DNA of 64,000 nucleotides from Glutamicibacter sp. JC586 (lineage in GTDB: Bacteria > Actinomycetota > Actinomycetes > Actinomycetales > Micrococcaceae). The stretch spans positions 372,001 to 436,000 of the forward strand of contig NZ_VHIN01000022.1 of assembly GCF_009805585.1 (NCBI RefSeq). Direction: 5' to 3'. Position 1 is the stretch's first letter, and the number at the start of each line of letters is the position of its first letter. The translations under genes were made by a program, and so were the position numbers. This document shows positions 1 through 64,000 of the stretch, piece after piece. The notes below the pieces were generated by a model. The model worked only from the letters and a program-made list of their open reading frames with translations, ran no database searches and was not told the origin of the DNA.

Positions 1-18
1 GGCTAGAAAGGCACTGAC

Positions 19-930
19 ATGGTTTGGATCGCTATTGCAGCGGCACTATGCAGTGCCTTTTGTCTTGCCTTCGGCGCCCATTTCCAGTCCAAAGCGGTAC
101 GCAAATCTGTGGACGGGCTGGAACTGACGCTGAAGAATGCAGGAAAAGTCGCCAGTAACAAGGTCTGGATGGCCGGTTTGTTGCTGATGATCCTAGGCAT
201 GTCGCTCAACGTCTTTGCTTTAGCCAGCGCGCCACTGACCGTGGTGCAGCCTATCGGCGCTATTGCGCTTGTCGTCACTGCCGTAGTGAATGCCAAAGAA
301 ACCAAGATCTCGATGAATCGTCCTACGGTGATGGCGATACTGAGCTGCATGATCGGCTCTGTGGGTTTTGTGCTGTTGGCGGTCACCGCAACAAATAGCA
401 ACCATGCCGTCACCGAAGAACAGTCTCACTTGATCGAATTGATCCTCGCCGGGGTGGTAGTAATCGTGGGGTTGGCCACGGTGCTGTTCCACCGCAAGCT
501 GGTTGCGATCTTCTTTATTATCGGCGCCGGAGTGCTCTTTGGGTTTGTTGCAGTGTTGGTCCGAACCATTGCGGTCGCGGTGCTGGGCATCGGAAACAGC
601 AACTTCTTGCAGCTTCCATGGATTGCTGGAATCGCCGTGGTGGTCGCTGGCCTACTGGGTTCATATTTTGTGCAAAAGGCCTACTCAAAAGGACCTCCGG
701 AACTTGTTATTGCCGGATTGACGGTTATTGATCCGATCATCGGAATAGCCATCGGAGCAAGTATTTTGGGTGAGTTGCGTCCGGATGTGCCGCTAATTGT
801 TTCGGTGCTGATGGTCGTTGCTGCCGGCTTTGCGATTGTCGGAGTGGTTGCTCTTTCTCGCTACCACCCGGATGTGATCGAGCGTCGGAACCAATCCGAG
901 GCTGAGGAAGAACTGCAAGAGCCCAAATAG
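19..930 (+). CDS. DMT/NIPA-like multispanning transporter
   Basis: Integral membrane protein of 303 residues with about nine hydrophobic segments spread over the whole length and a short charged C-terminal tail rich in Glu. The stretch ASAPLTVVQPIGAIALVV near residue 70 and the matching ELVIAGLTVIDPIIGIAIG near residue 230 look like the two related halves of the drug/metabolite transporter (EamA/NIPA) fold. NIPA proteins are putative magnesium transporters and other DMT members export metabolites; the substrate here cannot be read from sequence. The ATG follows AGAAAGG at a suitable distance, so the gene is complete although it lies at the window edge. It ends about 50 bases before a glycosyltransferase on the same strand, with which it may be co-transcribed. 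Confidence 0.8.
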   Translation: MVWIAIAAALCSAFCLAFGAHFQSKAVRKSVDGLELTLKNAGKVASNKVWMAGLLLMILGMSLNVFALASAPLTVVQPIGAIALVVTAVVNAKETKISMNRPTVMAILSCMIGSVGFVLLAVTATNSNHAVTEEQSHLIELILAGVVVIVGLATVLFHRKLVAIFFIIGAGVLFGFVAVLVRTIAVAVLGIGNSNFLQLPWIAGIAVVVAGLLGSYFVQKAYSKGPPELVIAGLTVIDPIIGIAIGASILGELRPDVPLIVSVLMVVAAGFAIVGVVALSRYHPDVIERRNQSEAEEELQEPK

Positions 931-979
931 ACTAAACCTACAGACTTTTCATCCAACCAAAATTTGTGAACGACTAAGG

Positions 980-2167
980 ATGCCCGTGGCCGAGGAAAAA
1001 CCACTGACCATTGTCATTGCAGCTGACACTTATCCGCCAGACGTCAACGGCGCAGCGATGTTTTGCTATCGGTTAGCTACCGAAATGCACGCCCGTGGAC
1101 ATCGGGTTCATGTACTGGCAGTACGTGGTGACAAGGGGAAGACTTTCACCGAAATTCGCGATGAGGCGATTATTCATCGCCTTGAATCGCATTCGGTTCC
1201 AACCCACGAGTACTTCCGTATCGTATTCCCCTGGGAAGCCAATCGGCAGATCGACAAGCTACTGAACGATATTAAACCTGACGTCATTCACGCACAGAGC
1301 CACTATATGATCGGCCAGCGTGCTATCGGATGGGCCAAGAAAAATAGGGTGCGCTCGGTGGCGACGAATCACTTTATGCCCGAAAATCTAGATCCGTTTC
1401 TTCCCTTCCCACGATGGTTCAAGCGCATCGTTGCGCATAACTCGTGGAAGGACATGGGCAAGATTTTTGGCCGTGCGGATGCAGTGACAACTCCAACTCC
1501 GCTGGCTGCCAAAGCGATGCGCGAACGAGCTAAGCTGATGAACGTCATGCCGTTGTCTAACGGTATTGAAGTGGGCAATTATGAGTTGGCCTCGGGGGAG
1601 CAGATCGTCAAAAACGATTTCCCCACGATTCTCTTTGCCGGTCGCCTGGCCGTTGAGAAGAACATCAACGAGCTCATCGAGGCACTACCGCTGATGACCC
1701 ACGTGCCCGACGCCATTATTGAAATCGTCGGTGGTGGGGAGCAGCGAGTCCACTTGGAGAAAATCGCGGACGAGCTACAGATTCGAGACCGTGTCCGTTT
1801 CCTAGGCCATGTGAGCGACGAGGAACTTCGCCAGGCTTATTTACGGTGTGACGTTTTCTGCCAGCCAGGTACCGCAGAGCTGCAGTCGTTGGTCACCCTT
1901 GAAGCGCTTTCGGCCTCCAAGCCTGTGGTGCTGGCCAACGCGATGGCCCTGCCGCACCTGGTGGACGAGGGCGTGAACGGGTACATGTTCAAGCCAGGTG
2001 ACCGAAAGGATCTAGCTGACAAGCTGGATCGGATTCTGGCCCTGGACGAAACCGAGCGAACCAAGCTCGGTGAAGCGGGGCATCGTAAGGTGATGAATCA
2101 CGCGCAGAAGAAAACTATGAACTCTTTTGAAGCCCTGTACCGAGGTGAAAAGGTCACGACTCACTAA
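980..2167 (+). CDS. GT4-family glycosyltransferase
   Basis: A 395-residue GT-B glycosyltransferase. Visible hallmarks are an N-terminal Rossmann-like start with the glycine-containing acceptor loop (DTYPPDVNGAAMF, residues 16-28), the donor-site stretch FAGRLAVEKN (219-228) and the GT4 signature E-x7-E (E300, E308) in PGTAELQSLVTLEAL. Family members transfer a sugar from a nucleotide-sugar to a lipid or glycan acceptor on the cytoplasmic membrane face. The sequence resembles actinobacterial mannosyl- and glucosyl-transferases of the PimB/MgtA type, which make phosphatidylinositol mannosides or glycosyl-diacylglycerols, but the donor and acceptor remain inference. TAAGGA lies directly before the ATG, so the GTG two codons downstream is an alternative start. 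Confidence 0.85.
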   Translation: MPVAEEKPLTIVIAADTYPPDVNGAAMFCYRLATEMHARGHRVHVLAVRGDKGKTFTEIRDEAIIHRLESHSVPTHEYFRIVFPWEANRQIDKLLNDIKPDVIHAQSHYMIGQRAIGWAKKNRVRSVATNHFMPENLDPFLPFPRWFKRIVAHNSWKDMGKIFGRADAVTTPTPLAAKAMRERAKLMNVMPLSNGIEVGNYELASGEQIVKNDFPTILFAGRLAVEKNINELIEALPLMTHVPDAIIEIVGGGEQRVHLEKIADELQIRDRVRFLGHVSDEELRQAYLRCDVFCQPGTAELQSLVTLEALSASKPVVLANAMALPHLVDEGVNGYMFKPGDRKDLADKLDRILALDETERTKLGEAGHRKVMNHAQKKTMNSFEALYRGEKVTTH

Positions 2168-2265
2168 GTCTTGTGACCGGCACGGGAGCGCCAAATCGGT
2201 GTTTTGGCTAGTGATGCCCTAGAATATTTCGAGTGTGGTTTCGCCGATTGGTGTTGAGCACATGT

Positions 2266-2339
<74 letters not shown>

Positions 2340-2350
2340 CAAATGAATTT

Positions 2351-2384
2351 CGCCCGGTAGCTTGTGTTAACAAGCTACCGGGCG
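2351..2384 (+). terminator. Rho-independent terminator after the tRNA
   Basis: A perfect 14-bp stem (CGCCCGGTAGCTTG pairing with its complement at 2371-2384) closes a six-base loop and is followed by the T-rich tail ATTTCTATTTTT. It starts 11 bases after the tRNA and ends the tRNA transcript. It also lies just beyond the end of the minus-strand gene remnant at 2395. Confidence 0.9.
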
Positions 2385-2394
2385 ATTTCTATTT

Positions 2395-2705
2395 TTAGTC
2401 GGCAGGATCTTTGAACGGACTTTGAACGTGGTGCTGAATAACGCGTGGGTCGGTTTCGGACTTCCTGCCTAAAACTAGATTCTCAAAAGTTGTGTTGGCG
2501 TCCCGCAGTGGTTCAAAGCCCCTTTTTGGATTTCCGGAACGATAAGCCACAATGAATCGGCAAATCAGTCCTGCGATGAACGCTAGACCGAATAGGACGA
2601 ACGGGATGATTCCAAAATTGGGTTTGGTTCCGTCTTGCCAAAATTATAAATAACTCCAAGGATCAAGGCGACGATGCATGCGGTAACGACCAACGCTTTT
2701 CTCAT
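2395..2705 (-). pseudogene. Small two-helix membrane protein broken by a one-base frameshift
   Basis: Two open segments on the minus strand join into one protein of about 103 residues if one T is added to the TTTT run near 2639-2642 (minus-strand context TATAATTTTGGC). The first segment starts at ATG 2705 behind GGAG and gives MRKALVVTACIVALILGVIY. The second, in the next frame, continues as a glycine/proline linker, a second hydrophobic helix (IIPFVLFGLAFIAGLI) and a charged tail ending at TAA 2395. As written, the first frame stops after 39 residues. Both helices and the hydrophilic tail are protein-like, so I infer a recently broken or mis-sequenced gene rather than noise. No function recognised. 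It is the gene downstream of the M23 protein, on the same strand. Confidence 0.6.
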
Positions 2706-2790
2706 AGTCTTCTAGACTCCTTGCTTCCTTTAGTGAAGGATCTTCATCGTACCGAGGGAATAGCATGAAGCACAGGCTGTGCAACATTGC

Positions 2791-3318
2791 TTAGTGGTGC
2801 AACGGCAACAGGATCGATGGCCGCATGTCGCGGATGAGTAGGACCGGGTCAACGTATTCGCCGTTCAATCTCACGCCCCAGTGGATGCACCGCCCAGAGC
2901 AATGAGCGCCGGTGGCCACGGTTCCCACTTGGTCCCCAGCATCGACGATGTCACCCACCATTACCGTGGCGGTGACCGGTTCGATGCTCGTCTTAAAACC
3001 TCCGCCGTGGTCGATTACCACTACCGGTCTATCCACCACTTTTGAGGTGAAAGTGACTTTGCCGCGCTGCGGGGCTAAAACCTTGGCGCCTTCGGACGCT
3101 GCCAGATCAACGCCACGATGGCCAGGTAGCCAGTTTTGGGCAGGCTTATCGAAAGGTTCCAGGATCTTTGGTTCTCCATTCAGCGGCCATCGCCAACCTG
3201 CGGTAGTACTTAGAGCGGCCGGCACCGGGCTTGATGTTGGCGGGCTTGCTGAGGCTGACGACGATATGAAGCTCAACGTCAGCACCAGTGCAAGGTAGAA
3301 AATGCGTTTGGTTTTCAT
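2791..3318 (-). CDS. Secreted M23/LytM-type peptidase-like protein
   Basis: A 175-residue exported protein with a Sec signal peptide (residues 1-24, cleavage near ASA-SPP) followed by a single LytM/peptidase M23 domain. The first zinc motif is present (GHRGVDLA, H67 and D71), as is H104 (VVIDHGGG). At the second motif, where active members have HxH, it reads CIHWGVR, so the first His is C144 and only H146 remains. M23 enzymes cut peptidoglycan cross-bridges, whereas degenerate LytM domains activate amidases; with this substitution a regulatory or weakly active role is possible. The gene is divergent from rpsB, the same position as a LytM-like gene in other actinobacteria (for example Rv2891 in M. 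tuberculosis). Confidence 0.85.
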   Translation of the reverse strand: MKTKRIFYLALVLTLSFISSSASASPPTSSPVPAALSTTAGWRWPLNGEPKILEPFDKPAQNWLPGHRGVDLAASEGAKVLAPQRGKVTFTSKVVDRPVVVIDHGGGFKTSIEPVTATVMVGDIVDAGDQVGTVATGAHCSGRCIHWGVRLNGEYVDPVLLIRDMRPSILLPLHH

Positions 3319-3711
3319 GTAATCACGCTGTGCCTTCAGGTGAGGTAGGAGTATTAGTCGAACGCGAATTGTGGGTAAGTCGGTGGGCTCTAGATCACTG
3401 TTCTCGGTGCCTGCGAGCCCATTGTCTGTAGTACACTTGAATCAGCAGTTTCCTGTCATAGGTGTGTCCAAAATTGGATTCGTCTGATGGGGGATTGACT
3501 TCGCGTATGAGTTTCCATGGCCACTTCGGCTGTGGCCTGAGATTCCAGTGGTCCGAGAGAATCGGTGGATCGAAGGCGAGATGCCAAGCATCTTCGGCAC
3601 GCATACTAGGGCGGGTATCCACAATGGCTATCTGCATCAACCCAAACAAACAAGAGCAGTTACCGCGGGCGCACCTGTGCCCGGTCCGCCACTGCTGAAA
3701 GGAGTTGCGAC
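3319..3711. promoter_or_regulatory. Divergent intergenic region between the M23 gene and rpsB
   Basis: This 393-base stretch must hold the rpsB promoter and leader and the promoter of the M23 gene. I see no convincing -35/-10 pair and no terminator-like hairpin. The last bases before rpsB carry the Shine-Dalgarno GAAAGGAG. An uncertain minus-strand reading frame lies inside it and is listed separately. Confidence 0.5.
3395..3637 (-). CDS. Possible small orphan protein upstream of the M23 gene
   Basis: An open frame of 80 codons from ATG 3637 to TGA 3395 on the M23 strand. Its translation is hydrophilic, Trp- and Pro-rich (for example [19 protein letters not shown]) and more protein-like than the other frames here. 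It has no clear Shine-Dalgarno sequence, no recognised domain and no strong bias toward G/C in the third codon position. It overlaps the rpsB upstream region. I regard it as more likely non-coding than coding. Confidence 0.2.
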
Positions 3712-4536
3712 ATGCCAGTCGTAACCATGCGAGAGCTGCTTGATAGCGGCGTTCACTTCGGCCACCAGACCCGTCGCTGGAACCCAAAGATGAAGCGTTT
3801 CATCTTCACCGAGCGCAACGGCATCTACATCATTGACCTGCAGCAGTCGCTGTCGTTCATCGACCGTGCTTACGAGTTCGTGAAGCAGACTGTTGCTCAC
3901 GGCGGTAGCGTACTGTTCGTTGGTACCAAGAAGCAGGCTCAGGAATCCATCGCTGAGCAGGCTAACCGTGTTGGCCAGCCATACGTGAACCAGCGTTGGC
4001 TCGGCGGTATGCTGACCAACTTCCAGACCGTTTCCAAGCGCGTTCAGCGCATGAAGGAACTGGAAGAGATCAACTTCGAGGACGTTGCTGGCTCCGGTCA
4101 CACCAAGAAGGAACTTCTGCTGCTCAAGCGCGAGCTGACCAAGCTGCAGAACAACCTCGGCGGTATCCGTAACCTGACCCGCACCCCTTCGGCTATCTGG
4201 ATCGTTGACACCAAGAAGGAACACTTGGCTATCGACGAAGCTCAGAAGCTGGGCATCCCAGTTGTTGCTATCTTGGACACCAACTGCGATCCAGACGAAG
4301 TTACCTACCCAATCCCAGGCAACGACGACGCAATCCGCTCCGTCAACCTGCTGACCCGCGTTGTTGCTGACGCTGTGGCCGAAGGCCTCATCGCCAAGAA
4401 CAACAAGGCTGCAGGCAAGTCTGAGGGTGCTGCTGAGCCACTGGCTGAGTGGGAGCGCGAACTGCTTGAGGGCGAGAAGGCTAAGGCTGAAGCTCCTGCT
4501 GCAGAAGCTGCAACCGAGGCACCAGAAGCCAAGTAG
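3712..4536 (+). CDS. rpsB: 30S ribosomal protein S2
   Basis: A 274-residue S2 protein: the start [20 protein letters not shown] and the internal [13 protein letters not shown] and [13 protein letters not shown] motifs are diagnostic. S2 joins the 30S subunit late and is needed with S1 for mRNA binding. The last 40 residues form an Ala/Glu-rich tail ([21 protein letters not shown]), longer than in enterobacterial S2 and common in actinobacteria. The ATG has a strong upstream GAAAGGAG. It is the first gene of the usual rpsB-tsf pair; codon use is strongly biased, as expected for a highly expressed gene. Confidence 0.98.
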
Positions 4537-4605
4537 TCACCTGCGTGACTCTAAGAGTTTGCCTTGGGACACTAGCGTGTTACTAAGAGGCTGACTCGAC
4601 TAAGT

Positions 4606-4643
4606 CTTGTGGGACGGGCCGGAGAACCGACCCGTCCCACAAG
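4606..4643 (+). terminator. rpsB-tsf intergenic hairpin (attenuator-like)
   Basis: A perfect 13-bp stem (CTTGTGGGACGGG, 4606-4618, with its complement at 4631-4643) closes a 12-base loop. It has no T tract, so it is probably a partial terminator or an mRNA processing/stability hairpin that sets the rpsB:tsf ratio. It lies 39 bases before the tsf start. Confidence 0.5.
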
Positions 4644-4682
4644 CAAATCAAACTTGAAACTCCTAGCTGAATGGGATTGCAC

Positions 4683-5519
4683 GTGGCAAACTACACCGCT
4701 GCTGATATCAAGGCACTGCGCGAGCGCACTGGCGCTGGCATGATGGACGTTAAGAAGGCTCTTGACGAGGCTAACGGCGACGCCGAGAAGGCCATCGAGA
4801 TCATTCGCGTTAAGGGCCTGAAGGGCGCTACCAAGCGCGAAGGCCGTTCGACCGCTGAAGGCTTGGTTGCTGCCAAGGTTGAAGGCAACGTCGGCGTCAT
4901 GGTCGAGATTAACTGCGAGACCGACTTCGTTGCAAAGAACGAGAAGTTCATCGCACTGGCTGCTAAGGTTCTGGATGCCGCTGTGGCTTCCGGTGCAGCA
5001 GATGCAGAAGCATTGCTGGCCTACGAACTTGATGGCAAGACCCTTGGCGACACCGTGATCGAAGAGGGCGCAATCCTCGGCGAGAAGATCGTTGTACGTC
5101 GCGTAGCTCGCATCGAGGGCGCAAAGGTTGCAGCTTACCTGCACAAGACCAGCAAGGATCTGCCAGCTCAGGTTGGCGTTCTGATGGCTGTGGACGCTGA
5201 CAGCGAAGCTGCTGCTACCGTTGCTCACGATGTTGCTGTTCACACCGCTGCTTTGGCTCCAACTTACCTCTCACGCGAAGAGGTTCCAGCAGATAAGGTC
5301 GCCGATGAGCGCCGTATCGCTGACGAGACCGCTCGCGCAGAAGGTAAGCCAGAGGCTGCTTTGACCAAGATCGTTGAAGGCCGTCTGACCGGCTTCTTCA
5401 AGGAGATCGTTCTGGTTGACCAGGCTTTCGCTAAGGACGCAAAGAAGTCCGTTGGTAAGGTCTTCGAAGAAGCTGGCACCAAGCCAGTTGCTTTCGCTCG
5501 CTTCCGCGTTGGCGCCTAA
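4683..5519 (+). CDS. tsf: Translation elongation factor Ts
   Basis: EF-Ts is the nucleotide exchange factor that turns EF-Tu-GDP back to EF-Tu-GTP. The N-terminal UBA-like domain (ANYTAADIKALRERTGAGMM), the TDFVAKN signature and the dimerisation region are all visible. I start it at GTG 4683, giving MANYTAADIK, the usual actinobacterial N-terminus (278 residues). An in-frame ATG lies at 4671, but nothing resembling a Shine-Dalgarno precedes it, whereas GGGA sits six bases before the GTG. It is co-directional with rpsB across a hairpin and is followed by a strong terminator. Confidence 0.97.
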   Translation: MANYTAADIKALRERTGAGMMDVKKALDEANGDAEKAIEIIRVKGLKGATKREGRSTAEGLVAAKVEGNVGVMVEINCETDFVAKNEKFIALAAKVLDAAVASGAADAEALLAYELDGKTLGDTVIEEGAILGEKIVVRRVARIEGAKVAAYLHKTSKDLPAQVGVLMAVDADSEAAATVAHDVAVHTAALAPTYLSREEVPADKVADERRIADETARAEGKPEAALTKIVEGRLTGFFKEIVLVDQAFAKDAKKSVGKVFEEAGTKPVAFARFRVGA

Positions 5520-5594
5520 GCTTTAGAGCTTCAGGCACTAAAAACACGTTTTAGCGAACGGCGGGCAGGGTAACCTGACCGCACCAGAGACAAA

Positions 5595-5638
5595 GGGAGG
5601 TGAGCACCGAGAAAAACTCGGTGACTCGCCTCCCTTTT
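5595..5638 (+). terminator. Terminator after tsf
   Basis: A long near-perfect hairpin: GGGAGG-T-GAG and CACCGAG pair with CTCGGTG and CTC-G-CCTCCC around an AAAA loop, with one bulged A and one T-G pair, followed by TTTT. It ends the rpsB-tsf transcript and lies in the region that an over-long pyrH reading frame would wrongly translate. Confidence 0.88.
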
Positions 5639-5719
5639 CTCGAGCCCGGATCTCAAGATACCTTGGGAACTGGGAAGTACTACCCACAGCTTGATTCCGA
5701 GAACCAGGAAAGACTACTA

Positions 5720-6442
5720 ATGACAACCACCCCAGAAACCAAACGTCGTCGAGTCCTGCTCAAGCTCTCCGGTGAGGTGTTCGGCGGCGGCAAGGTCGGC
5801 GTAGACCCAGACACCGTCCGCGGCGTCGCCCAGCAAATCGCGCAGACCGTTGGGGAAGTCGAAGTGGCCATCGTTGTCGGTGGCGGTAACTTCTTCCGAG
5901 GCGCGGAACTCTCGGCTGCCGGCATGGATCGCTCGCGCGCCGACTACATGGGCATGCTGGGCACCGTCATGAACTGCCTGGCACTACAGGACTTCCTGGA
6001 ACAGTGCGGTGTTGAAACCCGCGTCCAGTCAGCCATTGCAATGGCACAGGTCGCCGAGAACTACATTCCACGCCGGGCCATTCGCCACATGGAAAAGAAC
6101 CGCGTTGTCATCTTTGGCGCCGGCGCAGGTCTGCCATATTTCTCCACCGATACCGTAGCCGCTCAGCGTGCTTTGGAAGTGGACGCCGATGAGGTACTCA
6201 TGGCTAAGTCCGGGGTTGATGGCGTGTACACCGCGGACCCAAAGAAGGATCCCAGCGCAAAGAAGCTGGCTACCCTGACCTACAGCGAAGCCCTGCTTAA
6301 TGACATCCGTGTCATGGACCAAACCGCCATGACCATGTGCCAGGACAACCAGCTGGACATGCTGGTCTTCGGCATGGAAGGCGAAGGAAATGTCGCTGCT
6401 GCCATCCGTGGCGAGCGGATCGGTACCACCGTCACCGTTTAA
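5720..6442 (+). CDS. pyrH: UMP kinase
   Basis: Bacterial-type UMP kinase of the amino-acid-kinase fold, phosphorylating UMP to UDP with ATP in pyrimidine nucleotide synthesis. [23 protein letters not shown] and the aspartate-rich [16 protein letters not shown] region are typical. The start is ATG 5720 with AGGAAAG just upstream, giving 240 residues, the family length. The frame stays open upstream to a GTG at 5600, but those 40 codons cross the tsf terminator and are not coding. Order tsf-pyrH-frr-cdsA is the standard cluster; the gap to frr is 78 bases. Confidence 0.97.
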
Positions 6443-6520
6443 TCGGTGATCGTGGCCTAGGATTGAAGTAGATTTATTTTCCCGTTGCGGAAACACAGAT
6501 GAAGTACTTGAGGAGTACCG

Positions 6521-7078
6521 GTGATTGATCAAACGCTGGCGGAGACCGCCGAAAAGATGGAACGCACCATTGATGCCGCCAAGGAGGACTTCGCGACAAT
6601 TCGCACCGGTCGCGCCCACCCAGGTATGTACTCGAAGGTCATGGTTGACTACTACGGTGCACCAACCCCGCTGCAGCAGCTGGCCACATTTGCGGTACCT
6701 GAAGCACGCACCATCACCATCACCCCATTCGACGTCAGCGCCATGCGTGAAATCGAAAAGGCTCTGGGTGACCCAGAGGTAGGCGCAAACCCTTCCTCGG
6801 ACGGCAAGATGATCCGCGTGACCCTTCCGGTGCTGACCGAGGAACGTCGCAAGGAATACGTCAAGCTGGCAAAGGCCAAGGGTGAAGACGCTCGCGTTGC
6901 GCTACGTAACCACCGTCGCAAGGCTAAGGACGCCATCGACAAGCTGGTCAAGGACGGCGAAATCGGTGAAGACGAAGGTACTCGTGCAGAAAAGGACCTG
7001 GACGCGCTGACCAAGAAGCACGTTGAATCGGTCGATGAGATCGTGAAGAAAAAAGAAGCTGAGCTGCTGGACGTCTAA
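6521..7078 (+). CDS. frr: Ribosome recycling factor
   Basis: A 185-residue RRF, the expected length, which with EF-G splits the post-termination 70S ribosome. The start MIDQTLAETAEKMERTI, the central TGRAHPGM and PSSDGKMIRVTLPVLTEERR stretches and the Lys/Glu-rich helical C-terminus match the family. The start is GTG 6521 behind GAGG. Its TAA overlaps the cdsA ATG by one base (TAATG), so translation of the two is coupled. Confidence 0.97.
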   Translation: MIDQTLAETAEKMERTIDAAKEDFATIRTGRAHPGMYSKVMVDYYGAPTPLQQLATFAVPEARTITITPFDVSAMREIEKALGDPEVGANPSSDGKMIRVTLPVLTEERRKEYVKLAKAKGEDARVALRNHRRKAKDAIDKLVKDGEIGEDEGTRAEKDLDALTKKHVESVDEIVKKKEAELLDV

Positions 7079-8199
7079 TGCCAGGCTCGACAGAGAACAC
7101 TGAGGGCAACGCTTCGGCGGTGCCCTCAGTGGCATCCGGTATCGCCCAGCCAATGACCCGGCGAGAAGCTCGTGCGTTGCGCGAGGCGCAAGCTAAAGCC
7201 AGCCAAGGTGCTACCGAGACAGACCATCAAGACAGTGCGGAAACCGCGCCGGCCAAGCAGGGCGAACTTAGTGTGCCGGCCCCGCCACACACTGATTCTG
7301 ATGATCTTGCTGAAACCGGTGAGCCCGATGTGCAAGAGGCGGCGATCCCGCCCGAGCTACTGATCGGCAACCCCGAACCCAAGGCCTCACGTGCCGGGAG
7401 GAATCTGCCGGCAGCTATCGGCGTCGGAGTTCTTCTGCTGGGCATAGTGTTGGTGGGACTGTTTTGGGTGGAGCCCTTGCTGGTTTTCGCCGTCACCGTG
7501 CTAAGCGGCATCGGCTGTTGGGAAGTAGCCAGAGCAACAACTCACGCTAAAACCGCAGTCCCACAGGTGCCGTTGTATCTGGCCTCGATCCTGCTGCCGG
7601 TCAGTGCCGTGCTGGGCGGAATAGAAGCCCTCGGATTCAGCTTTGTCGCCTGCATCCTGATCGCGCTGCTCTTCAGATTGATGGAAGGTCTGAAGGGTGC
7701 GGTGGCCTCGGTGATGAGCAGCGTGTTCATCATCAGCTGGATTCCGCTCTTGCTCTCCTTTGCACTGTTGATGCTCGACGGGGAAGACGGGCAGTGGCTA
7801 ATCGCGACGATCTTGCTTCTGGCGGTCGCCAATGACACCTTCGGATACATTGTTGGAGTGCTGATCGGCAAACATCCGATGGCCCCAAAGATCTCGCCCA
7901 AGAAGTCGTGGGAAGGCTTTGCCGGCTCGCTACTCGGCTCGGCTGCCATCGGTGCCGGAGCCATGTACTTCTGGCTGGATATGCCGTGGTGGACCGGTGT
8001 GATTCTGGCCTTATTCACCACAATCGCGGCGACCACAGGCGACTTTGCGGAGTCGATGGTCAAGCGTGAACTGGGCATTAAGGACATGAGCAACCTGCTA
8101 CCGGGACATGGCGGAATTATGGACCGACTGGATTCGGTACTCTTTGTGATTCCTCTGGGTTACTTGATTTCGCATATGCTCGCCGCCGCGGTGTTGTGA
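7078..8199 (+). CDS. cdsA: Phosphatidate cytidylyltransferase
   Basis: CDP-diacylglycerol synthase, which activates phosphatidic acid with CTP for all phospholipid synthesis. It has about eight membrane segments after residue 115 and ends with the family signature (VKRELGIKD followed by HGGIMDRLD). The first 110 or so residues form a hydrophilic, Ala/Glu/Pro-rich, probably disordered cytoplasmic extension that minimal CdsA enzymes lack; it begins in the TAATG overlap with frr, so I keep that start. Total 373 residues. It is the last gene of the rpsB-side core cluster. Confidence 0.95.
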   Translation: MPGSTENTEGNASAVPSVASGIAQPMTRREARALREAQAKASQGATETDHQDSAETAPAKQGELSVPAPPHTDSDDLAETGEPDVQEAAIPPELLIGNPEPKASRAGRNLPAAIGVGVLLLGIVLVGLFWVEPLLVFAVTVLSGIGCWEVARATTHAKTAVPQVPLYLASILLPVSAVLGGIEALGFSFVACILIALLFRLMEGLKGAVASVMSSVFIISWIPLLLSFALLMLDGEDGQWLIATILLLAVANDTFGYIVGVLIGKHPMAPKISPKKSWEGFAGSLLGSAAIGAGAMYFWLDMPWWTGVILALFTTIAATTGDFAESMVKRELGIKDMSNLLPGHGGIMDRLDSVLFVIPLGYLISHMLAAAVL

Positions 8200-8325
8200 T
8201 CCATCATTGGCCTGCCGGTACTGGTGTGGCCATTGAGCCAAGAAGTAGTTTGAACAACTAGAATATGTGGGTATCGCCTTGCGGCGATATGCCACTGACA
8301 TCTGATGAGAGACAAAGGAACTGTC

Positions 8326-8898
8326 GTGTCGCAGCAGCAAGATGCTCCGTTTTCCCGCGTGCCGGATGCGGAGTTTGGCTACAACGCAAAGCAGGTTGAT
8401 GCGTTCCTCAGCCGTGCCCGCGCTACCTTTAACGGCGACGGCAATGACGACAGTGTGGTCACTAGCCACCTGATTCGGCGAACCACGTTTGCCCCGCAAA
8501 AAGGTGGCTATCAGGCGCGCGAAGTTGACGGAGCGCTGGACCGACTAGAAGACGTATTTGCCAAGCGGGAACGCGATGATTTGATCAGCCACCAAGGCGA
8601 AGAAGTCTGGCTACAGCAAGTTGGACGCCTCGCAGCGATCCTTCGGGGCCGTCTGCACCGTGCCAAGGGCGAGCGCTTCCGTCGCCCATCGCGGTCCAAC
8701 GCAGCTAGCTACAACGTTGAAGACGTGGATCGCCTGTGCGACCAGCTCATCGACTACTTCGAAAACGACGTACCGATGGCTGTGGATGCCGTGCGTCGGG
8801 TGGAGTTCCGCTCGGCTCAAGGCACTGAGGGTTATGAAGAGTCGCAGGTTGATGCGTTCTTAGACCGTGTGGTTGAGCTGATGGCCTCCATCGACTAG
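8326..8898 (+). CDS. DivIVA-like repeat protein
   Basis: A 190-residue protein made mainly of a repeated short motif with the pattern G-Y-x4-V-D-x-F/A-L-D/S-R. Copies lie near residues 9-35 (EFGYNAKQVDAFLSR), 53-78 (GGYQAREVDGALDRL), 120-145 (ASYNVEDVDRLCDQL) and 159-186 (EGYEESQVDAFLDRV). This motif is the membrane-targeting N-terminal segment of DivIVA/Wag31, the polar growth and division scaffold, but here there is no long coiled coil. It is a DivIVA-domain-containing protein of unknown job, perhaps an envelope or division adaptor. GTG 8326 is chosen because AAGGAA precedes it; an upstream start at 8305 lacks a ribosome site. It has its own promoter region after cdsA. Confidence 0.8.
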   Translation: MSQQQDAPFSRVPDAEFGYNAKQVDAFLSRARATFNGDGNDDSVVTSHLIRRTTFAPQKGGYQAREVDGALDRLEDVFAKRERDDLISHQGEEVWLQQVGRLAAILRGRLHRAKGERFRRPSRSNAASYNVEDVDRLCDQLIDYFENDVPMAVDAVRRVEFRSAQGTEGYEESQVDAFLDRVVELMASID

Positions 8899-8926
8899 CT
8901 CAGGCACCACCAACTGAATATTTTCT

Positions 8927-8958
8927 GTGGGCACCGAATGTTATCGTTCGGTGCCCAC
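8927..8958. terminator. Bidirectional terminator between convergent genes
   Basis: A perfect 12-bp stem (GTGGGCACCGAA with its complement at 8947-8958) closes an eight-base loop. It lies between the ends of the plus-strand DivIVA-like gene and the minus-strand MFS gene. On the minus strand the distal side reads AGAAAATATT, and on the plus strand GGTATTT, so it may serve both. Confidence 0.75.
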
Positions 8959-8968
8959 GGTATTTAGG

Positions 8969-10177
8969 CTAAGCCGCATTTGGGATTCGCAAGCTGCGTG
9001 CGCAGTAGATGGCGCAGATGCCACAGACCGCGGCGACTAAGGCAAGCGAAACCGCATAGGACATCAACGGAAGTAGCGTCGCCAGAAGGGTCGGAAGCAA
9101 GAACCCGCTGTAGGCCAGTGAGTAGTACAGGCCTGAGAGGCCGGCCAAATCTTGTGCTGTGGCGATAGCCTGCACCTGTATTAAGCCCGCTACCGTGCAG
9201 ATGCCGTATGCGGCACCTAGCAACACGGCCACACACAAAGCCAGTACAGGGGCATCGACCCACGCGACCAGTACTGAGAGCAACATTCCGATGGTCATCA
9301 ACGTCATTCCCACGGGTAGTGCCCGACCGCCAGTGATTTTTGCGATCCACGGCACCAAATTCTGGCTCAACGCCCCGGTTCCCAATGTCAGCACGGTCAG
9401 CACCGTGGCGTAGAGCGTACTCCAAGTACCAAGTCGGTCTTGGACGGCCGCGGGGATGATCGCATATGCGACTCCGGCAGCGGCAAAGATCCATGGGGCA
9501 GTGGGAATGATGACCTTACGGAATCGATGATGAGATGCCGAGGGGATTCGTAAATCCTTATACCAAGCACCTTCAGTCCGTTGTGCTGGTGCTAGGGACT
9601 CTTGGGCCCTGAGTAAGAAGGCCAGCGCTACGAGTGAGAGAACCAGATGAATGAGGTAGGGCGCTTGTTCGGGCATCGGGGCCCACTGAGCCATGGCTCC
9701 GCTGACAGCTGCTCCCAGACCGAATCCGAGCGTCAGAGTCAAAGATGAACGTTTTGCGCCAGCGGTGGGACCAGCATGAGTGTCGAAGGGGTGGCTTGAA
9801 AGTTCCTTGATCCAGCTTGAACCAACCGACATAGCCGCTCCCACGCCTACCCCTGACATCAGTCGCCCGAGGCAAAGCAACAGCAACGAATGAGAACCAA
9901 GGGCCAAAAGTGCACTGGCAAAGATGCTGATCACCGTCCCAGCAATCAACACGGGTTTGCGCCCGTGCTGATCAGATAAGGGACCGAGTAATAACAGGCC
10001 AGGGATCAGGCCCCCAACATAGGTGCCCAGCAACAAATTGGCTTGCCATGGCTGGAAACCTTCAAGCACCTCATATAGGTGCAGTAACGGTGTGAAGTGA
10101 TTTCCGCCCCAAGCGATCATGAATACGGCGCAGGCGACATAGAGATATCCGGTTTTGCCTCTGGTGGACGTGAACAA
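8969..10177 (-). CDS. MFS transporter
   Basis: A 402-residue major facilitator with 12 predicted helices in two halves. The loop between helices 2 and 3 reads GPLSDQHGRKPVL, the MFS signature in the position of G-x3-D-R-x-G-R. The fold exports drugs or imports small solutes by proton exchange; no substrate can be assigned. The start is TTG 10177, immediately after the TAA of the upstream GntR gene with AAAGG about nine bases before it. The two genes form a regulator-transporter pair, and the regulator probably senses the transported compound or a derivative. Confidence 0.85.
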   Translation of the reverse strand: MFTSTRGKTGYLYVACAVFMIAWGGNHFTPLLHLYEVLEGFQPWQANLLLGTYVGGLIPGLLLLGPLSDQHGRKPVLIAGTVISIFASALLALGSHSLLLLCLGRLMSGVGVGAAMSVGSSWIKELSSHPFDTHAGPTAGAKRSSLTLTLGFGLGAAVSGAMAQWAPMPEQAPYLIHLVLSLVALAFLLRAQESLAPAQRTEGAWYKDLRIPSASHHRFRKVIIPTAPWIFAAAGVAYAIIPAAVQDRLGTWSTLYATVLTVLTLGTGALSQNLVPWIAKITGGRALPVGMTLMTIGMLLSVLVAWVDAPVLALCVAVLLGAAYGICTVAGLIQVQAIATAQDLAGLSGLYYSLAYSGFLLPTLLATLLPLMSYAVSLALVAAVCGICAIYCARSLRIPNAA

Positions 10178-10849
10178 TTAATTCGCCTTTTTCGGGAAAT
10201 GAGCTTTGGTGAGGTGAGCGTTGAGGCATTGAGCAAATTCGGTCGCATTGGCTTGGCCAGCCAGATCGGCTAATCTCTCATGCTCTTTGAGGTAGGTGGC
10301 TAGTTGCTCCGGGTGTTCAAGGGCAGCCTCGAAGGTGAGCCTTGCCAGCCGGGGCGCCAATTCGGTGAGCAGGTCAGTGATCACATTGTTGCCCCCAGCC
10401 TGAACGAGCGCAGCATGGAAAGCGAAGTCAGCACTGGCAAAACCCAAAAGATCTCCGGACGCGAGGGCTGCACGCTGTGCTTGGAGCGGTTCGTTCAGTG
10501 AACTGGAAAGCTCGGCGAGTTTTCCGGGTGTGGAGGTGAGCGCTTCTAATGCTCCACGCTCGAACAGGCCGCGTGTAGCAAGTAGGTCTCTGCGTTCTTC
10601 GAAGGTGATTGCCGTGACTACAGCGCCTTTTTTGGGCATGAGTCTGACCAAGCCCCATCGAGCCAGCTGGAGCATTGCTTCACGAGATGGCGTTCTGCTG
10701 ACTCCCATTTCTAGGGACAGCTCGGCCTCGGTGAGTAGATGTCCAGCGGGTATGGAGCGTTCGACAATACGTTGCGCAGCATGAGCTGCGACGCGACGGG
10801 CCAATGACCCATCGGCTTGATCGGGTTCCCAAGGTAGCAAATAGCTCAT
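10178..10849 (-). CDS. GntR-family regulator (FadR/FCD type)
   Basis: A 223-residue transcription factor with an N-terminal winged helix-turn-helix (about 15-80, containing LTEAELSLEMGVSRTPSREA) and an all-helical FCD effector domain with the metal-binding type DFAFHAALVQAGGN stretch (about 130-150). FCD regulators bind carboxylate-type ligands through a metal and usually repress their own operon. It is the first gene of a two-gene unit with the MFS transporter. A perfect 16-bp palindrome overlaps its ribosome-binding region, fitting autoregulation. The start ATG 10849 follows AAGGAG at a slightly long distance. Confidence 0.88.
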   Translation of the reverse strand: MSYLLPWEPDQADGSLARRVAAHAAQRIVERSIPAGHLLTEAELSLEMGVSRTPSREAMLQLARWGLVRLMPKKGAVVTAITFEERRDLLATRGLFERGALEALTSTPGKLAELSSSLNEPLQAQRAALASGDLLGFASADFAFHAALVQAGGNNVITDLLTELAPRLARLTFEAALEHPEQLATYLKEHERLADLAGQANATEFAQCLNAHLTKAHFPKKAN

Positions 10850-10865
10850 ACATTCACTGTACTCC

Positions 10866-10881
10866 TTGATGCATGCATCAA
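10866..10881. promoter_or_regulatory. Palindromic operator candidate for the GntR regulator
   Basis: TTGATGCATGCATCAA is a perfect 16-bp palindrome starting 17 bases upstream of the GntR start codon and running into the AAGGAG ribosome site. FadR-type GntR dimers bind short palindromes of about this size, so autorepression of the GntR-MFS operon is the simplest reading. Confidence 0.6.
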
Positions 10882-10957
10882 TAAATTCTTGTGTCAGACA
10901 ATGAAACTAGCGAATGGGGAGAGGAAGATCTGGCTCGTGGCCGTCAGGAGAAGATTT

Positions 10958-12433
10958 TTATGAATTGCTCGACGGGTCAGGTACATGCAGGAGCGCCATA
11001 ACCCGATCGGTGTTCTGCGGAACCGCGCGTCGAGTGCCGCGCGACACCACGATCATCACCACAAAGGCCAGTGGTACGCTCCACGCTGCAGGCTGACGCA
11101 GAAGGTGAACCCACCACAGATCGATCGTGGGCAGGAAAATGCCTACGGACAGCGAAAGACCGCAGGTGATGGCGCCGGTGAGCAGGCCGGCAATCGCCCC
11201 CTTCGCGGTAAGCGAGCGCCACCAAATCCCGAGAAGCAGTAACGGGCAGATGGTGGAGGCGGTAAAGGCAAAGACGTTGCCGATGGCTCCAGCAAGGGCC
11301 AGTGAACTGGTGAGTACCGCGATGAGCACGGGCAGGGCGGTGGCAAGGATCGTGGAGATTCTAAAACCACGTACGGTGCCGTTGAAGAATTCTTGAGAGA
11401 TCGCGCCGGCTAATGAGACCACGAGACCAGAGGTGGTGGAGAGGAACGCAGCAAAGGCGCCACCCACCACAATCGCGGTCAATGCATCGGCCACCACACC
11501 GTCAAGCAGTCTGCCTGGCAGTAACAGAATCGTCGCATCGCTCTCGTTAGCGGCGCCAAGTTCTGGGGTGTACAAGATACCTAACACACCCAAGGTGGTG
11601 GGCAGCAGGTAGAACGCGGAGAGCAGGCAGAGCACGATCACCGTGGTGGTGCGGGCACTGGATCCGGTGGGATTGGTATAAAAACGGACTAGTACATGCG
11701 GCAAGCCAAGGGTGCCAAAGAGCAGGGCCAAGATGATCGAGATGGTCTCGTACATATTCATCGTCGTGACCGATTCCAGCTGGGTGGAAAGGCTCTGGGC
11801 TCGTTCACTGGCAGCATGTTCTGGGATAGCTCGGGCCAAGAGGAAAAGGGTGGGGATCACCAATGCTGCCAGCTTGAACCAGTATTGGAAGGCCTGGACG
11901 AAGGTGACCGAGCGCATGCCGCCGGATAGTACGGTCACACAAACCACCACTGCCACAACAATTGGCCCTACCCAGCCCGGGAGCCCGGTAGCGATAGAGA
12001 GGGTCAGCGCCGCTCCATGCATCTGCGGGACGATATACAGCCAGCAGATCACCACCACCAGGTAGGTGGTCAGTTTGCGCAGCAGCGCAGAATCCTCGAA
12101 GCGGATCTGCGCGAAGTCCGGAATGGTATAGGCGCGGGATCGGCGTAGGGGAGCGGCGACAAAGAGCAAAAGCATGAGGTAACCGGCTGTGTAGCCGATC
12201 GGGAACCACAAGCCCGATTCTCCGGAGAGCACGATGAGTCCTGCCACGCCCAGGAAGGAGGCGGCAGAGAGATACTCGCCGCCGATCGCCGAGGCGTTCC
12301 ACCACGGCCGCACGGTGCGTGAAGCTACGTAAAAATCCGAGGTGGTGCGGGAGATGCGCAGACCGTAGAAGGCAATGAGCATGGTGGTTACGCAGACTAC
12401 GATAAGGGCCGCCACCGAAAATAAACTAGCCAC
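10958..12433 (-). CDS. Sodium:solute symporter (acetate/carboxylate type)
   Basis: A 491-residue SSS-family symporter with about 13 helices. GGEYLSAASFLGVAGLIVLSG (near residue 50) and LPHVLVRFYTNPT (near 250) match the ActP/MctC acetate-pyruvate-propionate subgroup rather than proline or sugar carriers. It would take up a small monocarboxylate with sodium or a proton. The start is GTG 12433, which overlaps the preceding small membrane-protein gene by eight bases behind GGAG. It is the last gene of the kinase-regulator-partner-symporter operon on the minus strand and is a diverged paralogue of the symporter at 15350. Confidence 0.88.
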   Translation of the reverse strand: MASLFSVAALIVVCVTTMLIAFYGLRISRTTSDFYVASRTVRPWWNASAIGGEYLSAASFLGVAGLIVLSGESGLWFPIGYTAGYLMLLLFVAAPLRRSRAYTIPDFAQIRFEDSALLRKLTTYLVVVICWLYIVPQMHGAALTLSIATGLPGWVGPIVVAVVVCVTVLSGGMRSVTFVQAFQYWFKLAALVIPTLFLLARAIPEHAASERAQSLSTQLESVTTMNMYETISIILALLFGTLGLPHVLVRFYTNPTGSSARTTTVIVLCLLSAFYLLPTTLGVLGILYTPELGAANESDATILLLPGRLLDGVVADALTAIVVGGAFAAFLSTTSGLVVSLAGAISQEFFNGTVRGFRISTILATALPVLIAVLTSSLALAGAIGNVFAFTASTICPLLLLGIWWRSLTAKGAIAGLLTGAITCGLSLSVGIFLPTIDLWWVHLLRQPAAWSVPLAFVVMIVVSRGTRRAVPQNTDRVMALLHVPDPSSNS

Positions 12434-12848
12434 GGCTGATACTCCGATACCGCCGCTCGTTGCGTGCTGCAGCCTTGGTGTACAGCATGCCCGCCACGAT
12501 AATCAGCGGGTATATCCCTACCCCGAGCACCCACCACGGCAGCGGAATGTGAAAGAGCTCGATATCCGAGACCACAGGCCAGAACACTAGCAGTGAACAG
12601 ATGCCCACCAGCAGGGCCAGCAGCCCGGCCGCCACAGCGCAAGCTAGGCGCAACTGCGAACGAATGAGCTGTCTGACGTAGAATTCTTCGGCAGTATGCT
12701 CAGGTGGTTGGCGAGTGACTGAGAGCGAAGCATCTTGTGGTGCTTGCACCCGCACTCGTTGCGGGCGCTGCTGGGCAAACCGTCCCGGTAAATCGTTGAC
12801 CGGTGAACTATCGGGCTGAGAATGATGCTCGGCTTCTGGATTCTGCAC
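12426..12848 (-). CDS. Small two-helix partner of the symporter
   Basis: A 140-residue protein with a disordered N-terminal half (Gln/Pro-rich) and two membrane helices (LACAVAAGLLALLVGICSLL near 70-90 and VLGVGIYPLIIVAGMLY near 105-125). Position and topology match the DUF485 proteins that accompany acetate symporters, though the sequence is divergent from the DUF485 gene at 15005 in this same window. It starts at GTG 12848 behind GGAG and overlaps the symporter start by eight bases, so the two are translationally coupled. Function is unknown; an accessory role in the transporter complex is inferred. Confidence 0.7.
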   Translation of the reverse strand: MQNPEAEHHSQPDSSPVNDLPGRFAQQRPQRVRVQAPQDASLSVTRQPPEHTAEEFYVRQLIRSQLRLACAVAAGLLALLVGICSLLVFWPVVSDIELFHIPLPWWVLGVGIYPLIIVAGMLYTKAAARNERRYRSISRG

Positions 12849-12865
12849 GCAGGCTCCGCAGATCC

Positions 12866-13582
12866 CTAGAGTGGACGGACGCGGTTGGCAGCCAGACGCT
12901 CACGCAGGTACGGCAGGGCGCGTCGGGAAATGGGCAACTCCGCTCCATGCACGATCACCGCTGCCTTACCGGTCTGCAGTCGCACGGTCTCGATCTTCTC
13001 CATACATACCAAGTAGGAACGGTGGATGCGCACAAATCCGGATTCTGCCCATTGGGCCTCCAGATCGTTGAGCGGAACCCGGATCAGATAGCTGGCTTCC
13101 TTGGTGTGCAGCCGTGCATAGTCGCCTTGAGCCTGAACATAACCGATGTCACTGCGAGGGATCAGCTTGGTGATGCCGCCTTGATCCACCGTGATCATTT
13201 CCGGCTTGGCTGGTGTTTCATCAACAAGTTCGCAAATTCGGCGAACGGACTCGGCCAAACGCTGCGGGCGGATGGGTTTGAGGACATAGTCGATGGCTGC
13301 TAATTCAAAGGCTTGCAGCGCTTGGTCTTCATCGGCGGTCACAAAAACAACCAGCGGGGGATGGGTAAAGCGGGAGATTACCCGGGCGATATCAAGCCCG
13401 GAGAGGGCTGGCATGTGGATGTCTAAGAAGAGCGCGTCCACTTCGTTTTCTTCTAGGGCCTTCAGGGCGGCGGCCCCGGAGGTAGCGCGGTGGATCTTGC
13501 CAATGCGCGAATCTTGGCTCAGCAGGAAACAGATCTCTTCCACTGCAGGGAGTTCGTCATCGGCTACCACCACATTAATCAT
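12866..13582 (-). CDS. LytTR-family response regulator
   Basis: A 238-residue response regulator with an intact receiver domain (D8/D9, phospho-acceptor D54 in LFLDIHMPALSG, T82, K102 in DYVLKPI) and a C-terminal LytTR DNA-binding domain (about 133-235; GDYARLHTKEASYLIRVPL and FVRIHRSYLVC are typical). LytTR regulators bind pairs of direct repeats two helical turns apart. Such a pair lies in the divergent promoter region at 14863-14892. It sits directly downstream of its kinase gene and 17 bases upstream of the symporter partner gene. E. coli BtsR and YpdB are analogues that control pyruvate transporters. Confidence 0.93.
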   Translation of the reverse strand: MINVVVADDELPAVEEICFLLSQDSRIGKIHRATSGAAALKALEENEVDALFLDIHMPALSGLDIARVISRFTHPPLVVFVTADEDQALQAFELAAIDYVLKPIRPQRLAESVRRICELVDETPAKPEMITVDQGGITKLIPRSDIGYVQAQGDYARLHTKEASYLIRVPLNDLEAQWAESGFVRIHRSYLVCMEKIETVRLQTGKAAVIVHGAELPISRRALPYLRERLAANRVRPL

Positions 13583-13627
13583 GCAAAAATTCTACCGTTT
13601 CCATAGTATTTCTAAACAACCCGAGTC

Positions 13628-14809
13628 CTAAGTCTGGGCGCCGGTGGTGTCCGGCGCCCGGAACTTCGGTACGCGTAGGGTGATCAGTGTTCCAGCGCCC
13701 GGTGCCGTATCGATGATCAGTCCGTTGGAGTTCCCATACAACTGGCGTAGCCGCAGGTCCACATTGCGCAGGCCTACATGCATGGTGGTCGTGGTGCCGG
13801 CTAGGACGCTGGCCAGTTGCTCGGGGTCCATGCCCATCCCGTCGTCTTCGACCGTGATCACCGCGTGCAAACCATCCTCCATAGCGGTGATGGAGATGAC
13901 CCCACCATCGGGGCGGGCCTCCAGCCCATGGCGCACCGCATTTTCCACCAATGGTTGCAAGGCTAAAAAGGGGATTTGGGTGGGGAGAACTTCCGGGGCG
14001 ATCTGTAGGGCAACCTTGATCCGTTCGCCGAATCTTGCCTTTTCAAGCAGTAGGTACCGGTCAATGGCTTCTAGCTCTTCGGCCAGCGTGGTGAATTCAC
14101 CGCGACGCCTGAAGGAGTACCGGGTGAAGTCGGCAAATTCGATGACCAATTCGCGAGCCCGGGCCGGATCGGTATTAATAAACGAGGCGATGGCGTTTAG
14201 CGAGTTGTAGATGAAGTGTGGGGAGATTTGCGCCCGCAGGGCACGCATTTGGGCTTCAAGCAGCATTGCCTTGGACTCATCGAGCTGCGCGGTGGAAACC
14301 TGAGCGGAGACAAAAACGGCGACCTCCGAGACCGCGCGAACAAAGCTGGCTCCAGCGTGATGTGAAAGGGCAACCACCGTACCGACCACTTGATCGCCCA
14401 CCATGATTGGGGCGGAAACAATATCCATGGAAGCAGAATGATTCACCTGCGTTTTGCCGGTGCTCAGCGTGGATGTGCAGGCCTTCGCCGCGTCTTCTTC
14501 CAACTGGGCAGTGAACTCGATGCCGGAGTCGGTGGCCAAGATTCGAGTGCTGTCGCTAATCAAGAGCACCTGAGAATTCAGCAACTTGCGTAGTGCCTTA
14601 GCGCTTTTGGCCGCCCCTTCTTCGGTCAAGCCACGCTCCAGATGAGGTACCGCTACCGACATGTGGTGCAACGTTTTGTAGGTGGCTTCTTCAGCGTCGG
14701 TTCCCATTTCCTTGGTGGAACGCGAGATCCTAAATCCGAAATAGCCCACGATGCTTATGCCGAGCACCACGATGACCACGATCAGGGTGATTTGCAGGGC
14801 GGGAGACAT
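13628..14809 (-). CDS. LytS-type sensor histidine kinase with GAF-like domain
   Basis: A kinase with one N-terminal membrane helix, a central GAF-like sensor region (about 55-170, with two segments on sensing and GDQVVGTVVALSHHAG) and a LytS/YehU-type kinase domain: AQISPHFIYNSLNAI carries the phospho-acceptor His (H198 counted from this start), followed by PLVENAVRHGL (N box) and GMGMDPEQL. No multi-helix 5TM-LYT sensor is present, so the signal is probably cytoplasmic. I start at ATG 14809, with AGGA seven bases upstream, rather than the GTG two codons earlier. It is the first gene of the four-gene minus-strand operon. Confidence 0.92.
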   Translation of the reverse strand: MSPALQITLIVVIVVLGISIVGYFGFRISRSTKEMGTDAEEATYKTLHHMSVAVPHLERGLTEEGAAKSAKALRKLLNSQVLLISDSTRILATDSGIEFTAQLEEDAAKACTSTLSTGKTQVNHSASMDIVSAPIMVGDQVVGTVVALSHHAGASFVRAVSEVAVFVSAQVSTAQLDESKAMLLEAQMRALRAQISPHFIYNSLNAIASFINTDPARARELVIEFADFTRYSFRRRGEFTTLAEELEAIDRYLLLEKARFGERIKVALQIAPEVLPTQIPFLALQPLVENAVRHGLEARPDGGVISITAMEDGLHAVITVEDDGMGMDPEQLASVLAGTTTTMHVGLRNVDLRLRQLYGNSNGLIIDTAPGAGTLITLRVPKFRAPDTTGAQT

Positions 14810-14862
14810 ATTCACATCCTACGGCCCACGATCTCAGTGTGCGCTCAGCGCGATGGTGTGTG

Positions 14863-14892
14863 CCGTTGAACGCATAAAACAGCCCGTTGAAC
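14863..14892. promoter_or_regulatory. LytTR-type direct repeat in the divergent promoter
   Basis: CCGTTGAAC occurs twice, at 14863-14871 and 14884-14892, 21 bases apart start to start with a 12-base spacer. This is the geometry (two direct repeats, two helical turns) and core (GTT preceded by C/A and followed by N-A/G) known for LytTR regulators such as AlgR, ComE and VirR. It lies between the kinase operon on the minus strand and the DUF485-symporter operon on the plus strand, so the neighbouring regulator probably binds here and controls one or both. Each repeat includes TTGAAC, a fair -35 element. Confidence 0.65.
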
Positions 14893-15004
14893 CACGGAGC
14901 GGTCAATAGGCCTAGTCGCGCGAGGATTCATGCCCAATAGTGAATTGAGTCACACCATTGATGTGGGCTCGCTCACATCTTCAACTCGCTCAAGGAGGGC
15001 CTCA

Positions 15005-15349
15005 ATGAGCGCCAACCCGGAACACGACGTCACCGGCGACGTCGATTTCGTCAAAGAGAGCCAATCCGAGGAATTTCAAGAACTGCGCAAAACTCATCGC
15101 AGCTTCGTTTTCCCGATGGCCATCTTCTTCCTCGTCTGGTATTTCGCCTACGTCTTGCTCGCTGACTATTTCCACGACTTTATGTCCATAAAGGTCTGGG
15201 GCAATGTCAACCTCGGTATCCTCCTTGGGCTCTTGCAGTTCGTCTCTACCTTTGCAATCACCGCTGCGTACGTGAGCTACGCGAATAAGAAAATTGACCC
15301 GCAGGCAACGCGCATTCGCGAACGTCTGGAAGATCAGGGAGTGAAATAA
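15005..15349 (+). CDS. DUF485 membrane protein
   Basis: A 114-residue DUF485 protein: a soluble N-terminus, RKTHRSFVFPMAIFFLVWYF entering helix 1, the conserved LLADY at its end, and a second helix (GILLGLLQFVSTFAITAAYV) ending in a Lys/Asp/Arg-rich tail. DUF485 proteins are almost always encoded just before an acetate-type symporter, as here, and are thought to support its assembly or activity. ATG 15005 is chosen over an upstream start at 14930 because AAGGAGG lies ideally before it. Its stop codon directly abuts the symporter ATG. Confidence 0.9.
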   Translation: MSANPEHDVTGDVDFVKESQSEEFQELRKTHRSFVFPMAIFFLVWYFAYVLLADYFHDFMSIKVWGNVNLGILLGLLQFVSTFAITAAYVSYANKKIDPQATRIRERLEDQGVK

Positions 15350-16975
15350 ATGCAGTCGCTAACTCTCCTGGCTCAAGGGGCAGCCGAGTCCACCAAGGTG
15401 GGCAATCCACTGGTGAATATCGCCATCTTTGTCGCTTTCGTGGGCATCACCCTGGTCATCGTGCTTCGGGCCTCTAAAAACAACAAGACCGCCGCCGATT
15501 ATTATGCTGGTGGACGTTCCTTTACCGGAACGCAGAACGGCACCGCGATCGCCGGTGACTACCTCTCGGCAGCATCCTTCCTAGGCATTGTTGGCGCCAT
15601 CGCCATCAATGGTTATGACGGATTCCTCTACTCCATCGGCTTCCTGGTCGCATGGTTGGTCGCATTGCTGTTGGTTGCTGAACTATTGCGCAACACCGGT
15701 AAGTTCACCATGGCCGACGTGCTCTCCTTCCGTCTCAAGCAGCGCCCGGTGCGTATTGCAGCAGCAATTTCCACCTTGGCTGTTTGTGTGTTCTACCTAT
15801 TGGCCCAGATGGCTGGCGCCGGGGCACTGGTGTCCCTGCTACTGGGTATCGACGAAAAACTGGGTCAGTCACTGGTCATCGTGATCGTTGGTGCCCTGAT
15901 GATCCTGTATGTACTGGTCGGTGGCATGAAGGGCACCACCTGGGTGCAGATAATCAAGGCCTGCCTGCTCATTGCCGGTGCGCTAATCATGACCGTATGG
16001 ACCCTTGCGATCTTCGGCTTCAACTTCTCTGAACTCTTGGGTAAGGCCGCCGAAGTTGCTGGTAACCCAGAAATTTTGAACCCGGGATTGCAGTACGGCA
16101 AGAGTGAAACCTCGAAGCTTGACTTCATCTCGCTGGCCTTGGCACTGGTACTGGGTACCGCTGGTTTGCCACACGTGCTGATGCGTTTCTACACGGTGCC
16201 TACCGCCAAGGAAGCTCGTAAATCCGTGGTGTGGGCGATCTGGTTGATCGGTGCCTTCTACCTGTTCACCCTGGTACTGGGGTTCGGTGCTGGTGCATTG
16301 ATTGGACCAGATCGGATCAAGGCTGCTCCAGGTGGCGTGAATTCGGCAGCGCCACTCTTGGCGTACGAACTAGGCGGAACGGTGTTGCTGGGTCTGATCT
16401 CGGCCGTAGCCTTCGCCACCATCTTGGCTGTGGTGGCCGGTTTGACCATCACCGCAGCGGCTTCCTTCGCTCACGATGTGTACGCTTCAGTGATCGCTAA
16501 GGGCAAGACCACCCCTGAGAAGGAAATGAAGGTGGCGCGACGTACCGTGCTGGTGATCGGTGTCTTCGCTATCGCCGGTGGTATTGGTGCTCAGGGGCAG
16601 AACGTGGCCTTCCTGGTGGCGCTGGCCTTCGCCGTGGCTGCCTCGGCCAACCTTCCAACTATCCTGTACTCGCTGTTCTGGAAGGGTTTCAAGACCCGCG
16701 GTGCAGTCTGGTCGATGTACGGTGGTTTGGGATCGGCACTGTTGCTGATTATTTTCTCGCCGGTCTTCTCTGGCTCGCCAACCTCGATGATCCCAAGTAT
16801 CGATATGTCCATCTTCCCGCTGGCCAACCCTGGCATCGTTTCGATTCCGCTGGCCTTCCTGCTCGGTTGGATCGGCTCGATTACCGACAAGGGAGTTGAA
16901 GATCGAACCAAGGCAGCTGAAATGGAAGTTCGTTCACTTACCGGCGTCGGTGCTGAAAAGGCAGTCGACCACTAA
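15350..16975 (+). CDS. Cation acetate symporter (ActP/MctC-like)
   Basis: A 541-residue SSS-family monocarboxylate symporter with about 13 helices. Diagnostic stretches are the early AIAGDYLSAASFLGIVGAIA, FYLLAQMAGAGALVSLLLG, and LPHVLMRFYTVPTAKEARKS. Relatives carry acetate, pyruvate, propionate or glycolate with sodium or protons. It follows the DUF485 gene without a gap, and a strong terminator ends the operon. Coding bias (G/C third positions, few rare codons) is stronger than in the paralogue at 10958, which suggests that this is the main expressed carrier. Confidence 0.93.
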   Translation: MQSLTLLAQGAAESTKVGNPLVNIAIFVAFVGITLVIVLRASKNNKTAADYYAGGRSFTGTQNGTAIAGDYLSAASFLGIVGAIAINGYDGFLYSIGFLVAWLVALLLVAELLRNTGKFTMADVLSFRLKQRPVRIAAAISTLAVCVFYLLAQMAGAGALVSLLLGIDEKLGQSLVIVIVGALMILYVLVGGMKGTTWVQIIKACLLIAGALIMTVWTLAIFGFNFSELLGKAAEVAGNPEILNPGLQYGKSETSKLDFISLALALVLGTAGLPHVLMRFYTVPTAKEARKSVVWAIWLIGAFYLFTLVLGFGAGALIGPDRIKAAPGGVNSAAPLLAYELGGTVLLGLISAVAFATILAVVAGLTITAAASFAHDVYASVIAKGKTTPEKEMKVARRTVLVIGVFAIAGGIGAQGQNVAFLVALAFAVAASANLPTILYSLFWKGFKTRGAVWSMYGGLGSALLLIIFSPVFSGSPTSMIPSIDMSIFPLANPGIVSIPLAFLLGWIGSITDKGVEDRTKAAEMEVRSLTGVGAEKAVDH

Positions 16976-17002
16976 AACAAGGTCAAACTGAATAACAAGT
17001 AA

Positions 17003-17043
17003 CTCTGGGAACCAACGGCAGTAGTTGGTTCCCAGAGTTTTTT
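17003..17043 (+). terminator. Terminator after the DUF485-symporter operon
   Basis: A perfect 14-bp stem (CTCTGGGAACCAAC with its complement at 17024-17037) around a seven-base loop, followed by six T residues. It is one of the clearest terminators in the window and separates the operon from the convergent Lrp-type gene. Confidence 0.95.
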
Positions 17044-17053
17044 GTGCGCACAG

Positions 17054-17527
17054 CTAGTTGGAGTTTTTGATGCAGTGGCGTAACAGGGCGGTAGTTCGAT
17101 AAGGCACCAGCTGGGCCATCGACAGGGCAGAGTCAGCGCGGTTCACACCTTCGATATGTAGCAGTTGGCCATGAACGCCAAAAAGCTGTTCGGCATCTTT
17201 GGCCGCGACGCGCACCAAAATATCGGCATTGCCCGTCAGGCCGTGAGCTTCAAGGACTTCTGGGATGGTGGCCAATTTGGCGGTAATTTCTTCGAGGTAG
17301 CGCTGATCGACGTGCAGCTCGATGAAGGAGAGCAAGCCGTAGCCTAACGCGGCTGGAGGGATGCGGCGGTCCGGATTTTCTAGAACCTCGTTCTCTAACC
17401 GAGTTAGGCGAGTCTGCACCGTATTTCGTCCCAAGTTCAACGCGGTCGCGATCGCGGAGCCGGTACGTCTTTTGGCGGTGGCCAGCGCGAGCAAGATTCG
17501 TCGATCTGTCATGTCTAAGAGGTGCAT
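17054..17527 (-). CDS. Lrp/AsnC-family regulator
   Basis: A 157-residue feast/famine regulator with an N-terminal helix-turn-helix (about 1-50; GSAIATALNLGRNTVQTRLTRLE) and an AsnC/RAM ligand domain (about 65-140; GLTGNADILVRVAAKDAEQL). It is divergent from the 2-oxoacid dehydrogenase genes, the usual arrangement for BkdR-type control of branched-chain keto acid catabolism, in which a branched-chain amino acid is the effector. The start is uncertain: ATG 17527 fits the family's N-terminus (LLDMTDRRIL), and a GTG at 17536 is possible; neither has a good ribosome site. Confidence 0.9.
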   Translation of the reverse strand: MHLLDMTDRRILLALATAKRRTGSAIATALNLGRNTVQTRLTRLENEVLENPDRRIPPAALGYGLLSFIELHVDQRYLEEITAKLATIPEVLEAHGLTGNADILVRVAAKDAEQLFGVHGQLLHIEGVNRADSALSMAQLVPYRTTALLRHCIKNSN

Positions 17528-17685
17528 AATGAGCACGTTAGCACTAGCTGATGGGGATAAATAGGGCGTTTTGCGCTAATTTTTCGCTGACCATTGTGCG
17601 ACTTGCTTTACGTGAGTAGCATCACACTTAGCGGGGTTCGATGAGGAATCTCGCCAACGACTACGTGAAAGTAAGGATGCCGATC

Positions 17686-18792
17686 GTGTCCACACAGCAC
17701 ATGGACGTAGCCGCCGGATGCCTACCAACGCATCAGCTGCTGAACGTCGACGGGAAACGAATCCCAGACGAAGAACTTGACCACCACCTCAAAGAGCTCA
17801 AGGAAGCTGACCTTGCGGATTTTTTGCGCGACATGATCGTGCTGCGCCGCATGGACAACGAGGCCACCGCCCTGCAGCGCCAGGGGCAGCTGGGGCTCTG
17901 GGCACCATTGCTCGGTCAGGAAGCTGCACAAATTGGTTCGGTACGAGCCACCGAAAATGATGACTTCATTTTTCCGTCCTATCGCGAACATGGTGTCGCA
18001 TGGGCCAGGGGAGTGCAGGCAGAGGACCTGCTCAGCGTATGGCGCGGGGCTCAAGCCAGTGGATGGGATCCGAACGAAGTCAACATCGCCTGTCAACAAA
18101 TTGTCATCGGATCTCAAGCGCTACACGCAGCCGGTTACGGTATGGGCATCAAATTTGATGGTGGCAAACAGGTTTCAGTGGCGTACTTCGGGGATGGCGC
18201 CACCAGCCAGGGTGACGTGAATGAAGCGATGATTTTTGCAGCCAGCTATCAAGCGCCCGTACTTTTCTTCTGCCAGAACAACCAGTGGGCCATCTCAGAG
18301 CCGGTAGCTTTGCAAAGCCGCACGCAGATTGCCGACCGCGCCCATGGATTTGGGCTGAAAACCTGGCGGGTCGACGGCAACGACATCCTGGCCGTCTATG
18401 CGGCCACCAAGGCAGCACTTGCTCATGCGCGGCACGGTTTAGGCCCCACATTCATTGAGGCCGTTACCTATCGCATGGGTTCACACACCACAGCCGATGA
18501 TCCCACCAGATATCGCAAGGCCGAGCAGCTTGAAGAGTGGAAAGCCAAGGACCCGATCGACCGGTTGGTGAAGTACCTGCATGAACTTGGTGCGGACGTT
18601 CAGTCCTATCAGCAGCGTGCGGAAAATGCTGCTGACGATATGGCGGCAAAACTGCGTGCCGCCATCACCAGCATGGAAGATCCGCAGGCTGAAGAACTCT
18701 TCACCAATGTATATGCAGAAGAGCACGAACCAACCCAACGGTCGGCAAAGCAGTACTTGGATTATTTGGCTGACTTTGAGGGTGGTGAATGA
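17686..18792 (+). CDS. 2-oxoacid dehydrogenase E1 alpha subunit
   Basis: Thiamine-diphosphate-dependent E1 alpha (about 368 residues) of a branched-chain-keto-acid or pyruvate dehydrogenase complex. The ThDP/magnesium motif GDGATSQGDVNEAM-to-NNQWAIS is intact, and the phosphorylation-loop region RMGSHTTADDPTRYR is conserved. With E1 beta it decarboxylates the 2-oxoacid and passes the acyl group to lipoyl-E2. I place the start at GTG 17686 with TAAGGA eight bases upstream; the frame is open to an ATG at 17641. Similarity in order and style to the M. tuberculosis Rv2497c-Rv2495c complex favours branched-chain substrates, by inference. Confidence 0.9.
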   Translation: MSTQHMDVAAGCLPTHQLLNVDGKRIPDEELDHHLKELKEADLADFLRDMIVLRRMDNEATALQRQGQLGLWAPLLGQEAAQIGSVRATENDDFIFPSYREHGVAWARGVQAEDLLSVWRGAQASGWDPNEVNIACQQIVIGSQALHAAGYGMGIKFDGGKQVSVAYFGDGATSQGDVNEAMIFAASYQAPVLFFCQNNQWAISEPVALQSRTQIADRAHGFGLKTWRVDGNDILAVYAATKAALAHARHGLGPTFIEAVTYRMGSHTTADDPTRYRKAEQLEEWKAKDPIDRLVKYLHELGADVQSYQQRAENAADDMAAKLRAAITSMEDPQAEELFTNVYAEEHEPTQRSAKQYLDYLADFEGGE

Positions 18793-19796
18793 TCATGGCA
18801 ACCACCATGCTCAAAGCATTAAACAAGTCTCTACACGATGCGCTGAGCGATGATGAAAAAGTCATCTTGCTCGGTGAGGATATCGGAACCCTAGGTGGTG
18901 TCTTCAGGGTCACCGACGGGCTCAAAGCAGAGTTCGGTGAACACCGTGTTGTGGATACACCGCTAGCCGAATCGGGAATTGTGGGAACTGCCATTGGCTT
19001 GGCCTACCGAGGTTACCGCCCGGTGGTGGAGATCCAATTTGATGGCTTCACCTATCCTGCTTTTGATCAGCTGGTCTCGCAGTTGGCCAAATTGCATTAC
19101 CGTTCGCGGGGCCGAGTGAAGATGCCGGTGACCGTGCGTATTCCTTATGGCGGCGGCATCGGTTCTCCTGAGCATCACTCGGAATCACCGGAAGCCTACT
19201 TTGCACACACTGCAGGGCTTCGCGTATTTGCGCCCTCCAGTGTGGAAGATGCCTACGCAATGCTCCGTCAGGCCATTACCTGTGATGATCCAGTGATCTT
19301 CTTTGAACCAAAACGTCGATATCACGAGAAGACTGATGTTCAGCTCGGTGAAGTGCACCCAGATGCATCACCTAAGGCGAAAGTACTTCGAGAAGGTAAG
19401 GATGTGACGGTCGTGGGATATGGGCCGACCACCTACACCTTGTCCGAAGCCGCACTAGCCGCCGAGGACGAAGGCATCAGCCTAGAAGTGATTGATCTGC
19501 GTAGCCTGGATCCGCTGGATATGGATACCATCGCGCAATCGGTGCAACACACCGGCAAGCTCGTAGTAGTCCACGAGGCTAGCCGAACGGCCGGCCTTGG
19601 CGCAGAGATCTGTGCCGAGATTACCGAACGCTGTTTTGATTACCTGGAGCATGCGCCGTTGCGAGTCACCGGGTTCGATATTCCCTATCCTCCTTCCCGA
19701 CTCGAAAGCCATCATTTACCTGACCTTGATCGGGTGATGCATGCGGTAGATACCGTCATGAACCACCATGAGGCTACCGAAGGAGCTGCCAAGTGA
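18789..19796 (+). CDS. 2-oxoacid dehydrogenase E1 beta subunit
   Basis: A 335-residue E1 beta subunit. VILLGEDIGTLGGVFRVTDGL, DTPLAESGIVGTAIGLA and QLAKLHYRSRGRVKMPVTVR are signature regions, and the C-terminal transketolase domain contains VVVHEASRTAGLGAEI. It pairs with E1 alpha as an alpha2-beta2 tetramer. The ATG overlaps the E1 alpha stop by four bases (ATGA), so the subunits are made in a fixed ratio. A second in-frame ATG two codons downstream is possible. Confidence 0.93.
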   Translation: MIMATTMLKALNKSLHDALSDDEKVILLGEDIGTLGGVFRVTDGLKAEFGEHRVVDTPLAESGIVGTAIGLAYRGYRPVVEIQFDGFTYPAFDQLVSQLAKLHYRSRGRVKMPVTVRIPYGGGIGSPEHHSESPEAYFAHTAGLRVFAPSSVEDAYAMLRQAITCDDPVIFFEPKRRYHEKTDVQLGEVHPDASPKAKVLREGKDVTVVGYGPTTYTLSEAALAAEDEGISLEVIDLRSLDPLDMDTIAQSVQHTGKLVVVHEASRTAGLGAEICAEITERCFDYLEHAPLRVTGFDIPYPPSRLESHHLPDLDRVMHAVDTVMNHHEATEGAAK

Positions 19797-21097
19797 TGAC
19801 AGATCAGACTTTTAAGCTTCCAGATCTTGGAGAGGGCCTGACCGAATCTGAGGTGTTGAACTGGAAAATCAAAGTGGGCGAGCACGTGGCCTTAAACCAG
19901 GTGATTGCAGAGGTGGAGACCGCCAAGGCCGTTGTCGAACTTCCCTCGCCGTTTGCCGGAGTAGTGCAGCAAATCCACGCTGAGCAAGGACAAGTAGTGC
20001 AGGTAGGTGGGCCACTTGTTACCTTCGGTGATCAGGTCAACACTCAAAGCTCACCTGAGACTGGAAAGCCAAATGAAGCAGCGGGAGCGCAGCGCACCCC
20101 TACGCTCGTTGGTTATGGTGCTCCTGCGTCTACCGGTGCCCGACCCCAGCGCAAGGTGCGAAACTCACGGTCTAGTGCCGCCCCGGTTGCTTCCAACCAC
20201 GCGAGCGTTCAACGTTCGGTGACTCGTTGCACTCCTCCGGTGCGAAAGCTCGCCCGAGATCACGGAGTGGATATTTCGGCGCTCGCCGGAAGCGGCGAGG
20301 ATGGTCTGGTGCTGCGCAGAGACGTTCAGCAAGCAATAGATGCTGGTGGCCAGGTAACTGAGTTGTCCAGGCCCCAACCGCTCACTGCTCCTGGAACCGG
20401 CGATCGACATGTGAAGATCACCGCGGTACGCCGAGCTACTGCCAAGGCCATGGTGGCTTCTGCTTTTACCGCACCACACGCCACCGAGTTCTTAACCATC
20501 GATGTCACCGAATCGATGGAGTTGGTTCAGCGCTTGCGTTCGCATCCCTTGATGAAGGACGTGAAGCTGAATATCACTACGCTGACGGTATTGGTTGTTA
20601 GCCGATTGTTGCAGACTCACCGGTCGCTGAACTCCACCTGGGATGAGGGGGCAGACGAGATCATTGAGTTTGGTTCTGTGAATCTTGGCATGGCGGTTGC
20701 TAGCGATCGTGGATTGCTGGTCCCGGTGCTTAAGGAAGCTCAAGGGATGCCATTGGCTCAACTCGCTTCAGCTCTGAGTCAAATTATTGAGCAGGGGCGG
20801 GCCGGAACGCTGTCTCCAGCACAACTGACCGGTGGCACTTTCTCGATTACGAATGTTGGTGTGTTTAGTGTTGATGCCGGTACGCCGATTTTGCCACCGG
20901 GTCAGGCGGGCATTTTGGCACTAGGCCAAGTGAAGCGACGGCCTTGGGAGTATCAAGATGAAGTAGCGCTTCGCCATACCATGACGCTGGCCTTGTCCTT
21001 CGATCACAGAGTGGTCGATGGCAAAGAAGCAAGCGAGTTCCTCTCAAGTGTCGGAACTGTTTTACATGACCCCGCAATGATGAATATTTTTATTTGA
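19793..21097 (+). CDS. Dihydrolipoyl acyltransferase E2
   Basis: A 434-residue E2 with three modules: one lipoyl domain (1-80, lipoyl-lysine K45 in EVETAKAVVEL), an E3-binding domain (about 140-180; TPPVRKLARDHGVDISALAG) and a catalytic acyltransferase domain ending in LSFDHRVVDG, with the active-site His and Asp. Linkers are Ala/Pro/Ser-rich. It forms the complex core. GTG 19793 and ATG 19796 are both usable starts and overlap the E1 beta stop. No dihydrolipoamide dehydrogenase gene follows, so E3 must come from elsewhere in the genome. Confidence 0.93.
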   Translation: MMTDQTFKLPDLGEGLTESEVLNWKIKVGEHVALNQVIAEVETAKAVVELPSPFAGVVQQIHAEQGQVVQVGGPLVTFGDQVNTQSSPETGKPNEAAGAQRTPTLVGYGAPASTGARPQRKVRNSRSSAAPVASNHASVQRSVTRCTPPVRKLARDHGVDISALAGSGEDGLVLRRDVQQAIDAGGQVTELSRPQPLTAPGTGDRHVKITAVRRATAKAMVASAFTAPHATEFLTIDVTESMELVQRLRSHPLMKDVKLNITTLTVLVVSRLLQTHRSLNSTWDEGADEIIEFGSVNLGMAVASDRGLLVPVLKEAQGMPLAQLASALSQIIEQGRAGTLSPAQLTGGTFSITNVGVFSVDAGTPILPPGQAGILALGQVKRRPWEYQDEVALRHTMTLALSFDHRVVDGKEASEFLSSVGTVLHDPAMMNIFI

Positions 21098-21123
21098 GAC
21101 TGAACAAGAGTTGACTCGGTAAG

Positions 21124-21180
21124 AATATTGTTCAACGAACGACTAAATGGATTTCAAGCATTGCTTTCATGAATATTCAT
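21124..21180. promoter_or_regulatory. Upstream motifs of the first peptide ABC operon
   Basis: TTCAACGAA at 21131-21139 (preceded by GAATATTG) also occurs upstream of the second ABC operon at 26788-26796. ATGAATATTCAT at 21169-21180 is a perfect 12-bp palindrome. Both lie 110-170 bases before the binding-protein gene and may bind a regulator shared by the two operons; no clear promoter hexamers were identified. Confidence 0.35.
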
Positions 21181-21293
21181 TGGTTGTTTCGCAATTTTTG
21201 ATGTAATCTCATTCACTACGTGCTATAGCTCACGCTCACGCGCACGGCTCTGCGAAACGCAGAAGCAGCAACCTTATGTTGAGGAGAAATAAG

Positions 21294-22925
21294 ATGCGAT
21301 ACTCGCACGCATCTAAGGCTGTCGTTCTTTCAGCAGCCTTGGCACTGACCCTGTCGGCTTGTGGAGGCGGTTCAAGTGATTCCGCCAGCGGTGAAGGGGA
21401 CGGCTCCTACGTCGTCACCGCTAACACCACCGAACCGCAGAATGGTCTTTTACCAGCTAACACCAACGAAGTTGGTGGCGGTCGTGTCATGGACCTGCTC
21501 TTCACGGGTTTGGTCAGCTATGACGCAAAGGGTAAACCAGTCAATGAACTCGCAGAGTCCATTGAATCCAAGGATTCACAGAACTACACCATCAAGATCA
21601 AGTCTGGTCAGACTTTCTCCGACGGTTCCCCGGTAACTGCTGCTTCGTTCGTGGACGCTTGGAACTTCGGTGCCGCAGCCAAGAACGCTCAGCTGAACTC
21701 CTACTTCTTCGAGTCCATCGAGGGCTACGACAAGGTAAGTGCCGAGAAGTCCAAGGAAGACAAGATGTCGGGTCTGAAGGTTGTCGATGACACCACCTTC
21801 ACCGTTAAGCTGGCTCAGCCTGAGTCTGACTTCCCGTTGCGTCTGGGCTACACCGCATTCATGCCGTTGCCTGAGGCAGCATTCGAGGATCCTAAGGCCT
21901 TCGGCGAAAAGCCAGTTGGCAACGGTCCATACAAGCTGACCGAGTGGAATCACGACGTCAACCTGAAGATGGACGTCAACGACAAGTATGACGGCCCTCG
22001 TAAGGCCGCTAACGGTGGCATTGACTTCAAGGTTTACCAGTCCACCGATTCTGCCTACTCTGATCTGCAGTCCGGTAACTTGGACGTGCTCGACCAGATT
22101 CCTCCAGGACAGCTCGCTTCCTACCAGGATGACTTGGGCGAAAACTCGGTCAACTCGCCATACGCTGGTAACGCGACCATCACCATTCCAAGCTACTTGG
22201 ACCACTTCAAGCAAGACGAAGAGGGCAACCTACGTCGTGCTGCAATTTCCAAGGCTATTGACCGTCAGCTGATCATCGACAAGGTGTACCAGGGTGGCAA
22301 GTCAATCGCTAAGGACTTCACCGCACCAGTGCTCGAAGGTTACAGCGATTCGCTACCTGGTAGCGACGTACTGAACTTCGATGGTGATGAGGCTAAGAAG
22401 CTGTGGGCTGAGGCTGACAAGATCAGCAAGTGGGATGCCGACAAGGAATTCACCGTTGGCTACAACGTTGATGGTGCCGGCAACAAGGAATTTGTTGAGG
22501 CAGTTGTTAACCAGCTGAAGAACAACTTGGGCATCAAGGCTAGCGCTCAGTCGTTCAGCTCCTTCAAGGAACTACGCGCCAAGGTCACTGCCTACACCAT
22601 GACCGGTAGCTTCCGTACCGGCTGGCAGGCTGACTACCCATCGCTCTACAACTTCCTGGGCCCACTATTCGGCACCGGCGCAGGTTCGAACGATGGCAAG
22701 TACTCCAGCAAGGAATTCGACGATGCACTGGCCAAGGGCCTAGCAGCAACGGACCCAGCAGAGGGCGCAAAGACCTTCAACGAGGCACAGGAGATTCTGT
22801 TCAAGGATCTTCCAGCAATTCCACTGTGGTACCAAGCTGTTCAGGGCGGTTGGAGCACAAACGTTTCCAACGTTGAGTTCGGCTGGAACGGTGTTCCACT
22901 GTACAACGAAGTCACTGGTAAGTAA
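21294..22925 (+). CDS. Peptide-type ABC substrate-binding lipoprotein (first operon)
   Basis: A 543-residue family-5 solute-binding protein (DppA/OppA type). A lipoprotein signal peptide ends at TLSAC with the lipidated Cys at residue 23, followed by a Ser/Gly linker, then the two-lobed binding fold (PVNELAESIESKD, SDGSPVTAASFVDAWNF, KPVGNGPYKLTEW, AAISKAIDRQLIIDKVYQG are typical). It captures oligopeptides or related nickel- or sugar-like ligands at the outer membrane face. ATG 21294 has GAGGAG seven bases upstream; an earlier start at 21276 is rejected. A hairpin lies between this gene and the permease genes. Confidence 0.95.
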   Translation: MRYSHASKAVVLSAALALTLSACGGGSSDSASGEGDGSYVVTANTTEPQNGLLPANTNEVGGGRVMDLLFTGLVSYDAKGKPVNELAESIESKDSQNYTIKIKSGQTFSDGSPVTAASFVDAWNFGAAAKNAQLNSYFFESIEGYDKVSAEKSKEDKMSGLKVVDDTTFTVKLAQPESDFPLRLGYTAFMPLPEAAFEDPKAFGEKPVGNGPYKLTEWNHDVNLKMDVNDKYDGPRKAANGGIDFKVYQSTDSAYSDLQSGNLDVLDQIPPGQLASYQDDLGENSVNSPYAGNATITIPSYLDHFKQDEEGNLRRAAISKAIDRQLIIDKVYQGGKSIAKDFTAPVLEGYSDSLPGSDVLNFDGDEAKKLWAEADKISKWDADKEFTVGYNVDGAGNKEFVEAVVNQLKNNLGIKASAQSFSSFKELRAKVTAYTMTGSFRTGWQADYPSLYNFLGPLFGTGAGSNDGKYSSKEFDDALAKGLAATDPAEGAKTFNEAQEILFKDLPAIPLWYQAVQGGWSTNVSNVEFGWNGVPLYNEVTGK

Positions 22926-22974
22926 TTTCAGCTTTCGGACTGGTCAAGTCCTAAAATAGCTGAAAGGCACGTCG

Positions 22975-23004
22975 AGGGAGACCCTGCTATAAGTGGGTCT
23001 CCCT
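22975..23004 (+). terminator. Intra-operon hairpin after the first binding-protein gene
   Basis: AGGGAGACCC pairs perfectly with its complement at 22995-23004 around a ten-base loop. There is only a weak T tract, so it is probably a stabilising or partially terminating hairpin that lets the binding protein be made in excess over the membrane proteins. Confidence 0.6.
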
Positions 23005-23110
23005 TTGGCGTGTTGATCTGCCTCCCAAAAATAAACGTCGAGTTAATTATCGACGGAAAGAGGGAAATAATGGCCATGTGCCCTCCGGCATCTCGAGGTG
23101 AGATGCACGC

Positions 23111-24037
23111 ATGTTAAGTTTCATGCTCAAACGAATCGCGCAGCTGATTCCAGTCTTTATTGGCGCAACCTTGCTTGTCTACTTCTTGGTATTTGCCACC
23201 CCGGGTAATCCGATTGAAGCGTTGTCCGGTGGAAAGCCAATGTCTGACGCAACCCGCGCTGCTTTGGAAGCACAATACAACTTGGATAAGCCCTTCTGGG
23301 TTCAGTACGGGTTATACCTGAAAAACCTGCTGACTTTCGACCTCGGAACCTCGTTCTCAGGTCAGGAAGTCTCGGCCATGTTGGGTAGGGCATTCCCAGT
23401 AACTGCACGACTAGCGATTCTCGCGCTACTCATCGAGGGCATCTTCGGCATCATCTTTGGTGTTATCGCCGGTATGCGCAAGGGCAAGTGGTTCGACTCA
23501 ACCATCCTCATTGCATCGCTGATCGTTATCGCAGTTCCAACCTTCGTTCTGGGCTTCGTATTGCAGTTTGTTGTTGGTGTGAAGCTTGATCTGGTGAAAC
23601 CAACGGTTTCCGGGTCCGCGACCTGGGGCGAACTCTTCCTCCCAGCTCTCGTACTTGGTCTCGTCTCATTGGCCTATGTTGTTCGCTTGACCCGTACTTC
23701 GGTGATCGAGAACAAGAGCGCCGACTTTGTACGTACCGCGACGGCCAAGGGCTTGAGCCGTCGTCGTGTCATTACCGTACACATCCTGCGTAACTCGCTG
23801 ATTCCAGTTGTGACCTTCCTCGGCGCCGATCTCGGTGGCCTGATGGGTGGCGCGATTGTCACCGAAGGTATCTTCAACGTTCCTGGTGTGGGCCATTTGC
23901 TCTATCAAGCAATTCAGAAGGGCGAAACACCGACCGTTGTTGCAGTCGTCGGTGTTTTGGTTATCGTCTTCGTCGTCGCCAACCTGGTTGTAGATATGCT
24001 GTACGCACTGCTTGACCCAAGGATCCGTTATGCCTGA
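23111..24037 (+). CDS. Peptide ABC permease, DppB type (first operon)
   Basis: A 308-residue permease with six helices of the binding-protein-dependent type. The EAA loop that docks the ATPase is visible as RTATAKGLSRRRVITVHILRN followed by the LGGLMGGAIVTEGIF segment. Size and layout match DppB/OppB. It starts at ATG 23111 and its last eight bases overlap the next permease gene, so the two are coupled. It transports the ligand delivered by the lipoprotein encoded at 21294. Confidence 0.94.
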   Translation: MLSFMLKRIAQLIPVFIGATLLVYFLVFATPGNPIEALSGGKPMSDATRAALEAQYNLDKPFWVQYGLYLKNLLTFDLGTSFSGQEVSAMLGRAFPVTARLAILALLIEGIFGIIFGVIAGMRKGKWFDSTILIASLIVIAVPTFVLGFVLQFVVGVKLDLVKPTVSGSATWGELFLPALVLGLVSLAYVVRLTRTSVIENKSADFVRTATAKGLSRRRVITVHILRNSLIPVVTFLGADLGGLMGGAIVTEGIFNVPGVGHLLYQAIQKGETPTVVAVVGVLVIVFVVANLVVDMLYALLDPRIRYA

Positions 24038-25052
24038 GAATCAAAACTTTAATCCGGAAGACGGCCTGCAAATGAGCAAGGTTCGTGCCGGTAAGGTTTC
24101 CAAATACAAGATCGACCACTATGTTGCTCCGCTGGAGGAAACGCCCTTGCAGGCAGTGGACTCGGTCAAGGAAACCGGTAAGCCACTATCAATGTGGGCC
24201 GAAGCTTGGCGTTCGCTGCGCAAGCAGCCACTGTTCATCATCTCTGCGATCATGATTCTTGCGGTCATTGTCGTTGCGGCCTTCCCCCAACTGTTCACCT
24301 CGATCGATCCCAATGGGCAGAACGCTTGTCAGCTGGAGTACTCAAATGAACCGGGTCGTCCTGGGCACATCATGGGCTTCAACCTGCAGGGCTGCGATGT
24401 CTACGCGCGAGTCATCTACGGTACGCGTGCTTCGTTGCTGGTGGGAGTCTTCACAACCCTTATTGTTGTGATCCTCGGCGGTGCGCTGGGCGCATTGGCT
24501 GGATTCTACGGCGGCTGGATCGATGCCATCTTGGCTCGTCTGGGCGATATCTTCTTCGCACTGCCACTGATCCTTGGCGCAATCATCGTCATGCAGCTTC
24601 CTGCATTCCGCGAAAACCGCAGTGTGTGGACGGTTATTGTCACGTTGGCAATCTTCGGTTGGCCTCAGCTGGCCCGGATCACCCGTGGTGCCGTAATCGA
24701 AGCGCGAGACGCTGACTATGTCAAAGCTTCACGAGCTTTGGGGCTCTCAAAGTTCAAGTCGCTGGTCAAGCACGTACTACCTAACTCGTTAGCTCCAATC
24801 ATTGTTGTCGCAACAGTGAACCTCGGCGTGTACATCGTGGCGGAAGCTACCCTGTCATTCTTGGGTGTAGGGTTGCCCGGTGAAGTTATGAGCTGGGGCA
24901 ACGATATCTCTCTGGCACAGCAGCAACTTCGTAGTAATCCAATGATGTTGATGTGGCCAGCGCTGTTCCTGTCGGTAACAGTTTTGAGCTTCATCATGCT
25001 CGGTGACGCAGTGCGTGACGCACTGGATCCCAAGGCCCGGAAGGGAGCCTAG
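24030..25052 (+). CDS. Peptide ABC permease, DppC type (first operon)
   Basis: A 340-residue permease with a soluble N-terminal segment of about 65 residues, then six helices. The EAA loop reads ALGLSKFKSLVKHVLPN, and the C-terminal ALFLSVTVLSFIMLGDAVRDALDPK is a DppC hallmark. An extracytoplasmic insert after helix 1 contains two Cys (NACQLEY and LQGCDVYARV) that might form a disulfide. The start is ATG 24030 with AAGGA upstream; the frame is open to a TTG at 24012. Confidence 0.94.
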   Translation: MPENQNFNPEDGLQMSKVRAGKVSKYKIDHYVAPLEETPLQAVDSVKETGKPLSMWAEAWRSLRKQPLFIISAIMILAVIVVAAFPQLFTSIDPNGQNACQLEYSNEPGRPGHIMGFNLQGCDVYARVIYGTRASLLVGVFTTLIVVILGGALGALAGFYGGWIDAILARLGDIFFALPLILGAIIVMQLPAFRENRSVWTVIVTLAIFGWPQLARITRGAVIEARDADYVKASRALGLSKFKSLVKHVLPNSLAPIIVVATVNLGVYIVAEATLSFLGVGLPGEVMSWGNDISLAQQQLRSNPMMLMWPALFLSVTVLSFIMLGDAVRDALDPKARKGA

Positions 25053-25055
25053 GCA

Positions 25056-26699
25056 ATGACTGAAACCGCAACACCTAAGCCGTTGCTGGAAATCAAGGAC
25101 TTGGCAATTACCTTCTCCACTCCTGATGGACCAGTGCATGCAGTGCGCGATGCAAACTTTACAGTGATGCCAGGGGAGACCGTGGCGATCGTGGGCGAAT
25201 CGGGGTCAGGTAAATCGACCTCGGCGCTGGCCGCTATCGGTCTGTTGGCCGGCAATGGTTCGGTCTCCGGAGGCCAGATTCTCTTTGACGGCGAAGATAT
25301 TTCGCATGCCAGCGAAAAGCGCTTTGTTGAGCTTCGCGGAAATCATATTGGCATGGTTCCACAGGATCCGATGTCCAACTTGAACCCTGTTTGGAAGATT
25401 GGTTTCCAGGTTAAGGAAACCCTCAAAGCAAACGGACTGGCAGGGGATAACCCCAAGCAACGAGTGTCGCAGATTCTGGCTGACGCTGGCTTGCCCAACC
25501 CGGAGGCGCGTGCGAATCAATACCCGCATGAATTCTCCGGTGGTATGCGCCAGCGTGCCCTGATTGCTATTGGTCTGGCCTGCCGTCCGCGCTTGCTGAT
25601 TGCTGATGAGCCAACCAGTGCGTTGGACGTGACTGTTCAGCAGCAGATCCTCGATCATCTGGACACGATGACCAGCGAGCTGGGCACCGCCGTTCTGCTG
25701 ATCACCCACGACCTCGGCTTGGCAGCAGAGCGTGCTGAAAAAGTTGTCGTGATGTACAAGGGGCGCGTTGTTGAATACGGCCCGGCGCTAGATATCCTAC
25801 GCAACCCGCAGCACCCCTACACCAAGCGTCTGATCAGTTCCGCTCCGTCCTTGTCTGCACAGCGTGGAGACAAACACGAAGCCATCGTTGATGAGATCGT
25901 CCCGGGTAAGGCTGAGCCGCTACTGAAGATCAGCAACCTGACCAAGGTCTTTGATATCCGCAAGGGATTCGGTCGTAAAGAAAAGTTCACCGCGGTGGAC
26001 AATGCTTCCTTCGAAATCCCCAAGGGCACCACGACTGCAGTAGTGGGTGAATCTGGTTCGGGTAAGTCCACCATCGCTCAGATGGTGCTGAACCTGCTGG
26101 ATAAGACCAGCGGGGAGATCACCTTTGACGGTGAGCAAATCGGTAACCTGAACGAGAAGAAACTGTTCAAGTACCGCCGTCGTGTACAGCCGATTTTCCA
26201 GGATCCTTACGGATCTTTGGACCCGATGTACTCGATTTACCGAACCATTGAAGAGCCACTACGCATTCACGGTATTGGCAATTCAGCATCGCGCCAGAAG
26301 AAGGTTGCGGAGCTGCTTGATCAGGTTTCCATGCCCGCTTCGACCATGCATCGCTTCCCGAATGAACTCTCTGGTGGCCAGCGTCAGCGTATTGCCATTG
26401 CTCGCGCGCTAGCGTTGCAGCCCGAGATGATCGTTTGTGACGAGGCAGTATCGGCGTTGGACGTACTCGTTCAGGCGCAGGTGCTGGAGCTTTTGGACGA
26501 ACTGCAACGTGAAATGGGTTTGACCTACTTGTTCATCACCCACGACTTGGCTGTGGTCCGACAGATCGCCGATAACGTTTGCGTGATGGAACGAGGCAAG
26601 ATCGTTGAGCAGGGGACTGCTGATCAGATCTTCGCAGCTCCTAAGAGTCAGTACACCCGAAACCTATTGGGTGCTATTCCAGGTGCTTCGCTGATCTAA
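25056..26699 (+). CDS. Fused double ABC ATPase, DppD-DppF type (first operon)
   Basis: A 547-residue protein with two complete nucleotide-binding domains. The N-terminal one has Walker [10 protein letters not shown] near 47-55, signature FSGGMRQR and Walker [13 protein letters not shown]. The C-terminal one has [17 protein letters not shown] and [12 protein letters not shown], so the usual Pro-Thr after the catalytic Glu is Ala-Val there, a common variant in DppF-like domains. The fusion supplies both ATPases of the importer in a single chain. The start codon is four bases after the permease stop, behind GGGAG. Confidence 0.95.
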
Positions 26700-27137
26700 C
26701 TTGCGTTAGTGACGGCACCAAGGGCCGCTGAAACCGAAAGGTTTCAGCGGCCCTTGGTGCTTAACCGACGGTGCATACTTCGTCATATTCAACGAATATT
26801 TCAGATTTTTTCAAACTGAAGCAAATGTTGCAAAACCGTTATAAACCCATCCATGAAACATACTCGTAACACCGGTGTTCTGATTGGATTTTCCCAATGT
26901 GAAAGAAATCCTTGAAATCTCGCGGATGTGGCGCAGATCGCTCATACTCGCCCGTAACAACCTCGTTGCGAATAGATCGCAAGAACGGAGCGGTGGATGA
27001 GATGTGAAGCGAATCTTTCTCTATCCAAGCCAGAAAATTCAGGTTAGTGTATTCCTCAATGGATCGGTCATGTGACTTGGTCCACAATGAATCACACCGG
27101 TTCACAACTCGTATCATCACGAACTCAAGGAGGCGAA
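26700..27137. promoter_or_regulatory. Intergenic region between the two peptide ABC operons
   Basis: The 438-base gap holds the terminator of the first operon (26715-26760), then an AT-rich stretch. ATATTC-AAC-GAATAT (26785-26799) is a perfect inverted repeat containing TTCAACGAA, which is also present before the first operon. TTGCGA-ATAGA-TCGCAA (26966-26982) is a second perfect inverted repeat. CAAGGAGG directly precedes the next gene. An antisense open frame crosses the region but lacks support. Confidence 0.5.
26715..26760 (+). terminator. Terminator after the first peptide ABC operon
   Basis: A perfect 21-bp stem closed by a GAAA tetraloop (26736-26739) is followed by TTAA. The long GC-rich stem makes termination likely even without a long T tract. 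Confidence 0.88.
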
Positions 27138-28937
27138 ATGCGGTATCAGCGCGTTTCGAAAGCGGTTGTTGTAGGCGCAGCCCTGGCATTGGCACTTTCT
27201 GCATGTGCCCCAGGCGGAAGCGATTCTTCTTCAGAAACCAAGAAGAGCACCGAAGCCAACGGTGGCGCCGAAGTCACCAACTCCGGTCTGGCTGATCTGG
27301 GTGACGTTACCACCAAAGACGACACCCTCAAGGTGACCGTCGGAGCTCCTGAGTTCATCAGCTACAACGGCCTCACCCCACAGACCTACTCGACCTACAA
27401 CTCGGCCATCGTAGACCGCTTGTTTGCAAGCTTCTACTACATGGGCACCGATGGAACCGTTTACCAGAATGAAGATCTGGGTTCCTACGAAAAGGTCAGC
27501 GATGATCCACTGACCATCAAGTACACCATCAAGGACGAAGCCAAGTGGTCCGATGGAACCCCCATCACCGTAGCCGATGCAGTTCTGGCATGGGGTACCC
27601 AGAACCTCAACCTGAACAGCGGTTCCAAAGATAAGCCTTTGTTTAACTCGGTCTCCACCGACTTGGGCGACACCGTGCCTAAGGGCCCAGAAGGCGCAGC
27701 CGATGGCAAAGAGTTCACCGTCACCTTCAAGGATCCAGATCCAGACTGGCAGCTACAGACTTGGCTCTCCCACCCAGCGCACGTGGTTGCTAAAAAGGGC
27801 GGCCTGAGCACCGAAGAGTTGGTTAAGGCCATCCAGGACGGCGATTCAAAGAAGCTGGAAAAGGCAGCCAAGTTCTGGAACGACGGTTGGATGACCAAGC
27901 CAGGTACGTTGCCAGACGAAGCCGACATGCCAGTATCCGGCCCGTACAAGCTAGAGTCCTGGAAGGCCGGCGAGTCGGTCACCCTGACCGCTAACGAAAA
28001 CTACTATGGCGTTAAGCCTGCCACCAAGAAACTGAACTTCCGCTTCTTGGCTGACACCGGTATGGTTCAGGCGTTGCAGAACAAAGACGTTGATGTCATC
28101 TCTCCTCAGCCAACCGTTGATACGCTGGCGCAGTTGCAGGGCTTGGGTAATGCGGTGAACATCCAGCAGGGCGATACCCTGACCTGGGAGCACCTGGACT
28201 TCAACTTTGCCAAGGGCAACGAGATGACCAACCTGGAACTGCGCAAGGCATTCGCCATGTGCGTTCCACGTCAGGAAATTGTTGACAACCTGGTCAAGCC
28301 GCTGAACCCAGAGGCAGTGGTCATGAACGCACGCGAAGTCTTCCCAGTGCAGGACAACTACAAGGAAGTAGTCGACTCGGCCTATGACGGTCGCTACGAT
28401 CAGGTAGATATCGACGGCGCCAAGAAGATCCTTGAAGAACAGGATGCTGTTGGCACCGAGATCCGTATCGGTTACTCTGCTCCGAACGAGCGTCGTACCA
28501 ACGAAGTTGCTGCCATCAAGTCCTCTTGTGACAAGGCTGGTTTCAAAATCAAGGATTCTGGTGACGCTAAGTTCTTCGCACCGGGCGGTACCCAGGAGCG
28601 TGGCGACTACGAAGTTGCGCTGTTCGCATGGTCAGGTTCCGGCCAGATCACTTCCGGCCAGAACATTTACTCCACCGGCAAGCCACAGAACTACGGCAAG
28701 TACTCGAATAAGGCTGTAGACGAGGCATGGACCAAGCTGGCAACCTCGATGGATCCAGCAGTTCACGCTGAGCAGACCAAAGTTATCGAGAAGCTGTTGT
28801 GGGACGACCTGTATGGGATCCCAGTCTTCGCGCACCCAGGTTTGAGCGCTTCGGGTTCCGATATCCAGAATGTCCGTCACACTGCTACCCAGAGTGGCAT
28901 CGTTTGGAATGCAGAACAGTGGCAGCGCGCTGAGTAA
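27138..28937 (+). CDS. Peptide-type ABC substrate-binding lipoprotein (second operon)
   Basis: A 599-residue family-5 binding protein. The signal peptide closely resembles that of the first operon's protein (MRYQRVSKAVVVGAALALAL here) and the lipidated Cys is again residue 23. KWSDGTPITVADAVLAW, MPVSGPYKLESW and LRKAFAMCVPRQEIVDNLV identify the fold. The mature parts are well diverged from the first protein, so a different ligand range is likely. ATG 27138 has CAAGGAGG upstream. A strong hairpin follows before the permease gene. Confidence 0.95.
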   Translation: MRYQRVSKAVVVGAALALALSACAPGGSDSSSETKKSTEANGGAEVTNSGLADLGDVTTKDDTLKVTVGAPEFISYNGLTPQTYSTYNSAIVDRLFASFYYMGTDGTVYQNEDLGSYEKVSDDPLTIKYTIKDEAKWSDGTPITVADAVLAWGTQNLNLNSGSKDKPLFNSVSTDLGDTVPKGPEGAADGKEFTVTFKDPDPDWQLQTWLSHPAHVVAKKGGLSTEELVKAIQDGDSKKLEKAAKFWNDGWMTKPGTLPDEADMPVSGPYKLESWKAGESVTLTANENYYGVKPATKKLNFRFLADTGMVQALQNKDVDVISPQPTVDTLAQLQGLGNAVNIQQGDTLTWEHLDFNFAKGNEMTNLELRKAFAMCVPRQEIVDNLVKPLNPEAVVMNAREVFPVQDNYKEVVDSAYDGRYDQVDIDGAKKILEEQDAVGTEIRIGYSAPNERRTNEVAAIKSSCDKAGFKIKDSGDAKFFAPGGTQERGDYEVALFAWSGSGQITSGQNIYSTGKPQNYGKYSNKAVDEAWTKLATSMDPAVHAEQTKVIEKLLWDDLYGIPVFAHPGLSASGSDIQNVRHTATQSGIVWNAEQWQRAE

Positions 28938-28981
28938 GCCCCCGAGGGCAATCTAGCTGCTAACACTAACTGTGAGCGCCT

Positions 28982-29009
28982 GCGGGGCCCGATCAACATC
29001 GGGCCCCGC
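28982..29009 (+). terminator. Intra-operon hairpin after the second binding-protein gene
   Basis: GCGGGGCCCGAT pairs perfectly with its complement at 28998-29009 around CAAC. There is no T tract. It occupies the same place as the hairpin in the first operon, suggesting a common way of raising binding-protein output. Confidence 0.6.
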
Positions 29010-29077
29010 GGTGTGTCCAACACCAGCACCGGGTGGCACTTACGCAAACAGGTGAGAAGAAAGAGGACATTAGAACC

Positions 29078-30595
29078 GTGTTGAAGTTCATTCTCAAGAG
29101 ACTGGGATCGGCGGTCGGCGTACTACTCGGCGCCTCCCTGCTGCTCTACATCTTGGTTATCAACGCTGGCGACCCGTTGGGAGACCTGCGCGAAAGTAAC
29201 GCCGACAACCGCGAGTACCTGATGCAACAACGCATCGAGTACATGAACCTAGAACAGCCGTGGTACCTGAGGTACCTGACGTGGCTGGGCGGAGTAGGCA
29301 AATGCTTTGCCGGTTCTTGCGACCTAGGCCGAAATATCAACGGTGTTGAGGTCAGCGGCTTGCTGGCCAACGCGGCATCCTCGACCTTACGTTTGGTACT
29401 GTTGGCCACGGTGATCGCGGCCGTGCTTGGCATCGCGATCGGTGTTCTGACTGCAGTTCGTCAGTATTCGGGTTTGGACTACCTGGTGACGTTCTTGACC
29501 TTCCTGTTCTTCTCCCTTCCTGTCTTCTGGGCCGCCGTATTACTCAAGGAATTCATGGCCATCGGCTACAACAACTGGCTCGAAGACCCCCAAATTTCCA
29601 TCGGTACCAGCATCCTGATAGGCGTTGTTGCCGGTATTGTCTTGCAGATGCTGCTGGCTGGTTCGCTCAAACGCCGAGGGCTGACTTTCATCATCACCGC
29701 GATTTTCGTGCCACTCTTGCTGCAGTACAGCGTCTGGTTGAATTTCTATCGATACCCCCAAATGGGGCCGGCCATCATCGTTGTGCTCACTGTGTTGCTC
29801 GCGCTCTCGGCCACCGCGATGAGCGTGGGTCTAAAGGAGAAGAAGGTTCTCTATCCCGCATTGATCACCGCGGTCCTAGTACTCGTGATGTACTACGCAA
29901 CCTTCTGGTTACTTAAGGATGCCAACACCTGGATCTTGTTGATCGGCCTGGTTCTGGCCGTGCTTATCCCCGGACTTATCGGCAAATTTATGGGGGGACG
30001 CCTTTCCAAGCTCGCTTCCGGGGTTTCGGTGCTGGTGGGTGTCGTTGGTGCAGGACTGACAGTGCTGGATCATATCTTCCGTGCATGGCCTGGTTTCCTT
30101 GAGCTCAAGGGTCGCCCAATCGGTACGATCGGTTCCTCCACCGCAAACCTTGGCGGAGGGTTCTGGGATAGCCTCTTGGACAACGCAACGCAGCTTTTAC
30201 TGCCAACCATCGTGCTGACCATCATCTCCTTGGCCAGCTACTCGCGTTACACCCGCTCCTCGATGCTTGAAGTGCAGCAGCAGGATTACATCCGCACTGC
30301 ACGTTCCAAAGGACTGAGTGAACGCACCGTGATCTTCCGCCACGCGTTCCGCAACGCACTGATCCCGATTGCCACTATCGCGGCCTTTGACTTCGCAGGA
30401 CTGATCGGTGGCGCTGTGGTCACCGAAACGGTCTTTGGCTGGAAAGGCATGGGCGACATGTTCAGCACCGGTCTGCACGCAGTAGACCCGGCACCAGTCA
30501 TGGCCTTCTTCTTGGTTACCGGTACCGCAGCGGTGCTCTTCAACCTGCTGGCCGATATCGTTTACGCGCTGCTTGATCCGCGGATCCGGGTCTAG
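29078..30595 (+). CDS. Peptide ABC permease, DppB type with a large internal insertion (second operon)
   Basis: A 505-residue permease whose ends match DppB (MLKFILKRLGSAVGVLLGAS at the start; EAA region RTARSKGLSERTVIFRHAFRN and GLIGGAVVTETVFGW near the end). Ordinary DppB is near 310 residues. The extra ~190 residues lie in the middle (roughly 165-355) and bring about five further hydrophobic helices plus a loop before the last core helices. I start at GTG 29078, which gives the canonical N-terminus; a GTG at 29033 is open in frame but lacks a ribosome site. Confidence 0.9.
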   Translation: MLKFILKRLGSAVGVLLGASLLLYILVINAGDPLGDLRESNADNREYLMQQRIEYMNLEQPWYLRYLTWLGGVGKCFAGSCDLGRNINGVEVSGLLANAASSTLRLVLLATVIAAVLGIAIGVLTAVRQYSGLDYLVTFLTFLFFSLPVFWAAVLLKEFMAIGYNNWLEDPQISIGTSILIGVVAGIVLQMLLAGSLKRRGLTFIITAIFVPLLLQYSVWLNFYRYPQMGPAIIVVLTVLLALSATAMSVGLKEKKVLYPALITAVLVLVMYYATFWLLKDANTWILLIGLVLAVLIPGLIGKFMGGRLSKLASGVSVLVGVVGAGLTVLDHIFRAWPGFLELKGRPIGTIGSSTANLGGGFWDSLLDNATQLLLPTIVLTIISLASYSRYTRSSMLEVQQQDYIRTARSKGLSERTVIFRHAFRNALIPIATIAAFDFAGLIGGAVVTETVFGWKGMGDMFSTGLHAVDPAPVMAFFLVTGTAAVLFNLLADIVYALLDPRIRV

Positions 30596-30612
30596 GGAAA
30601 TAAGGACAATCG

Positions 30613-31671
30613 ATGAGTAACTTAAACGGAAAAATTCCGCAGGACCTGACCTCAATCGCTGAAGTCGAGGACGCGAAACTAGCAGCCGCGACAGAACAAT
30701 CAAAAAGCCAATCAAAGATCGTTCTTGAACGATTCCTCAAGCACAAGCCTGCCATGATCTCCTCGGTAATTCTTGTGGTGATTACCGTCATTGCGTTCAC
30801 CTCCGTGGGCTTTGGACCCATCCCAGGATGGTGGAAGCTGAGCTACCTGGATGCAGGATCCGTGGTCAACGGTGGCAAGCCGACCCTTTCGCTGATCCCC
30901 ACCTGGCTCGGGGGATCGGGCATTACCATTGGTGATCATCCTTTCGGCCAAGACTCGGTAGGCAAGGACTACTTCGCGCTGGTGATGAACGGTGCACAGA
31001 AGTCCATCATTATTGGTGTCGTGGTCGGTGCGGTGGCCACCTTCCTTGGTGCGGTGATCGGCGCAGTCGCCGGCTACTTCCGCGGCTGGGTTGATGAAGT
31101 GCTGATGCGCATCACTGACCTGTTCATCGTGATCCCACTGTTGGTTCTAGCTGCTGTCCTAGGTCAAATTGCCGGACGTAGCTCGGGATCGATCTTCGCC
31201 CTAGCATTGGTGCTCGGTCTGGTCACTTGGACCGGTCTAGCCCGTCTGGTGCGTGGTGAGATCCTCTCTCTGCGCGAACGCGAATATGTGTCGGCAGCCC
31301 AAGCCATGGGCTCGCGCACTTCGCGAGTCATCTTTAAGCACCTGTTGCCCAATACCATCGGCGTGATCGTCGTGAACGCCACCTTCGCGATTGCCGGGGC
31401 AATTCTGCTTGAATCCTCGCTCTCCTTCCTCGGCTTTGGTGTGCAACCACCGGAATCTTCGCTGGGTCTGCTAATCAGCCAGTACCAAAACGCGTTCTTG
31501 ACCAGGCCGTGGCTGTTCTGGTGGCCGGGCATGATCATTGTGGTCATTGCCCTGTCTGTAAACTTCCTTGGCGACGGGCTGCGCGATGCGTTTGACCCAC
31601 GCCAAAGTGGCAAGCGCCGTCGCCCTCGTGCTGGTCTGTTTGCCCTTCCAACTCGTAAGGAGAAGCCATGA
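30613..31671 (+). CDS. Peptide ABC permease, DppC type (second operon)
   Basis: A 352-residue DppC-like permease with a cytoplasmic N-terminus of about 45 residues, six helices, EAA loop AMGSRTSRVIFKHLLPN and C-terminal MIIVVIALSVNFLGDGLRDAFDP. It partners the extended DppB-type permease just upstream (17-base gap, AAATAAGGA before the ATG) and overlaps the ATPase gene by four bases. Confidence 0.94.
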   Translation: MSNLNGKIPQDLTSIAEVEDAKLAAATEQSKSQSKIVLERFLKHKPAMISSVILVVITVIAFTSVGFGPIPGWWKLSYLDAGSVVNGGKPTLSLIPTWLGGSGITIGDHPFGQDSVGKDYFALVMNGAQKSIIIGVVVGAVATFLGAVIGAVAGYFRGWVDEVLMRITDLFIVIPLLVLAAVLGQIAGRSSGSIFALALVLGLVTWTGLARLVRGEILSLREREYVSAAQAMGSRTSRVIFKHLLPNTIGVIVVNATFAIAGAILLESSLSFLGFGVQPPESSLGLLISQYQNAFLTRPWLFWWPGMIIVVIALSVNFLGDGLRDAFDPRQSGKRRRPRAGLFALPTRKEKP

Positions 31672-33359
31672 GCCACGTAGCACCAGAGAATAACGCCGGT
31701 GAGTACGCACTGAGCTTCAACGACCTGAAGGTCACTTTCGAAACCTCCGGTCCATTGGTCCACGCGGTCAAGGGTCTGTCCTTGGCTGTGCGCCCCGGCG
31801 AGGTAGTTGCCCTAGTGGGTGAATCCGGCTCAGGAAAGTCCGTGACGTCTACCGCGGCCATGGGCCTACTTCCTTCAAACGCCAATATCAGCGGCGAGGC
31901 CAAGATCGGCAACGTCAACGTTGTTGGTCTGGAGCAAGGCAAGATGCGCAAGATGCGCGCCACCGACATCGCGATGGTCTTCCAGGAACCAATGACCGCC
32001 CTGAACCCGGTGCTGACCATTGAACGGCAGTTGACCGAAGCATTGGAGCTTCACGGTTTGGCCTACGGTAAGGCCGCCACTCAGCGTGCGATCGAACTGT
32101 TGGAGATGGTGGGGATCCCGGAGCCAGATAAGCGCATCAAGCAATACCCGCACCAGTTCTCCGGTGGTCAGCGTCAGCGCATTGTGATCGCCATGGCGAT
32201 TTCCTGCGATCCCAAGGTCATCATCGCTGATGAGCCGACCACGGCGTTGGATGTGACCGTTCAGGCCGAAATTCTGGACCTTTTGCGTGAGCTCAAGGAT
32301 CGGCTGAACACCGGCATCCTGTTGATCACGCACAATATGGGTGTGGTCGCCGATATGGCGGATCAAGTGGCGGTCATGTTCCAAGGCAGCTTGGTGGAAA
32401 CCGGCCGCGTCGATCAGGTGTTGTTGCACCCACAGCATCCATACACCCAGCGGCTGCTGGCCGCCGTGCCTCGCCTATCGTCGGCTTCGATCACCGCGGA
32501 AAACGAGCCTCATAGCGCCCAGACTGCTCCGGCCGGTCGTGAACTGGTGCTCGAGGCCAAAGACCTTGTCCTTGAATACAATATGCGTGGCAAGATTTTC
32601 CGAGCTGTTGAAGGCGTGAGCTTTGATGTGGCCAAGGGCGAAGTACTTGGCATTGTGGGGGAGTCCGGGTCGGGCAAGTCCACCATTGCCAAGGCAGTGA
32701 TCGGACTGTTGCCGGTGGCTGAAGGTTCACTGTCAGTCAAGGGGCATAATCTGCCCAAGCTCTCGCCCAAGCAGGCTCGCGTGGTGCGCAAGCAGATCGG
32801 CGTCATCTTCCAGGATCCTGCGGCCTCGCTGAACCCGCGCTTCCCGATTGGCGAATGCATTACCGAACCCATGGTGGTGCACAAGGTAGGCACCAAGGCC
32901 TCGCGTATCAAGCGTGCAGAAGAGCTGCTCGATGCGGTTAAACTTCCTCGCAACGTGATCAACCGTTACCCACATGAGCTCTCCGGCGGTCAGCGTCAGC
33001 GTATTTGCATCGCTCGTGCGCTGACTTTGAACCCTGAGCTACTGATTGCTGATGAGCCAACCAGTGCGTTGGATGTTTCGGTGCAGGCAGTGGTGCTGGA
33101 GATGATCCAGGAGCTGCAACGCGACTTCAACTTTGCTTGCCTCTTTGTCAGTCACGACCTTGCTGTGGTGGACATGCTGGCGGATGCGGTAGTGGTGATG
33201 CGGTCGGGTAAGGCCGTGGAGCAGGGCATGGTGAAGAACGTTTTGCATGCGCCAACCCATGATTACACCAAGCGTTTGTTGGCGGCAGCACCTGTGCCGG
33301 ATCCACACGCGCAGGCGGTACGTCGTGATGCGTGGCGGGTGCTGAATAAGACGAAGTAA
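31668..33359 (+). CDS. Fused double ABC ATPase (second operon)
   Basis: A 563-residue DppD-DppF fusion. The first domain has [24 protein letters not shown] and VIIADEPTTALD; the second has [24 protein letters not shown] and [12 protein letters not shown], so both sites look fully active. Between the halves is a short Ala/Thr-rich linker near residue 280. It overlaps the permease stop by four bases and ends the operon before a strong terminator. It is a paralogue of the fusion at 25056. Confidence 0.95.
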   Translation: MSHVAPENNAGEYALSFNDLKVTFETSGPLVHAVKGLSLAVRPGEVVALVGESGSGKSVTSTAAMGLLPSNANISGEAKIGNVNVVGLEQGKMRKMRATDIAMVFQEPMTALNPVLTIERQLTEALELHGLAYGKAATQRAIELLEMVGIPEPDKRIKQYPHQFSGGQRQRIVIAMAISCDPKVIIADEPTTALDVTVQAEILDLLRELKDRLNTGILLITHNMGVVADMADQVAVMFQGSLVETGRVDQVLLHPQHPYTQRLLAAVPRLSSASITAENEPHSAQTAPAGRELVLEAKDLVLEYNMRGKIFRAVEGVSFDVAKGEVLGIVGESGSGKSTIAKAVIGLLPVAEGSLSVKGHNLPKLSPKQARVVRKQIGVIFQDPAASLNPRFPIGECITEPMVVHKVGTKASRIKRAEELLDAVKLPRNVINRYPHELSGGQRQRICIARALTLNPELLIADEPTSALDVSVQAVVLEMIQELQRDFNFACLFVSHDLAVVDMLADAVVVMRSGKAVEQGMVKNVLHAPTHDYTKRLLAAAPVPDPHAQAVRRDAWRVLNKTK

Positions 33360-33381
33360 CTGAAACACCAGACAATGACGA

Positions 33382-33410
33382 AGGGAGCTGACCAAACTGG
33401 TCAGCTCCCT
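33382..33410. terminator. Terminator after the second peptide ABC operon
   Basis: A perfect 13-bp stem (AGGGAGCTGACCA and its complement at 33398-33410) with an AAC loop, followed by GTCTAATAT. It lies between convergent genes and may act for both. Confidence 0.8.
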
Positions 33411-33442
33411 GTCTAATATCCGCTGTGTCGCAGACTTTAGTT

Positions 33443-33904
33443 CTAGTCCAGCTGCATGACGTTCTCGGTTACAACCTCAGCACGGGCGTTCGAGAAGATC
33501 TGCTCGGTGCCGATGGTCTTGAAACCACGGCGTTCAAGTACCTTGATAGAACCAAGATTGTCCTGCACCACATGGGCGGTCAGTGGACGCTTGGTGTATT
33601 CGGCAAGGAAAGCATCCACCGCGCTGGTGGTGATTCCTTTGCCCCAGTACTTGGTGGAAGTCCAGAAGTTGATTTCTGGGCTCTCGCCATCAAATACCAA
33701 GATCGATCCGACAACTTCACCATCGTCTTCGATGGTGCGAACTAGGACGCTAGGATCGTTCAAGATCGAGTTCCAGTGGTGGTCGAACACCGCACGGTCC
33801 GCTGGGTTACGGGCCTGGTAGGCGGCCATGAGGTTCGCCTCGGGTTCTTGCTGGTGAGCAAAGAATGCGTCCAAGTCGGAAGGGCGGACTTCACGTAGCT
33901 GCAC
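33443..33904 (-). CDS. GNAT-family N-acetyltransferase
   Basis: A 153-residue GNAT protein with the order of a RimJ/L-type acetyltransferase: MQLREVRPSDLDAFFAHQQ start, EDDGEVVGSILVFDG strand pair, the acetyl-CoA loop in TKYWGKGITTSAVDAFL (the usual Q/R-x-x-G-x-G/A reads Y-W-G-K-G-I), and VLERRGFKTIG at the end. The acceptor is unknown. It begins at GTG 33904 with GAAAGG eight bases upstream and is a single-gene unit. Confidence 0.88.
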   Translation of the reverse strand: MQLREVRPSDLDAFFAHQQEPEANLMAAYQARNPADRAVFDHHWNSILNDPSVLVRTIEDDGEVVGSILVFDGESPEINFWTSTKYWGKGITTSAVDAFLAEYTKRPLTAHVVQDNLGSIKVLERRGFKTIGTEQIFSNARAEVVTENVMQLD

Positions 33905-33973
33905 GATAAAGGCCTTTCAATCGGGTAGGTCAGCATGCCGTTTTCGGAACGCTGCGGAACAATGGCTTGGGAA

Positions 33974-34591
33974 CTACACTACCGGGGATGTGAGCGCAGC
34001 GAGAGCCATATTGGACAAAAGTGGCTTAAGACCAGACTTTTTAGTTCTTGGGGAGTGCGCCGAATGAGCTGTGGAGTTCAATAGGCCAAAGACTGCATGG
34101 GCGCGGAAACGGTGGGACTGCTTTGATCCTGTGGGGTGTAGTTTGGCAAGTTCGTTAGTCCACAACGCTATGTAGGAGTTTTGAAGCTTTCGCACCAGCG
34201 CCAGTTCCGCTGTTGGTAGAGACTTCAAATCCCGGTCCTGAACCTGCAGAATATCTGGGCGAGCCAGAGAAAAATCGGTGTGGAAGTCCACTAGGCGAGA
34301 GAGAACTTCTAGTGCCGTTCCGCCTGCTTCGCAAGCCTTTTGACCACCGGCGTAGATGTCTTTGGACATGTCTACCAATAGGGCAATGAGAACGGCCTGC
34401 TTGCCGGCGAAGTGGCGGTAAACAGCGGGACCGGAAATGCCGCAGGCCGCTCCGAGATCTTCAAGCGAAACTCCGGCATAGCCATGCTGGGCAAAGAGGC
34501 GAGTGGCTTCGCGCAACAGGGCTTCTCGTCGTTCAGCTTTGGCGCGTTCGCGGTCTGTTGGTTCGTTGAGAGCCTGGTATCTACCGGCCAT
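33974..34591 (-). CDS. TetR-family regulator
   Basis: A TetR regulator of about 205 residues. The DNA-binding domain covers about 15-65 (LLREATRLFAQHGYAGVSLEDLGAACGISGPAVYRHFAGK), followed by a helical ligand domain. It is divergent from an acyl-CoA dehydrogenase gene, and TetR proteins in this position usually repress acyl-CoA metabolism with an acyl-CoA as inducer. GAGGAG at about 34600 points to a start at ATG 34591 or the GTG just before it, although the frame stays open to 34657. Short inverted and direct repeats in the divergent region are operator candidates. Confidence 0.88.
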   Translation of the reverse strand: MAGRYQALNEPTDRERAKAERREALLREATRLFAQHGYAGVSLEDLGAACGISGPAVYRHFAGKQAVLIALLVDMSKDIYAGGQKACEAGGTALEVLSRLVDFHTDFSLARPDILQVQDRDLKSLPTAELALVRKLQNSYIALWTNELAKLHPTGSKQSHRFRAHAVFGLLNSTAHSAHSPRTKKSGLKPLLSNMALAALTSPVV

Positions 34592-34718
34592 CACCATCAT
34601 CTCCTCACGACGTCGCGCCATACTCTGGACAAGTGTGACCCGTGCCACTACTGTCAAAAATGAAGCTGTTTACCCATCGGTAGGCAGCAATCAGTTAACA
34701 AGTATTAACCATACGCGT

Positions 34719-34768
34719 CACACAGTGTGCTTCCAAGACCTGCGCTCATCGATCGCAATAATCGATCG
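34719..34768. promoter_or_regulatory. Operator candidates between the TetR and acyl-CoA dehydrogenase genes
   Basis: CACAC-A-GTGTG (34719-34729) is a perfect inverted repeat. ATCGATCG occurs twice at 34748-34755 and 34761-34768 with a CAATA spacer, so copies are 13 bases apart. Either could be the TetR operator; both lie between the divergent start codons. Confidence 0.4.
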
Positions 34769-34834
34769 TGAGTGAGATCAAATAAGCATGCGGTCCACTG
34801 CACGGACAACGTCCCTCAACGAAGAGAGAGTCTG

Positions 34835-35989
34835 ATGATTAACCTCGAACTCGATGATCAATACCAAGACCTGGTAAGCATGGTCCGAGAATTTGCCCAA
34901 GAAGTGGTTGCCCCGCAGAGCGCCGAGAACGACGCTAATCATTCTTTCCCCTATGACATCGTGAAACAAATGGGTCAGATGGGATTATTTGGTCTGCCGA
35001 TTTCTGAAGAATATGGCGGCTCGGGCGGAGACTACTTCCATCTAGCGCTGGCGCTAGAAGAATTGGGCAAGGTCGATCAATCGGTAGCCATTACCCTAGA
35101 AGCGGGTGTGTCCCTGGGTGCTATGCCGATCTATCGATTCGGCAACGAGGAACAGAAGCAAAAATGGCTCCAACCGTTGGCCACCGGCGAACGTCTTGCC
35201 GGATTTGGTCTCACGGAACCTGGAGCGGGTTCGGATGCATCGGCAGCGCTGACCAAAGCAACACTAGATGATGGCCAATGGGTCATCGACGGGGCCAAGG
35301 AATTCATCACCAACTCTGGCACCGATATCACTTCGCACGTCACTGCCACAGCCGTGACCGGAGTTGACCAAGGGACCGGCAAAAAAGAAATTTCCGCCAT
35401 TATCGTGCCCACCGGCACGCCAGGATTCACCGCGCAGAAGGCTTACAACAAGGTGGGTTGGCATGCTAGTGATACCCATCCGCTAAGTTTCGACTCGGTT
35501 CGAGTGCCAGAAGAGAATCTCTTAGGCGAGCGCGGAAGAGGATATGCCTACTTCCTAGAGATCCTCGATGAAGGACGTATTGCGATTGCGGCTTTGGCAA
35601 CCGGTGCTGCGCAGGGATGTTTGGATGAAGCCGTGAAGTACGCCAAAACCCGAACGACCTTCGGCAACGCGATTGGTACCAATCAGGGCATTTCATTCAT
35701 GATCGCCCGCATGGCCTCGCGCGCCCACACCGCACGACTGGCCTACTACGCGGCAGCAGCCAAGATGTTGGCCGGCAAGGACTTCAAAATTGAAGCGGCT
35801 CATGCCAAGCTCGTAGCCAGTGAGGCGGCCATGGATAACGCCCGAGATGCCACCCAGATCTTTGGCGGTTACGGTTTCATGAATGAAACCTTGGTGGCCC
35901 GACACTACCGCGATTCTAAGATCTTGGAAATTGGCGAAGGGACCACCCAGGTGCAGCAGATGCTGATCGCACGAAGCCTGGGCCTTTAA
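34835..35989 (+). CDS. Acyl-CoA dehydrogenase
   Basis: A 384-residue FAD-dependent acyl-CoA dehydrogenase catalysing the first oxidation of an acyl-CoA in fatty- or branched-chain acid breakdown. Family patterns visible: GLTEPGAGSDASA (FAD/substrate loop), ATQIFGGYGFMNETLVARHYRD and the C-terminal ILEIGEGTTQVQQMLIARSLG. The exact chain specificity is not readable. ATG 34835 with GAGAGAG upstream gives the normal length; the frame runs back to an ATG at 34772. It is controlled presumably by the divergent TetR gene and ends at its own terminator. Confidence 0.93.
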   Translation: MINLELDDQYQDLVSMVREFAQEVVAPQSAENDANHSFPYDIVKQMGQMGLFGLPISEEYGGSGGDYFHLALALEELGKVDQSVAITLEAGVSLGAMPIYRFGNEEQKQKWLQPLATGERLAGFGLTEPGAGSDASAALTKATLDDGQWVIDGAKEFITNSGTDITSHVTATAVTGVDQGTGKKEISAIIVPTGTPGFTAQKAYNKVGWHASDTHPLSFDSVRVPEENLLGERGRGYAYFLEILDEGRIAIAALATGAAQGCLDEAVKYAKTRTTFGNAIGTNQGISFMIARMASRAHTARLAYYAAAAKMLAGKDFKIEAAHAKLVASEAAMDNARDATQIFGGYGFMNETLVARHYRDSKILEIGEGTTQVQQMLIARSLGL

Positions 35990-36005
35990 GCCAATCTCGC
36001 CGATC

Positions 36006-36037
36006 GCGCGTCACGCCATACACACCGCGTGGCGCGC
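36006..36037 (+). terminator. Terminator after the acyl-CoA dehydrogenase gene
   Basis: An 11-bp stem with one T-G pair (GCGCGTCACGC with GCGTGGCGCGC) around a ten-base loop, followed by TTTGGG. It separates the acyl-CoA dehydrogenase unit from dxr. Confidence 0.65.
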
Positions 36038-36074
36038 TTTGGGCGCTCACAGATAAACGAACCATAATGGATGA

Positions 36075-37283
36075 GTGAGCTCCCAAAATACTTTCATTCC
36101 GGCCGAGCAGATACGCCGAGTTAGCCTCATTGGTTCTACTGGTTCGATCGGAACCCAAGGGCTAGACGTAATTAGTCAGACGCCTGAGAAATTCAGTGTT
36201 GCCGCTATTTCAGGCGGCTACAACCTTGAACTGCTCGCCCAGCAAGCCGTGCGCTTTCGCCCCGCGCTCGTTGGCTGCGCTACAGAGTCAACCGATGAGC
36301 TGGCCGCCGCGATTAAGCAGGCCGCCAGCGATGCCTGTGTGACTGGTTATGAACCGGAGCTTGTAGCTGGAGAACAAGCGGCCACCATAGTCGCCGGATA
36401 TGCAGACGCCGACGTAGTGCTCAACGGCATTACCGGAGCTATCGGTTTGGCACCAACAATTGCGGCCCTGGAAGCCGGACACCTGCTCGCCCTGGCAAAC
36501 AAAGAGTCATTGATCATTGGCGGTCAAGTCGTCAAGCAAATCGCAGCCCCGGGACAGATCTCACCTGTAGATTCTGAACACTCGGCCCTTGCCCAGGCTC
36601 TTCGCTCGGGCGCTCCGGAAGAAGTGGCCAAGCTTCTAGTCACCGCGTCAGGTGGACCGTTCTTCGGCTACAGCTATGACCAGCTGCGTGAAGTCACCCC
36701 ATCCCAGGCTCTAGCTCACCCAACCTGGGATATGGGTCGAATGGTGACCACCAACTCGGCAACTATGGTCAATAAGGCGCTAGAAGTTATAGAAGCACAC
36801 TTGCTCTTTGATGTACCGCTGGAGAAAATCGAGCCAGTAGTTCACCGTCAATCGATCATTCATTCGATGGTCGAGTTCATCGATGGGTCGGTGATCGCTC
36901 AGGCCTCACCCCCAGATATGCGACTGCCCATCGCTTTAGGGATCAACTGGCCGCATCGTGTAGCCGGTGCAGCGACCCCTTGCGATTTCTCGCAGAGCGC
37001 CAGCTGGACATTTGAACCGTTAGATCAGGATGTGTTCTTCGCCGTCAAATTAGCTAAGCAAGCGGCCGCTGCTTCAGGAACTCATATGGCGGTTTATAAC
37101 GCTGCCAACGAAGTTGCCGTTGATGCTTTCCACGAGGGCAAGATCAAATTCACTGACATCGTAGAAACCATTGAGCGCGTATTGAACAACTACACTCCGG
37201 TTAATGCTCAGTTGAGTGTTGAAGCCGTTCTGGAAACCGACCGCTGGGCGCGTGCCCACGCTACAAAGATCGTGGGTGCCTAA
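36075..37283 (+). CDS. dxr: 1-deoxy-D-xylulose 5-phosphate reductoisomerase
   Basis: DXR makes 2-C-methylerythritol 4-phosphate with NADPH, the committed step of the MEP isoprenoid pathway. The NADPH motif is VSLIGSTGSIGTQGLDVI, the catalytic region contains LALANKESLIIGG and PVDSEHSAL (metal-binding Asp/Glu), and the flexible loop TASGGPFFG is present. 402 residues, normal length. It begins at GTG 36075 (GGA a few bases upstream) because other starts are out of frame. It is three bases from rseP; ispG, a later enzyme of the same pathway, is 4 kb downstream, as in other actinobacteria. Confidence 0.97.
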   Translation: MSSQNTFIPAEQIRRVSLIGSTGSIGTQGLDVISQTPEKFSVAAISGGYNLELLAQQAVRFRPALVGCATESTDELAAAIKQAASDACVTGYEPELVAGEQAATIVAGYADADVVLNGITGAIGLAPTIAALEAGHLLALANKESLIIGGQVVKQIAAPGQISPVDSEHSALAQALRSGAPEEVAKLLVTASGGPFFGYSYDQLREVTPSQALAHPTWDMGRMVTTNSATMVNKALEVIEAHLLFDVPLEKIEPVVHRQSIIHSMVEFIDGSVIAQASPPDMRLPIALGINWPHRVAGAATPCDFSQSASWTFEPLDQDVFFAVKLAKQAAAASGTHMAVYNAANEVAVDAFHEGKIKFTDIVETIERVLNNYTPVNAQLSVEAVLETDRWARAHATKIVGA

Positions 37284-37285
37284 GC

Positions 37286-38635
37286 ATGAGCGTGATCCTG
37301 TTTATTGCTGGCATCCTCTTTATGTTGGTGGCCGTTGGATTGTCCATCGCCTTGCACGAGATCGGGCATCTGGTTCCGGCCAAGCTCTTTAAGCTGCGAG
37401 TGCCGCAGTACATGATTGGTTTTGGCAAGACCTTGGTCTCGTTCAAGCGGGGCGAGACGCAGTACGGCATTAAGGCTCTGCCACTGGGTGGCTACATATC
37501 CATGGTTGGAATGTACCCACCTAGGGCAAAAACCGCCGATGGCCAGCCTGGTAAGAAACCCGGCCTGTTCCAAAAAGTCTTTGGCCAGATGGTTGATGAT
37601 GCTAGGTCGCAGGCCAACGAAAATGTATTGCCCAGCGACGAAGGCCGCCTGTTTTATCAGTTGCCGGTCTACAAGCGTGTGATCATCATGCTCGGCGGCC
37701 CGCTGATGAACCTGATCATTGGGTTTGTGGTCATTGCCATCGTGCTCACCAGCTTCGGCCAAGCTACGCCGAGTACCACGGTCTCCGAGGTATATCAGTG
37801 CATTGCCACTGCGCAGAACGCGGATCAAAAGCAATGCACCGACAAGGATGAGCCTGCGCCCGCGTATGCAGCTGGTCTACTCCCGGGCGATACCATCACC
37901 TCCGTGAATGGCAACGCAGTGGCAGAGGACCAATGGAACAAGCTCACCGATGTCATTAGGGTCAATCCGGGCAAGCCCATTACCTTGGACTACCAGCGCG
38001 ATGGGGTCAGCCACAGCACAACTTTGACCCCATATCTGACCGATCGTCCGGCTACGGATGACAAGGGTTATGCCCTCACTGATGATCAAGGCAACACGAT
38101 CATGACCAAGGTTGGATTTGTTGGCATGAGTTCTTTGCAAAAAGACATGACGCAGCCCTTGAGTGCAGTGCCCGCAGTGATTGGTGATCAACTGCTAAGC
38201 ATCGGCAACGTCATCCTGCATTTGCCACAGCGTATGGTGGACGTTGCTCAGGCGGCATTTGGTAGCGAGCAACGAGACCCCAACGGTCCGGTGTCCATTG
38301 TGGGCGTCGGACGAATTGCGGGGGAGATTAGTGCGGAAGATTCAATTTCCGTAACTGATAAGTTCGCGACCTTACTCTCATTGGTCGGGGGACTGAACCT
38401 AGCGTTGTTCGCCTTCAATTTGATTCCACTGTTGCCTTTGGACGGCGGCCACGTGGTGGGTGCACTGTATGACGGTATAAAGCGCTTGTTTGCGCGAATC
38501 TTCAAGCTGAAAAACGTGAAACCCGTCGATACGGTCAAGCTGTTGCCGCTGACGTATGTGGTCGTGGTAGCCATGCTGCTCATGGGTGGTCTCTTAATAT
38601 ATGCAGACATCTTCAAGCCAATACAGCTGTTCTAG
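37286..38635 (+). CDS. rseP: Site-2 intramembrane zinc metalloprotease
   Basis: A 449-residue M50 protease. The zinc motif H24-E-I-G-H28 lies in the first helix (ALHEIGHLVPAKLF), the third ligand in LIPLLPLDGGHVVGA near residue 385, and one PDZ domain sits between (around 195-235, AGLLPGDTITSVNGNAV). RseP/Rip1 cleaves membrane-bound anti-sigma factors and signal peptides. The RskA-type anti-sigma encoded at 62411 is a plausible substrate class, by analogy with mycobacterial Rip1. It is co-transcribed with dxr. Confidence 0.96.
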   Translation: MSVILFIAGILFMLVAVGLSIALHEIGHLVPAKLFKLRVPQYMIGFGKTLVSFKRGETQYGIKALPLGGYISMVGMYPPRAKTADGQPGKKPGLFQKVFGQMVDDARSQANENVLPSDEGRLFYQLPVYKRVIIMLGGPLMNLIIGFVVIAIVLTSFGQATPSTTVSEVYQCIATAQNADQKQCTDKDEPAPAYAAGLLPGDTITSVNGNAVAEDQWNKLTDVIRVNPGKPITLDYQRDGVSHSTTLTPYLTDRPATDDKGYALTDDQGNTIMTKVGFVGMSSLQKDMTQPLSAVPAVIGDQLLSIGNVILHLPQRMVDVAQAAFGSEQRDPNGPVSIVGVGRIAGEISAEDSISVTDKFATLLSLVGGLNLALFAFNLIPLLPLDGGHVVGALYDGIKRLFARIFKLKNVKPVDTVKLLPLTYVVVVAMLLMGGLLIYADIFKPIQLF

Positions 38636-38658
38636 TCCAAGAGAAATAAGGTGTAGCT

Positions 38659-38958
38659 ATGACTGTTTTTGCTGTTGAATACGTGTATGCACAAGACTCC
38701 GTTGACTTACGCAACGAGCATCGCCCCGCCCACCGTGAATACCTTGGTGGCTTCCTGAACGAAGGCCCAGTTCGCGTTTTGGCGTCGGGCCCAACCCCCG
38801 CAGCAGACGGCGCTCTGTTGATCATCGCTGCTCGGTCACAGTCGGCCCTTGAAGAAGTGCTTGCCAACGACCCGTTCAACAAGTCCGGTGCTTTGGCAGG
38901 GACCAAGATTACCGAATGGAATCCAGTGACCGGTCTCTTGAAGGAATTCTCTTCCTAA
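38659..38958 (+). CDS. YciI-family protein
   Basis: A 99-residue YciI/YCII ferredoxin-like protein (VFAVEYVYAQDS, then RPAHREYLGGFLNEG with the conserved His, VLASGPTPAADGALLII, and a final DPFNKSGALAGTKITEW). Such domains are found in muconolactone-isomerase-like dimers; their reaction is mostly unknown. It follows rseP by 23 bases with its own AATAAGG site and ends at a strong terminator, so it may be the last gene of the dxr-rseP unit. Confidence 0.88.
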   Translation: MTVFAVEYVYAQDSVDLRNEHRPAHREYLGGFLNEGPVRVLASGPTPAADGALLIIAARSQSALEEVLANDPFNKSGALAGTKITEWNPVTGLLKEFSS

Positions 38959-38974
38959 GCTCGTTGGTATGCTA

Positions 38975-39013
38975 AGCCCTCGCGCTCCTGTAAACGGAGA
39001 GCGAGGGCTTTTT
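38975..39013 (+). terminator. Terminator after the YciI gene
   Basis: AGCCCTCGC pairs with GCGAGGGCT, with a G/A mismatch and then CTCC-GGAG inside, followed by five T residues. Confidence 0.92.
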
Positions 39014-39073
39014 ACCTTTTGAGCCCTTATTCCCAAGGCGATATCTCGCTAAGCAGGAAAGGAGGCATTGATC

Positions 39074-39496
39074 ATGGATCTGCACGTAACTGATTCCTTG
39101 GTGATTCCAAGCTCGGAGCTGTCGTGGAATTTCAGCCGCTCAACTGGTCCCGGCGGCCAACACGTTAATACTTCTGATTCGCGGGTTGAGCTTTCCTGGG
39201 TGGTTGCGTCTTCCCGTGCGCTTACGGCGTGGCAGCGTGAGCGACTCCTTCAGAAGCTATCGTCGAAGCTGGTGTCCGGAGCGGTGGTGATTCGAGCCTC
39301 GCAGGAGCGCTCGCAGTGGCGTAACCGGCAAATTGCCATGGACAAACTGGCCCAGCTAATAGCCAAGGCGTTGGCGCCAGATGCACCGAAACGAAAAGCT
39401 ACCAAGCCGACGAAGGGCTCTGTGCGGCGTAGGATCACAGCGAAAACTAACCGCTCGGTCACCAAGCAGTTGCGTCGCAAACCCGGGCGGGATTGA
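39074..39496 (+). CDS. arfB: Alternative ribosome-rescue factor (YaeJ/ArfB type)
   Basis: A 140-residue peptidyl-tRNA hydrolase with a release-factor catalytic domain: G27-G28-Q29 in RSTGPGGQHVNTSDSRVEL, and a Lys/Arg-rich C-terminal tail (KRKATKPTKGSVRRRITAK) that enters the empty mRNA channel. It frees ribosomes stalled without a stop codon. There is no codon-recognition domain, which separates it from RF1/RF2. ATG 39074 is preferred (GGAGG eight bases upstream) over the TTG two codons earlier. Confidence 0.94.
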   Translation: MDLHVTDSLVIPSSELSWNFSRSTGPGGQHVNTSDSRVELSWVVASSRALTAWQRERLLQKLSSKLVSGAVVIRASQERSQWRNRQIAMDKLAQLIAKALAPDAPKRKATKPTKGSVRRRITAKTNRSVTKQLRRKPGRD

Positions 39497-39616
39497 TGTG
39501 ACAAAGCATGACATGACGTGCGACACAAAGTTTCGCATAATTGCGTGCGCTCAACCATAGTTAAAAGTAGATGAAGCGTCAGCTTCTTTTCTCTTTTGTC
39601 TTTTAGGAGCACACCC

Positions 39617-40171
39617 ATGGCTACAAAGGTTCTCACCCTCGTTGGATCCCTGCGTAACGGTTCAACCAACGCGCAGCTGGCTGAAGCCACATCCCACCAC
39701 GCTCCAGAAGGCGTGGAAGTTTCGGTCTTTAGCGGTCTGGAGACTATCCCTTTCTACAATGAGGATCTCGACGTTGAAGGCACTGTTCCAGCAGCAGCTC
39801 AGAGCCTTCGTGATGCAGCTGGCGATGCAGATGCGCTGATCTTGGTTACCCCTGAGTACAACGGAACCATGCCAGCCGTGTTGAAGAATGCGATTGACTG
39901 GCTGTCGCGCCCATTCGGTGCAGGCGCCGTTTCGGGTCTTCCAACCGTGGTTGTTGGTACCGCCTTCGGTCAGTACGGTGGCGTGTGGGCTCAAGATGAA
40001 GCTCGCAAGGCCCTGAATATCGCTGGCGCCAAGGTGCTTGAAGACGTCAAGTTGGCAATCCCTAACTCCGTTGTCCGCTTCGCTGAACTTCACCCAAAGG
40101 ATGACGTTGAGGTTGCCGAGCAGGTTGCTGGCGTTCTAAAGGCCATCAAAGAAATCGCAGAGGCAAACTAG
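39617..40171 (+). CDS. NADPH-dependent FMN reductase
   Basis: A 184-residue flavodoxin-like protein: FMN-binding loop VGSLRNGSTNAQLAEA, then VTPEYNGTMPAVLKNAIDWLSRP and VVVGTAFGQYGGVWAQDE are all diagnostic of the SsuE/ChrR group, which reduces FMN, quinones or azo compounds using NAD(P)H. The physiological acceptor is unknown. The start is ATG 39617 with AGGAG seven bases upstream. It is a single-gene unit with a terminator. Confidence 0.92.
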   Translation: MATKVLTLVGSLRNGSTNAQLAEATSHHAPEGVEVSVFSGLETIPFYNEDLDVEGTVPAAAQSLRDAAGDADALILVTPEYNGTMPAVLKNAIDWLSRPFGAGAVSGLPTVVVGTAFGQYGGVWAQDEARKALNIAGAKVLEDVKLAIPNSVVRFAELHPKDDVEVAEQVAGVLKAIKEIAEAN

Positions 40172-40205
40172 TTCTCTTTGGTAGAACCGCGCAAGACTCT
40201 TCGAG

Positions 40206-40228
40206 AGGCCACGGGTTCCCCGTGGCCT
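40206..40228 (+). terminator. Terminator after the FMN reductase gene
   Basis: AGGCCACGGG pairs perfectly with its complement at 40219-40228 around a TTC loop, then TT. The outer bases CGAG/CTCG pair as well. Confidence 0.78.
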
Positions 40229-40311
40229 TTCTCGCATCAGTACCCGCTCACCTAAATACGGTGACATACTTGGACTAAGAGATTTATCCACAATTTACTC
40301 GGAGGCGTCCA

Positions 40312-41478
40312 TTGACTTCGGTCAGCCTAGGCATGCCGGCAGGCCCACCGCCGGTCCTTACCCCACGTCGAAAGACCCGTCAGTTCCAGGTTGGTTCTGT
40401 GGGCGTCGGTTCCGATTCACCGATTTCGGTTCAGTCGATGACGACCACCAAGACTCACGACATCAATGCAACGCTGCAGCAGATCGCTGAGTTGACCGCG
40501 GCTGGTTGCGATATCGTTCGTGTTGCGTGCCCTACGGATAAAGACGCAGAAGCGCTGAAGATCATCGCGATGAAATCGCAGATCCCAGTGATCGCCGATA
40601 TTCACTTCCAGCCAAAGTACGTCTTTGCTGCGATTGAAGCCGGTTGTGGCGCTGTGCGTGTGAATCCGGGCAATATCCGCCAGTTCGACGACCAGGTCAA
40701 GGAAATCGCTCAGGCGGCCAAGGACCACGGCACTTCGATCCGTATCGGAGTCAACGCCGGTTCCTTGGACCGCCGCCTTCTGCAAAAGTACGGCAAGGCT
40801 ACTCCTGAAGCTTTGGTTGAGTCGGCCGTTTGGGAAGCTTCCTTGTTCGAAGAGCACGGATTCCATGACTTCAAGATTTCGGTCAAGCACAATGACCCAG
40901 TGATCATGGTTCGAGCATATGAACTTCTGGCAGAACGTGGTGACTGGCCACTGCACTTGGGTGTAACTGAGGCGGGTCCTGCCTTCCAGGGCACTATCAA
41001 GTCCGCTACCGCATTTGGTGCTTTGCTCTCCAAGGGCATCGGCGACACCATCCGCGTATCGCTCTCAGCGCCTCCTGTTGAGGAAGTTAAGGTTGGCAAC
41101 CAGATTCTGGAATCGCTGAACCTGCGTCCTCGCAAGCTCGATATCGTTTCTTGCCCATCGTGTGGACGCGCTCAGGTGGATGTTTACACCTTGGCTGAGC
41201 AGGTCACCGCAGGGCTTGAAGGAATGAAGGCTCCGCTGCGAGTTGCGGTCATGGGCTGTGTCGTCAACGGACCCGGTGAAGCGCGCGACGCTGACCTTGG
41301 TGTAGCATCAGGCAACGGCAAGGGACAGATTTTCGTCAAGGGCGAAGTCATCAAGACCGTTGCCGAGGATCAGATCGTTGAGACTCTGATTGAAGAAGCT
41401 AACCGCCTGGCTGAGGAAATGGGACTAAGCGATGACGAGAATCCTACCTCGGGTTCTCCCGTGGTCTCCGTCAGCTAA
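40312..41478 (+). CDS. ispG: 4-hydroxy-3-methylbut-2-enyl diphosphate synthase
   Basis: A 388-residue IspG (GcpE) enzyme, the sixth step of the MEP pathway, converting MEcPP to HMBPP with a [4Fe-4S] cluster. Cluster ligands appear in [12 protein letters not shown] and [12 protein letters not shown], and the TIM barrel start reads [15 protein letters not shown]. The start is TTG 40312 with GGAGG six bases upstream, since no ATG fits. Its 3' end overlaps the next gene by 47 bases in a different frame. Confidence 0.97.
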
Positions 41479-42328
41479 GGAGAATCGACGAGGCGAGGCG
41501 ACGGCGCCGCGGACTCTGGGCCGTCGTGATACGACGGCCCTCATTGAGCTACTCGACCGTGACCCGGTGGTCAATATCTTTACGCGTTCGCAGGTATCCC
41601 TGCATCGTTCTGCCGTTCCAGATGGCTTCGCGCATATCGTGGGTTTGGACGGTAATGAGGGGCTGAACGCTGCGTGCTGGATGGGTGCCAATGTTGCGCC
41701 AACGGCTATGACAGAAGACCAAGCACAAAAGGTTGCTGTCCATGCTTTGGATTCACGGCAACGTTTTGCCTCGGTCTTCGGGCCCGCTCAGTCGGTTTTG
41801 GCCATGCACGATGTACTTCGCCAAGGCCCACAATCGATCTTTGACGTGCGAGAAAATCAGCCGTTGCTGACCATCTCAAAGCTTCCCGAAGGTGTGGAAC
41901 GAAACCCGATACGAGCAGCGAAAATCCACGAATTTGATCTGGTGCTTCCTGCTAGTGCTGCCATGTTTGAAGAAGAGCTCGGCTATTCACCTCTGGAAAA
42001 TGGCGGTAGCTTTTACCGCAATCGGGTGCGTCAGCTGATTCGTGACGGGCATACCGTCATTGACTGCGATGACCACGGCGAGGTGATCTTCAAGGCTGAT
42101 TTGGGAACCGTTACCAATGAAGTAGTCCAAATCCAAGGAGTCTGGGTTAACCCTCGATACCGGGGGCTGGGCTTGGCCTCGGGCTATATGAGCTCTACGG
42201 TTCAGTATGCATTGGGATTTGCGCCTCTTGTAAGTCTCTACGTCAACGACTTCAACGTGCCGGCACTGAAAACTTATCAACGAATTGGTTTTGAGCAGGT
42301 TGGCACCTTCGCGACGATCTTGTTCTAA
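41432..42328 (+). CDS. GNAT acetyltransferase with DUF4081-type N-terminal domain
   Basis: A 298-residue protein with an N-terminal DUF4081-like region (about 25-150) and a C-terminal GNAT domain ([19 protein letters not shown] is the acetyl-CoA motif, then [19 protein letters not shown]). This pair directly after ispG is a conserved actinobacterial association; the substrate is unknown. ATG 41432 lies inside the end of ispG, giving a 47-base overlap. If translation starts later (for example at a GTG or TTG near 41530), the overlap would vanish, but the N-terminal frame looks coding. Confidence 0.85.
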
Positions 42329-42355
42329 CGCAGGAATACTGAGCAAATTAGCCAA

Positions 42356-42407
42356 ACGAGTTCAGGGCGGGACAGGACCTTCTGGTCCTGTCCCGCCCTG
42401 AACTCGT
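42356..42407. terminator. Very long perfect hairpin terminator
   Basis: A perfect 24-bp inverted repeat (42356-42379 with 42384-42407) around a TTCT loop. There is no long T tract, but stability is extreme. It lies between the GNAT gene and the remnant on the opposite strand and could stop transcription from both sides. Confidence 0.85.
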
Positions 42408-42420
42408 AGTGCTTAGACTT

Positions 42421-42729
42421 CTACTTCGAGAGAATCTGTTCTACGTCGTCGAGGATCTTGTTGGCTCCAAGAATTCCGATTCCAACCATCCAAGTTTCAT
42501 CGGCAACTTCGTGGAGTTTTTCATTTTTCACGGAGTCAAGGGACTTCCATAGACCGGTGACTTTCTCCATGGTAGTTGCTTTGGGATCCCCACCTGAGTT
42601 GGTGTAGAAGACCACGTCGCCATCGATCTTTTCGCCAACTTGCTGAGCGCGTTCGTCGAGATCGGAGATCAGGTTTTCCATTTTGTCGCTCTCACCGACT
42701 GCCGCGGTGGTGATGCGAGCCTGTTCCGT
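42421..42729 (-). pseudogene. C-terminal remnant of an iron-siderophore binding protein (FecB/FepB family)
   Basis: The open frame from TGA 42732 to the stop at 42421 gives about 102 residues with the C-terminal lobe of a class III siderophore-binding protein: ARITTAAVGESDKMENLI, VVFYTNSGGDPKATT, LWKSLDSVKNEKLHEVADE and a final helix ILDDVEQILSK. The N-terminal half with the lipoprotein signal is missing. It stops abruptly where the FecCD remnant on the other strand begins, as if one deletion removed both 5' ends. No start codon with a ribosome site exists (ATG 42681 is internal), so it is not expected to be functional. Confidence 0.8.
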
Positions 42730-42734
42730 TCACA

Positions 42735-43123
42735 GTGCTGAACAATTGTCTGTTGACCCAGGTTTTTGTCCCGTCTGCGCAAGTGGCTCAGACATGGTTG
42801 GTCGGATCTTTACGGGGCAGAGGGTGGGTCGAAATTCCATGGCTCAGCGTGGCAGTCTGGGTTGTCCTAGTGGTCCAGTTGGCTTGCGACCGTGATCTGT
42901 GCCGGTCCAATTGGTTTTGTTGCGCTGGTTGCTCCGCATATTACTTACGCGATGAGCAGATCTCGCAATCTCGTGGTTTGTGCGCTCACCGGTGGCATGC
43001 TGCTCATGCTCAGCGACTTGGTGGCTCAATATGCACTGCCCGTGGTCCTGCCCGTGGGTATGGTGACCAATCGTCTTTGGCGGTGGTTTATTCCTGTGGC
43101 TGTTATCCAGGCGGGGCGGGTAG
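42735..43123 (+). pseudogene. Remnant of a FecCD-family siderophore permease
   Basis: Three frames together read as the end of a FecCD permease. Frame one gives TWLVGSLRGRGWVEIPWLS (the usual W-x2-G-S-L region). After an internal loss of roughly 50 residues, frame two gives CAGPIGFVALVAPHITYAMS and LSDLVAQYALPVVLPVGMVT. A further one-base shift near 43069 gives VFGGGLFLWLLSRRGG and a TAG at 43121. AGPIGFVALVAPH is the family's most conserved motif. The N-terminal half is absent. Two frameshifts and a deletion make this clearly dead. Confidence 0.82.
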
Positions 43124-43747
43124 GTGGCTGAAACTATGGAACGACGAAGGACTAAGCTTCGCGATCAACACTGCCATGCAAAGAGACTGACGCAACTCCG
43201 GGTTCACGCGGTGAGGTTCATCAACGATGAATTCTCATGACTTCGACGACTCGTTGGTGCTGCGCTTCCCGGTGGAATCAGTAACCGCGGCGGTTTCTCA
43301 CGATGAGGATGAATCCGCAGTATCCGTCACGCGCGAGTACACAGTTCAGTCCTTGGATCCTGAAAATAGTCGCTTGAGTGTGGATTTTTTAGTGCATGAG
43401 CATGGGGTAGCGTCGCAGTGGTCTCAACGTGCCAGAGCCCAGCGGTCAGCAGATTTCATCGTGAAGTAGGAAATACGCCGGGGCATAAAGTGTTGATTGA
43501 CTCGAACCCGCCTCCCTCAATGGTTGATTATTCAGGGAGCCGTAAAATCACCATCCTCCATGTTGATTCTTCGCCTGAACAATTGATTGAGGCGAGTGAA
43601 CTAGCGCAGACGGGCAGAGCCGAAACAACTTTTATCTGGATTGTGGGAGAGGCTAGCTGGGCCGGAGAGCTTCGACGGACGCTGATCCGGGACTATGGAG
43701 TCGACAAAGACAACATTCAGTTCACCGGGTATTGGAAGTCGGCCTAG
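43124..43747 (+). pseudogene. Remnant of a siderophore-interacting FAD reductase (SIP/ViuB family)
   Basis: GTG 43124 directly follows the FecCD stop and opens MAETMERRRTKLRDQH, then reaches a stop after VRFINDEFS. The next frame continues HDFDDSLVLRFP, REYTVQSLDPENSRLSVDFL and GVASQWSQRAR, the FAD-binding half. A third frame gives GNTPGHKVLIDSN and the C-terminal TFIWIVGEASWAGELRRTL with FTGYWKSA, the NAD(P)H half and terminal motif of SIP proteins. The middle of the protein is shortened. SIPs reduce ferric siderophores after import, so the neighbouring remnants fit one uptake cassette. Confidence 0.78.
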
Positions 43748-43855
43748 TGCTGCACGTAGCTCAACGGGTTCAGATACGGGAGGACTCATTCTTAATGGAG
43801 CCGATACGATCTCATAGACTCTAGAGAGCAGTGAACCGTAGGGATGGGAGATTTT

Positions 43856-44584
43856 GTGGCTAGAGTTTTCGGGTCTGCGAAGCTGGTGGGCGCTGCTTTG
43901 CTCCTGGGTTCCTTGCTCCTGGGCGGCTGCAGTCAGGTAGAGCCTGTCCCTGAACCGAGCGCCAAAAAATCAGTGAATCTCGACAGTAGCGAATTGCAAA
44001 GAATCTTGACGCAATTTACTTCTTCAGAAGACAACCCGAAGGTGCTTTCAGATCAGAAGCTTCGCGCCAGCATCCCTCTAGCTCAACAGTGGCTCGAAAG
44101 TGCAAAGATCAAACCAAGTAAATGTGGTGTGACTTTTGCTCAACCAGTGAGCGGGCAGCTAGGGACAGCGACGCTTGGTGCGGTGGAACTTAAAGACAGC
44201 TATCTCATGGTTGCGATCTTTCACAACCCAGATGTCTTGAAAAAGCAATGGTCGGCGATGAACGATCTCTTTAACGAGTGCTCCCGGTATTCGGTAGCCA
44301 CCGACGGGAAATCTCGTGCCTATCACTTAGCTGCTCAACAATTGAATTCTGATGCTGAGCACGACCAAAGTTACGTAGTCACTAGCAGTGACGGAACAAC
44401 GTCTCAGCAACAGTTCGTAGTTCATTCCGTTGATGCAAATGTGTTGATTGGAATCCAACAGCCTGTCACTCAGACTCAAACAGCGGAGCAAATTGAATCT
44501 GCGACTGGCATAATCAACAACTTGTTGCGGGAACTACAGCACGCAGGTCAGGTTTCGGCGACAGCTCCGTCAGGAAATAATTAG
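43856..44584 (+). CDS. Lipoprotein, first of three tandem paralogues
   Basis: A 242-residue lipoprotein: signal helix VGAALLLGSLLLGGC with the lipidated Cys at 25, then a soluble domain. It shares with the next two genes an opening helix (SSELQRILTQF), a VL strand, the motif IKPSKC (C90) and a second Cys 52 residues on (ECSRYS, C142), then a strand pair and a closing helix. The Cys pair probably forms a disulfide. Function unknown; the layout recalls the extracytoplasmic PknH-type sensor and LppH-like lipoproteins of actinobacteria, a guess only. GTG 43856 with GGGAG is preferred over ATG 43844. Codons are more A/T-rich than in the core genes. Confidence 0.8.
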   Translation: MARVFGSAKLVGAALLLGSLLLGGCSQVEPVPEPSAKKSVNLDSSELQRILTQFTSSEDNPKVLSDQKLRASIPLAQQWLESAKIKPSKCGVTFAQPVSGQLGTATLGAVELKDSYLMVAIFHNPDVLKKQWSAMNDLFNECSRYSVATDGKSRAYHLAAQQLNSDAEHDQSYVVTSSDGTTSQQQFVVHSVDANVLIGIQQPVTQTQTAEQIESATGIINNLLRELQHAGQVSATAPSGNN

Positions 44585-44594
44585 AGGAATCTTA

Positions 44595-45341
44595 ATGAAC
44601 AAACTTCGAATTCTGTCGCTCGTTACCGTGGTGGCTTCCATGGCCTTGGTCGGTTGCTCTGAGGGATCCCAGCAGTCACAAACTAGCGATTCCTCGCAAT
44701 CCTCTGATTCGGTCCAGAGCCCGAGCGAAAACCTAACAAACCAGCAAAACTTGAGCGCGGAACAAGTCAAAAGTGTGGCTTCAAAATTGCTTTCCAGCGA
44801 CCAATCGGTACAGGTTATTGGCAACGAACAGATGCAACCTCAACTCAAGGCCGCCAAAGACGCCACTGCGCCTTCAGGCATTAAGCCGGAAAAGTGTGCA
44901 GATTTGAACGCCAAGTATTCGGTAACTGATCTCACCGGAACGGTAGCGGCTACGGCGACTAGCAGTTCGGAACAAATGGGCAAGGTGGTCCAGATATTTT
45001 CAGTGACCGATGCAGCTACCAAGAAGAACATTTCGAATGCTTTGGCATTTGATGATCTTGCAGACTGCGACAAGGTCACGATTGAACAAGATGGCGAAAA
45101 TCTGACTGCACAACGTCAGATTTTGCCGATGAATGTGAAAGCAGAACAAGCTTTGACCATGTCCACTATTCTCGATGCCGGTGGTGGACAGAAGCTGAGT
45201 TCAATCGCCGTTCAAGCGATGGACGGAAACAATTTTGTTCTGGTTACGCTGCAGACCGGTTCGATGCAACCGGCCGAGCTTGCCACCGAAGCTGTAGAGC
45301 TGACGGATCAAGCGTTTGATGAAATCAAATCGGTGCAATAG
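44595..45341 (+). CDS. Lipoprotein, second tandem paralogue
   Basis: A 248-residue lipoprotein with lipobox LVGC (Cys 21), a long Ser/Gln/Asp linker (about 22-50), then the shared domain: LSAEQVKSVASKLL, VQVIGNEQM, IKPEKCADL (C101) and LADCDKVTIE (C158), ending in FVLVTLQTGS and a final helix. It starts ten bases after the first paralogue ends, behind AGAGGAA, so the two form an operon. The pattern of two Cys 57 apart is the same as in the third copy. Function unknown; secreted and membrane-anchored. Confidence 0.82.
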   Translation: MNKLRILSLVTVVASMALVGCSEGSQQSQTSDSSQSSDSVQSPSENLTNQQNLSAEQVKSVASKLLSSDQSVQVIGNEQMQPQLKAAKDATAPSGIKPEKCADLNAKYSVTDLTGTVAATATSSSEQMGKVVQIFSVTDAATKKNISNALAFDDLADCDKVTIEQDGENLTAQRQILPMNVKAEQALTMSTILDAGGGQKLSSIAVQAMDGNNFVLVTLQTGSMQPAELATEAVELTDQAFDEIKSVQ

Positions 45342-45419
45342 TTCTGGTAATTACTTTTATTTCGAACGTGTTGTGTAATACTGGGTATTGCATTTCATCA
45401 CCGACGTGAGGATTACATC

Positions 45420-46139
45420 ATGAAGAAGCAAGCTCTGTGGGTGCTACCGATCGCGGCAGCATTCGCTTTGACCGGTTGTGGCGGCGCCAGCGACAACTCT
45501 GCAGGTAGCAACGGTGGCGATGAAGCCAAAGCGCTGACTGCCGAACAGACCACCACCGTCGTTAAATCATTGGTTGGAGACGACTCCGATGCAAAGGTCT
45601 TGGACAGCGAGACGCTCAAGTCAGCACTGCCGGATTCCAAGAAGCTGATTGAGCAGATGAATATCAAGCCGGAGAAGTGCGCCGAACTGGTCACCCAGCA
45701 GGGTACCGAGGATCTTGATGGAATTAATATGGCTGTTGCCATGATTACCAGTGGCGGTACCGCATCGACGACGTATTCAGTCGCTGGTTATGAGGACACG
45801 GCCAAACTAGACAAGACCAAGGAAATGGCCGAAAAGAAAGACATGCAGGGCTGTGACAAGTTCACCATGTCCATGTCTGGACAAGAGATCTCCGCATCAG
45901 CCAAGATCCTCGATGCGTCCTCTGATGCAGACACCACTATCGCTACCCAGACCAGCATGACGGTCAACGGCCAAGAGTTCCCTGGTGGTGCATACCAGAT
46001 TCAGGGACTCGTTGGAAATAACGCTGTCGTCATCGCCTACTCGGGTGGAGACGGAAGCGAGTCCGAGGCAGATGTACTCAAGAAGCTCACCACCGAGCTG
46101 AACAAGGGCGTCGCCAAGATTAAGGAAACTGCGAAGTAG
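45420..46139 (+). CDS. Lipoprotein, third tandem paralogue
   Basis: A 239-residue lipoprotein (lipobox LTGC, Cys 20) with a Gly/Ser/Asp linker, LTAEQTTTVVKSLVG, AKVLDSETLKSAL, IKPEKCAEL (C87), and MQGCDKFTMS (C145), closing with a Lys-rich helix. It is more G/C-rich and better codon-adapted than the two before it. The 78-base gap upstream contains AATAC-TGG-GTATT (45377-45389), an inverted repeat with a fair -10-like TAATACT, so it may have its own promoter. The ribosome site is GACGTGAGGA. Function unknown. Confidence 0.83.
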   Translation: MKKQALWVLPIAAAFALTGCGGASDNSAGSNGGDEAKALTAEQTTTVVKSLVGDDSDAKVLDSETLKSALPDSKKLIEQMNIKPEKCAELVTQQGTEDLDGINMAVAMITSGGTASTTYSVAGYEDTAKLDKTKEMAEKKDMQGCDKFTMSMSGQEISASAKILDASSDADTTIATQTSMTVNGQEFPGGAYQIQGLVGNNAVVIAYSGGDGSESEADVLKKLTTELNKGVAKIKETAK

Positions 46140-46154
46140 TCAATACTGAAACTT

Positions 46155-46200
46155 CGAACGGCTCCTTTGCAGGTCACCTCGATCTGTAGGGGAGCCTTCG
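46155..46200 (+). terminator. Possible terminator after the lipoprotein cluster
   Basis: CGAACGGCTCC pairs with GGAGCCTTCG (one bulged C) across a 25-base loop. There is no T tract, so this is moderate evidence only. Confidence 0.4.
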
Positions 46201-46259
46201 GTGATTAAAAACCTGAGTGGCACTTCCCAAGCATTGTGTCGACGTGGCATTCTCAATAA

Positions 46260-47429
46260 ATGACTGTGGAGCAACGTGGCCCGCGGGGGCTAATTCAGGC
46301 AGCCTTAACTGCGGGCGAAGACCCGGCGGCTAAAGCGCGGAGCCTCAAATCCTTGCATCAATCATGGGCTGAGGGAACACGCATTGAAGAAGTCGTGCGC
46401 CCGGTGGTTGCGCGGTCGTGGTCACGAGCCGGGTCGCTAGGCAAAAACATCGTGCCATTGGACGCTTCCGCGGTGCGCGAAAAGCGCGAGTCCAATGAGC
46501 AGCTTGTTGATTTGGTTGATCTGTTCAAGGATCGCCTCCTGTCCATGGCGACTCAAGCCGGAAACCAGTTGGTGATTTCTGACGAGCAAGGATACGTGCT
46601 GTGGGTACTGGGACCATCGACCATCCGACGTCGAAGTGACGGAATAGGATTCGTTTCAGGAGCCAGATGGCGCGAAAGTGATGTCGGGACCAACGGGATC
46701 GGCGCGGCCATGGCGGAGATGCTACCTGTGCAGATCTTTGGCCCAGAGCATGCCCGTGAAGAGCAACATTCTTGGGTGTGTACCTCAGCGCCTGTTGTGA
46801 ACCCGGCGACCACTGCGTTGGTGGGTACGGTGACTCTGGCCGGATCGTTTCGAACGGCACACCCTCACTCGCTTGCTCTAGTCTCCTCCGTTGCCAAAGA
46901 AGCTGAATCCCTATTGCTTGCGGAGCACAAGCTAAAAATGCAACGGCTCGAGCTCACGAGCGAATTGCCTCAAGGGGAATTTGTCCTGGTAGATTCGCAC
47001 GGTTCGGTTGCGGCAAGCCGGGGTTTTAGTACCGGCGGTAAGGTACATCTGCCGCCGGGTCTAGCCGAAGGGCACGTCTGGGTCGATGCATTGGGTCCGG
47101 TTGATGCTCTGCGTACCGTAGGTGGTTGGATTTTCACCCGGACGAAAGAAGGTATGAGTCTCCAACTGTGCTTCGGTCCTCAGCGACAGGTGATGATTCA
47201 TGCTGCCACGGGAACGTCTCTCGTAGTTTTGGGGGAGAAGCACTGGCAAATCATCGAGTTATTGTCTCGACATACCCACGGAGTGGATGCCGAACAATTG
47301 CGATTATTGTGGCCACCGTCCACTCCACAGGTAACCATCAGGGCGGAGATTTCTAGGCTCCGAGCCAAACTGCCCGGAGTCATTGCGTCGCGTCCATATC
47401 GATTGGTTGTTCCTATCGTTAATCAATAG
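46260..47429 (+). CDS. GAF-domain transcriptional regulator (AcoR-like, without AAA+ domain)
   Basis: A 389-residue regulator. The N-terminal half matches the sensor part of AcoR/DhaR activators: VRPVVARSWSRAG near 47, then a GAF domain (ISDEQGYVLWVLG to ESDVGTNGIGAAMAE, LVGTVTLAGSFRTAHPHSL). The sigma-54 AAA+ module is absent. The C-terminal 70 residues form a winged-helix-like region (LVVLGEKHWQIIELLSRH then VTIRAEISRLRAKL). GAF-only AcoR relatives are common next to oxidoreductases in actinobacteria. It lies 125 bases before a flavin monooxygenase on the same strand, which it probably activates. Confidence 0.85.
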   Translation: MTVEQRGPRGLIQAALTAGEDPAAKARSLKSLHQSWAEGTRIEEVVRPVVARSWSRAGSLGKNIVPLDASAVREKRESNEQLVDLVDLFKDRLLSMATQAGNQLVISDEQGYVLWVLGPSTIRRRSDGIGFVSGARWRESDVGTNGIGAAMAEMLPVQIFGPEHAREEQHSWVCTSAPVVNPATTALVGTVTLAGSFRTAHPHSLALVSSVAKEAESLLLAEHKLKMQRLELTSELPQGEFVLVDSHGSVAASRGFSTGGKVHLPPGLAEGHVWVDALGPVDALRTVGGWIFTRTKEGMSLQLCFGPQRQVMIHAATGTSLVVLGEKHWQIIELLSRHTHGVDAEQLRLLWPPSTPQVTIRAEISRLRAKLPGVIASRPYRLVVPIVNQ

Positions 47430-47454
47430 CAGCACATGAGCTTTCTTCTTTGGG

Positions 47455-47494
47455 TGCAACCTTTTGCAACGCTTCTCTTTTGTGACGCACGTCA
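47455..47494. promoter_or_regulatory. Repeats upstream of the flavin monooxygenase
   Basis: TGCAAC occurs at 47455-47460 and 47465-47470, exactly one helical turn apart. TGACG-CA-CGTCA (47483-47494) is a perfect inverted repeat. Both lie 65-105 bases before the monooxygenase start and are candidate sites for the GAF regulator encoded upstream. Confidence 0.4.
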
Positions 47495-47557
47495 TATTCT
47501 TACTTCAAGGCGGTATGAACGCCGTGAATTTTTCCGGACTTCGAACGAATTGAAGTG

Positions 47558-49354
47558 ATGAAGATGTCAAGCAATGAAGCACTGTCCCAAGCCCAAGAAT
47601 GGGGCAAAGCACTTGAAGTAGCACTGGGCGCCGGCGATGTCGAACAGGCCATCGAACTATTTGGTGAAGAGTCCTATTGGCGAGATCTCACCGCCTTGAC
47701 CTGGAATCTGCATACCTCCGAAGGACGCGAAGACATTGCCAAGATGCTCTTGGGCGTTGACCGCGGCTCCTGGCCTAGGAATATCCAAGTGACCAGTGCG
47801 GAAGAAAACGACGGGGTTATCGAAGCGTGGTACACCTTCGACAATGATGCCATCCAAGGTCTGGGTCTCTTCAGGCTGCGTCAGGGGAAGTGCTGGACTT
47901 TATTGAGCACAGCTCAGTCGTTGGTCGAGTACCCTGAACCAGCAGGGAAACTTCGCGAACGCGGCGCCGAACATGGTTCATCCATGAGCAAAGAAAACTG
48001 GCTGGATCGACGCACCGAACAGCAGCTATCCATAGGAATTACCGAGCAGCCCTACACCCTGATCATTGGAGGCGGCCAGGGAGGCATCGGGCTGGCTGCC
48101 CGACTCAAGCGCATGGGCGTGCCTGCCCTTGTCATCGACAAACATCCGCGGCCAGGAGATCAATGGCGCTCGCGTTACCACTCACTGGCTCTCCATGACC
48201 CGGTTTGGTACGACCATATGCCCTACATTGACTTTCCCGATCACTGGCCGGTGTTTACCCCGAAGGACAAAATGGGGGACTGGCTTGAAAGCTATACCAA
48301 GCTCATGGAACTGGATTACTGGTCCTTGACGGAAGCGAAGAGTGCACGCCAAGATCCAGAAGGTGAAGGATGGATTGTAGAGGTGGTGCGTGATGGTGTA
48401 CCGGTGACACTGCGCCCAACACAGCTTGTCCTGGCTACCGGGATGTCAGGTGTTCCCAATATTCCGCACTACCCGGGCGCCGAGATTTTCACCGGTGAAC
48501 AAAACCACTCATCCACCCACCCCGGCGGCGAGCGTTACGCGGGCAAAAACGTTGTGGTAATTGGGGCCAACAACTCTGCCCATGACATTTGCGCAGACCT
48601 GGTTCAAAACGGTGCCAAACCAACGATGGTGCAACGTTCGAGCACGCACATCGTCCGGTCGGAATCGTTGATGAAGTACGTGTTGGGTGGCCTCTATTCG
48701 GAAGAGGCTTTGGAAGCAGGAATTGACCACAATAAAGCGGACCTGATCTTCGCATCGATTCCCTATAAGGTCTTGCCTGATTTCCATAGGCCAATTTTTG
48801 ACAAGATTCGTGAAGTTGACGCCGAGTTCTATCAGTCCCTGGAAGATGTGGGCTTCGACTTGGACTTCGGTGACGATGATTCTGGACTATTTTTGAAGTA
48901 CCTGCGTCGTGGTTCGGGCTATTACATCAATATTGGTGCCAGCGAGTTAGTGGCCGACGGATCCATAGCACTGGCCAAGGGCGAAGTTTCTCACCTGAGT
49001 GAAAATGCCGTGGTACTCGCCGATGGCACACAACTGCCAGCAGATGCAGTGGTCTACGCGACCGGCTACGGTTCAATGAACGGGTGGGCTGCCAAGCTCA
49101 TCTCCCAAGACGTTGCCGACGAAGTAGGCAAGTGCTGGGGATTTGGTTCGGGAACCACCAAAGATCCGGGCCCATGGCAAGGGGAACTACGAAACATGTG
49201 GAAGCCGACCAAGGTGAAGAACCTATGGTTCCACGGTGGCAACCTGCACCAGTCGCGGCACTATTCCAAGTACTTGGGGTTGCAACTCAAGGCGCGTTAT
49301 GAGGGGCTAGCCACCCCGGTGTACGCGCTCGCCGAGACGTTCCATCAGTCTTAA
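47558..49354 (+). CDS. Flavin-containing monooxygenase with N-terminal NTF2-like domain
   Basis: A 598-residue NAD(P)H/FAD-dependent monooxygenase. Residues 1-130 resemble a SnoaL/NTF2-like fold (EQAIELFGEESYWRDLTALTW). The FAD site is LIIGGGQGGIGLAARLKRMG near 165-185, the FMO-type motif is FTGEQNHSS, and the NADPH site is VVVIGANNSAHDICADL. Such enzymes insert oxygen at nitrogen, sulfur or ketone carbonyls (Baeyer-Villiger type). The substrate is unknown. Start choice among GTG 47555, ATG 47558 and ATG 47564 is uncertain because no good ribosome site is visible. Confidence 0.9.
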   Translation: MKMSSNEALSQAQEWGKALEVALGAGDVEQAIELFGEESYWRDLTALTWNLHTSEGREDIAKMLLGVDRGSWPRNIQVTSAEENDGVIEAWYTFDNDAIQGLGLFRLRQGKCWTLLSTAQSLVEYPEPAGKLRERGAEHGSSMSKENWLDRRTEQQLSIGITEQPYTLIIGGGQGGIGLAARLKRMGVPALVIDKHPRPGDQWRSRYHSLALHDPVWYDHMPYIDFPDHWPVFTPKDKMGDWLESYTKLMELDYWSLTEAKSARQDPEGEGWIVEVVRDGVPVTLRPTQLVLATGMSGVPNIPHYPGAEIFTGEQNHSSTHPGGERYAGKNVVVIGANNSAHDICADLVQNGAKPTMVQRSSTHIVRSESLMKYVLGGLYSEEALEAGIDHNKADLIFASIPYKVLPDFHRPIFDKIREVDAEFYQSLEDVGFDLDFGDDDSGLFLKYLRRGSGYYINIGASELVADGSIALAKGEVSHLSENAVVLADGTQLPADAVVYATGYGSMNGWAAKLISQDVADEVGKCWGFGSGTTKDPGPWQGELRNMWKPTKVKNLWFHGGNLHQSRHYSKYLGLQLKARYEGLATPVYALAETFHQS

Positions 49355-49382
49355 AAAATCAAACCTGCTAGATCAGCGTCGA

Positions 49383-49425
49383 ACAGGTAGGGGAGATCCT
49401 TATTCTTGGGATCTTCCCTACCTGT
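49383..49425 (+). terminator. Terminator after the monooxygenase gene
   Basis: A 17-bp stem with one G-T pair (ACAGGTAGGG-G-AGATCC with GGATCT-T-CCCTACCTGT) around a nine-base loop. It has no strong T tract. The following bases up to proS (about 180) show nothing else clear except GGAATAGGA before the start. Confidence 0.7.
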
Positions 49426-49607
49426 GTGTGAGGAAGAAAATCCGCAACACGATCTAGTGGATTCCCCTTGAATTTATTGGGAAGTGGCGCGAAGCGGTAG
49501 CATTAGAACTGGTCGACTTTGCGGCCAAAAACCCTTTTGATTTTGCATAGCTAGTCGGCACCGGATTACCTTCTTCCGAGTCGACGGACGGAATAGGACG
49601 CCCCTCA

Positions 49608-51395
49608 GTGGTTTTGAAGCTTTCCACTACCTTCTTGCGCACCCTGCGTGAAGATCCGGTTGACGCCGAAGTCGCCAGCCACAAGCTGTTGGTTCGCGCT
49701 GGTTATATCCGCCGCGCAGCACCGGGTATCTACACGTGGTTGCCGCTGGGCTTGAAAGTTCTTGCGCGCGTTGAAGCTATTGTGCGCGAAGAAATGAACG
49801 CTATCGGTGGCCAGGAAGTTCACTTCCCGGCGCTACTTCCTCGCGAGCCCTACGAACAGACCGGTCGCTGGACCGAATATGGTGACGGGCTGTTCCGACT
49901 GAAGGACCGCAAAGACGCGGACTACCTCTTGGCACCAACCCACGAGGAAATGTTCACCCTGCTGGTCAAGGACCTGTACAACTCGTACAAGGATCTTCCG
50001 GTGTATCTGTACCAGATCCAGAACAAGTACCGCGATGAAGCGCGTCCACGCGCGGGCCTGCTACGCGGACGTGAATTCATCATGAAGGACTCGTACTCTT
50101 TCAATATCGATGATGAGGGTCTGGACGAGGCTTACATGGCCCACCGCGGCGCATACCTGAAGATCTTTGAGCGTTTGGGACTAGAAGTTGTTCCAGTCTT
50201 CGCTCAGGCTGGCGCCATGGGTGGTTCCAAATCGGAAGAATTCCTCCACCCAACCCCAATTGGCGAAGACACCTTCGTGCGTTCGCCAGGCGGATATGCG
50301 GCCAACGTGGAAGCAGTGACCACGGTGGTGCCTGAGGAAATTGATTTCACCAATGCGCCATCATTTGAAGTCATCGACACCCCGGATACCCCAACCATCG
50401 CCACCTTGGTGGCCGCAGCCAACGAACTGCGACCACGTCAGGACCGTGCTTGGGAAGCCAAAGACACCCTGAAGAACGTGGTGCTTGCGGTCATCGATCC
50501 AGAAGGCAACCGCCACCTAGTTGTTCTGGGCATTCCCGGCGACCGCCAGGTTGACGAGAAGCGTTTGGAAGCAACCGTTGGCATCGCACTAGGCATCAGT
50601 GGCGAAGTTGGCGTGGAACAGGCTACCGCCGAAGACTTAAAGAGCCACCCTGAGATCGTCACCGGGTACCTCGGCCCAGCATTGGGTATGGAGAAGCAGC
50701 TACTGGGTAAGGACACCGAGAGTGGCATCACCTACCTGGTTGATCCCCGTGTAGTTTCGGGCACCACCTGGATCACCGGTGCCAATGAAAAGGGCAAGCA
50801 CGTCTTCGGATTGGTCGCTGGCCGAGACTTCGCCGTTGATGGAACCATCGAGGCAGTCAATGTTCTCGAAGGTGACCCAGCACCGGACGGATCCGGTCCA
50901 CTGCGCACCGAGCGCGGTATCGAAATGGGACACATCTTCCAGCTGGGACGCAAGTACGCCGAAGCACTTGACCTGAGGGTTCTTGACCAGAACGGTAAGC
51001 TGACCGTGGTCACCATGGGTTCCTACGGTGTTGGCGTGACCCGTGCGGTGGCGGCTTTGGCCGAAACCTACCACGACGACAACGGCTTGACTTGGCCAAA
51101 GCAGATCGCACCGGCACAGATTCACATTGTGGTGACCGGTAAGGGCCCAGAGTTGCTTGAAGCTGCTGAGAAGTTGGCGAATGAGTTTGAGGCTGCCGGG
51201 CAAGACGTGATTCTTGATGACCGTCCAAAGCTCTCTGCCGGCGTGAAGTTCTCGGACGCAGAACTGATCGGCGTGCCAACCATCGTTGTGGTTGGTCGAG
51301 GTTTGGCCGACGGCGTTGTGGAAGTCAAGGACCGGGCTACCGGTGAGCGTCAAGACGTCAAGGTCGAAGACGTGGTCGCCCAGCTCAGCGCGTAA
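49608..51395 (+). CDS. proS: Prolyl-tRNA synthetase (bacterial type)
   Basis: A 595-residue class II synthetase. Motif 2 appears in [19 protein letters not shown], motif 3 in [16 protein letters not shown], and the central 230-390 insertion is the editing (INS/YbaK-like) domain that removes mischarged alanine, so it is the long bacterial form. The C-terminal anticodon domain ends in [13 protein letters not shown] 49608 gives [20 protein letters not shown], the usual actinobacterial N-terminus, with AGGA further upstream. proS precedes the rimP-nusA-infB cluster here as in mycobacteria. Confidence 0.97.
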
Positions 51396-51432
51396 AACGC
51401 TGTACACAAAAACTGAATAGGGGAGTAGTGCG

Positions 51433-52242
51433 GTGCAAGAAGTTTTGGAATTTCTGTCCGTCAACGGTGAACCGGTCTCCGTCTGGCCTTTGTTGCTGCT
51501 GCTGATTGCAGCCTTAGGCGCAGGATGGATTGATGCGGTGGTTGGCGGCGGTGGCCTGATTCAATTGCCCGCGCTACTTCTTTTTCCAGGCATCACTCCG
51601 GTGCAAGCCCTTGCGACCAATAAGCTCGGGTCAATTTTTGGTACTGCGACCAGTGCCGTCACCTACTATCGGCGCACGAGTCCGGATTTAAGAACCGCCA
51701 TCCCGATGGCGTTGACCGCGTTGGTTGGTGCCTTTGGTGGCGCCGGATTGGCGACAATTCTTCCCTCGCAGGCAATCAAACCAATTATCATTGCCGCCCT
51801 GATTGCTGTATTGCTCTTTACTATCTTTAAACCAAGAGCCGGGGAGCTTTCACGCTTACGCTACGTTGGTCGCCAGCACTATGTTCGGGCGCTGGCCATT
51901 GGGGTAATAATCGGCGGTTACGACGGCATGGTTGGTCCAGGAACAGGCTCATTCCTGATTATCTCCATGGTCACGGTGCTCGGTTACAACTTTCTGCAGT
52001 CCTCAGCGAAAGCAAAGATCGTTAACCTGTGCACCAATTTGGGTGCACTATTGCTTTTTGTGCCGACGGGCCATGTGTTGGTTGGTTTGGGAATAGCCAT
52101 GGGAGTGATGAACATGATTGGTGGCTACCTCGGTGCGCGTATGGCCATATCCAAAGGTAGTGGATTCATCCGAATTGTTTTTGTCGTTGTTGTTAGCGCG
52201 CTAATTATCAAGCTTGGCTCGGACATGATCCTCGCCGACTAA
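51433..52242 (+). CDS. TauE/SafE-family membrane protein
   Basis: A 269-residue transporter with about eight helices in two inverted halves: IDAVVGGGGLIQLPALLL near residue 35 and GGYDGMVGPGTGSFLIISMV near 165 are the paired TauE motifs. The family exports sulfite or sulfoacetate-type anions, but most members have no known substrate. It begins at GTG 51433 behind GGGGAG, 37 bases after proS, so they may share a transcript. Confidence 0.88.
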   Translation: MQEVLEFLSVNGEPVSVWPLLLLLIAALGAGWIDAVVGGGGLIQLPALLLFPGITPVQALATNKLGSIFGTATSAVTYYRRTSPDLRTAIPMALTALVGAFGGAGLATILPSQAIKPIIIAALIAVLLFTIFKPRAGELSRLRYVGRQHYVRALAIGVIIGGYDGMVGPGTGSFLIISMVTVLGYNFLQSSAKAKIVNLCTNLGALLLFVPTGHVLVGLGIAMGVMNMIGGYLGARMAISKGSGFIRIVFVVVVSALIIKLGSDMILAD

Positions 52243-52263
52243 CTACTGTTGAGCAGACCTGAT

Positions 52264-52713
52264 TTAGAGCGTGCTTGCTGTGGAAGCTTCAACCGTTGTG
52301 TAGCCGCTTTCATGCTTCACGTGCTGTGGGGCGATAGCGTGGACCACTGAACTGGCGGGCATTTGTTCAATGCGGAAGGTTAGGAAGCTTGATTCCAATG
52401 ACGAGCGATACAGCTGCTCGATGGTGGTTTCTTTCGGCAACGGGTCAACAACCTGCAGGGCTGTGCAGCCGATGGAGACGTACATAAACCACAAGTCCCC
52501 ATTTGATGGGTCGGTGGTGGCAACTAGTACCGGTGGTTGGTGAGCTGCGACCAAGGACATCACGTCGCTCAGGCTCTCTTCCGGTTGCGCGATGACAATC
52601 GGCATACCTTGAGACCAACCGTGCGCGCTGAGTTGGGCACGGCCTTGTCGAGAATTAATAATTTCACTGACAAGTTCTGCAATTTTAGATCGTACAAATC
52701 GACCTGGCATCAT
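52264..52713 (-). CDS. Hypothetical protein, no recognised family
   Basis: A soluble protein of 149 residues from ATG 52713 (or the next codon, ATG 52710) with AGGAGG upstream, starting MMPGRFVRSKIAELVSEIIN. It seems to have an N-terminal helix pair, a central alpha/beta region (MPIVIAQPEESLSDVMSLV, PVLVATTDP, LWFMYVSIGCTALQVVD) and a Ser/Thr-rich end. No signal peptide, membrane helix or catalytic motif is visible. It is convergent with the TauE gene. I do not recognise it. The ribosome site and codon bias support a real gene. Confidence 0.7.
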   Translation of the reverse strand: MMPGRFVRSKIAELVSEIINSRQGRAQLSAHGWSQGMPIVIAQPEESLSDVMSLVAAHQPPVLVATTDPSNGDLWFMYVSIGCTALQVVDPLPKETTIEQLYRSSLESSFLTFRIEQMPASSVVHAIAPQHVKHESGYTTVEASTASTL

Positions 52714-53166
52714 CCATCCTCCTGTATACACTGTTGTAACGAGTGTCCGGATCCCCATGCAAGGCTCGCTTGTTTCCGGTTTCCACATAATCTGCGACAG
52801 TGAAAACTTGAACTGTTGAACCTTGATTTCACCCTAGCCGTTTTGTACAGGAATAGCGAGAGTGCGATGTTCCTGAAGGCTTTTCGATAATCCCGAATTT
52901 GTTTCCACAATGCTACACGGAGGAATAACCTCCTGTACGACAATGTCGTCAGTAATTTCGAAGGAGTGGCTGTCTAGGACTTTTTTGGCACTGTAGCGTA
53001 TTCGAATGCAGGGAGAACAGATAATGATCTGTCTCGACGCGGTAGTCAGCGGCTGTAAATTATCGTCACGGTTTCACACTTAGTGGCGGAAAATATTACC
53101 GTCGTGATTATTTTGTTATAGATCTGGTGTAGGGCAACAAGATCAAATTCCAGGGTTGATTCGGTT
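52714..53166. other. AT-rich intergenic region, no gene seen
   Basis: About 450 bases between two minus-strand genes. It contains TGTATACA (52723-52730), an 8-bp palindrome just above the hypothetical gene's ribosome site, that could be part of an operator. It has many stop codons in all frames, an A/T-rich stretch around 53040-53130 and no convincing terminator, RNA gene or repeat. Confidence 0.5.
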
Positions 53167-54231
53167 CTAATTGACGCCGGTACCAGACTCTAAGATGCGA
53201 TGATCAGGATCGGACGCTGACTCGCTTTTGAGCACTTCAAAGGTCACAGCAGCGATCTGTGACTGGGTCGAACCATCAGAACTCCCGGAAGCAAGAACTA
53301 ATGCTTGATCGAAATCTTCGCTCGCTTCGGAAACGATCGAGTCTAGATTCTTCAGGCCATCCTCGGGCAGCGCGTAGGCAGGCTGGCGCAAATCACCGCA
53401 CTGTGAATCTACTACTGAACGAAGACTCGCCAACCGCTTGTTGAGCACTGTTCGACGCTTTTCAATGGATTCAGAGGCTGCGGCTTCACCACGTGCTGCC
53501 TGTAATTGCAATGTGTAATCCAAGGCGTATCCACGGTCCAGAGCGCGGGCAACAGTGACAGACTCAAAGTCCTCAGGGTTCTTGACCTCGATATCATCGT
53601 TCAGAAGATTTCCATCAGGCAGGCAACTTACCGGTTCGGTCTCTTGTTGCCCAGCATCTTCGCTCAACGGCATGGCAAGTTCCGGTGGATTCTTCTCGCC
53701 TATTGAATTCACTACCTGATGGGCGTCCGCATTGGTCTGAAAGGATATCTGCGACAGAAGCTTCACTGTTTGTAATGACGGATTTTTCAGTGACGGTAGG
53801 TTGGCTGACATTGTGGCCACATCTTGAGCTACTGCCGTCGCTTCTTCCGGGGAGTAGGACTGCGGCAGTTCGGTGGCGGATTCCTCTTCGAACTGCAATT
53901 CTCCGAGCAACGCTGCGCCCTGCGCGAGAGATGCTCCCAAATTTGCCAATGCGTCTGCACTGTCGCCATCGGTGAGACCGGCTAAATGGTTTGCACGCGC
54001 GGCAAGATCTGCCAGCTGCGCACCATGAATCCACAAGGACCTCTCATCGACACTCGCCGACTGAACCTCCTGAGGCAAGCCGCGGTCAACCAGTGCGCCA
54101 TGAAAGACCGTGCTGCCAATTCCCCAAGTAAGTGCCGCAGCCACCACGCCACCTAGTGCTGGTGCGATCCAAATAGGTGCCCGTGAAACGCTCTGTTTGC
54201 GGCCATTGGAGTGAGGAAATTTTTCAGTCAT
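53167..54231 (-). CDS. Membrane-anchored DUF4439-like (ferritin-like) protein
   Basis: A 354-residue protein with one N-terminal membrane helix (IWIAPALGGVVAAALTWGIG, about 21-40) and a large outer domain that is mostly helical. The C-terminal part (about 225-335: RALDRGYALDYTLQLQAARG, KRRTVLNKRLASLRS, RQPAYALPEDGLKNLDSIV) resembles DUF4439, a ferritin-like four-helix domain found beside rimP in actinobacteria (for example near Rv2844). Two Cys (in SCLPDGN and DSQCGDLRQ) may pair. The function is unknown. It is divergent from rimP. Confidence 0.7.
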   Translation of the reverse strand: MTEKFPHSNGRKQSVSRAPIWIAPALGGVVAAALTWGIGSTVFHGALVDRGLPQEVQSASVDERSLWIHGAQLADLAARANHLAGLTDGDSADALANLGASLAQGAALLGELQFEEESATELPQSYSPEEATAVAQDVATMSANLPSLKNPSLQTVKLLSQISFQTNADAHQVVNSIGEKNPPELAMPLSEDAGQQETEPVSCLPDGNLLNDDIEVKNPEDFESVTVARALDRGYALDYTLQLQAARGEAAASESIEKRRTVLNKRLASLRSVVDSQCGDLRQPAYALPEDGLKNLDSIVSEASEDFDQALVLASGSSDGSTQSQIAAVTFEVLKSESASDPDHRILESGTGVN

Positions 54232-54405
54232 AGCGATTCGATCATTTCACGTTCGGCCGCAAATTTAGGCCTAATCTCGTGTCGCGCGCCACCCTACGGG
54301 GAAAAAGTTCGTGAGTTCTTTCACCTGAGGCCGGTTGATAGTTCTCAACGAGCGAAACGCACTATACGCTTAATGGACAACATCGAATAGCGTGGGAGGA
54401 TATCC

Positions 54406-54972
54406 ATGACCGGAATGCCGGCCGATACCGAACAGGAAGCGCAGCGACTGACTGCATTGCTTTCCAAAGAAGTAGAATCCCACGGGCTTCTGTTAGAAGA
54501 AGTCACTTTGCGTCCTTCTGGCAAGCAGATGATCGTGCAGATCATCGTCGACAAAGCCGACGGCAATGATTCGGTGAATCTTGATGAACTTGGTGAAGTA
54601 ACGACCACAATCTCCAACGCTCTGGACAAGGACGCTGCTTACGCAGCAGCAGATCCTTACGAACTCGAAGTGAGCTCCCCAGGGCTCTCACGCCCACTGA
54701 CAGCACAGCGTCACTGGGTTCGTGCTCTGAACCGCATGGTGAAAATTTCCTTGAGTGACGGCGCCAAACTGCGTGGACGTTTGTTGGAAGTTAATGACGC
54801 TGACGTTCTTGTCGCCGAGCACCGTGAGCCGGCTAAGAAGGGTATGAAGACTAAGGTTCTTGAGCCTGCCCTCCACCCTTTTGAAAATATTCGTAAAGCT
54901 GTTGTCGATCCAGAACTGAACTTCGATGACGCACTATTGGACACCGTTGATTCTGAAGATTTGGAGGGCTAA
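54406..54972 (+). CDS. rimP: Ribosome maturation factor
   Basis: A 188-residue RimP, needed for late 30S assembly (S12 recruitment). LEVSSPGLSRPLTAQRHWVRALNRMVK is cut from the core motif (SPGLSRPL) and a C-terminal Sm-like domain follows. The Asp-rich end LDTVDSEDLEG is longer than minimal RimP. ATG 54406 has GGGAGGA upstream. It begins the rimP-nusA-ylxR-infB-rbfA operon; its stop is two bases from the nusA start. Confidence 0.94.
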   Translation: MTGMPADTEQEAQRLTALLSKEVESHGLLLEEVTLRPSGKQMIVQIIVDKADGNDSVNLDELGEVTTTISNALDKDAAYAAADPYELEVSSPGLSRPLTAQRHWVRALNRMVKISLSDGAKLRGRLLEVNDADVLVAEHREPAKKGMKTKVLEPALHPFENIRKAVVDPELNFDDALLDTVDSEDLEG

Positions 54973-54974
54973 GC

Positions 54975-55958
54975 GTGGATATTGATCTCAACGCTCTGCG
55001 TATTCTGGAAAAAGACCGCGACATCCCGATGGATGTACTGATCCCAACCATCGAGTCGGCATTGCTGCTGGCTTACAACAAGACCGAAGGCGCCATGCCA
55101 GGGGCGCGTGCTCACATTGAGCGCGCCACCGGCCACGTTGCCATCATGGTTGAAGACCGCGACAACGCTGGTGTGTTGCTCGGTGAATTCGACGACACCC
55201 CTCACGGCTTTGGACGCATCGCTGCCTCCACCGCTCGTCAGGTCATCATGCAGCGTCTGCGCGAAGCTGAAGACGCGCAGGTTGTTGGCGAGTACACGGC
55301 CCGTGTTGGAACTTTGATCTCCGGCGTAATCCAGCAGGGTTACTCGGCACATATGGTGCAGGTAAAGATCGGCGACCTAGAGGCACTACTGCCACCAGTT
55401 GAGCAGTCCCCAGGCGAGAAGTACCAGCACGGCAATCGCCTGCGCGCCTACGTTGTTTCGGCTGAACGCGGCAACAAAGGTCCAGCTGTGACCCTGTCAC
55501 GTTCGCACCCAGGCATGGTTCGCTTGCTGTTCGAAATGGAAGTTCCTGAAATCGCTGACGGCACCGTCGTGGTTGAGGCGCTGGCTCGCGAGGCCGGACA
55601 CCGCACCAAGATTGCTGTGCGTGCCACCAAGCCTGGCGTTAACGCCAAGGGCGCTTGCATCGGTGAAATGGGTACTCGCGTCCGCGCCGTGATGAATGAG
55701 CTGAACGACGAGAAGATCGACATCGTTGACTACAACGAGGATCCTGCGAAGTTCATCGCCGCTGCCTTGTCCCCATCGAAGGTTGTCTCGGTAGAGATCC
55801 TTGATGAGGCAGAACGCCGCGCTCGCGTGGTCGTTCCAGACTCGCAGCTGTCGTTGGCTATTGGTAAGGAAGGGCAGAACGCCCGTCTGGCTGCCAAGCT
55901 GACCGGCTGGCGCATTGACATCTTGGCTGCCTCCGGTGGCAAGGAGCCACAGCTCTAA
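54975..55958 (+). CDS. nusA: Transcription termination/antitermination factor NusA
   Basis: A 327-residue NusA: N-terminal polymerase-binding domain ([17 protein letters not shown]), S1 domain (about 115-180, [18 protein letters not shown]), then two KH domains ([18 protein letters not shown] and [19 protein letters not shown]). It controls pausing, Rho and intrinsic termination. As in other actinobacteria there is no acidic AR repeat at the end. The start is GTG 54975 behind TGGAGGG. The gap to ylxR contains a long hairpin. Confidence 0.96.
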
Positions 55959-55992
55959 AGCTGGATGGTCAAGAATAGCTAGGACGTTGTGG

Positions 55993-56039
55993 GCAAGCCT
56001 AGCGCCTGTGAGTCAGAACTCATGCGCGCTATGGCTTGC
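55993..56039 (+). other. Long structured hairpin between nusA and ylxR
   Basis: Three stacked complementary blocks form a 47-base hairpin: GCAAGCC with GGCTTGC, TAGCGC with GCGCTA, TGAGT with ACTCA, separated by a CTG/TGC internal loop, one bulged T and a CAGA loop. There is no T tract, so it is not a simple terminator. It ends 20 bases before the ylxR start and may be a processing site, an mRNA stabiliser or a NusA-responsive attenuator. Confidence 0.65.
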
Positions 56040-56058
56040 AAACGCGCTAGACTAGTAG

Positions 56059-56418
56059 ATGGCTCGTACAACTAGGGAAGGTGGCGACGGCGCTCGCATG
56101 AAGCTGCATCAGCAACGCACGTGCATTGGCTGTCGAACCGTAACCAGCAAAAACGAGTTACTCCGCTGGGTCCTGACGCAGGGCAATCCACTTTCTGTGG
56201 TGAGCCTAGATATGCAGGGTTCCGCCTTCGGGCGAGGAACCTGGACTCACGGTACACAAAAGTGTGTGCGGCAAGCTGTGCAGCGTAAAGCATTCGCGCG
56301 GACCTTCCGGTCCGCTGTGGATGACTCGCAGGTAGTACAAGCTTTTGCCGCATACGAAGATCAGCTGGCAACACGCCAGCAATCTGGCAAACATGATGAA
56401 AGCGGGTCAGAAATCTGA
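56059..56418 (+). CDS. YlxR family RNA-binding protein
   Basis: A 119-residue YlxR (DUF448) protein: the RTCIGCRTVTSKNELLRWV start and GRGTWTHGTQKCVRQA (normally GRGAY-C) are typical, and the two Cys pairs may bind zinc. YlxR is encoded between nusA and infB in most Gram-positive bacteria and binds RNA; it modulates RNase P or transcription in some species. ATG 56059 lacks a ribosome site, and ATG 56098 (MKLHQQRTCIGCR) is a shorter alternative. The 177 bases to infB form a leader without a clear stem-loop except a weak AAAGA/TCTTT. Confidence 0.85.
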   Translation: MARTTREGGDGARMKLHQQRTCIGCRTVTSKNELLRWVLTQGNPLSVVSLDMQGSAFGRGTWTHGTQKCVRQAVQRKAFARTFRSAVDDSQVVQAFAAYEDQLATRQQSGKHDESGSEI

Positions 56419-56595
56419 TGGCAACCCGATGAGTCGGCAATGTTGAGCGCACAACGATGAATTATCAGTTCTGCGTGATCCACCGTGCGACGGAAGAATT
56501 TCACGAATTACACAGCTGATTTGCCAGACCTCCTGCATTAAAGATTTTTTCTTTGAAACTGGGGTTTGAGCAGATCACATCGATACAGGAGAGAT

Positions 56596-59568
56596 GTGGC
56601 TAAACCCCGCGTTCACGAGCTCGCTAAAGAGCTCGGAATCACTTCAAAAGAAGCACTAACCAAATTGCAGGATATGGGCGAATTTGTTCGCTCTGCATCC
56701 TCGACCGTTGAACCTCCAGTAGCACGCAAACTGCGTGATGCTTTCCCAGGTTCCAACGCAGCAGCAGCCAAGCCGGCTGCAGCAAAGCCAGCAACCTCGA
56801 GCGCACCAAAGCCGGGATCGAAGCCAGCACCAAGCCCAGCGGCTTCGTCGCCAGCTAAGCCAGGCGCCAAGCCTGCCGCTAAGCCAGCAGCAGCTACCCC
56901 GGCTCCGGCTGCTCCAGCAGCGCCGGCAACCCCAGCGGCACCAGCTGCTAAGGCAACTCCGGGTGCACCTGTTCCAGGTGCCGCTCCAAAGCCAGCTGCC
57001 AAGTCGGGACCAAAGCCAGGGGCACCACGCCCGGGTAACAACCCATTCTCATCCCAGCAGGGTATGCGTTCGGGTGATTCCGGCGAGCGTCGCGGACAAA
57101 ACCGTGAAGGTAACCGCGATGGCAACCGTGCACCACGTCCGGGCGCTCCTCGTCCGGGTGGCCCACGCCCAGGCAACAACCCATTCTCCTCGCAGCAGGG
57201 TATGCGCGGCGAAGGCGGTCAAGGTCAGAGCGGTCCACGTCCACCACGTGACGGCCAGCGCGGCCCACGTCCAGGCGGTCAGGGCCAGGGCGGTCCACGT
57301 CCAGCACGCGACGGTCAGGGTGGCCCGCGTCCAGCACGTGACGGTCAGGGCGGTCCACGTCCACCACGCGACGGCCAGCGTAGCCCACGCCCAGCGGGTG
57401 CAGGCCAGGGCGGTCCACGTCCTGCTGGTGCAGGTGCCGGCGGTCCACGCCCAGCAGGTGCAGGAACTTCCGCAACTCCACGCATGATGCCTAACCGCAC
57501 CGATCGTCCAGCTCCAGCAGCTGGCGGTCGTCCAGGTGCAGGTGCCGGCGGTCGCGGTCGCCCAGGTGGCGGCAACGGCGGCGGTGCCGGTACCGGTGGC
57601 GGTTTCCGTCCAGGTGCACCACGCGGTCGCGGTGGTGTTGGCGGTGCTTTCGGTAAGGGAGGCGCCGGTCGCGGCAAGCAGCGCAAGTCCAAGCGCGCAA
57701 AGCGCCAGGAATTGGAGCAGATGAGTGTTCCAAGCCTGGGCGGTGTCAACGTACCTCGCGGTACCGGTGAGACCGAGATCCGCCTGCGTCGTGGTGCTTC
57801 GATCACCGACTTCGCAGACAAGATTGGCGCAAACCCAGCAGCACTGGTGACCGTACTGTTCCACCTTGGTGAAATGGCTACCTCCACCCAGTCGCTGGAC
57901 GAGGCAACCTTCGAGGTCCTCGGCGAAGAGCTAGGCTACAAGGTTTCTGTCGTCTCCCCAGAGGACGAAGACAAGGAACTGCTCGAAGGCTTCGGCCTGG
58001 ACCTGGATGCCGAGCTTGAGGCTGAAGGCGAAGACGTTCTTGAAGAGCGCGCCCCAGTTATTACCATCATGGGTCACGTTGACCACGGTAAGACTCGACT
58101 GCTTGACGCTATCCGTAAGTCCAACGTTATTGAGGGCGAGCACGGCGGCATCACCCAGCACATCGGTGCTTACCAGATCAACCACGAACACGAAGGTCGC
58201 GAACGTGCAATGACCTTCATCGATACCCCGGGTCACGAGGCGTTCACCGCCATGCGTGCTCGTGGTGCCGAGGTCACCGACGTAGCCGTACTGGTTGTTG
58301 CAGCGGACGATGGCGTCATGCCACAGACCGTTGAAGCACTGAACCACGCACAGGCTGCTGGTGTGCCGATCATCGTTGCAGTGAACAAGATCGATAAGGA
58401 AGGCGCTAACCCAGACAAGGTCATGGGCCAGCTCACCGAATACGGTCTGGTTCCTGAAGAATACGGTGGCGACACCATGTTCGTGAAGGTCTCTGCACTG
58501 CAGAAGCAGGGTATCGATGAGTTGCTCGACGCTGTCTTGCTGACTTCCGATGTTCTGGAACTTCAGGCCAACCCAGATAAGTCCGCTCGTGGTGTAGCCA
58601 TTGAAGCGAACCTGGATAAGGGTCGCGGTTCGGTTGTCACCGTTCTGGTTCAGTCCGGTACCTTGTGCGTCGGCGACACCATGGTTGTGGGCACCGCCCA
58701 CGGTCGCGTGCGTGCAATGTTCAACGAAAACGGCGAGAACCTGGATGTGGCACTGCCATCTCGTCCAGTTCAGGTCTTGGGTATGTCCTCGGTGCCACGC
58801 GCCGGCGACGGCTTCTTGATCACCGATGATGAGCGCACCGCTCGTCAGATCGCTGACAAGCGCGAAACTGCAGAGCGTAACGCAATGCTGGCTAAGCGTC
58901 GTAAGCGCATCACCTTGGAAGACTTCGATAAGGCTGTTGCAGATGGCAAGATCGATACCTTGAACCTGATCCTTAAGGGTGACGCTTCGGGTGCTGTTGA
59001 AGCACTGGAAGATTCGCTGATGAAGATCGAGGTAGGCGACGACGTTCAGCTGCGCGTTATTCACCGCGGCGTGGGTGCTATCACCCAGAACGACGTCAAC
59101 CTGGCTACCGTGGACAACGCCATCATCATTGGCTTCAACGTCCGCCCAGCCGAGCGTGTGTCTGAACTGGCTGACAAAGAAGGCGTGGATATGCGCTTCT
59201 ACTCGGTCATCTACTCCGCTATCGACGACATCGAAGCAGCGCTCAAGGGCATGCTCAAGCCGGAATACGAAGAAGTGGCCCTCGGTACCGCCGAGATCCG
59301 CATGGTCTTCCGTTCCTCGAAGTTCGGCAACATTGCCGGTTCGATCATCCGTTCGGGCACCATCAAGCGCAATTCCAAGGCACGCCTGGTGCGCGATGGC
59401 AACGTGGTTGGCGACAACCTGGCGATCGACTCGCTGCGCCGCGAAAAGGACGATGTCACCGAGGTCCGCGAAGGCTTCGAATGTGGTATCGGCCTGGGGT
59501 CGTTCAACGACATCAAGGAAGGCGACATCATCGAGACCTTCGAGATGCGCGAAAAGCCACGCGACTAA
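56596..59568 (+). CDS. infB: Translation initiation factor IF-2
   Basis: A 990-residue IF-2 that places initiator tRNA on the 30S subunit. The N-terminal IF2_N domain begins [20 protein letters not shown]; a long disordered Pro/Gly/Arg-rich region (about 60-370) contains eight 10-residue repeats; then a second IF2_N-like part, the GTPase ([31 protein letters not shown]) and the C-terminal fMet-tRNA domains. GTG 56596 with AGGAGA upstream gives the usual start; ten in-frame codons before it are not needed. The long alternative frames across the repeat are by-products of its composition. Confidence 0.98.
57232..57471 (+). repeat. Eight 30-bp tandem repeats inside infB
   Basis: Eight degenerate 30-bp units coding G-P-R-P-x-x-D/A-G-Q/A-x (residues 213-292 of IF-2). 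They are in frame, so copy-number change would not break the gene. This lies in the disordered N-terminal part, which is variable in length among related species. Confidence 0.9.
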
Positions 59569-59602
59569 TTGCTCCCCAGCAATTAGCAGTGTGACTCACT
59601 GA

Positions 59603-59650
59603 TTCGTGGGCGTTTGACCGATAAACTTTGGTCAAGCGCCCACGAATTTT
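59603..59650 (+). terminator. Hairpin between infB and rbfA
   Basis: A 17-bp stem with one T-G pair (TTCGTGGGCG, then TTTGACC, with GGTCAAG and CGCCCACGAA) around a ten-base loop, followed by TTTTG. It is terminator-like and sits 20 bases before rbfA, so readthrough or a second promoter must supply rbfA. Confidence 0.8.
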
Positions 59651-59669
59651 GAACCATTAGGAGAAAACC

Positions 59670-60104
59670 ATGGCTGATTCAGCCCGCGCCGCACGCCTGG
59701 CTAAGCGCGTACAGGTCCTCATGGCCCAGTCGCTGCGCAACGTCATCAAAGATGAGCGCATCGATAACGTCACCGTGACCGACGCTCGCGTCACCAACGA
59801 CCTACAGCACGCCACGGTGTACTACACAGTCTTTGGTGATGACGAGATGAAGAAGGGTATCGCCGAAATGCTTGAAAAGCGCGGCGGTGCGCTGCGCAAG
59901 GAATTGGGCCGCAACCTGACCATTCGCCTGACCCCAACGCTGGCATTTGTGGCCGACGAAATCCCTGAGGGTGCCTCGCACCTGGAGGAATTGCTGGCTA
60001 AGGCCCGCGAGAAGGATGCAGAAGTTGCAGCCTTGCGCGAAGGCAAAGACTTTGCTGGAGATCAGGACCCATACAAGAAGGACGACGAGGAAGAAGAAGC
60101 CTAA
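59670..60104 (+). CDS. rbfA: Ribosome-binding factor A
   Basis: A 144-residue KH-fold protein that helps mature the 16S rRNA 5' end in the 30S subunit. RAARLAKRVQVLMAQSLRNVIKDERIDNVTVTDARVT is cut from the family's N-terminus (first 20: RAARLAKRVQVLMAQSLRNV), and the C-terminal tail is acidic (KKDDEEEEA). ATG 59670 has TAGGAG upstream. It closes the translation cluster. Confidence 0.95.
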   Translation: MADSARAARLAKRVQVLMAQSLRNVIKDERIDNVTVTDARVTNDLQHATVYYTVFGDDEMKKGIAEMLEKRGGALRKELGRNLTIRLTPTLAFVADEIPEGASHLEELLAKAREKDAEVAALREGKDFAGDQDPYKKDDEEEEA

Positions 60105-60134
60105 GCGCTTCTGAGCTCGAGACCGATCTGAGGT

Positions 60135-60177
60135 CAATGCCCGGGACACCACGCACTGCGTAGTGACCCGGGCATTG
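60135..60177 (+). terminator. Terminator after rbfA
   Basis: CAATGCCCGGG pairs perfectly with its complement at 60167-60177 over a 21-base loop that can itself form a small CAC/GTG stem. There is no T tract beyond a weak GTTT. Confidence 0.6.
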
Positions 60178-60265
60178 CACGTTTAACGCCGGGGTCTCTA
60201 GTGTTTACGTTGCTCATGCGATAGCGTGAGGAATCATTATCGGAAACGATCAAAGGTGCAGGTAG

Positions 60266-60712
60266 ATGCCGGAATTCGTCACCACTCTCATTGCTAGCAA
60301 CGGAAACAACGTGGGCATCGTTGTTCCCGATGAGATCGTCTACTCCTTTGGCCGGGGCAAACGTGTTCCGGTGACGGTTCTCATCGATCATGACTACAGC
60401 TACCGCAATACCATCTCCTCGATGGGCGGACAGTTTTTGATCTCGTTTAACGCAGAAACCCGCGCGGCCACAGGCAAAGATGCGGGGGATGAAATAAACG
60501 TGAAGCTGGAATTGGACGAAGAGCCACGCACCGTCGAAATCCCAGAACCCCTGGCGGTACTGCTCAGCGCTGAACCGGAACTACTTGAAGCATGGAACCA
60601 ACTGTCCTACAGCAAACAACGAGGACATGTAGACCCCATCATTTCCGCACGAGGTGAAGATACGCGGGGGCGTCGGGTCGAAAAAGTCATCAAAACGTTG
60701 CGCAGCCAATAG
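60266..60712 (+). CDS. DUF1905/YdeI-type protein
   Basis: A 148-residue protein with an N-terminal DUF1905 beta domain (PEFVTTLIASNGNNVGIVVP, GRGKRVPVTVLID, DEINVKLELDEEPRTVEIPE) and a C-terminal YdeI/OmpD-associated helical end (ALLSAEPELLEAWNQLSYSKQRGHVDPI). The pair is often annotated as bacteriocin-protection protein, but its function is not established. It begins at ATG 60266 behind AAGGTGCAGGT and is a single gene. Confidence 0.85.
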   Translation: MPEFVTTLIASNGNNVGIVVPDEIVYSFGRGKRVPVTVLIDHDYSYRNTISSMGGQFLISFNAETRAATGKDAGDEINVKLELDEEPRTVEIPEPLAVLLSAEPELLEAWNQLSYSKQRGHVDPIISARGEDTRGRRVEKVIKTLRSQ

Positions 60713-60727
60713 GTTACCGACCGATGC

Positions 60728-62293
60728 CTACCCAACGGTGAATTGCAGGCGCTGCCAGCCGCTGGCGCCATTAGGCACCGGGTCGGCTTTCTCGCTGGTC
60801 TGAAGTCGGCCCTGCGCGTCACAGGCGCGCACAGTTGCCGAATGCGTGCCGGGCGCCATATCTTTGGACACTAAACGCCACTGCCGCCATGTATCCAAGG
60901 AGGCCTCAGCTGCCAAATCTGCATCTTGCCACGGTCCGTCATCAATCTGCACCTGCACGCGGGAAATGCCACGGGTTTGCGCCCAGGCGGTGCCGCCTAG
61001 CACGATATCCCCTGCAGGTACCTTGGCGAACGGGCGAGGCGTATCGATTCGGGAAGAGAGCTTAATGGGACCGCGTTCGGACCAACCGCGTGTAGTCCAA
61101 TAAGCAACCTTGTCCTGGAAGCGGGTGACTTCCAGATCGACAACCCATTTGGTAGCAGACACGTAGCCGTACAAACCGGGAACTACCATGCGTACCGGGA
61201 ACCCGTGTTCGAATGGTAGCGGCTCGCCGTTCATGCCGATCGCAAGCAAAGCCATCCGGTCATCTCTCAGGACTTCCAGCGGGGTGGAAGCGCTGAAGCC
61301 GTCATGCGAGGTGGAGAGCACCATATCGGCGCCGGCTTGAGGAACCGCGCGTTCTAACAGCTGGCGCAGCGGGTATCCCAACCATTTTGCGTTGCCTACC
61401 AAGTCGCCTCCGACCGGATTCGATACACAGGTCAGCGTCAGATAGGTTTCCACGAGCTCCTGGTTCAGCAGTTCGTCGAAGTTCATGGTGAATTCATTCT
61501 CAACCATCCCATGAACCCGCAAGGACCACTGTCCTGGGTCGATTTGCGGCACCGAAAGTGCAGTATCGATGCGGTAGAAGTCCTCGTTCGGGGTAACAAA
61601 ATCTGGCATATTCGCTTCTTCGACCTGAACCCCAGCAGGTAGGGCCTTTGCCTTTGCTCGGGGCGCGGGCAAACGCAATGCCTTGCGGGCAGCATCGGCC
61701 ATGTTCCGCGAAGCTGAGATCGAAGTTGATACCCCGGTGGCAATGGCCGCGGCGGCCAAGGACAAGCCCGAGGCGAGTAGGAAAGCTCTTCGGCTTGGGC
61801 CGGAGGGACCAACATCCTCGCCGCGCTGTGGGGCCGTGGTTACTGCCAGCCGACTGAGCCACTGCAGAACGCCGATGCCGGCAATCGCACCGAGTACCGT
61901 AGGGACAATATCAAGCAGGCTGGTGGAGGCGCGAGCGGCCACGGCGCTGGACATCACCACGGCCAAGGCAATGATGGCGGTGCAGGCAAGGGCGAAGCTC
62001 CGCTTTGCCAGCAGGCCGATCAACGCGGAGAGGACCGTCGCGACGACGGCGATGGAAATGAACAGCGCCAGCTTGTCATTGGTGCCGAAGGTCGCGATGG
62101 CGAAGTCCTTGAGCCACGGGGGAGTCAAATCGATGATGGCCGAGCCCAAGGCGAAAAACGGTGACGAGGCGCTATTAAAAAATGCCGAAGCGAACTGGGC
62201 CACGGCGAACATGGCTGCTGCCGAACAGAATCCAGCCACCGCGTGGAATACGAGAACTCTGTCGTTGCGTTTCGTTGAAATGCCCACTGCCAC
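60728..62293 (-). CDS. Membrane-anchored molybdopterin oxidoreductase (sulfite-oxidase type)
   Basis: A 521-residue protein. Residues 1-150 hold about four membrane helices, residues 165-190 a further hydrophobic anchor after an SRRAFLLASG stretch, and residues 225-430 an oxidoreductase molybdopterin domain whose Mo-ligand Cys is C289 (LTLTCVSNPVGGDLVGNAKW). The C-terminal 95 residues match the Mo-co dimerisation domain (SRVQVQIDDGPWQDADLA). It resembles bacterial sulfite oxidases and MsrP-like reductases; the acceptor and substrate are unknown. It ends a group with SigK and RskA. Confidence 0.9.
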   Translation of the reverse strand: MAVGISTKRNDRVLVFHAVAGFCSAAAMFAVAQFASAFFNSASSPFFALGSAIIDLTPPWLKDFAIATFGTNDKLALFISIAVVATVLSALIGLLAKRSFALACTAIIALAVVMSSAVAARASTSLLDIVPTVLGAIAGIGVLQWLSRLAVTTAPQRGEDVGPSGPSRRAFLLASGLSLAAAAIATGVSTSISASRNMADAARKALRLPAPRAKAKALPAGVQVEEANMPDFVTPNEDFYRIDTALSVPQIDPGQWSLRVHGMVENEFTMNFDELLNQELVETYLTLTCVSNPVGGDLVGNAKWLGYPLRQLLERAVPQAGADMVLSTSHDGFSASTPLEVLRDDRMALLAIGMNGEPLPFEHGFPVRMVVPGLYGYVSATKWVVDLEVTRFQDKVAYWTTRGWSERGPIKLSSRIDTPRPFAKVPAGDIVLGGTAWAQTRGISRVQVQIDDGPWQDADLAAEASLDTWRQWRLVSKDMAPGTHSATVRACDAQGRLQTSEKADPVPNGASGWQRLQFTVG

Positions 62294-62410
62294 TCACCTC
62301 ATGCGTTGCGATCCATGTTCCCCTGCCGATCGCAGGGGAACAACCACTCACCATGTATTCGGAACATCCTTCGATGCGGATTGGAATCGGCTATGAGAGT
62401 TTTTGCGGCT
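62294..62410. promoter_or_regulatory. Gap between the anti-sigma and molybdoenzyme genes
   Basis: A 117-base spacer on the minus strand holding the GAGGTGA ribosome site of the molybdoenzyme. I see no terminator, so readthrough from the sigK-rskA unit is possible. Confidence 0.35.
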
Positions 62411-63235
62411 TCACAGCGACTGGACCATGATGGGATCTGTTGTCGGGGCAGGGGATCCAGCAGCTGGCTCCACAGTGATCCCGAAATGCGTGATGTCCTT
62501 CATCGGATCTGAAACCATGATCATGCCATCGGCATCGGGGCCGGTGAGCATGCCCGCAGAAACTGCACCATCAGCCGAAATCAGCCATAGTTCATAGCCC
62601 TTGTCGCTGGACAAAGCCGGCATGCCAGAGGTGGAAACAGCCATTAAGCCCTCATTGGCCGAATAGGAAAGAGTGATACGGGCTCCGTCCTCCAAGGTCT
62701 GCGTTTTTGACTTCGCATCAGGGGCGCTCAGAATCCGCGTGAGCTCTTCTTCATGCGAGGCCATGGCGGCCATCTTGTTCTCCAACTCGCGCTGTTCGGA
62801 AGTTTGGTTGATCGCCAATCCTCCCAAGGCGACTGCTGCCAGTAGCAGCACACCGGCGGCCAGGGCAAAGAAGCGCTGCGTACCGCGTCCTGTTCCTGTC
62901 TGCTGGACCGGAGGTTCTGAAGCGGAACCAGGTTCCCGCGGGGCCTCGGTGGCTGGAGCGGCTGCGGGGGAGTTGTCCAGGGTGGGCGCCTGGTCCGCAA
63001 CGGGAGGCAGCTGCTCGGTGGTGCGGATGGCGGACATGATGTTGGCCTTCAACCGTGGCGGAGGCGCGACCGGTTGTGCCGCCAAGCCAAGCAGCCCGGC
63101 AGTTTCCTGAAGTGCGTCGAGTTCTTGGCGAGCCTGGGCGGAATTCGGAGACTGGTTGAGCAGCTGCTCGCGCTCTTTGTCTCCCAGGGCATCCGCGGCG
63201 AAACTGTCGGTTCGCTCGTTCTCATGCTTGTCCAT
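62411..63235 (-). CDS. rskA: RskA-family anti-sigma factor
   Basis: A 274-residue anti-sigma factor with a cytoplasmic sigma-binding N-terminus (SFAADALGDKEREQLLN), an Ala/Pro-rich linker (about 70-120), one membrane helix (FFALAAGVLLLAAVALGGLA, about 122-142), a short coiled segment and the extracytoplasmic RskA domain (GYELWLISADGAVSAGML, MKDITHFGITVEPAAGSPAPT). It has no Cys, so the usual zinc anti-sigma fold is absent. It restrains the sigma factor encoded just upstream (stop/start overlap TAATG). RseP-type cleavage could release the sigma factor. Confidence 0.93.
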   Translation of the reverse strand: MDKHENERTDSFAADALGDKEREQLLNQSPNSAQARQELDALQETAGLLGLAAQPVAPPPRLKANIMSAIRTTEQLPPVADQAPTLDNSPAAAPATEAPREPGSASEPPVQQTGTGRGTQRFFALAAGVLLLAAVALGGLAINQTSEQRELENKMAAMASHEEELTRILSAPDAKSKTQTLEDGARITLSYSANEGLMAVSTSGMPALSSDKGYELWLISADGAVSAGMLTGPDADGMIMVSDPMKDITHFGITVEPAAGSPAPTTDPIMVQSL

Positions 63236-63816
63236 TACGCCACTCCCATCAGGTCTCGAAGTTTGCTCATTCCATCGCGTATTCGCGTTTTGGCGGTTCC
63301 CACCGGTATTTTCAGCATCTCGGCGACTTCCAGGTGGGTGTATCCGCCAAAGTAGGCCAGGTGTATGGCCTCTCGCTGTGGCGCGCTGAGCCGTTGCAGT
63401 GCCTGGGAGACGCGCACGGTTTCATCGTGCAAGATGGCGTTCTCTTCCACATCATCGTAGCTGTCTTGGAAGTCCTTGATTCCAACGCGCAAATCCCGTG
63501 CTTGGCTTGCTTGGCTCGAACGCACGCGGTCCACGGCCCGGCGGTGGGCAATGGTCAGCAGCCAGGAGGCTGCGGTGCCGCGGGCAGGATCAAAGCGCCG
63601 GGCCTGCTGCCACGCTTCAACGAAAACTTCTTGGGTAACTTCTTCACTCTGCCCCCTGTCGCGAAGCACCCGCAGCACGAGTCCGAAGACTCGGGAAGCC
63701 ATGGCATCGTAGAGCGATTCGAAGGCAGCTTCTTGTCCCAGCGCGACCTGTTGCATCAGGGCGTCCGGCGTTTGAACGGAATCGTCTTCCATGGAGTCGA
63801 GTCTATTTGAACTCAT
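63235..63816 (-). CDS. sigK: SigK-type ECF sigma factor
   Basis: A sigma-70 family ECF factor of about 193 residues: region 2 reads AFESLYDAMASRVFGLVLRVL, TQEVFVEAWQQARRFD, WLLTIAHRRAVDRVR, and region 4 reads LSAPQREAIHLAYFGGYTHLEVAEMLKIPVGTAKTRIR (first part LSAPQREAIHLAYFGGYTHL). Mycobacterial SigK controls secreted antigens after RskA release. ATG 63816 with AGGA is preferred; the frame is open to 63945, where it has no good site. The overlap with rskA links their synthesis. Confidence 0.92.
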   Translation of the reverse strand: MSSNRLDSMEDDSVQTPDALMQQVALGQEAAFESLYDAMASRVFGLVLRVLRDRGQSEEVTQEVFVEAWQQARRFDPARGTAASWLLTIAHRRAVDRVRSSQASQARDLRVGIKDFQDSYDDVEENAILHDETVRVSQALQRLSAPQREAIHLAYFGGYTHLEVAEMLKIPVGTAKTRIRDGMSKLRDLMGVA

Positions 63817-63942
63817 GAATCCTAGAGTCTCACGCATCTGTGTCTGTTTCGCTGTCTGCTGTTCCGTGGCGCTTTGCGAAAGTTGCCGATGAGGGAGCAA
63901 CTGCCCGTTGCACCAGCGAAGGTGATGCCTGGATCTGGACTC

Positions 63943-64000
63943 CATGCATCACCTTCAGGCCACCGGCCTTGCGATTGCGCCGTTGCTACTTTTTGGCTGG
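63943..64000 (+). CDS. Possible start of a plus-strand gene running off the window
   Basis: ATG 63943 opens MHHLQATGLAIAPLLLFGW to the window edge, which could be the first helix of a membrane protein. It has only a weak GGA before it and cannot be judged from 19 codons. Confidence 0.2.

Follow-up and report, generated by a model that had tools for sequence, protein, structure and literature searches.

Positions 43856 to 46139 of the window, the 64,000-nucleotide stretch of Glutamicibacter sp. JC586 DNA analyzed here, encode three tandem lipoproteins, named P1, P2, and P3, which are probably membrane-anchored, stand-alone ligand-binding domains of the PknH_C fold, each predicted to contain one structural disulfide. 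They belong to a family that is real, old, and conserved.

The lipoprotein array and its genomic slot

The three genes lie on the forward strand as co-directional, stand-alone ORFs of 239–248 residues: P1 (43856..44584), P2 (44595..45341), and P3 (45420..46139). The P1 reading frame is open from an ATG (43844-44584) and its probable start is the GTG at 43856, upstream of which a purine-rich stretch can be read in the sequence. The proteins share one layout composed of a signal peptide, a lipobox (LGGC, LVGC, and LTGC in P1, P2, and P3, respectively), and a polar linker that leads into a domain of about 190–200 residues. The codons of the lipid-anchor cysteines are at 43928 (P1), 44655 (P2), and 45477 (P3), and those of the paired cysteines at 44123 and 44279 in P1, 44895 and 45066 in P2, and 45678 and 45852 in P3, all of them checked in the sequence. 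The paired cysteines are residues 87 and 145 of P3 and, with numbering from the ATG at 43844, residues 94 and 146 of P1. The first cysteine of the pair closes an IKP-[SE]-KC motif present in all three proteins, and the second follows 52, 57, and 58 residues on, in the context CSR in P1 and CDK in P2 and P3. The anchor cysteine, the I-K-P-x-K-C motif, and the second cysteine are, with other positions, invariant among P1–P3. The lipobox, the linker, the IKP-x-KC motif, and the second cysteine 52–58 residues further, all listed in the initial annotation, were thus read in each of the three translations. The description of the genes as three tandem paralogs with an invariant cysteine pair also holds: pairwise E values are 3e-16 for P2/P3, 8e-7 for P1/P3, and 1e-6 for P1/P2, hence at most 1e-6, and each protein has the lipobox and both cysteines. 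As judged from these sequence comparisons, the homology of P1–P3 exceeds chance. A search of the same genome returned, beyond the three proteins, only three rows (E 0.011 to 0.14), which cover the first 45 profile positions and so the signal-peptide part only. A promoter and terminator scan gave no excess over shuffles.

Upstream of the array are ispG (40312-41478, forward strand) and a GNAT-like gene (41432-42328, forward strand) that overlaps it; downstream is proS (49608..51395, forward strand), all three named from their translations. Two forward-strand genes inserted between the array and proS, encoding a GAF-domain protein (46260-47429) and a flavin monooxygenase-like protein (47555-49354), are variable: they occur in 7 of 51 loci, in one of which (L047) they lie beyond proS, past a TauE-like gene. 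The borders of the slot are conserved. The order GNAT–lipoproteins–proS was found on one strand in 35 of 40 Micrococcaceae loci, chosen among the strongest P3 matches, and in all 11 loci from named organisms, which come partly from the same genomes; ispG precedes the GNAT gene in 45 of those 46 loci. Among the genomes negative with the family profile, 20 of 91 were examined at this site: in 12 the slot is empty, with the GNAT gene and proS 69–295 bases apart; in three it holds low-scoring two-cysteine lipoproteins, with spacings of 54–57 (two loci) and 80 (one); in three it spans 2.2–2.8 kb with nothing recognised; and in two the GNAT gene is outside the stretch. The array therefore occupies a slot of the core region that houses zero to three genes and is not an accessory island, so that the "accessory segment" of the initial annotation gives way to the conserved ispG–GNAT–proS setting of the 35 loci. 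No kinase or other partner is consistently adjacent in the contexts examined, including those of copies away from proS, and a signaling role is thus without support.

Distribution, divergence, and selection

Ninety members of the family were assembled from the window and the 40 loci, as 96 HMM matches minus six false ones dropped by eye, of which four were read as sequences. Both cysteine columns are C in 90 of the 90 members, with a spacing of 52–60, and exactly three cysteines remain after trimming by script in 86. An automatic test for P-x-x-C followed by a cysteine 52–60 residues on was positive for 89 members; among them L058 (5794), like the sole failure, L072 (4998), has S-P-C at the true site, and P-x-x-C is truly present in 88. 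The only invariant columns of the family are the anchor cysteine, P, C, and C. Because full-length profiles caught unrelated lipoproteins through the signal peptide, a domain-only alignment, named A7, was adopted, with 86 members drawn from the same genomes that were later searched.

With P3 alone as the query, 71 of 197 Micrococcaceae genomes matched at E≤0.001, including the 12 listed for the genus. At E≤1e-5, the A7 profile matched 106 of the 197 genomes, which represent 24 of 32 genera; among the 12 genus members, 11 have three matches and one (G157) has a single match, and the family copy number ranges from 0 to 4 per genome. The named relatives nearest to this genome include Arthrobacter sp. 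S41, Arthrobacter sp. NIO-1057, and Glutamicibacter soli, nicotianae, and uratoxydans. A search of 297 genomes from the wider order gave matches at E≤0.001 in 40, of which 14 belong to the Micrococcaceae, 23 to a family termed f6 (from a single genus, g37), and three, one each, to three further families. The NCBIfam matches looked at covered the signal-peptide part or were far under the cut-off. Three members stand out by their topology or neighbors: at L152 (4923-5732) an apparent N-terminal membrane helix replaces the lipobox, a topology closer to PknH or TiME; at L073 (5865-8240) a family member adjoins a secretory lipase; and at L156 (1840-6478) another adjoins a proteasomal ATPase and a Pup ligase.

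The f6 relatives have a shared neighborhood of their own. In the seven of the 23 f6 genomes whose neighborhoods were examined, an esterase-family cluster is found at six loci (L146 4262-6690, L147–L150, and L154), and in three loci the lipoprotein gene overlaps the cluster by 4 bases. At the one locus annotated with Pfam (L146), an esterase (PF00756) lies upstream and genes for a TPP-enzyme, an MR_MLE protein, an enoyl-CoA hydratase, and an AMP-binding protein lie around; from their domain content, these surroundings look like men genes of a menaquinone-biosynthesis cluster.

From the 86 A7 rows, 63 were used for a tree, built by a quick method with SH-aLRT support only and with long branches flagged, in which P1, P2, and P3 fall into separate groups. 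The P1 proteins of the genus join the first-position copies of another genus, g23 (support 100), and P2 and P3 form one genus-only group (support 100), within which support is 91 for P3 and 96 for the ten closest P2 rows. G127 and G075 have third copies that appear as long branches beside P2. The split between P1 and P2/P3 looks older than the genus, in keeping with the earlier view that the family was expanded some time ago, and P1, P2, and P3 are old orthologue groups. The end branch of the window P1 (43976-44581) measures 0.48, compared with 0.24 and 0.13 in its nearest orthologues, and P1 thus seems to evolve faster here.

P2 and P3 are under purifying selection. Their dN/dS ratios between the window and G169 are 0.19 and 0.09, respectively, and the ratio for P1, whose synonymous sites are saturated in that comparison, is 0.12 between G169 and G142; as synonymous sites approach or reach saturation, all these values are rough. 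At L093 (5765-6348), L094 (6022-6528), and L012 (from G191), the P3 gene is split, cut short, or broken by a stop codon, with P1 and P2 open; G191, G. protophormiae, and G. ardleyensis carry such an interrupted or truncated P3.

Predicted fold and relationship to the PknH sensor domain

AlphaFold (AF2) models of P1 and P3 were computed from 34-row alignments of the window proteins and their named relatives and reached pLDDT values of 90.9 and 91.6, respectively, with a pTM of 0.85 in both cases. A Foldseek search with the P3 model returned 4TMD (E 5.3e-6), 4ESQ (E 6.2e-5), and the TiME entry 7CU8 (E 7.5e-5) with a probability of 1.00. Seven chains pass E≤0.001, and all are of mycobacterial proteins: five of TiME, 4ESQ (the PknH sensor), and 4TMD; TM-scores by query length are only 0.46–0.55, with an r.m.s. 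deviation of 5–6. Against 4ESQ in VIA-align, the P3 model gives a Z of 13.5 and an r.m.s. deviation of 3.3 on 175 residues, and the P1 model a Z of 13.5 and an r.m.s. deviation of 3.2 on 168 residues. The lists of both models are headed by 4ESQ, 7CU8, 7CU9, and 4TMD, with 165–177 residues aligned; the Z values of the three entries other than 4ESQ are 11.8–13.3 for P3 and 11.6–12.1 for P1, and after these four the score drops to 7.4 (P3) or 8.6 (P1). The lower fold neighbors, at Z 5 to 8.6, are PsbP, DcrB, profilin, T6SS immunity proteins, and START-like proteins, and these values are within or near the range that the tool describes as usual when a model has no clear match. The modeled fold of P1 and P3 is thus of the PknH-sensor type.

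Among the leading entries, the M. tuberculosis PknH sensor (PF14032, PDB 4ESQ) is the best VIA match of both models. The TiME protein, or Rv3705c (PDB 7CU8 and 7CU9), has the same fold, with a Z of 12.9–13.3 for P3. The M. smegmatis orthologue of Rv0999 (4TMD), titled "putative uncharacterized protein", follows at Z 11.8 (P3) and 11.6 (P1), with approximately 10% identity in the structural alignments; an HMM alignment to it, weak at E 0.066, sets P-x-x-C over P-x-x-C.

The link to PknH_C can also be followed in sequence, although P1–P3 themselves are below the curated cut-offs of 27 bits for PF14032 (PknH_C) and 26.2 bits for PF18702 (DUF5642). PF14032 gives no row for P1–P3 at E≤1 and no match in their genome at E≤0.1; for PF18702 all three are sub-threshold, P3 showing a weak match of 18.1 bits. 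Across the 197 Micrococcaceae genomes, the PF18702 cut-off is passed in none and that of PF14032 in eight, and five of these eight matches are genes of proS-adjacent arrays in genus g23 (G190, 33.2 bits; G111, 30.3; G156, 28.9; G141, 28.4; and G050, 27.3); a repeat on two of the g23 proteins gave 32.8 and 28.6 bits. The profile search that the initial annotation had proposed against PF14032 was therefore negative for P1–P3 and positive for their g23 array paralogs. When 87 members were scanned singly at E≤0.1, eight matched PF14032 and four DUF5642. PDB sequence searches with single proteins returned nothing useful.

Over the phylum, PF14032 matched 31 times at E≤1e-5, in four genomes of a single genus out of 246 searched, and the 26 strongest of these domains served as the PknH_C comparison set. 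Profile–profile alignment of the family with PknH_C scored 33.1 (P 2.2e-4, HH-suite probability 45%), compared with at most 15.5 for 40 column shuffles and 8.3 for the reversed profile; a bridging subset of 15 members raised the score to 38.9 and the probability to 78%. In the profile alignment, both family cysteine columns are in register with the first cysteine pair of PknH_C, which is present in 26 of the 26 domains compared with a spacing of 61–68. A direct HMM alignment to 4ESQ, weak at E 0.13, puts the second cysteine on chain residue 113, which is Cys545 in the entry numbering. We take the disulfides of 4ESQ to be PknH 482–545 and 587–604. By analogy with PknH, the two cysteines of each lipoprotein would be adjacent in the folded domain. 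The second PknH_C pair (17 or 18 residues apart) is missing from 6 of the 26 domains and is thus not universal; P1–P3 have no further cysteine, and their family has no counterpart of it. PknH further differs in that its domain, with the second pair (587, 604), is carried on a Ser/Thr kinase, whereas P1–P3 are stand-alone lipoproteins with one pair and sub-threshold PF14032 scores.

The likeness to the outer sensor domain of PknH noted in the initial annotation is therefore borne out by the predicted fold of both models, the PF14032 scores of the g23 paralogs, and the aligned cysteine pair. The likeness to LppH-type lipoproteins, proposed at the same time, follows from it because these share the PknH domain: PMC4118811 names LpqQ, LprH, LppH, and LpqA as mycobacterial lipoproteins with a PknH-like domain, and P1–P3 are likened to them by this description.

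Possible functions of the lipoproteins

In the reading that we consider probable, the acylated N-terminal cysteine and the flexible linker would hold a PknH_C-fold domain on the outside of the cell membrane, and the two remaining cysteines would form the disulfide common to the fold family, equivalent to PknH Cys482–Cys545. In the P3 model, one of the paired cysteines lies in the third helix and the other immediately precedes the strand at 128–133, so that a bond between them would pin the helix to the sheet and would most likely be structural. The extracytoplasmic domains would then bind a small molecule or a lipid of the envelope, as receptors or carriers, and binding specificity would have diverged between the paralogs. 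We infer the bond, the location, and ligand binding, the last because the PknH domain is reported with a conserved cleft: according to PMC4118811 and PMC3601408, the PknH sensor has two intramolecular disulfides and a cleft whose ligand is unknown, as was its natural ligand at the time of the 2012 review (PMC3601408). The few residues that the paralogs share beyond the core would suit different ligands and fit a scaffold too; since only the anchor cysteine, P, C, and C are invariant, a scaffold fits as well as a receptor. Two different placements adjoining isoprenoid genes, the ispG slot in Micrococcaceae and the men-like cluster of f6, suggest a further reading, which we regard as unlikely: that the fold of the PknH sensor serves in the envelope to receive or carry isoprenoid lipids, of the polyprenyl phosphate or menaquinone type, and arose in Actinobacteria independently of the mycomembrane.

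TiME-like oligomers are improbable; in such assemblies, the lipoproteins would make rings or tubes through which molecules cross the cell wall, as is reported for mycobacterial TiME (Rv3705c), which has this fold. The TiME fold is one of the nearest (Z 13.3 for P3 and 12.1 for P1), and three co-directional paralogs could make a hetero-oligomer; however, the copy number varies between genomes, down to none, and to our knowledge the Micrococcaceae have no mycomembrane to cross. P1–P3 moreover have a lipobox in place of the N-terminal membrane helix that the TiME pore requires (PMC11434571).

We consider it quite improbable that the cysteine pair opens and closes with the redox state of the envelope. 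Its presence in every family member would suit such a sensor, but the same pair recurs in all the PknH_C domains compared and presumably corresponds to the disulfide of the solved PknH domain, and cysteines 52–60 residues apart do not make a CxxC motif. The redox-sensing role suggested in the initial annotation thus has no positive evidence in its favor, the pair being common to the whole fold family.

A lipid or protein carrier of the LpqN or PsbP type, with only a general fold likeness to PknH, is very improbable: LpqN (6E5D) reaches Z 6.7 with P1 and CyanoP 7.4 with P3, but these scores are in the common no-clear-match range of the tool and well under 13.5, LpqN is absent from the best 50 VIA rows for P3, and its sequence match spans the signal peptide and linker only.

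A relation to iron or siderophores is the least probable reading and is largely refuted by synteny, for the decayed siderophore-uptake cassette directly upstream (42421..43747, between the GNAT gene and P1, named from translation and outside the lipoprotein system) recurs in only one of 22 related loci, compared with at least one lipoprotein gene in all 22. These loci (L037–L047 and L085–L095) come from partly shared genomes, L095 being from another genus and L047 holding a single copy. The cassette had rightly been called dead: its fragments (42421-43747) resemble pieces of a siderophore substrate-binding protein, of a permease, and of a siderophore-interacting protein, whereas at the corresponding site of the one related locus with the cassette, L086 of Arthrobacter sp. 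NIO-1057 (463-4279), the ORFs are unbroken, with 328, 355, 330, and 267 residues. It is a local insertion, and the lipoproteins show no conserved association with iron uptake.

In the open-licence literature, the PknH-like domain was by title mycobacterial only, PknH together with Arthrobacter led to kinase classification only, a Glutamicibacter lipoprotein near proS gave by title unrelated matches only, and no literature was found for DUF5642, the search covering some of the family names. The three lipoproteins of this Arthrobacter-like bacterium, with their predicted PknH sensor fold and its cysteine pair, suggest that the fold also occurs outside mycobacteria. The reading of P1–P3 as tethered PknH_C-fold domains would thereby extend the range of a fold described in mycobacteria to bacteria that lack a mycomembrane, and the conserved slot of zero to three genes, together with species in which one copy is broken, would offer a simple, mycomembrane-free setting for finding the ligand of the fold.
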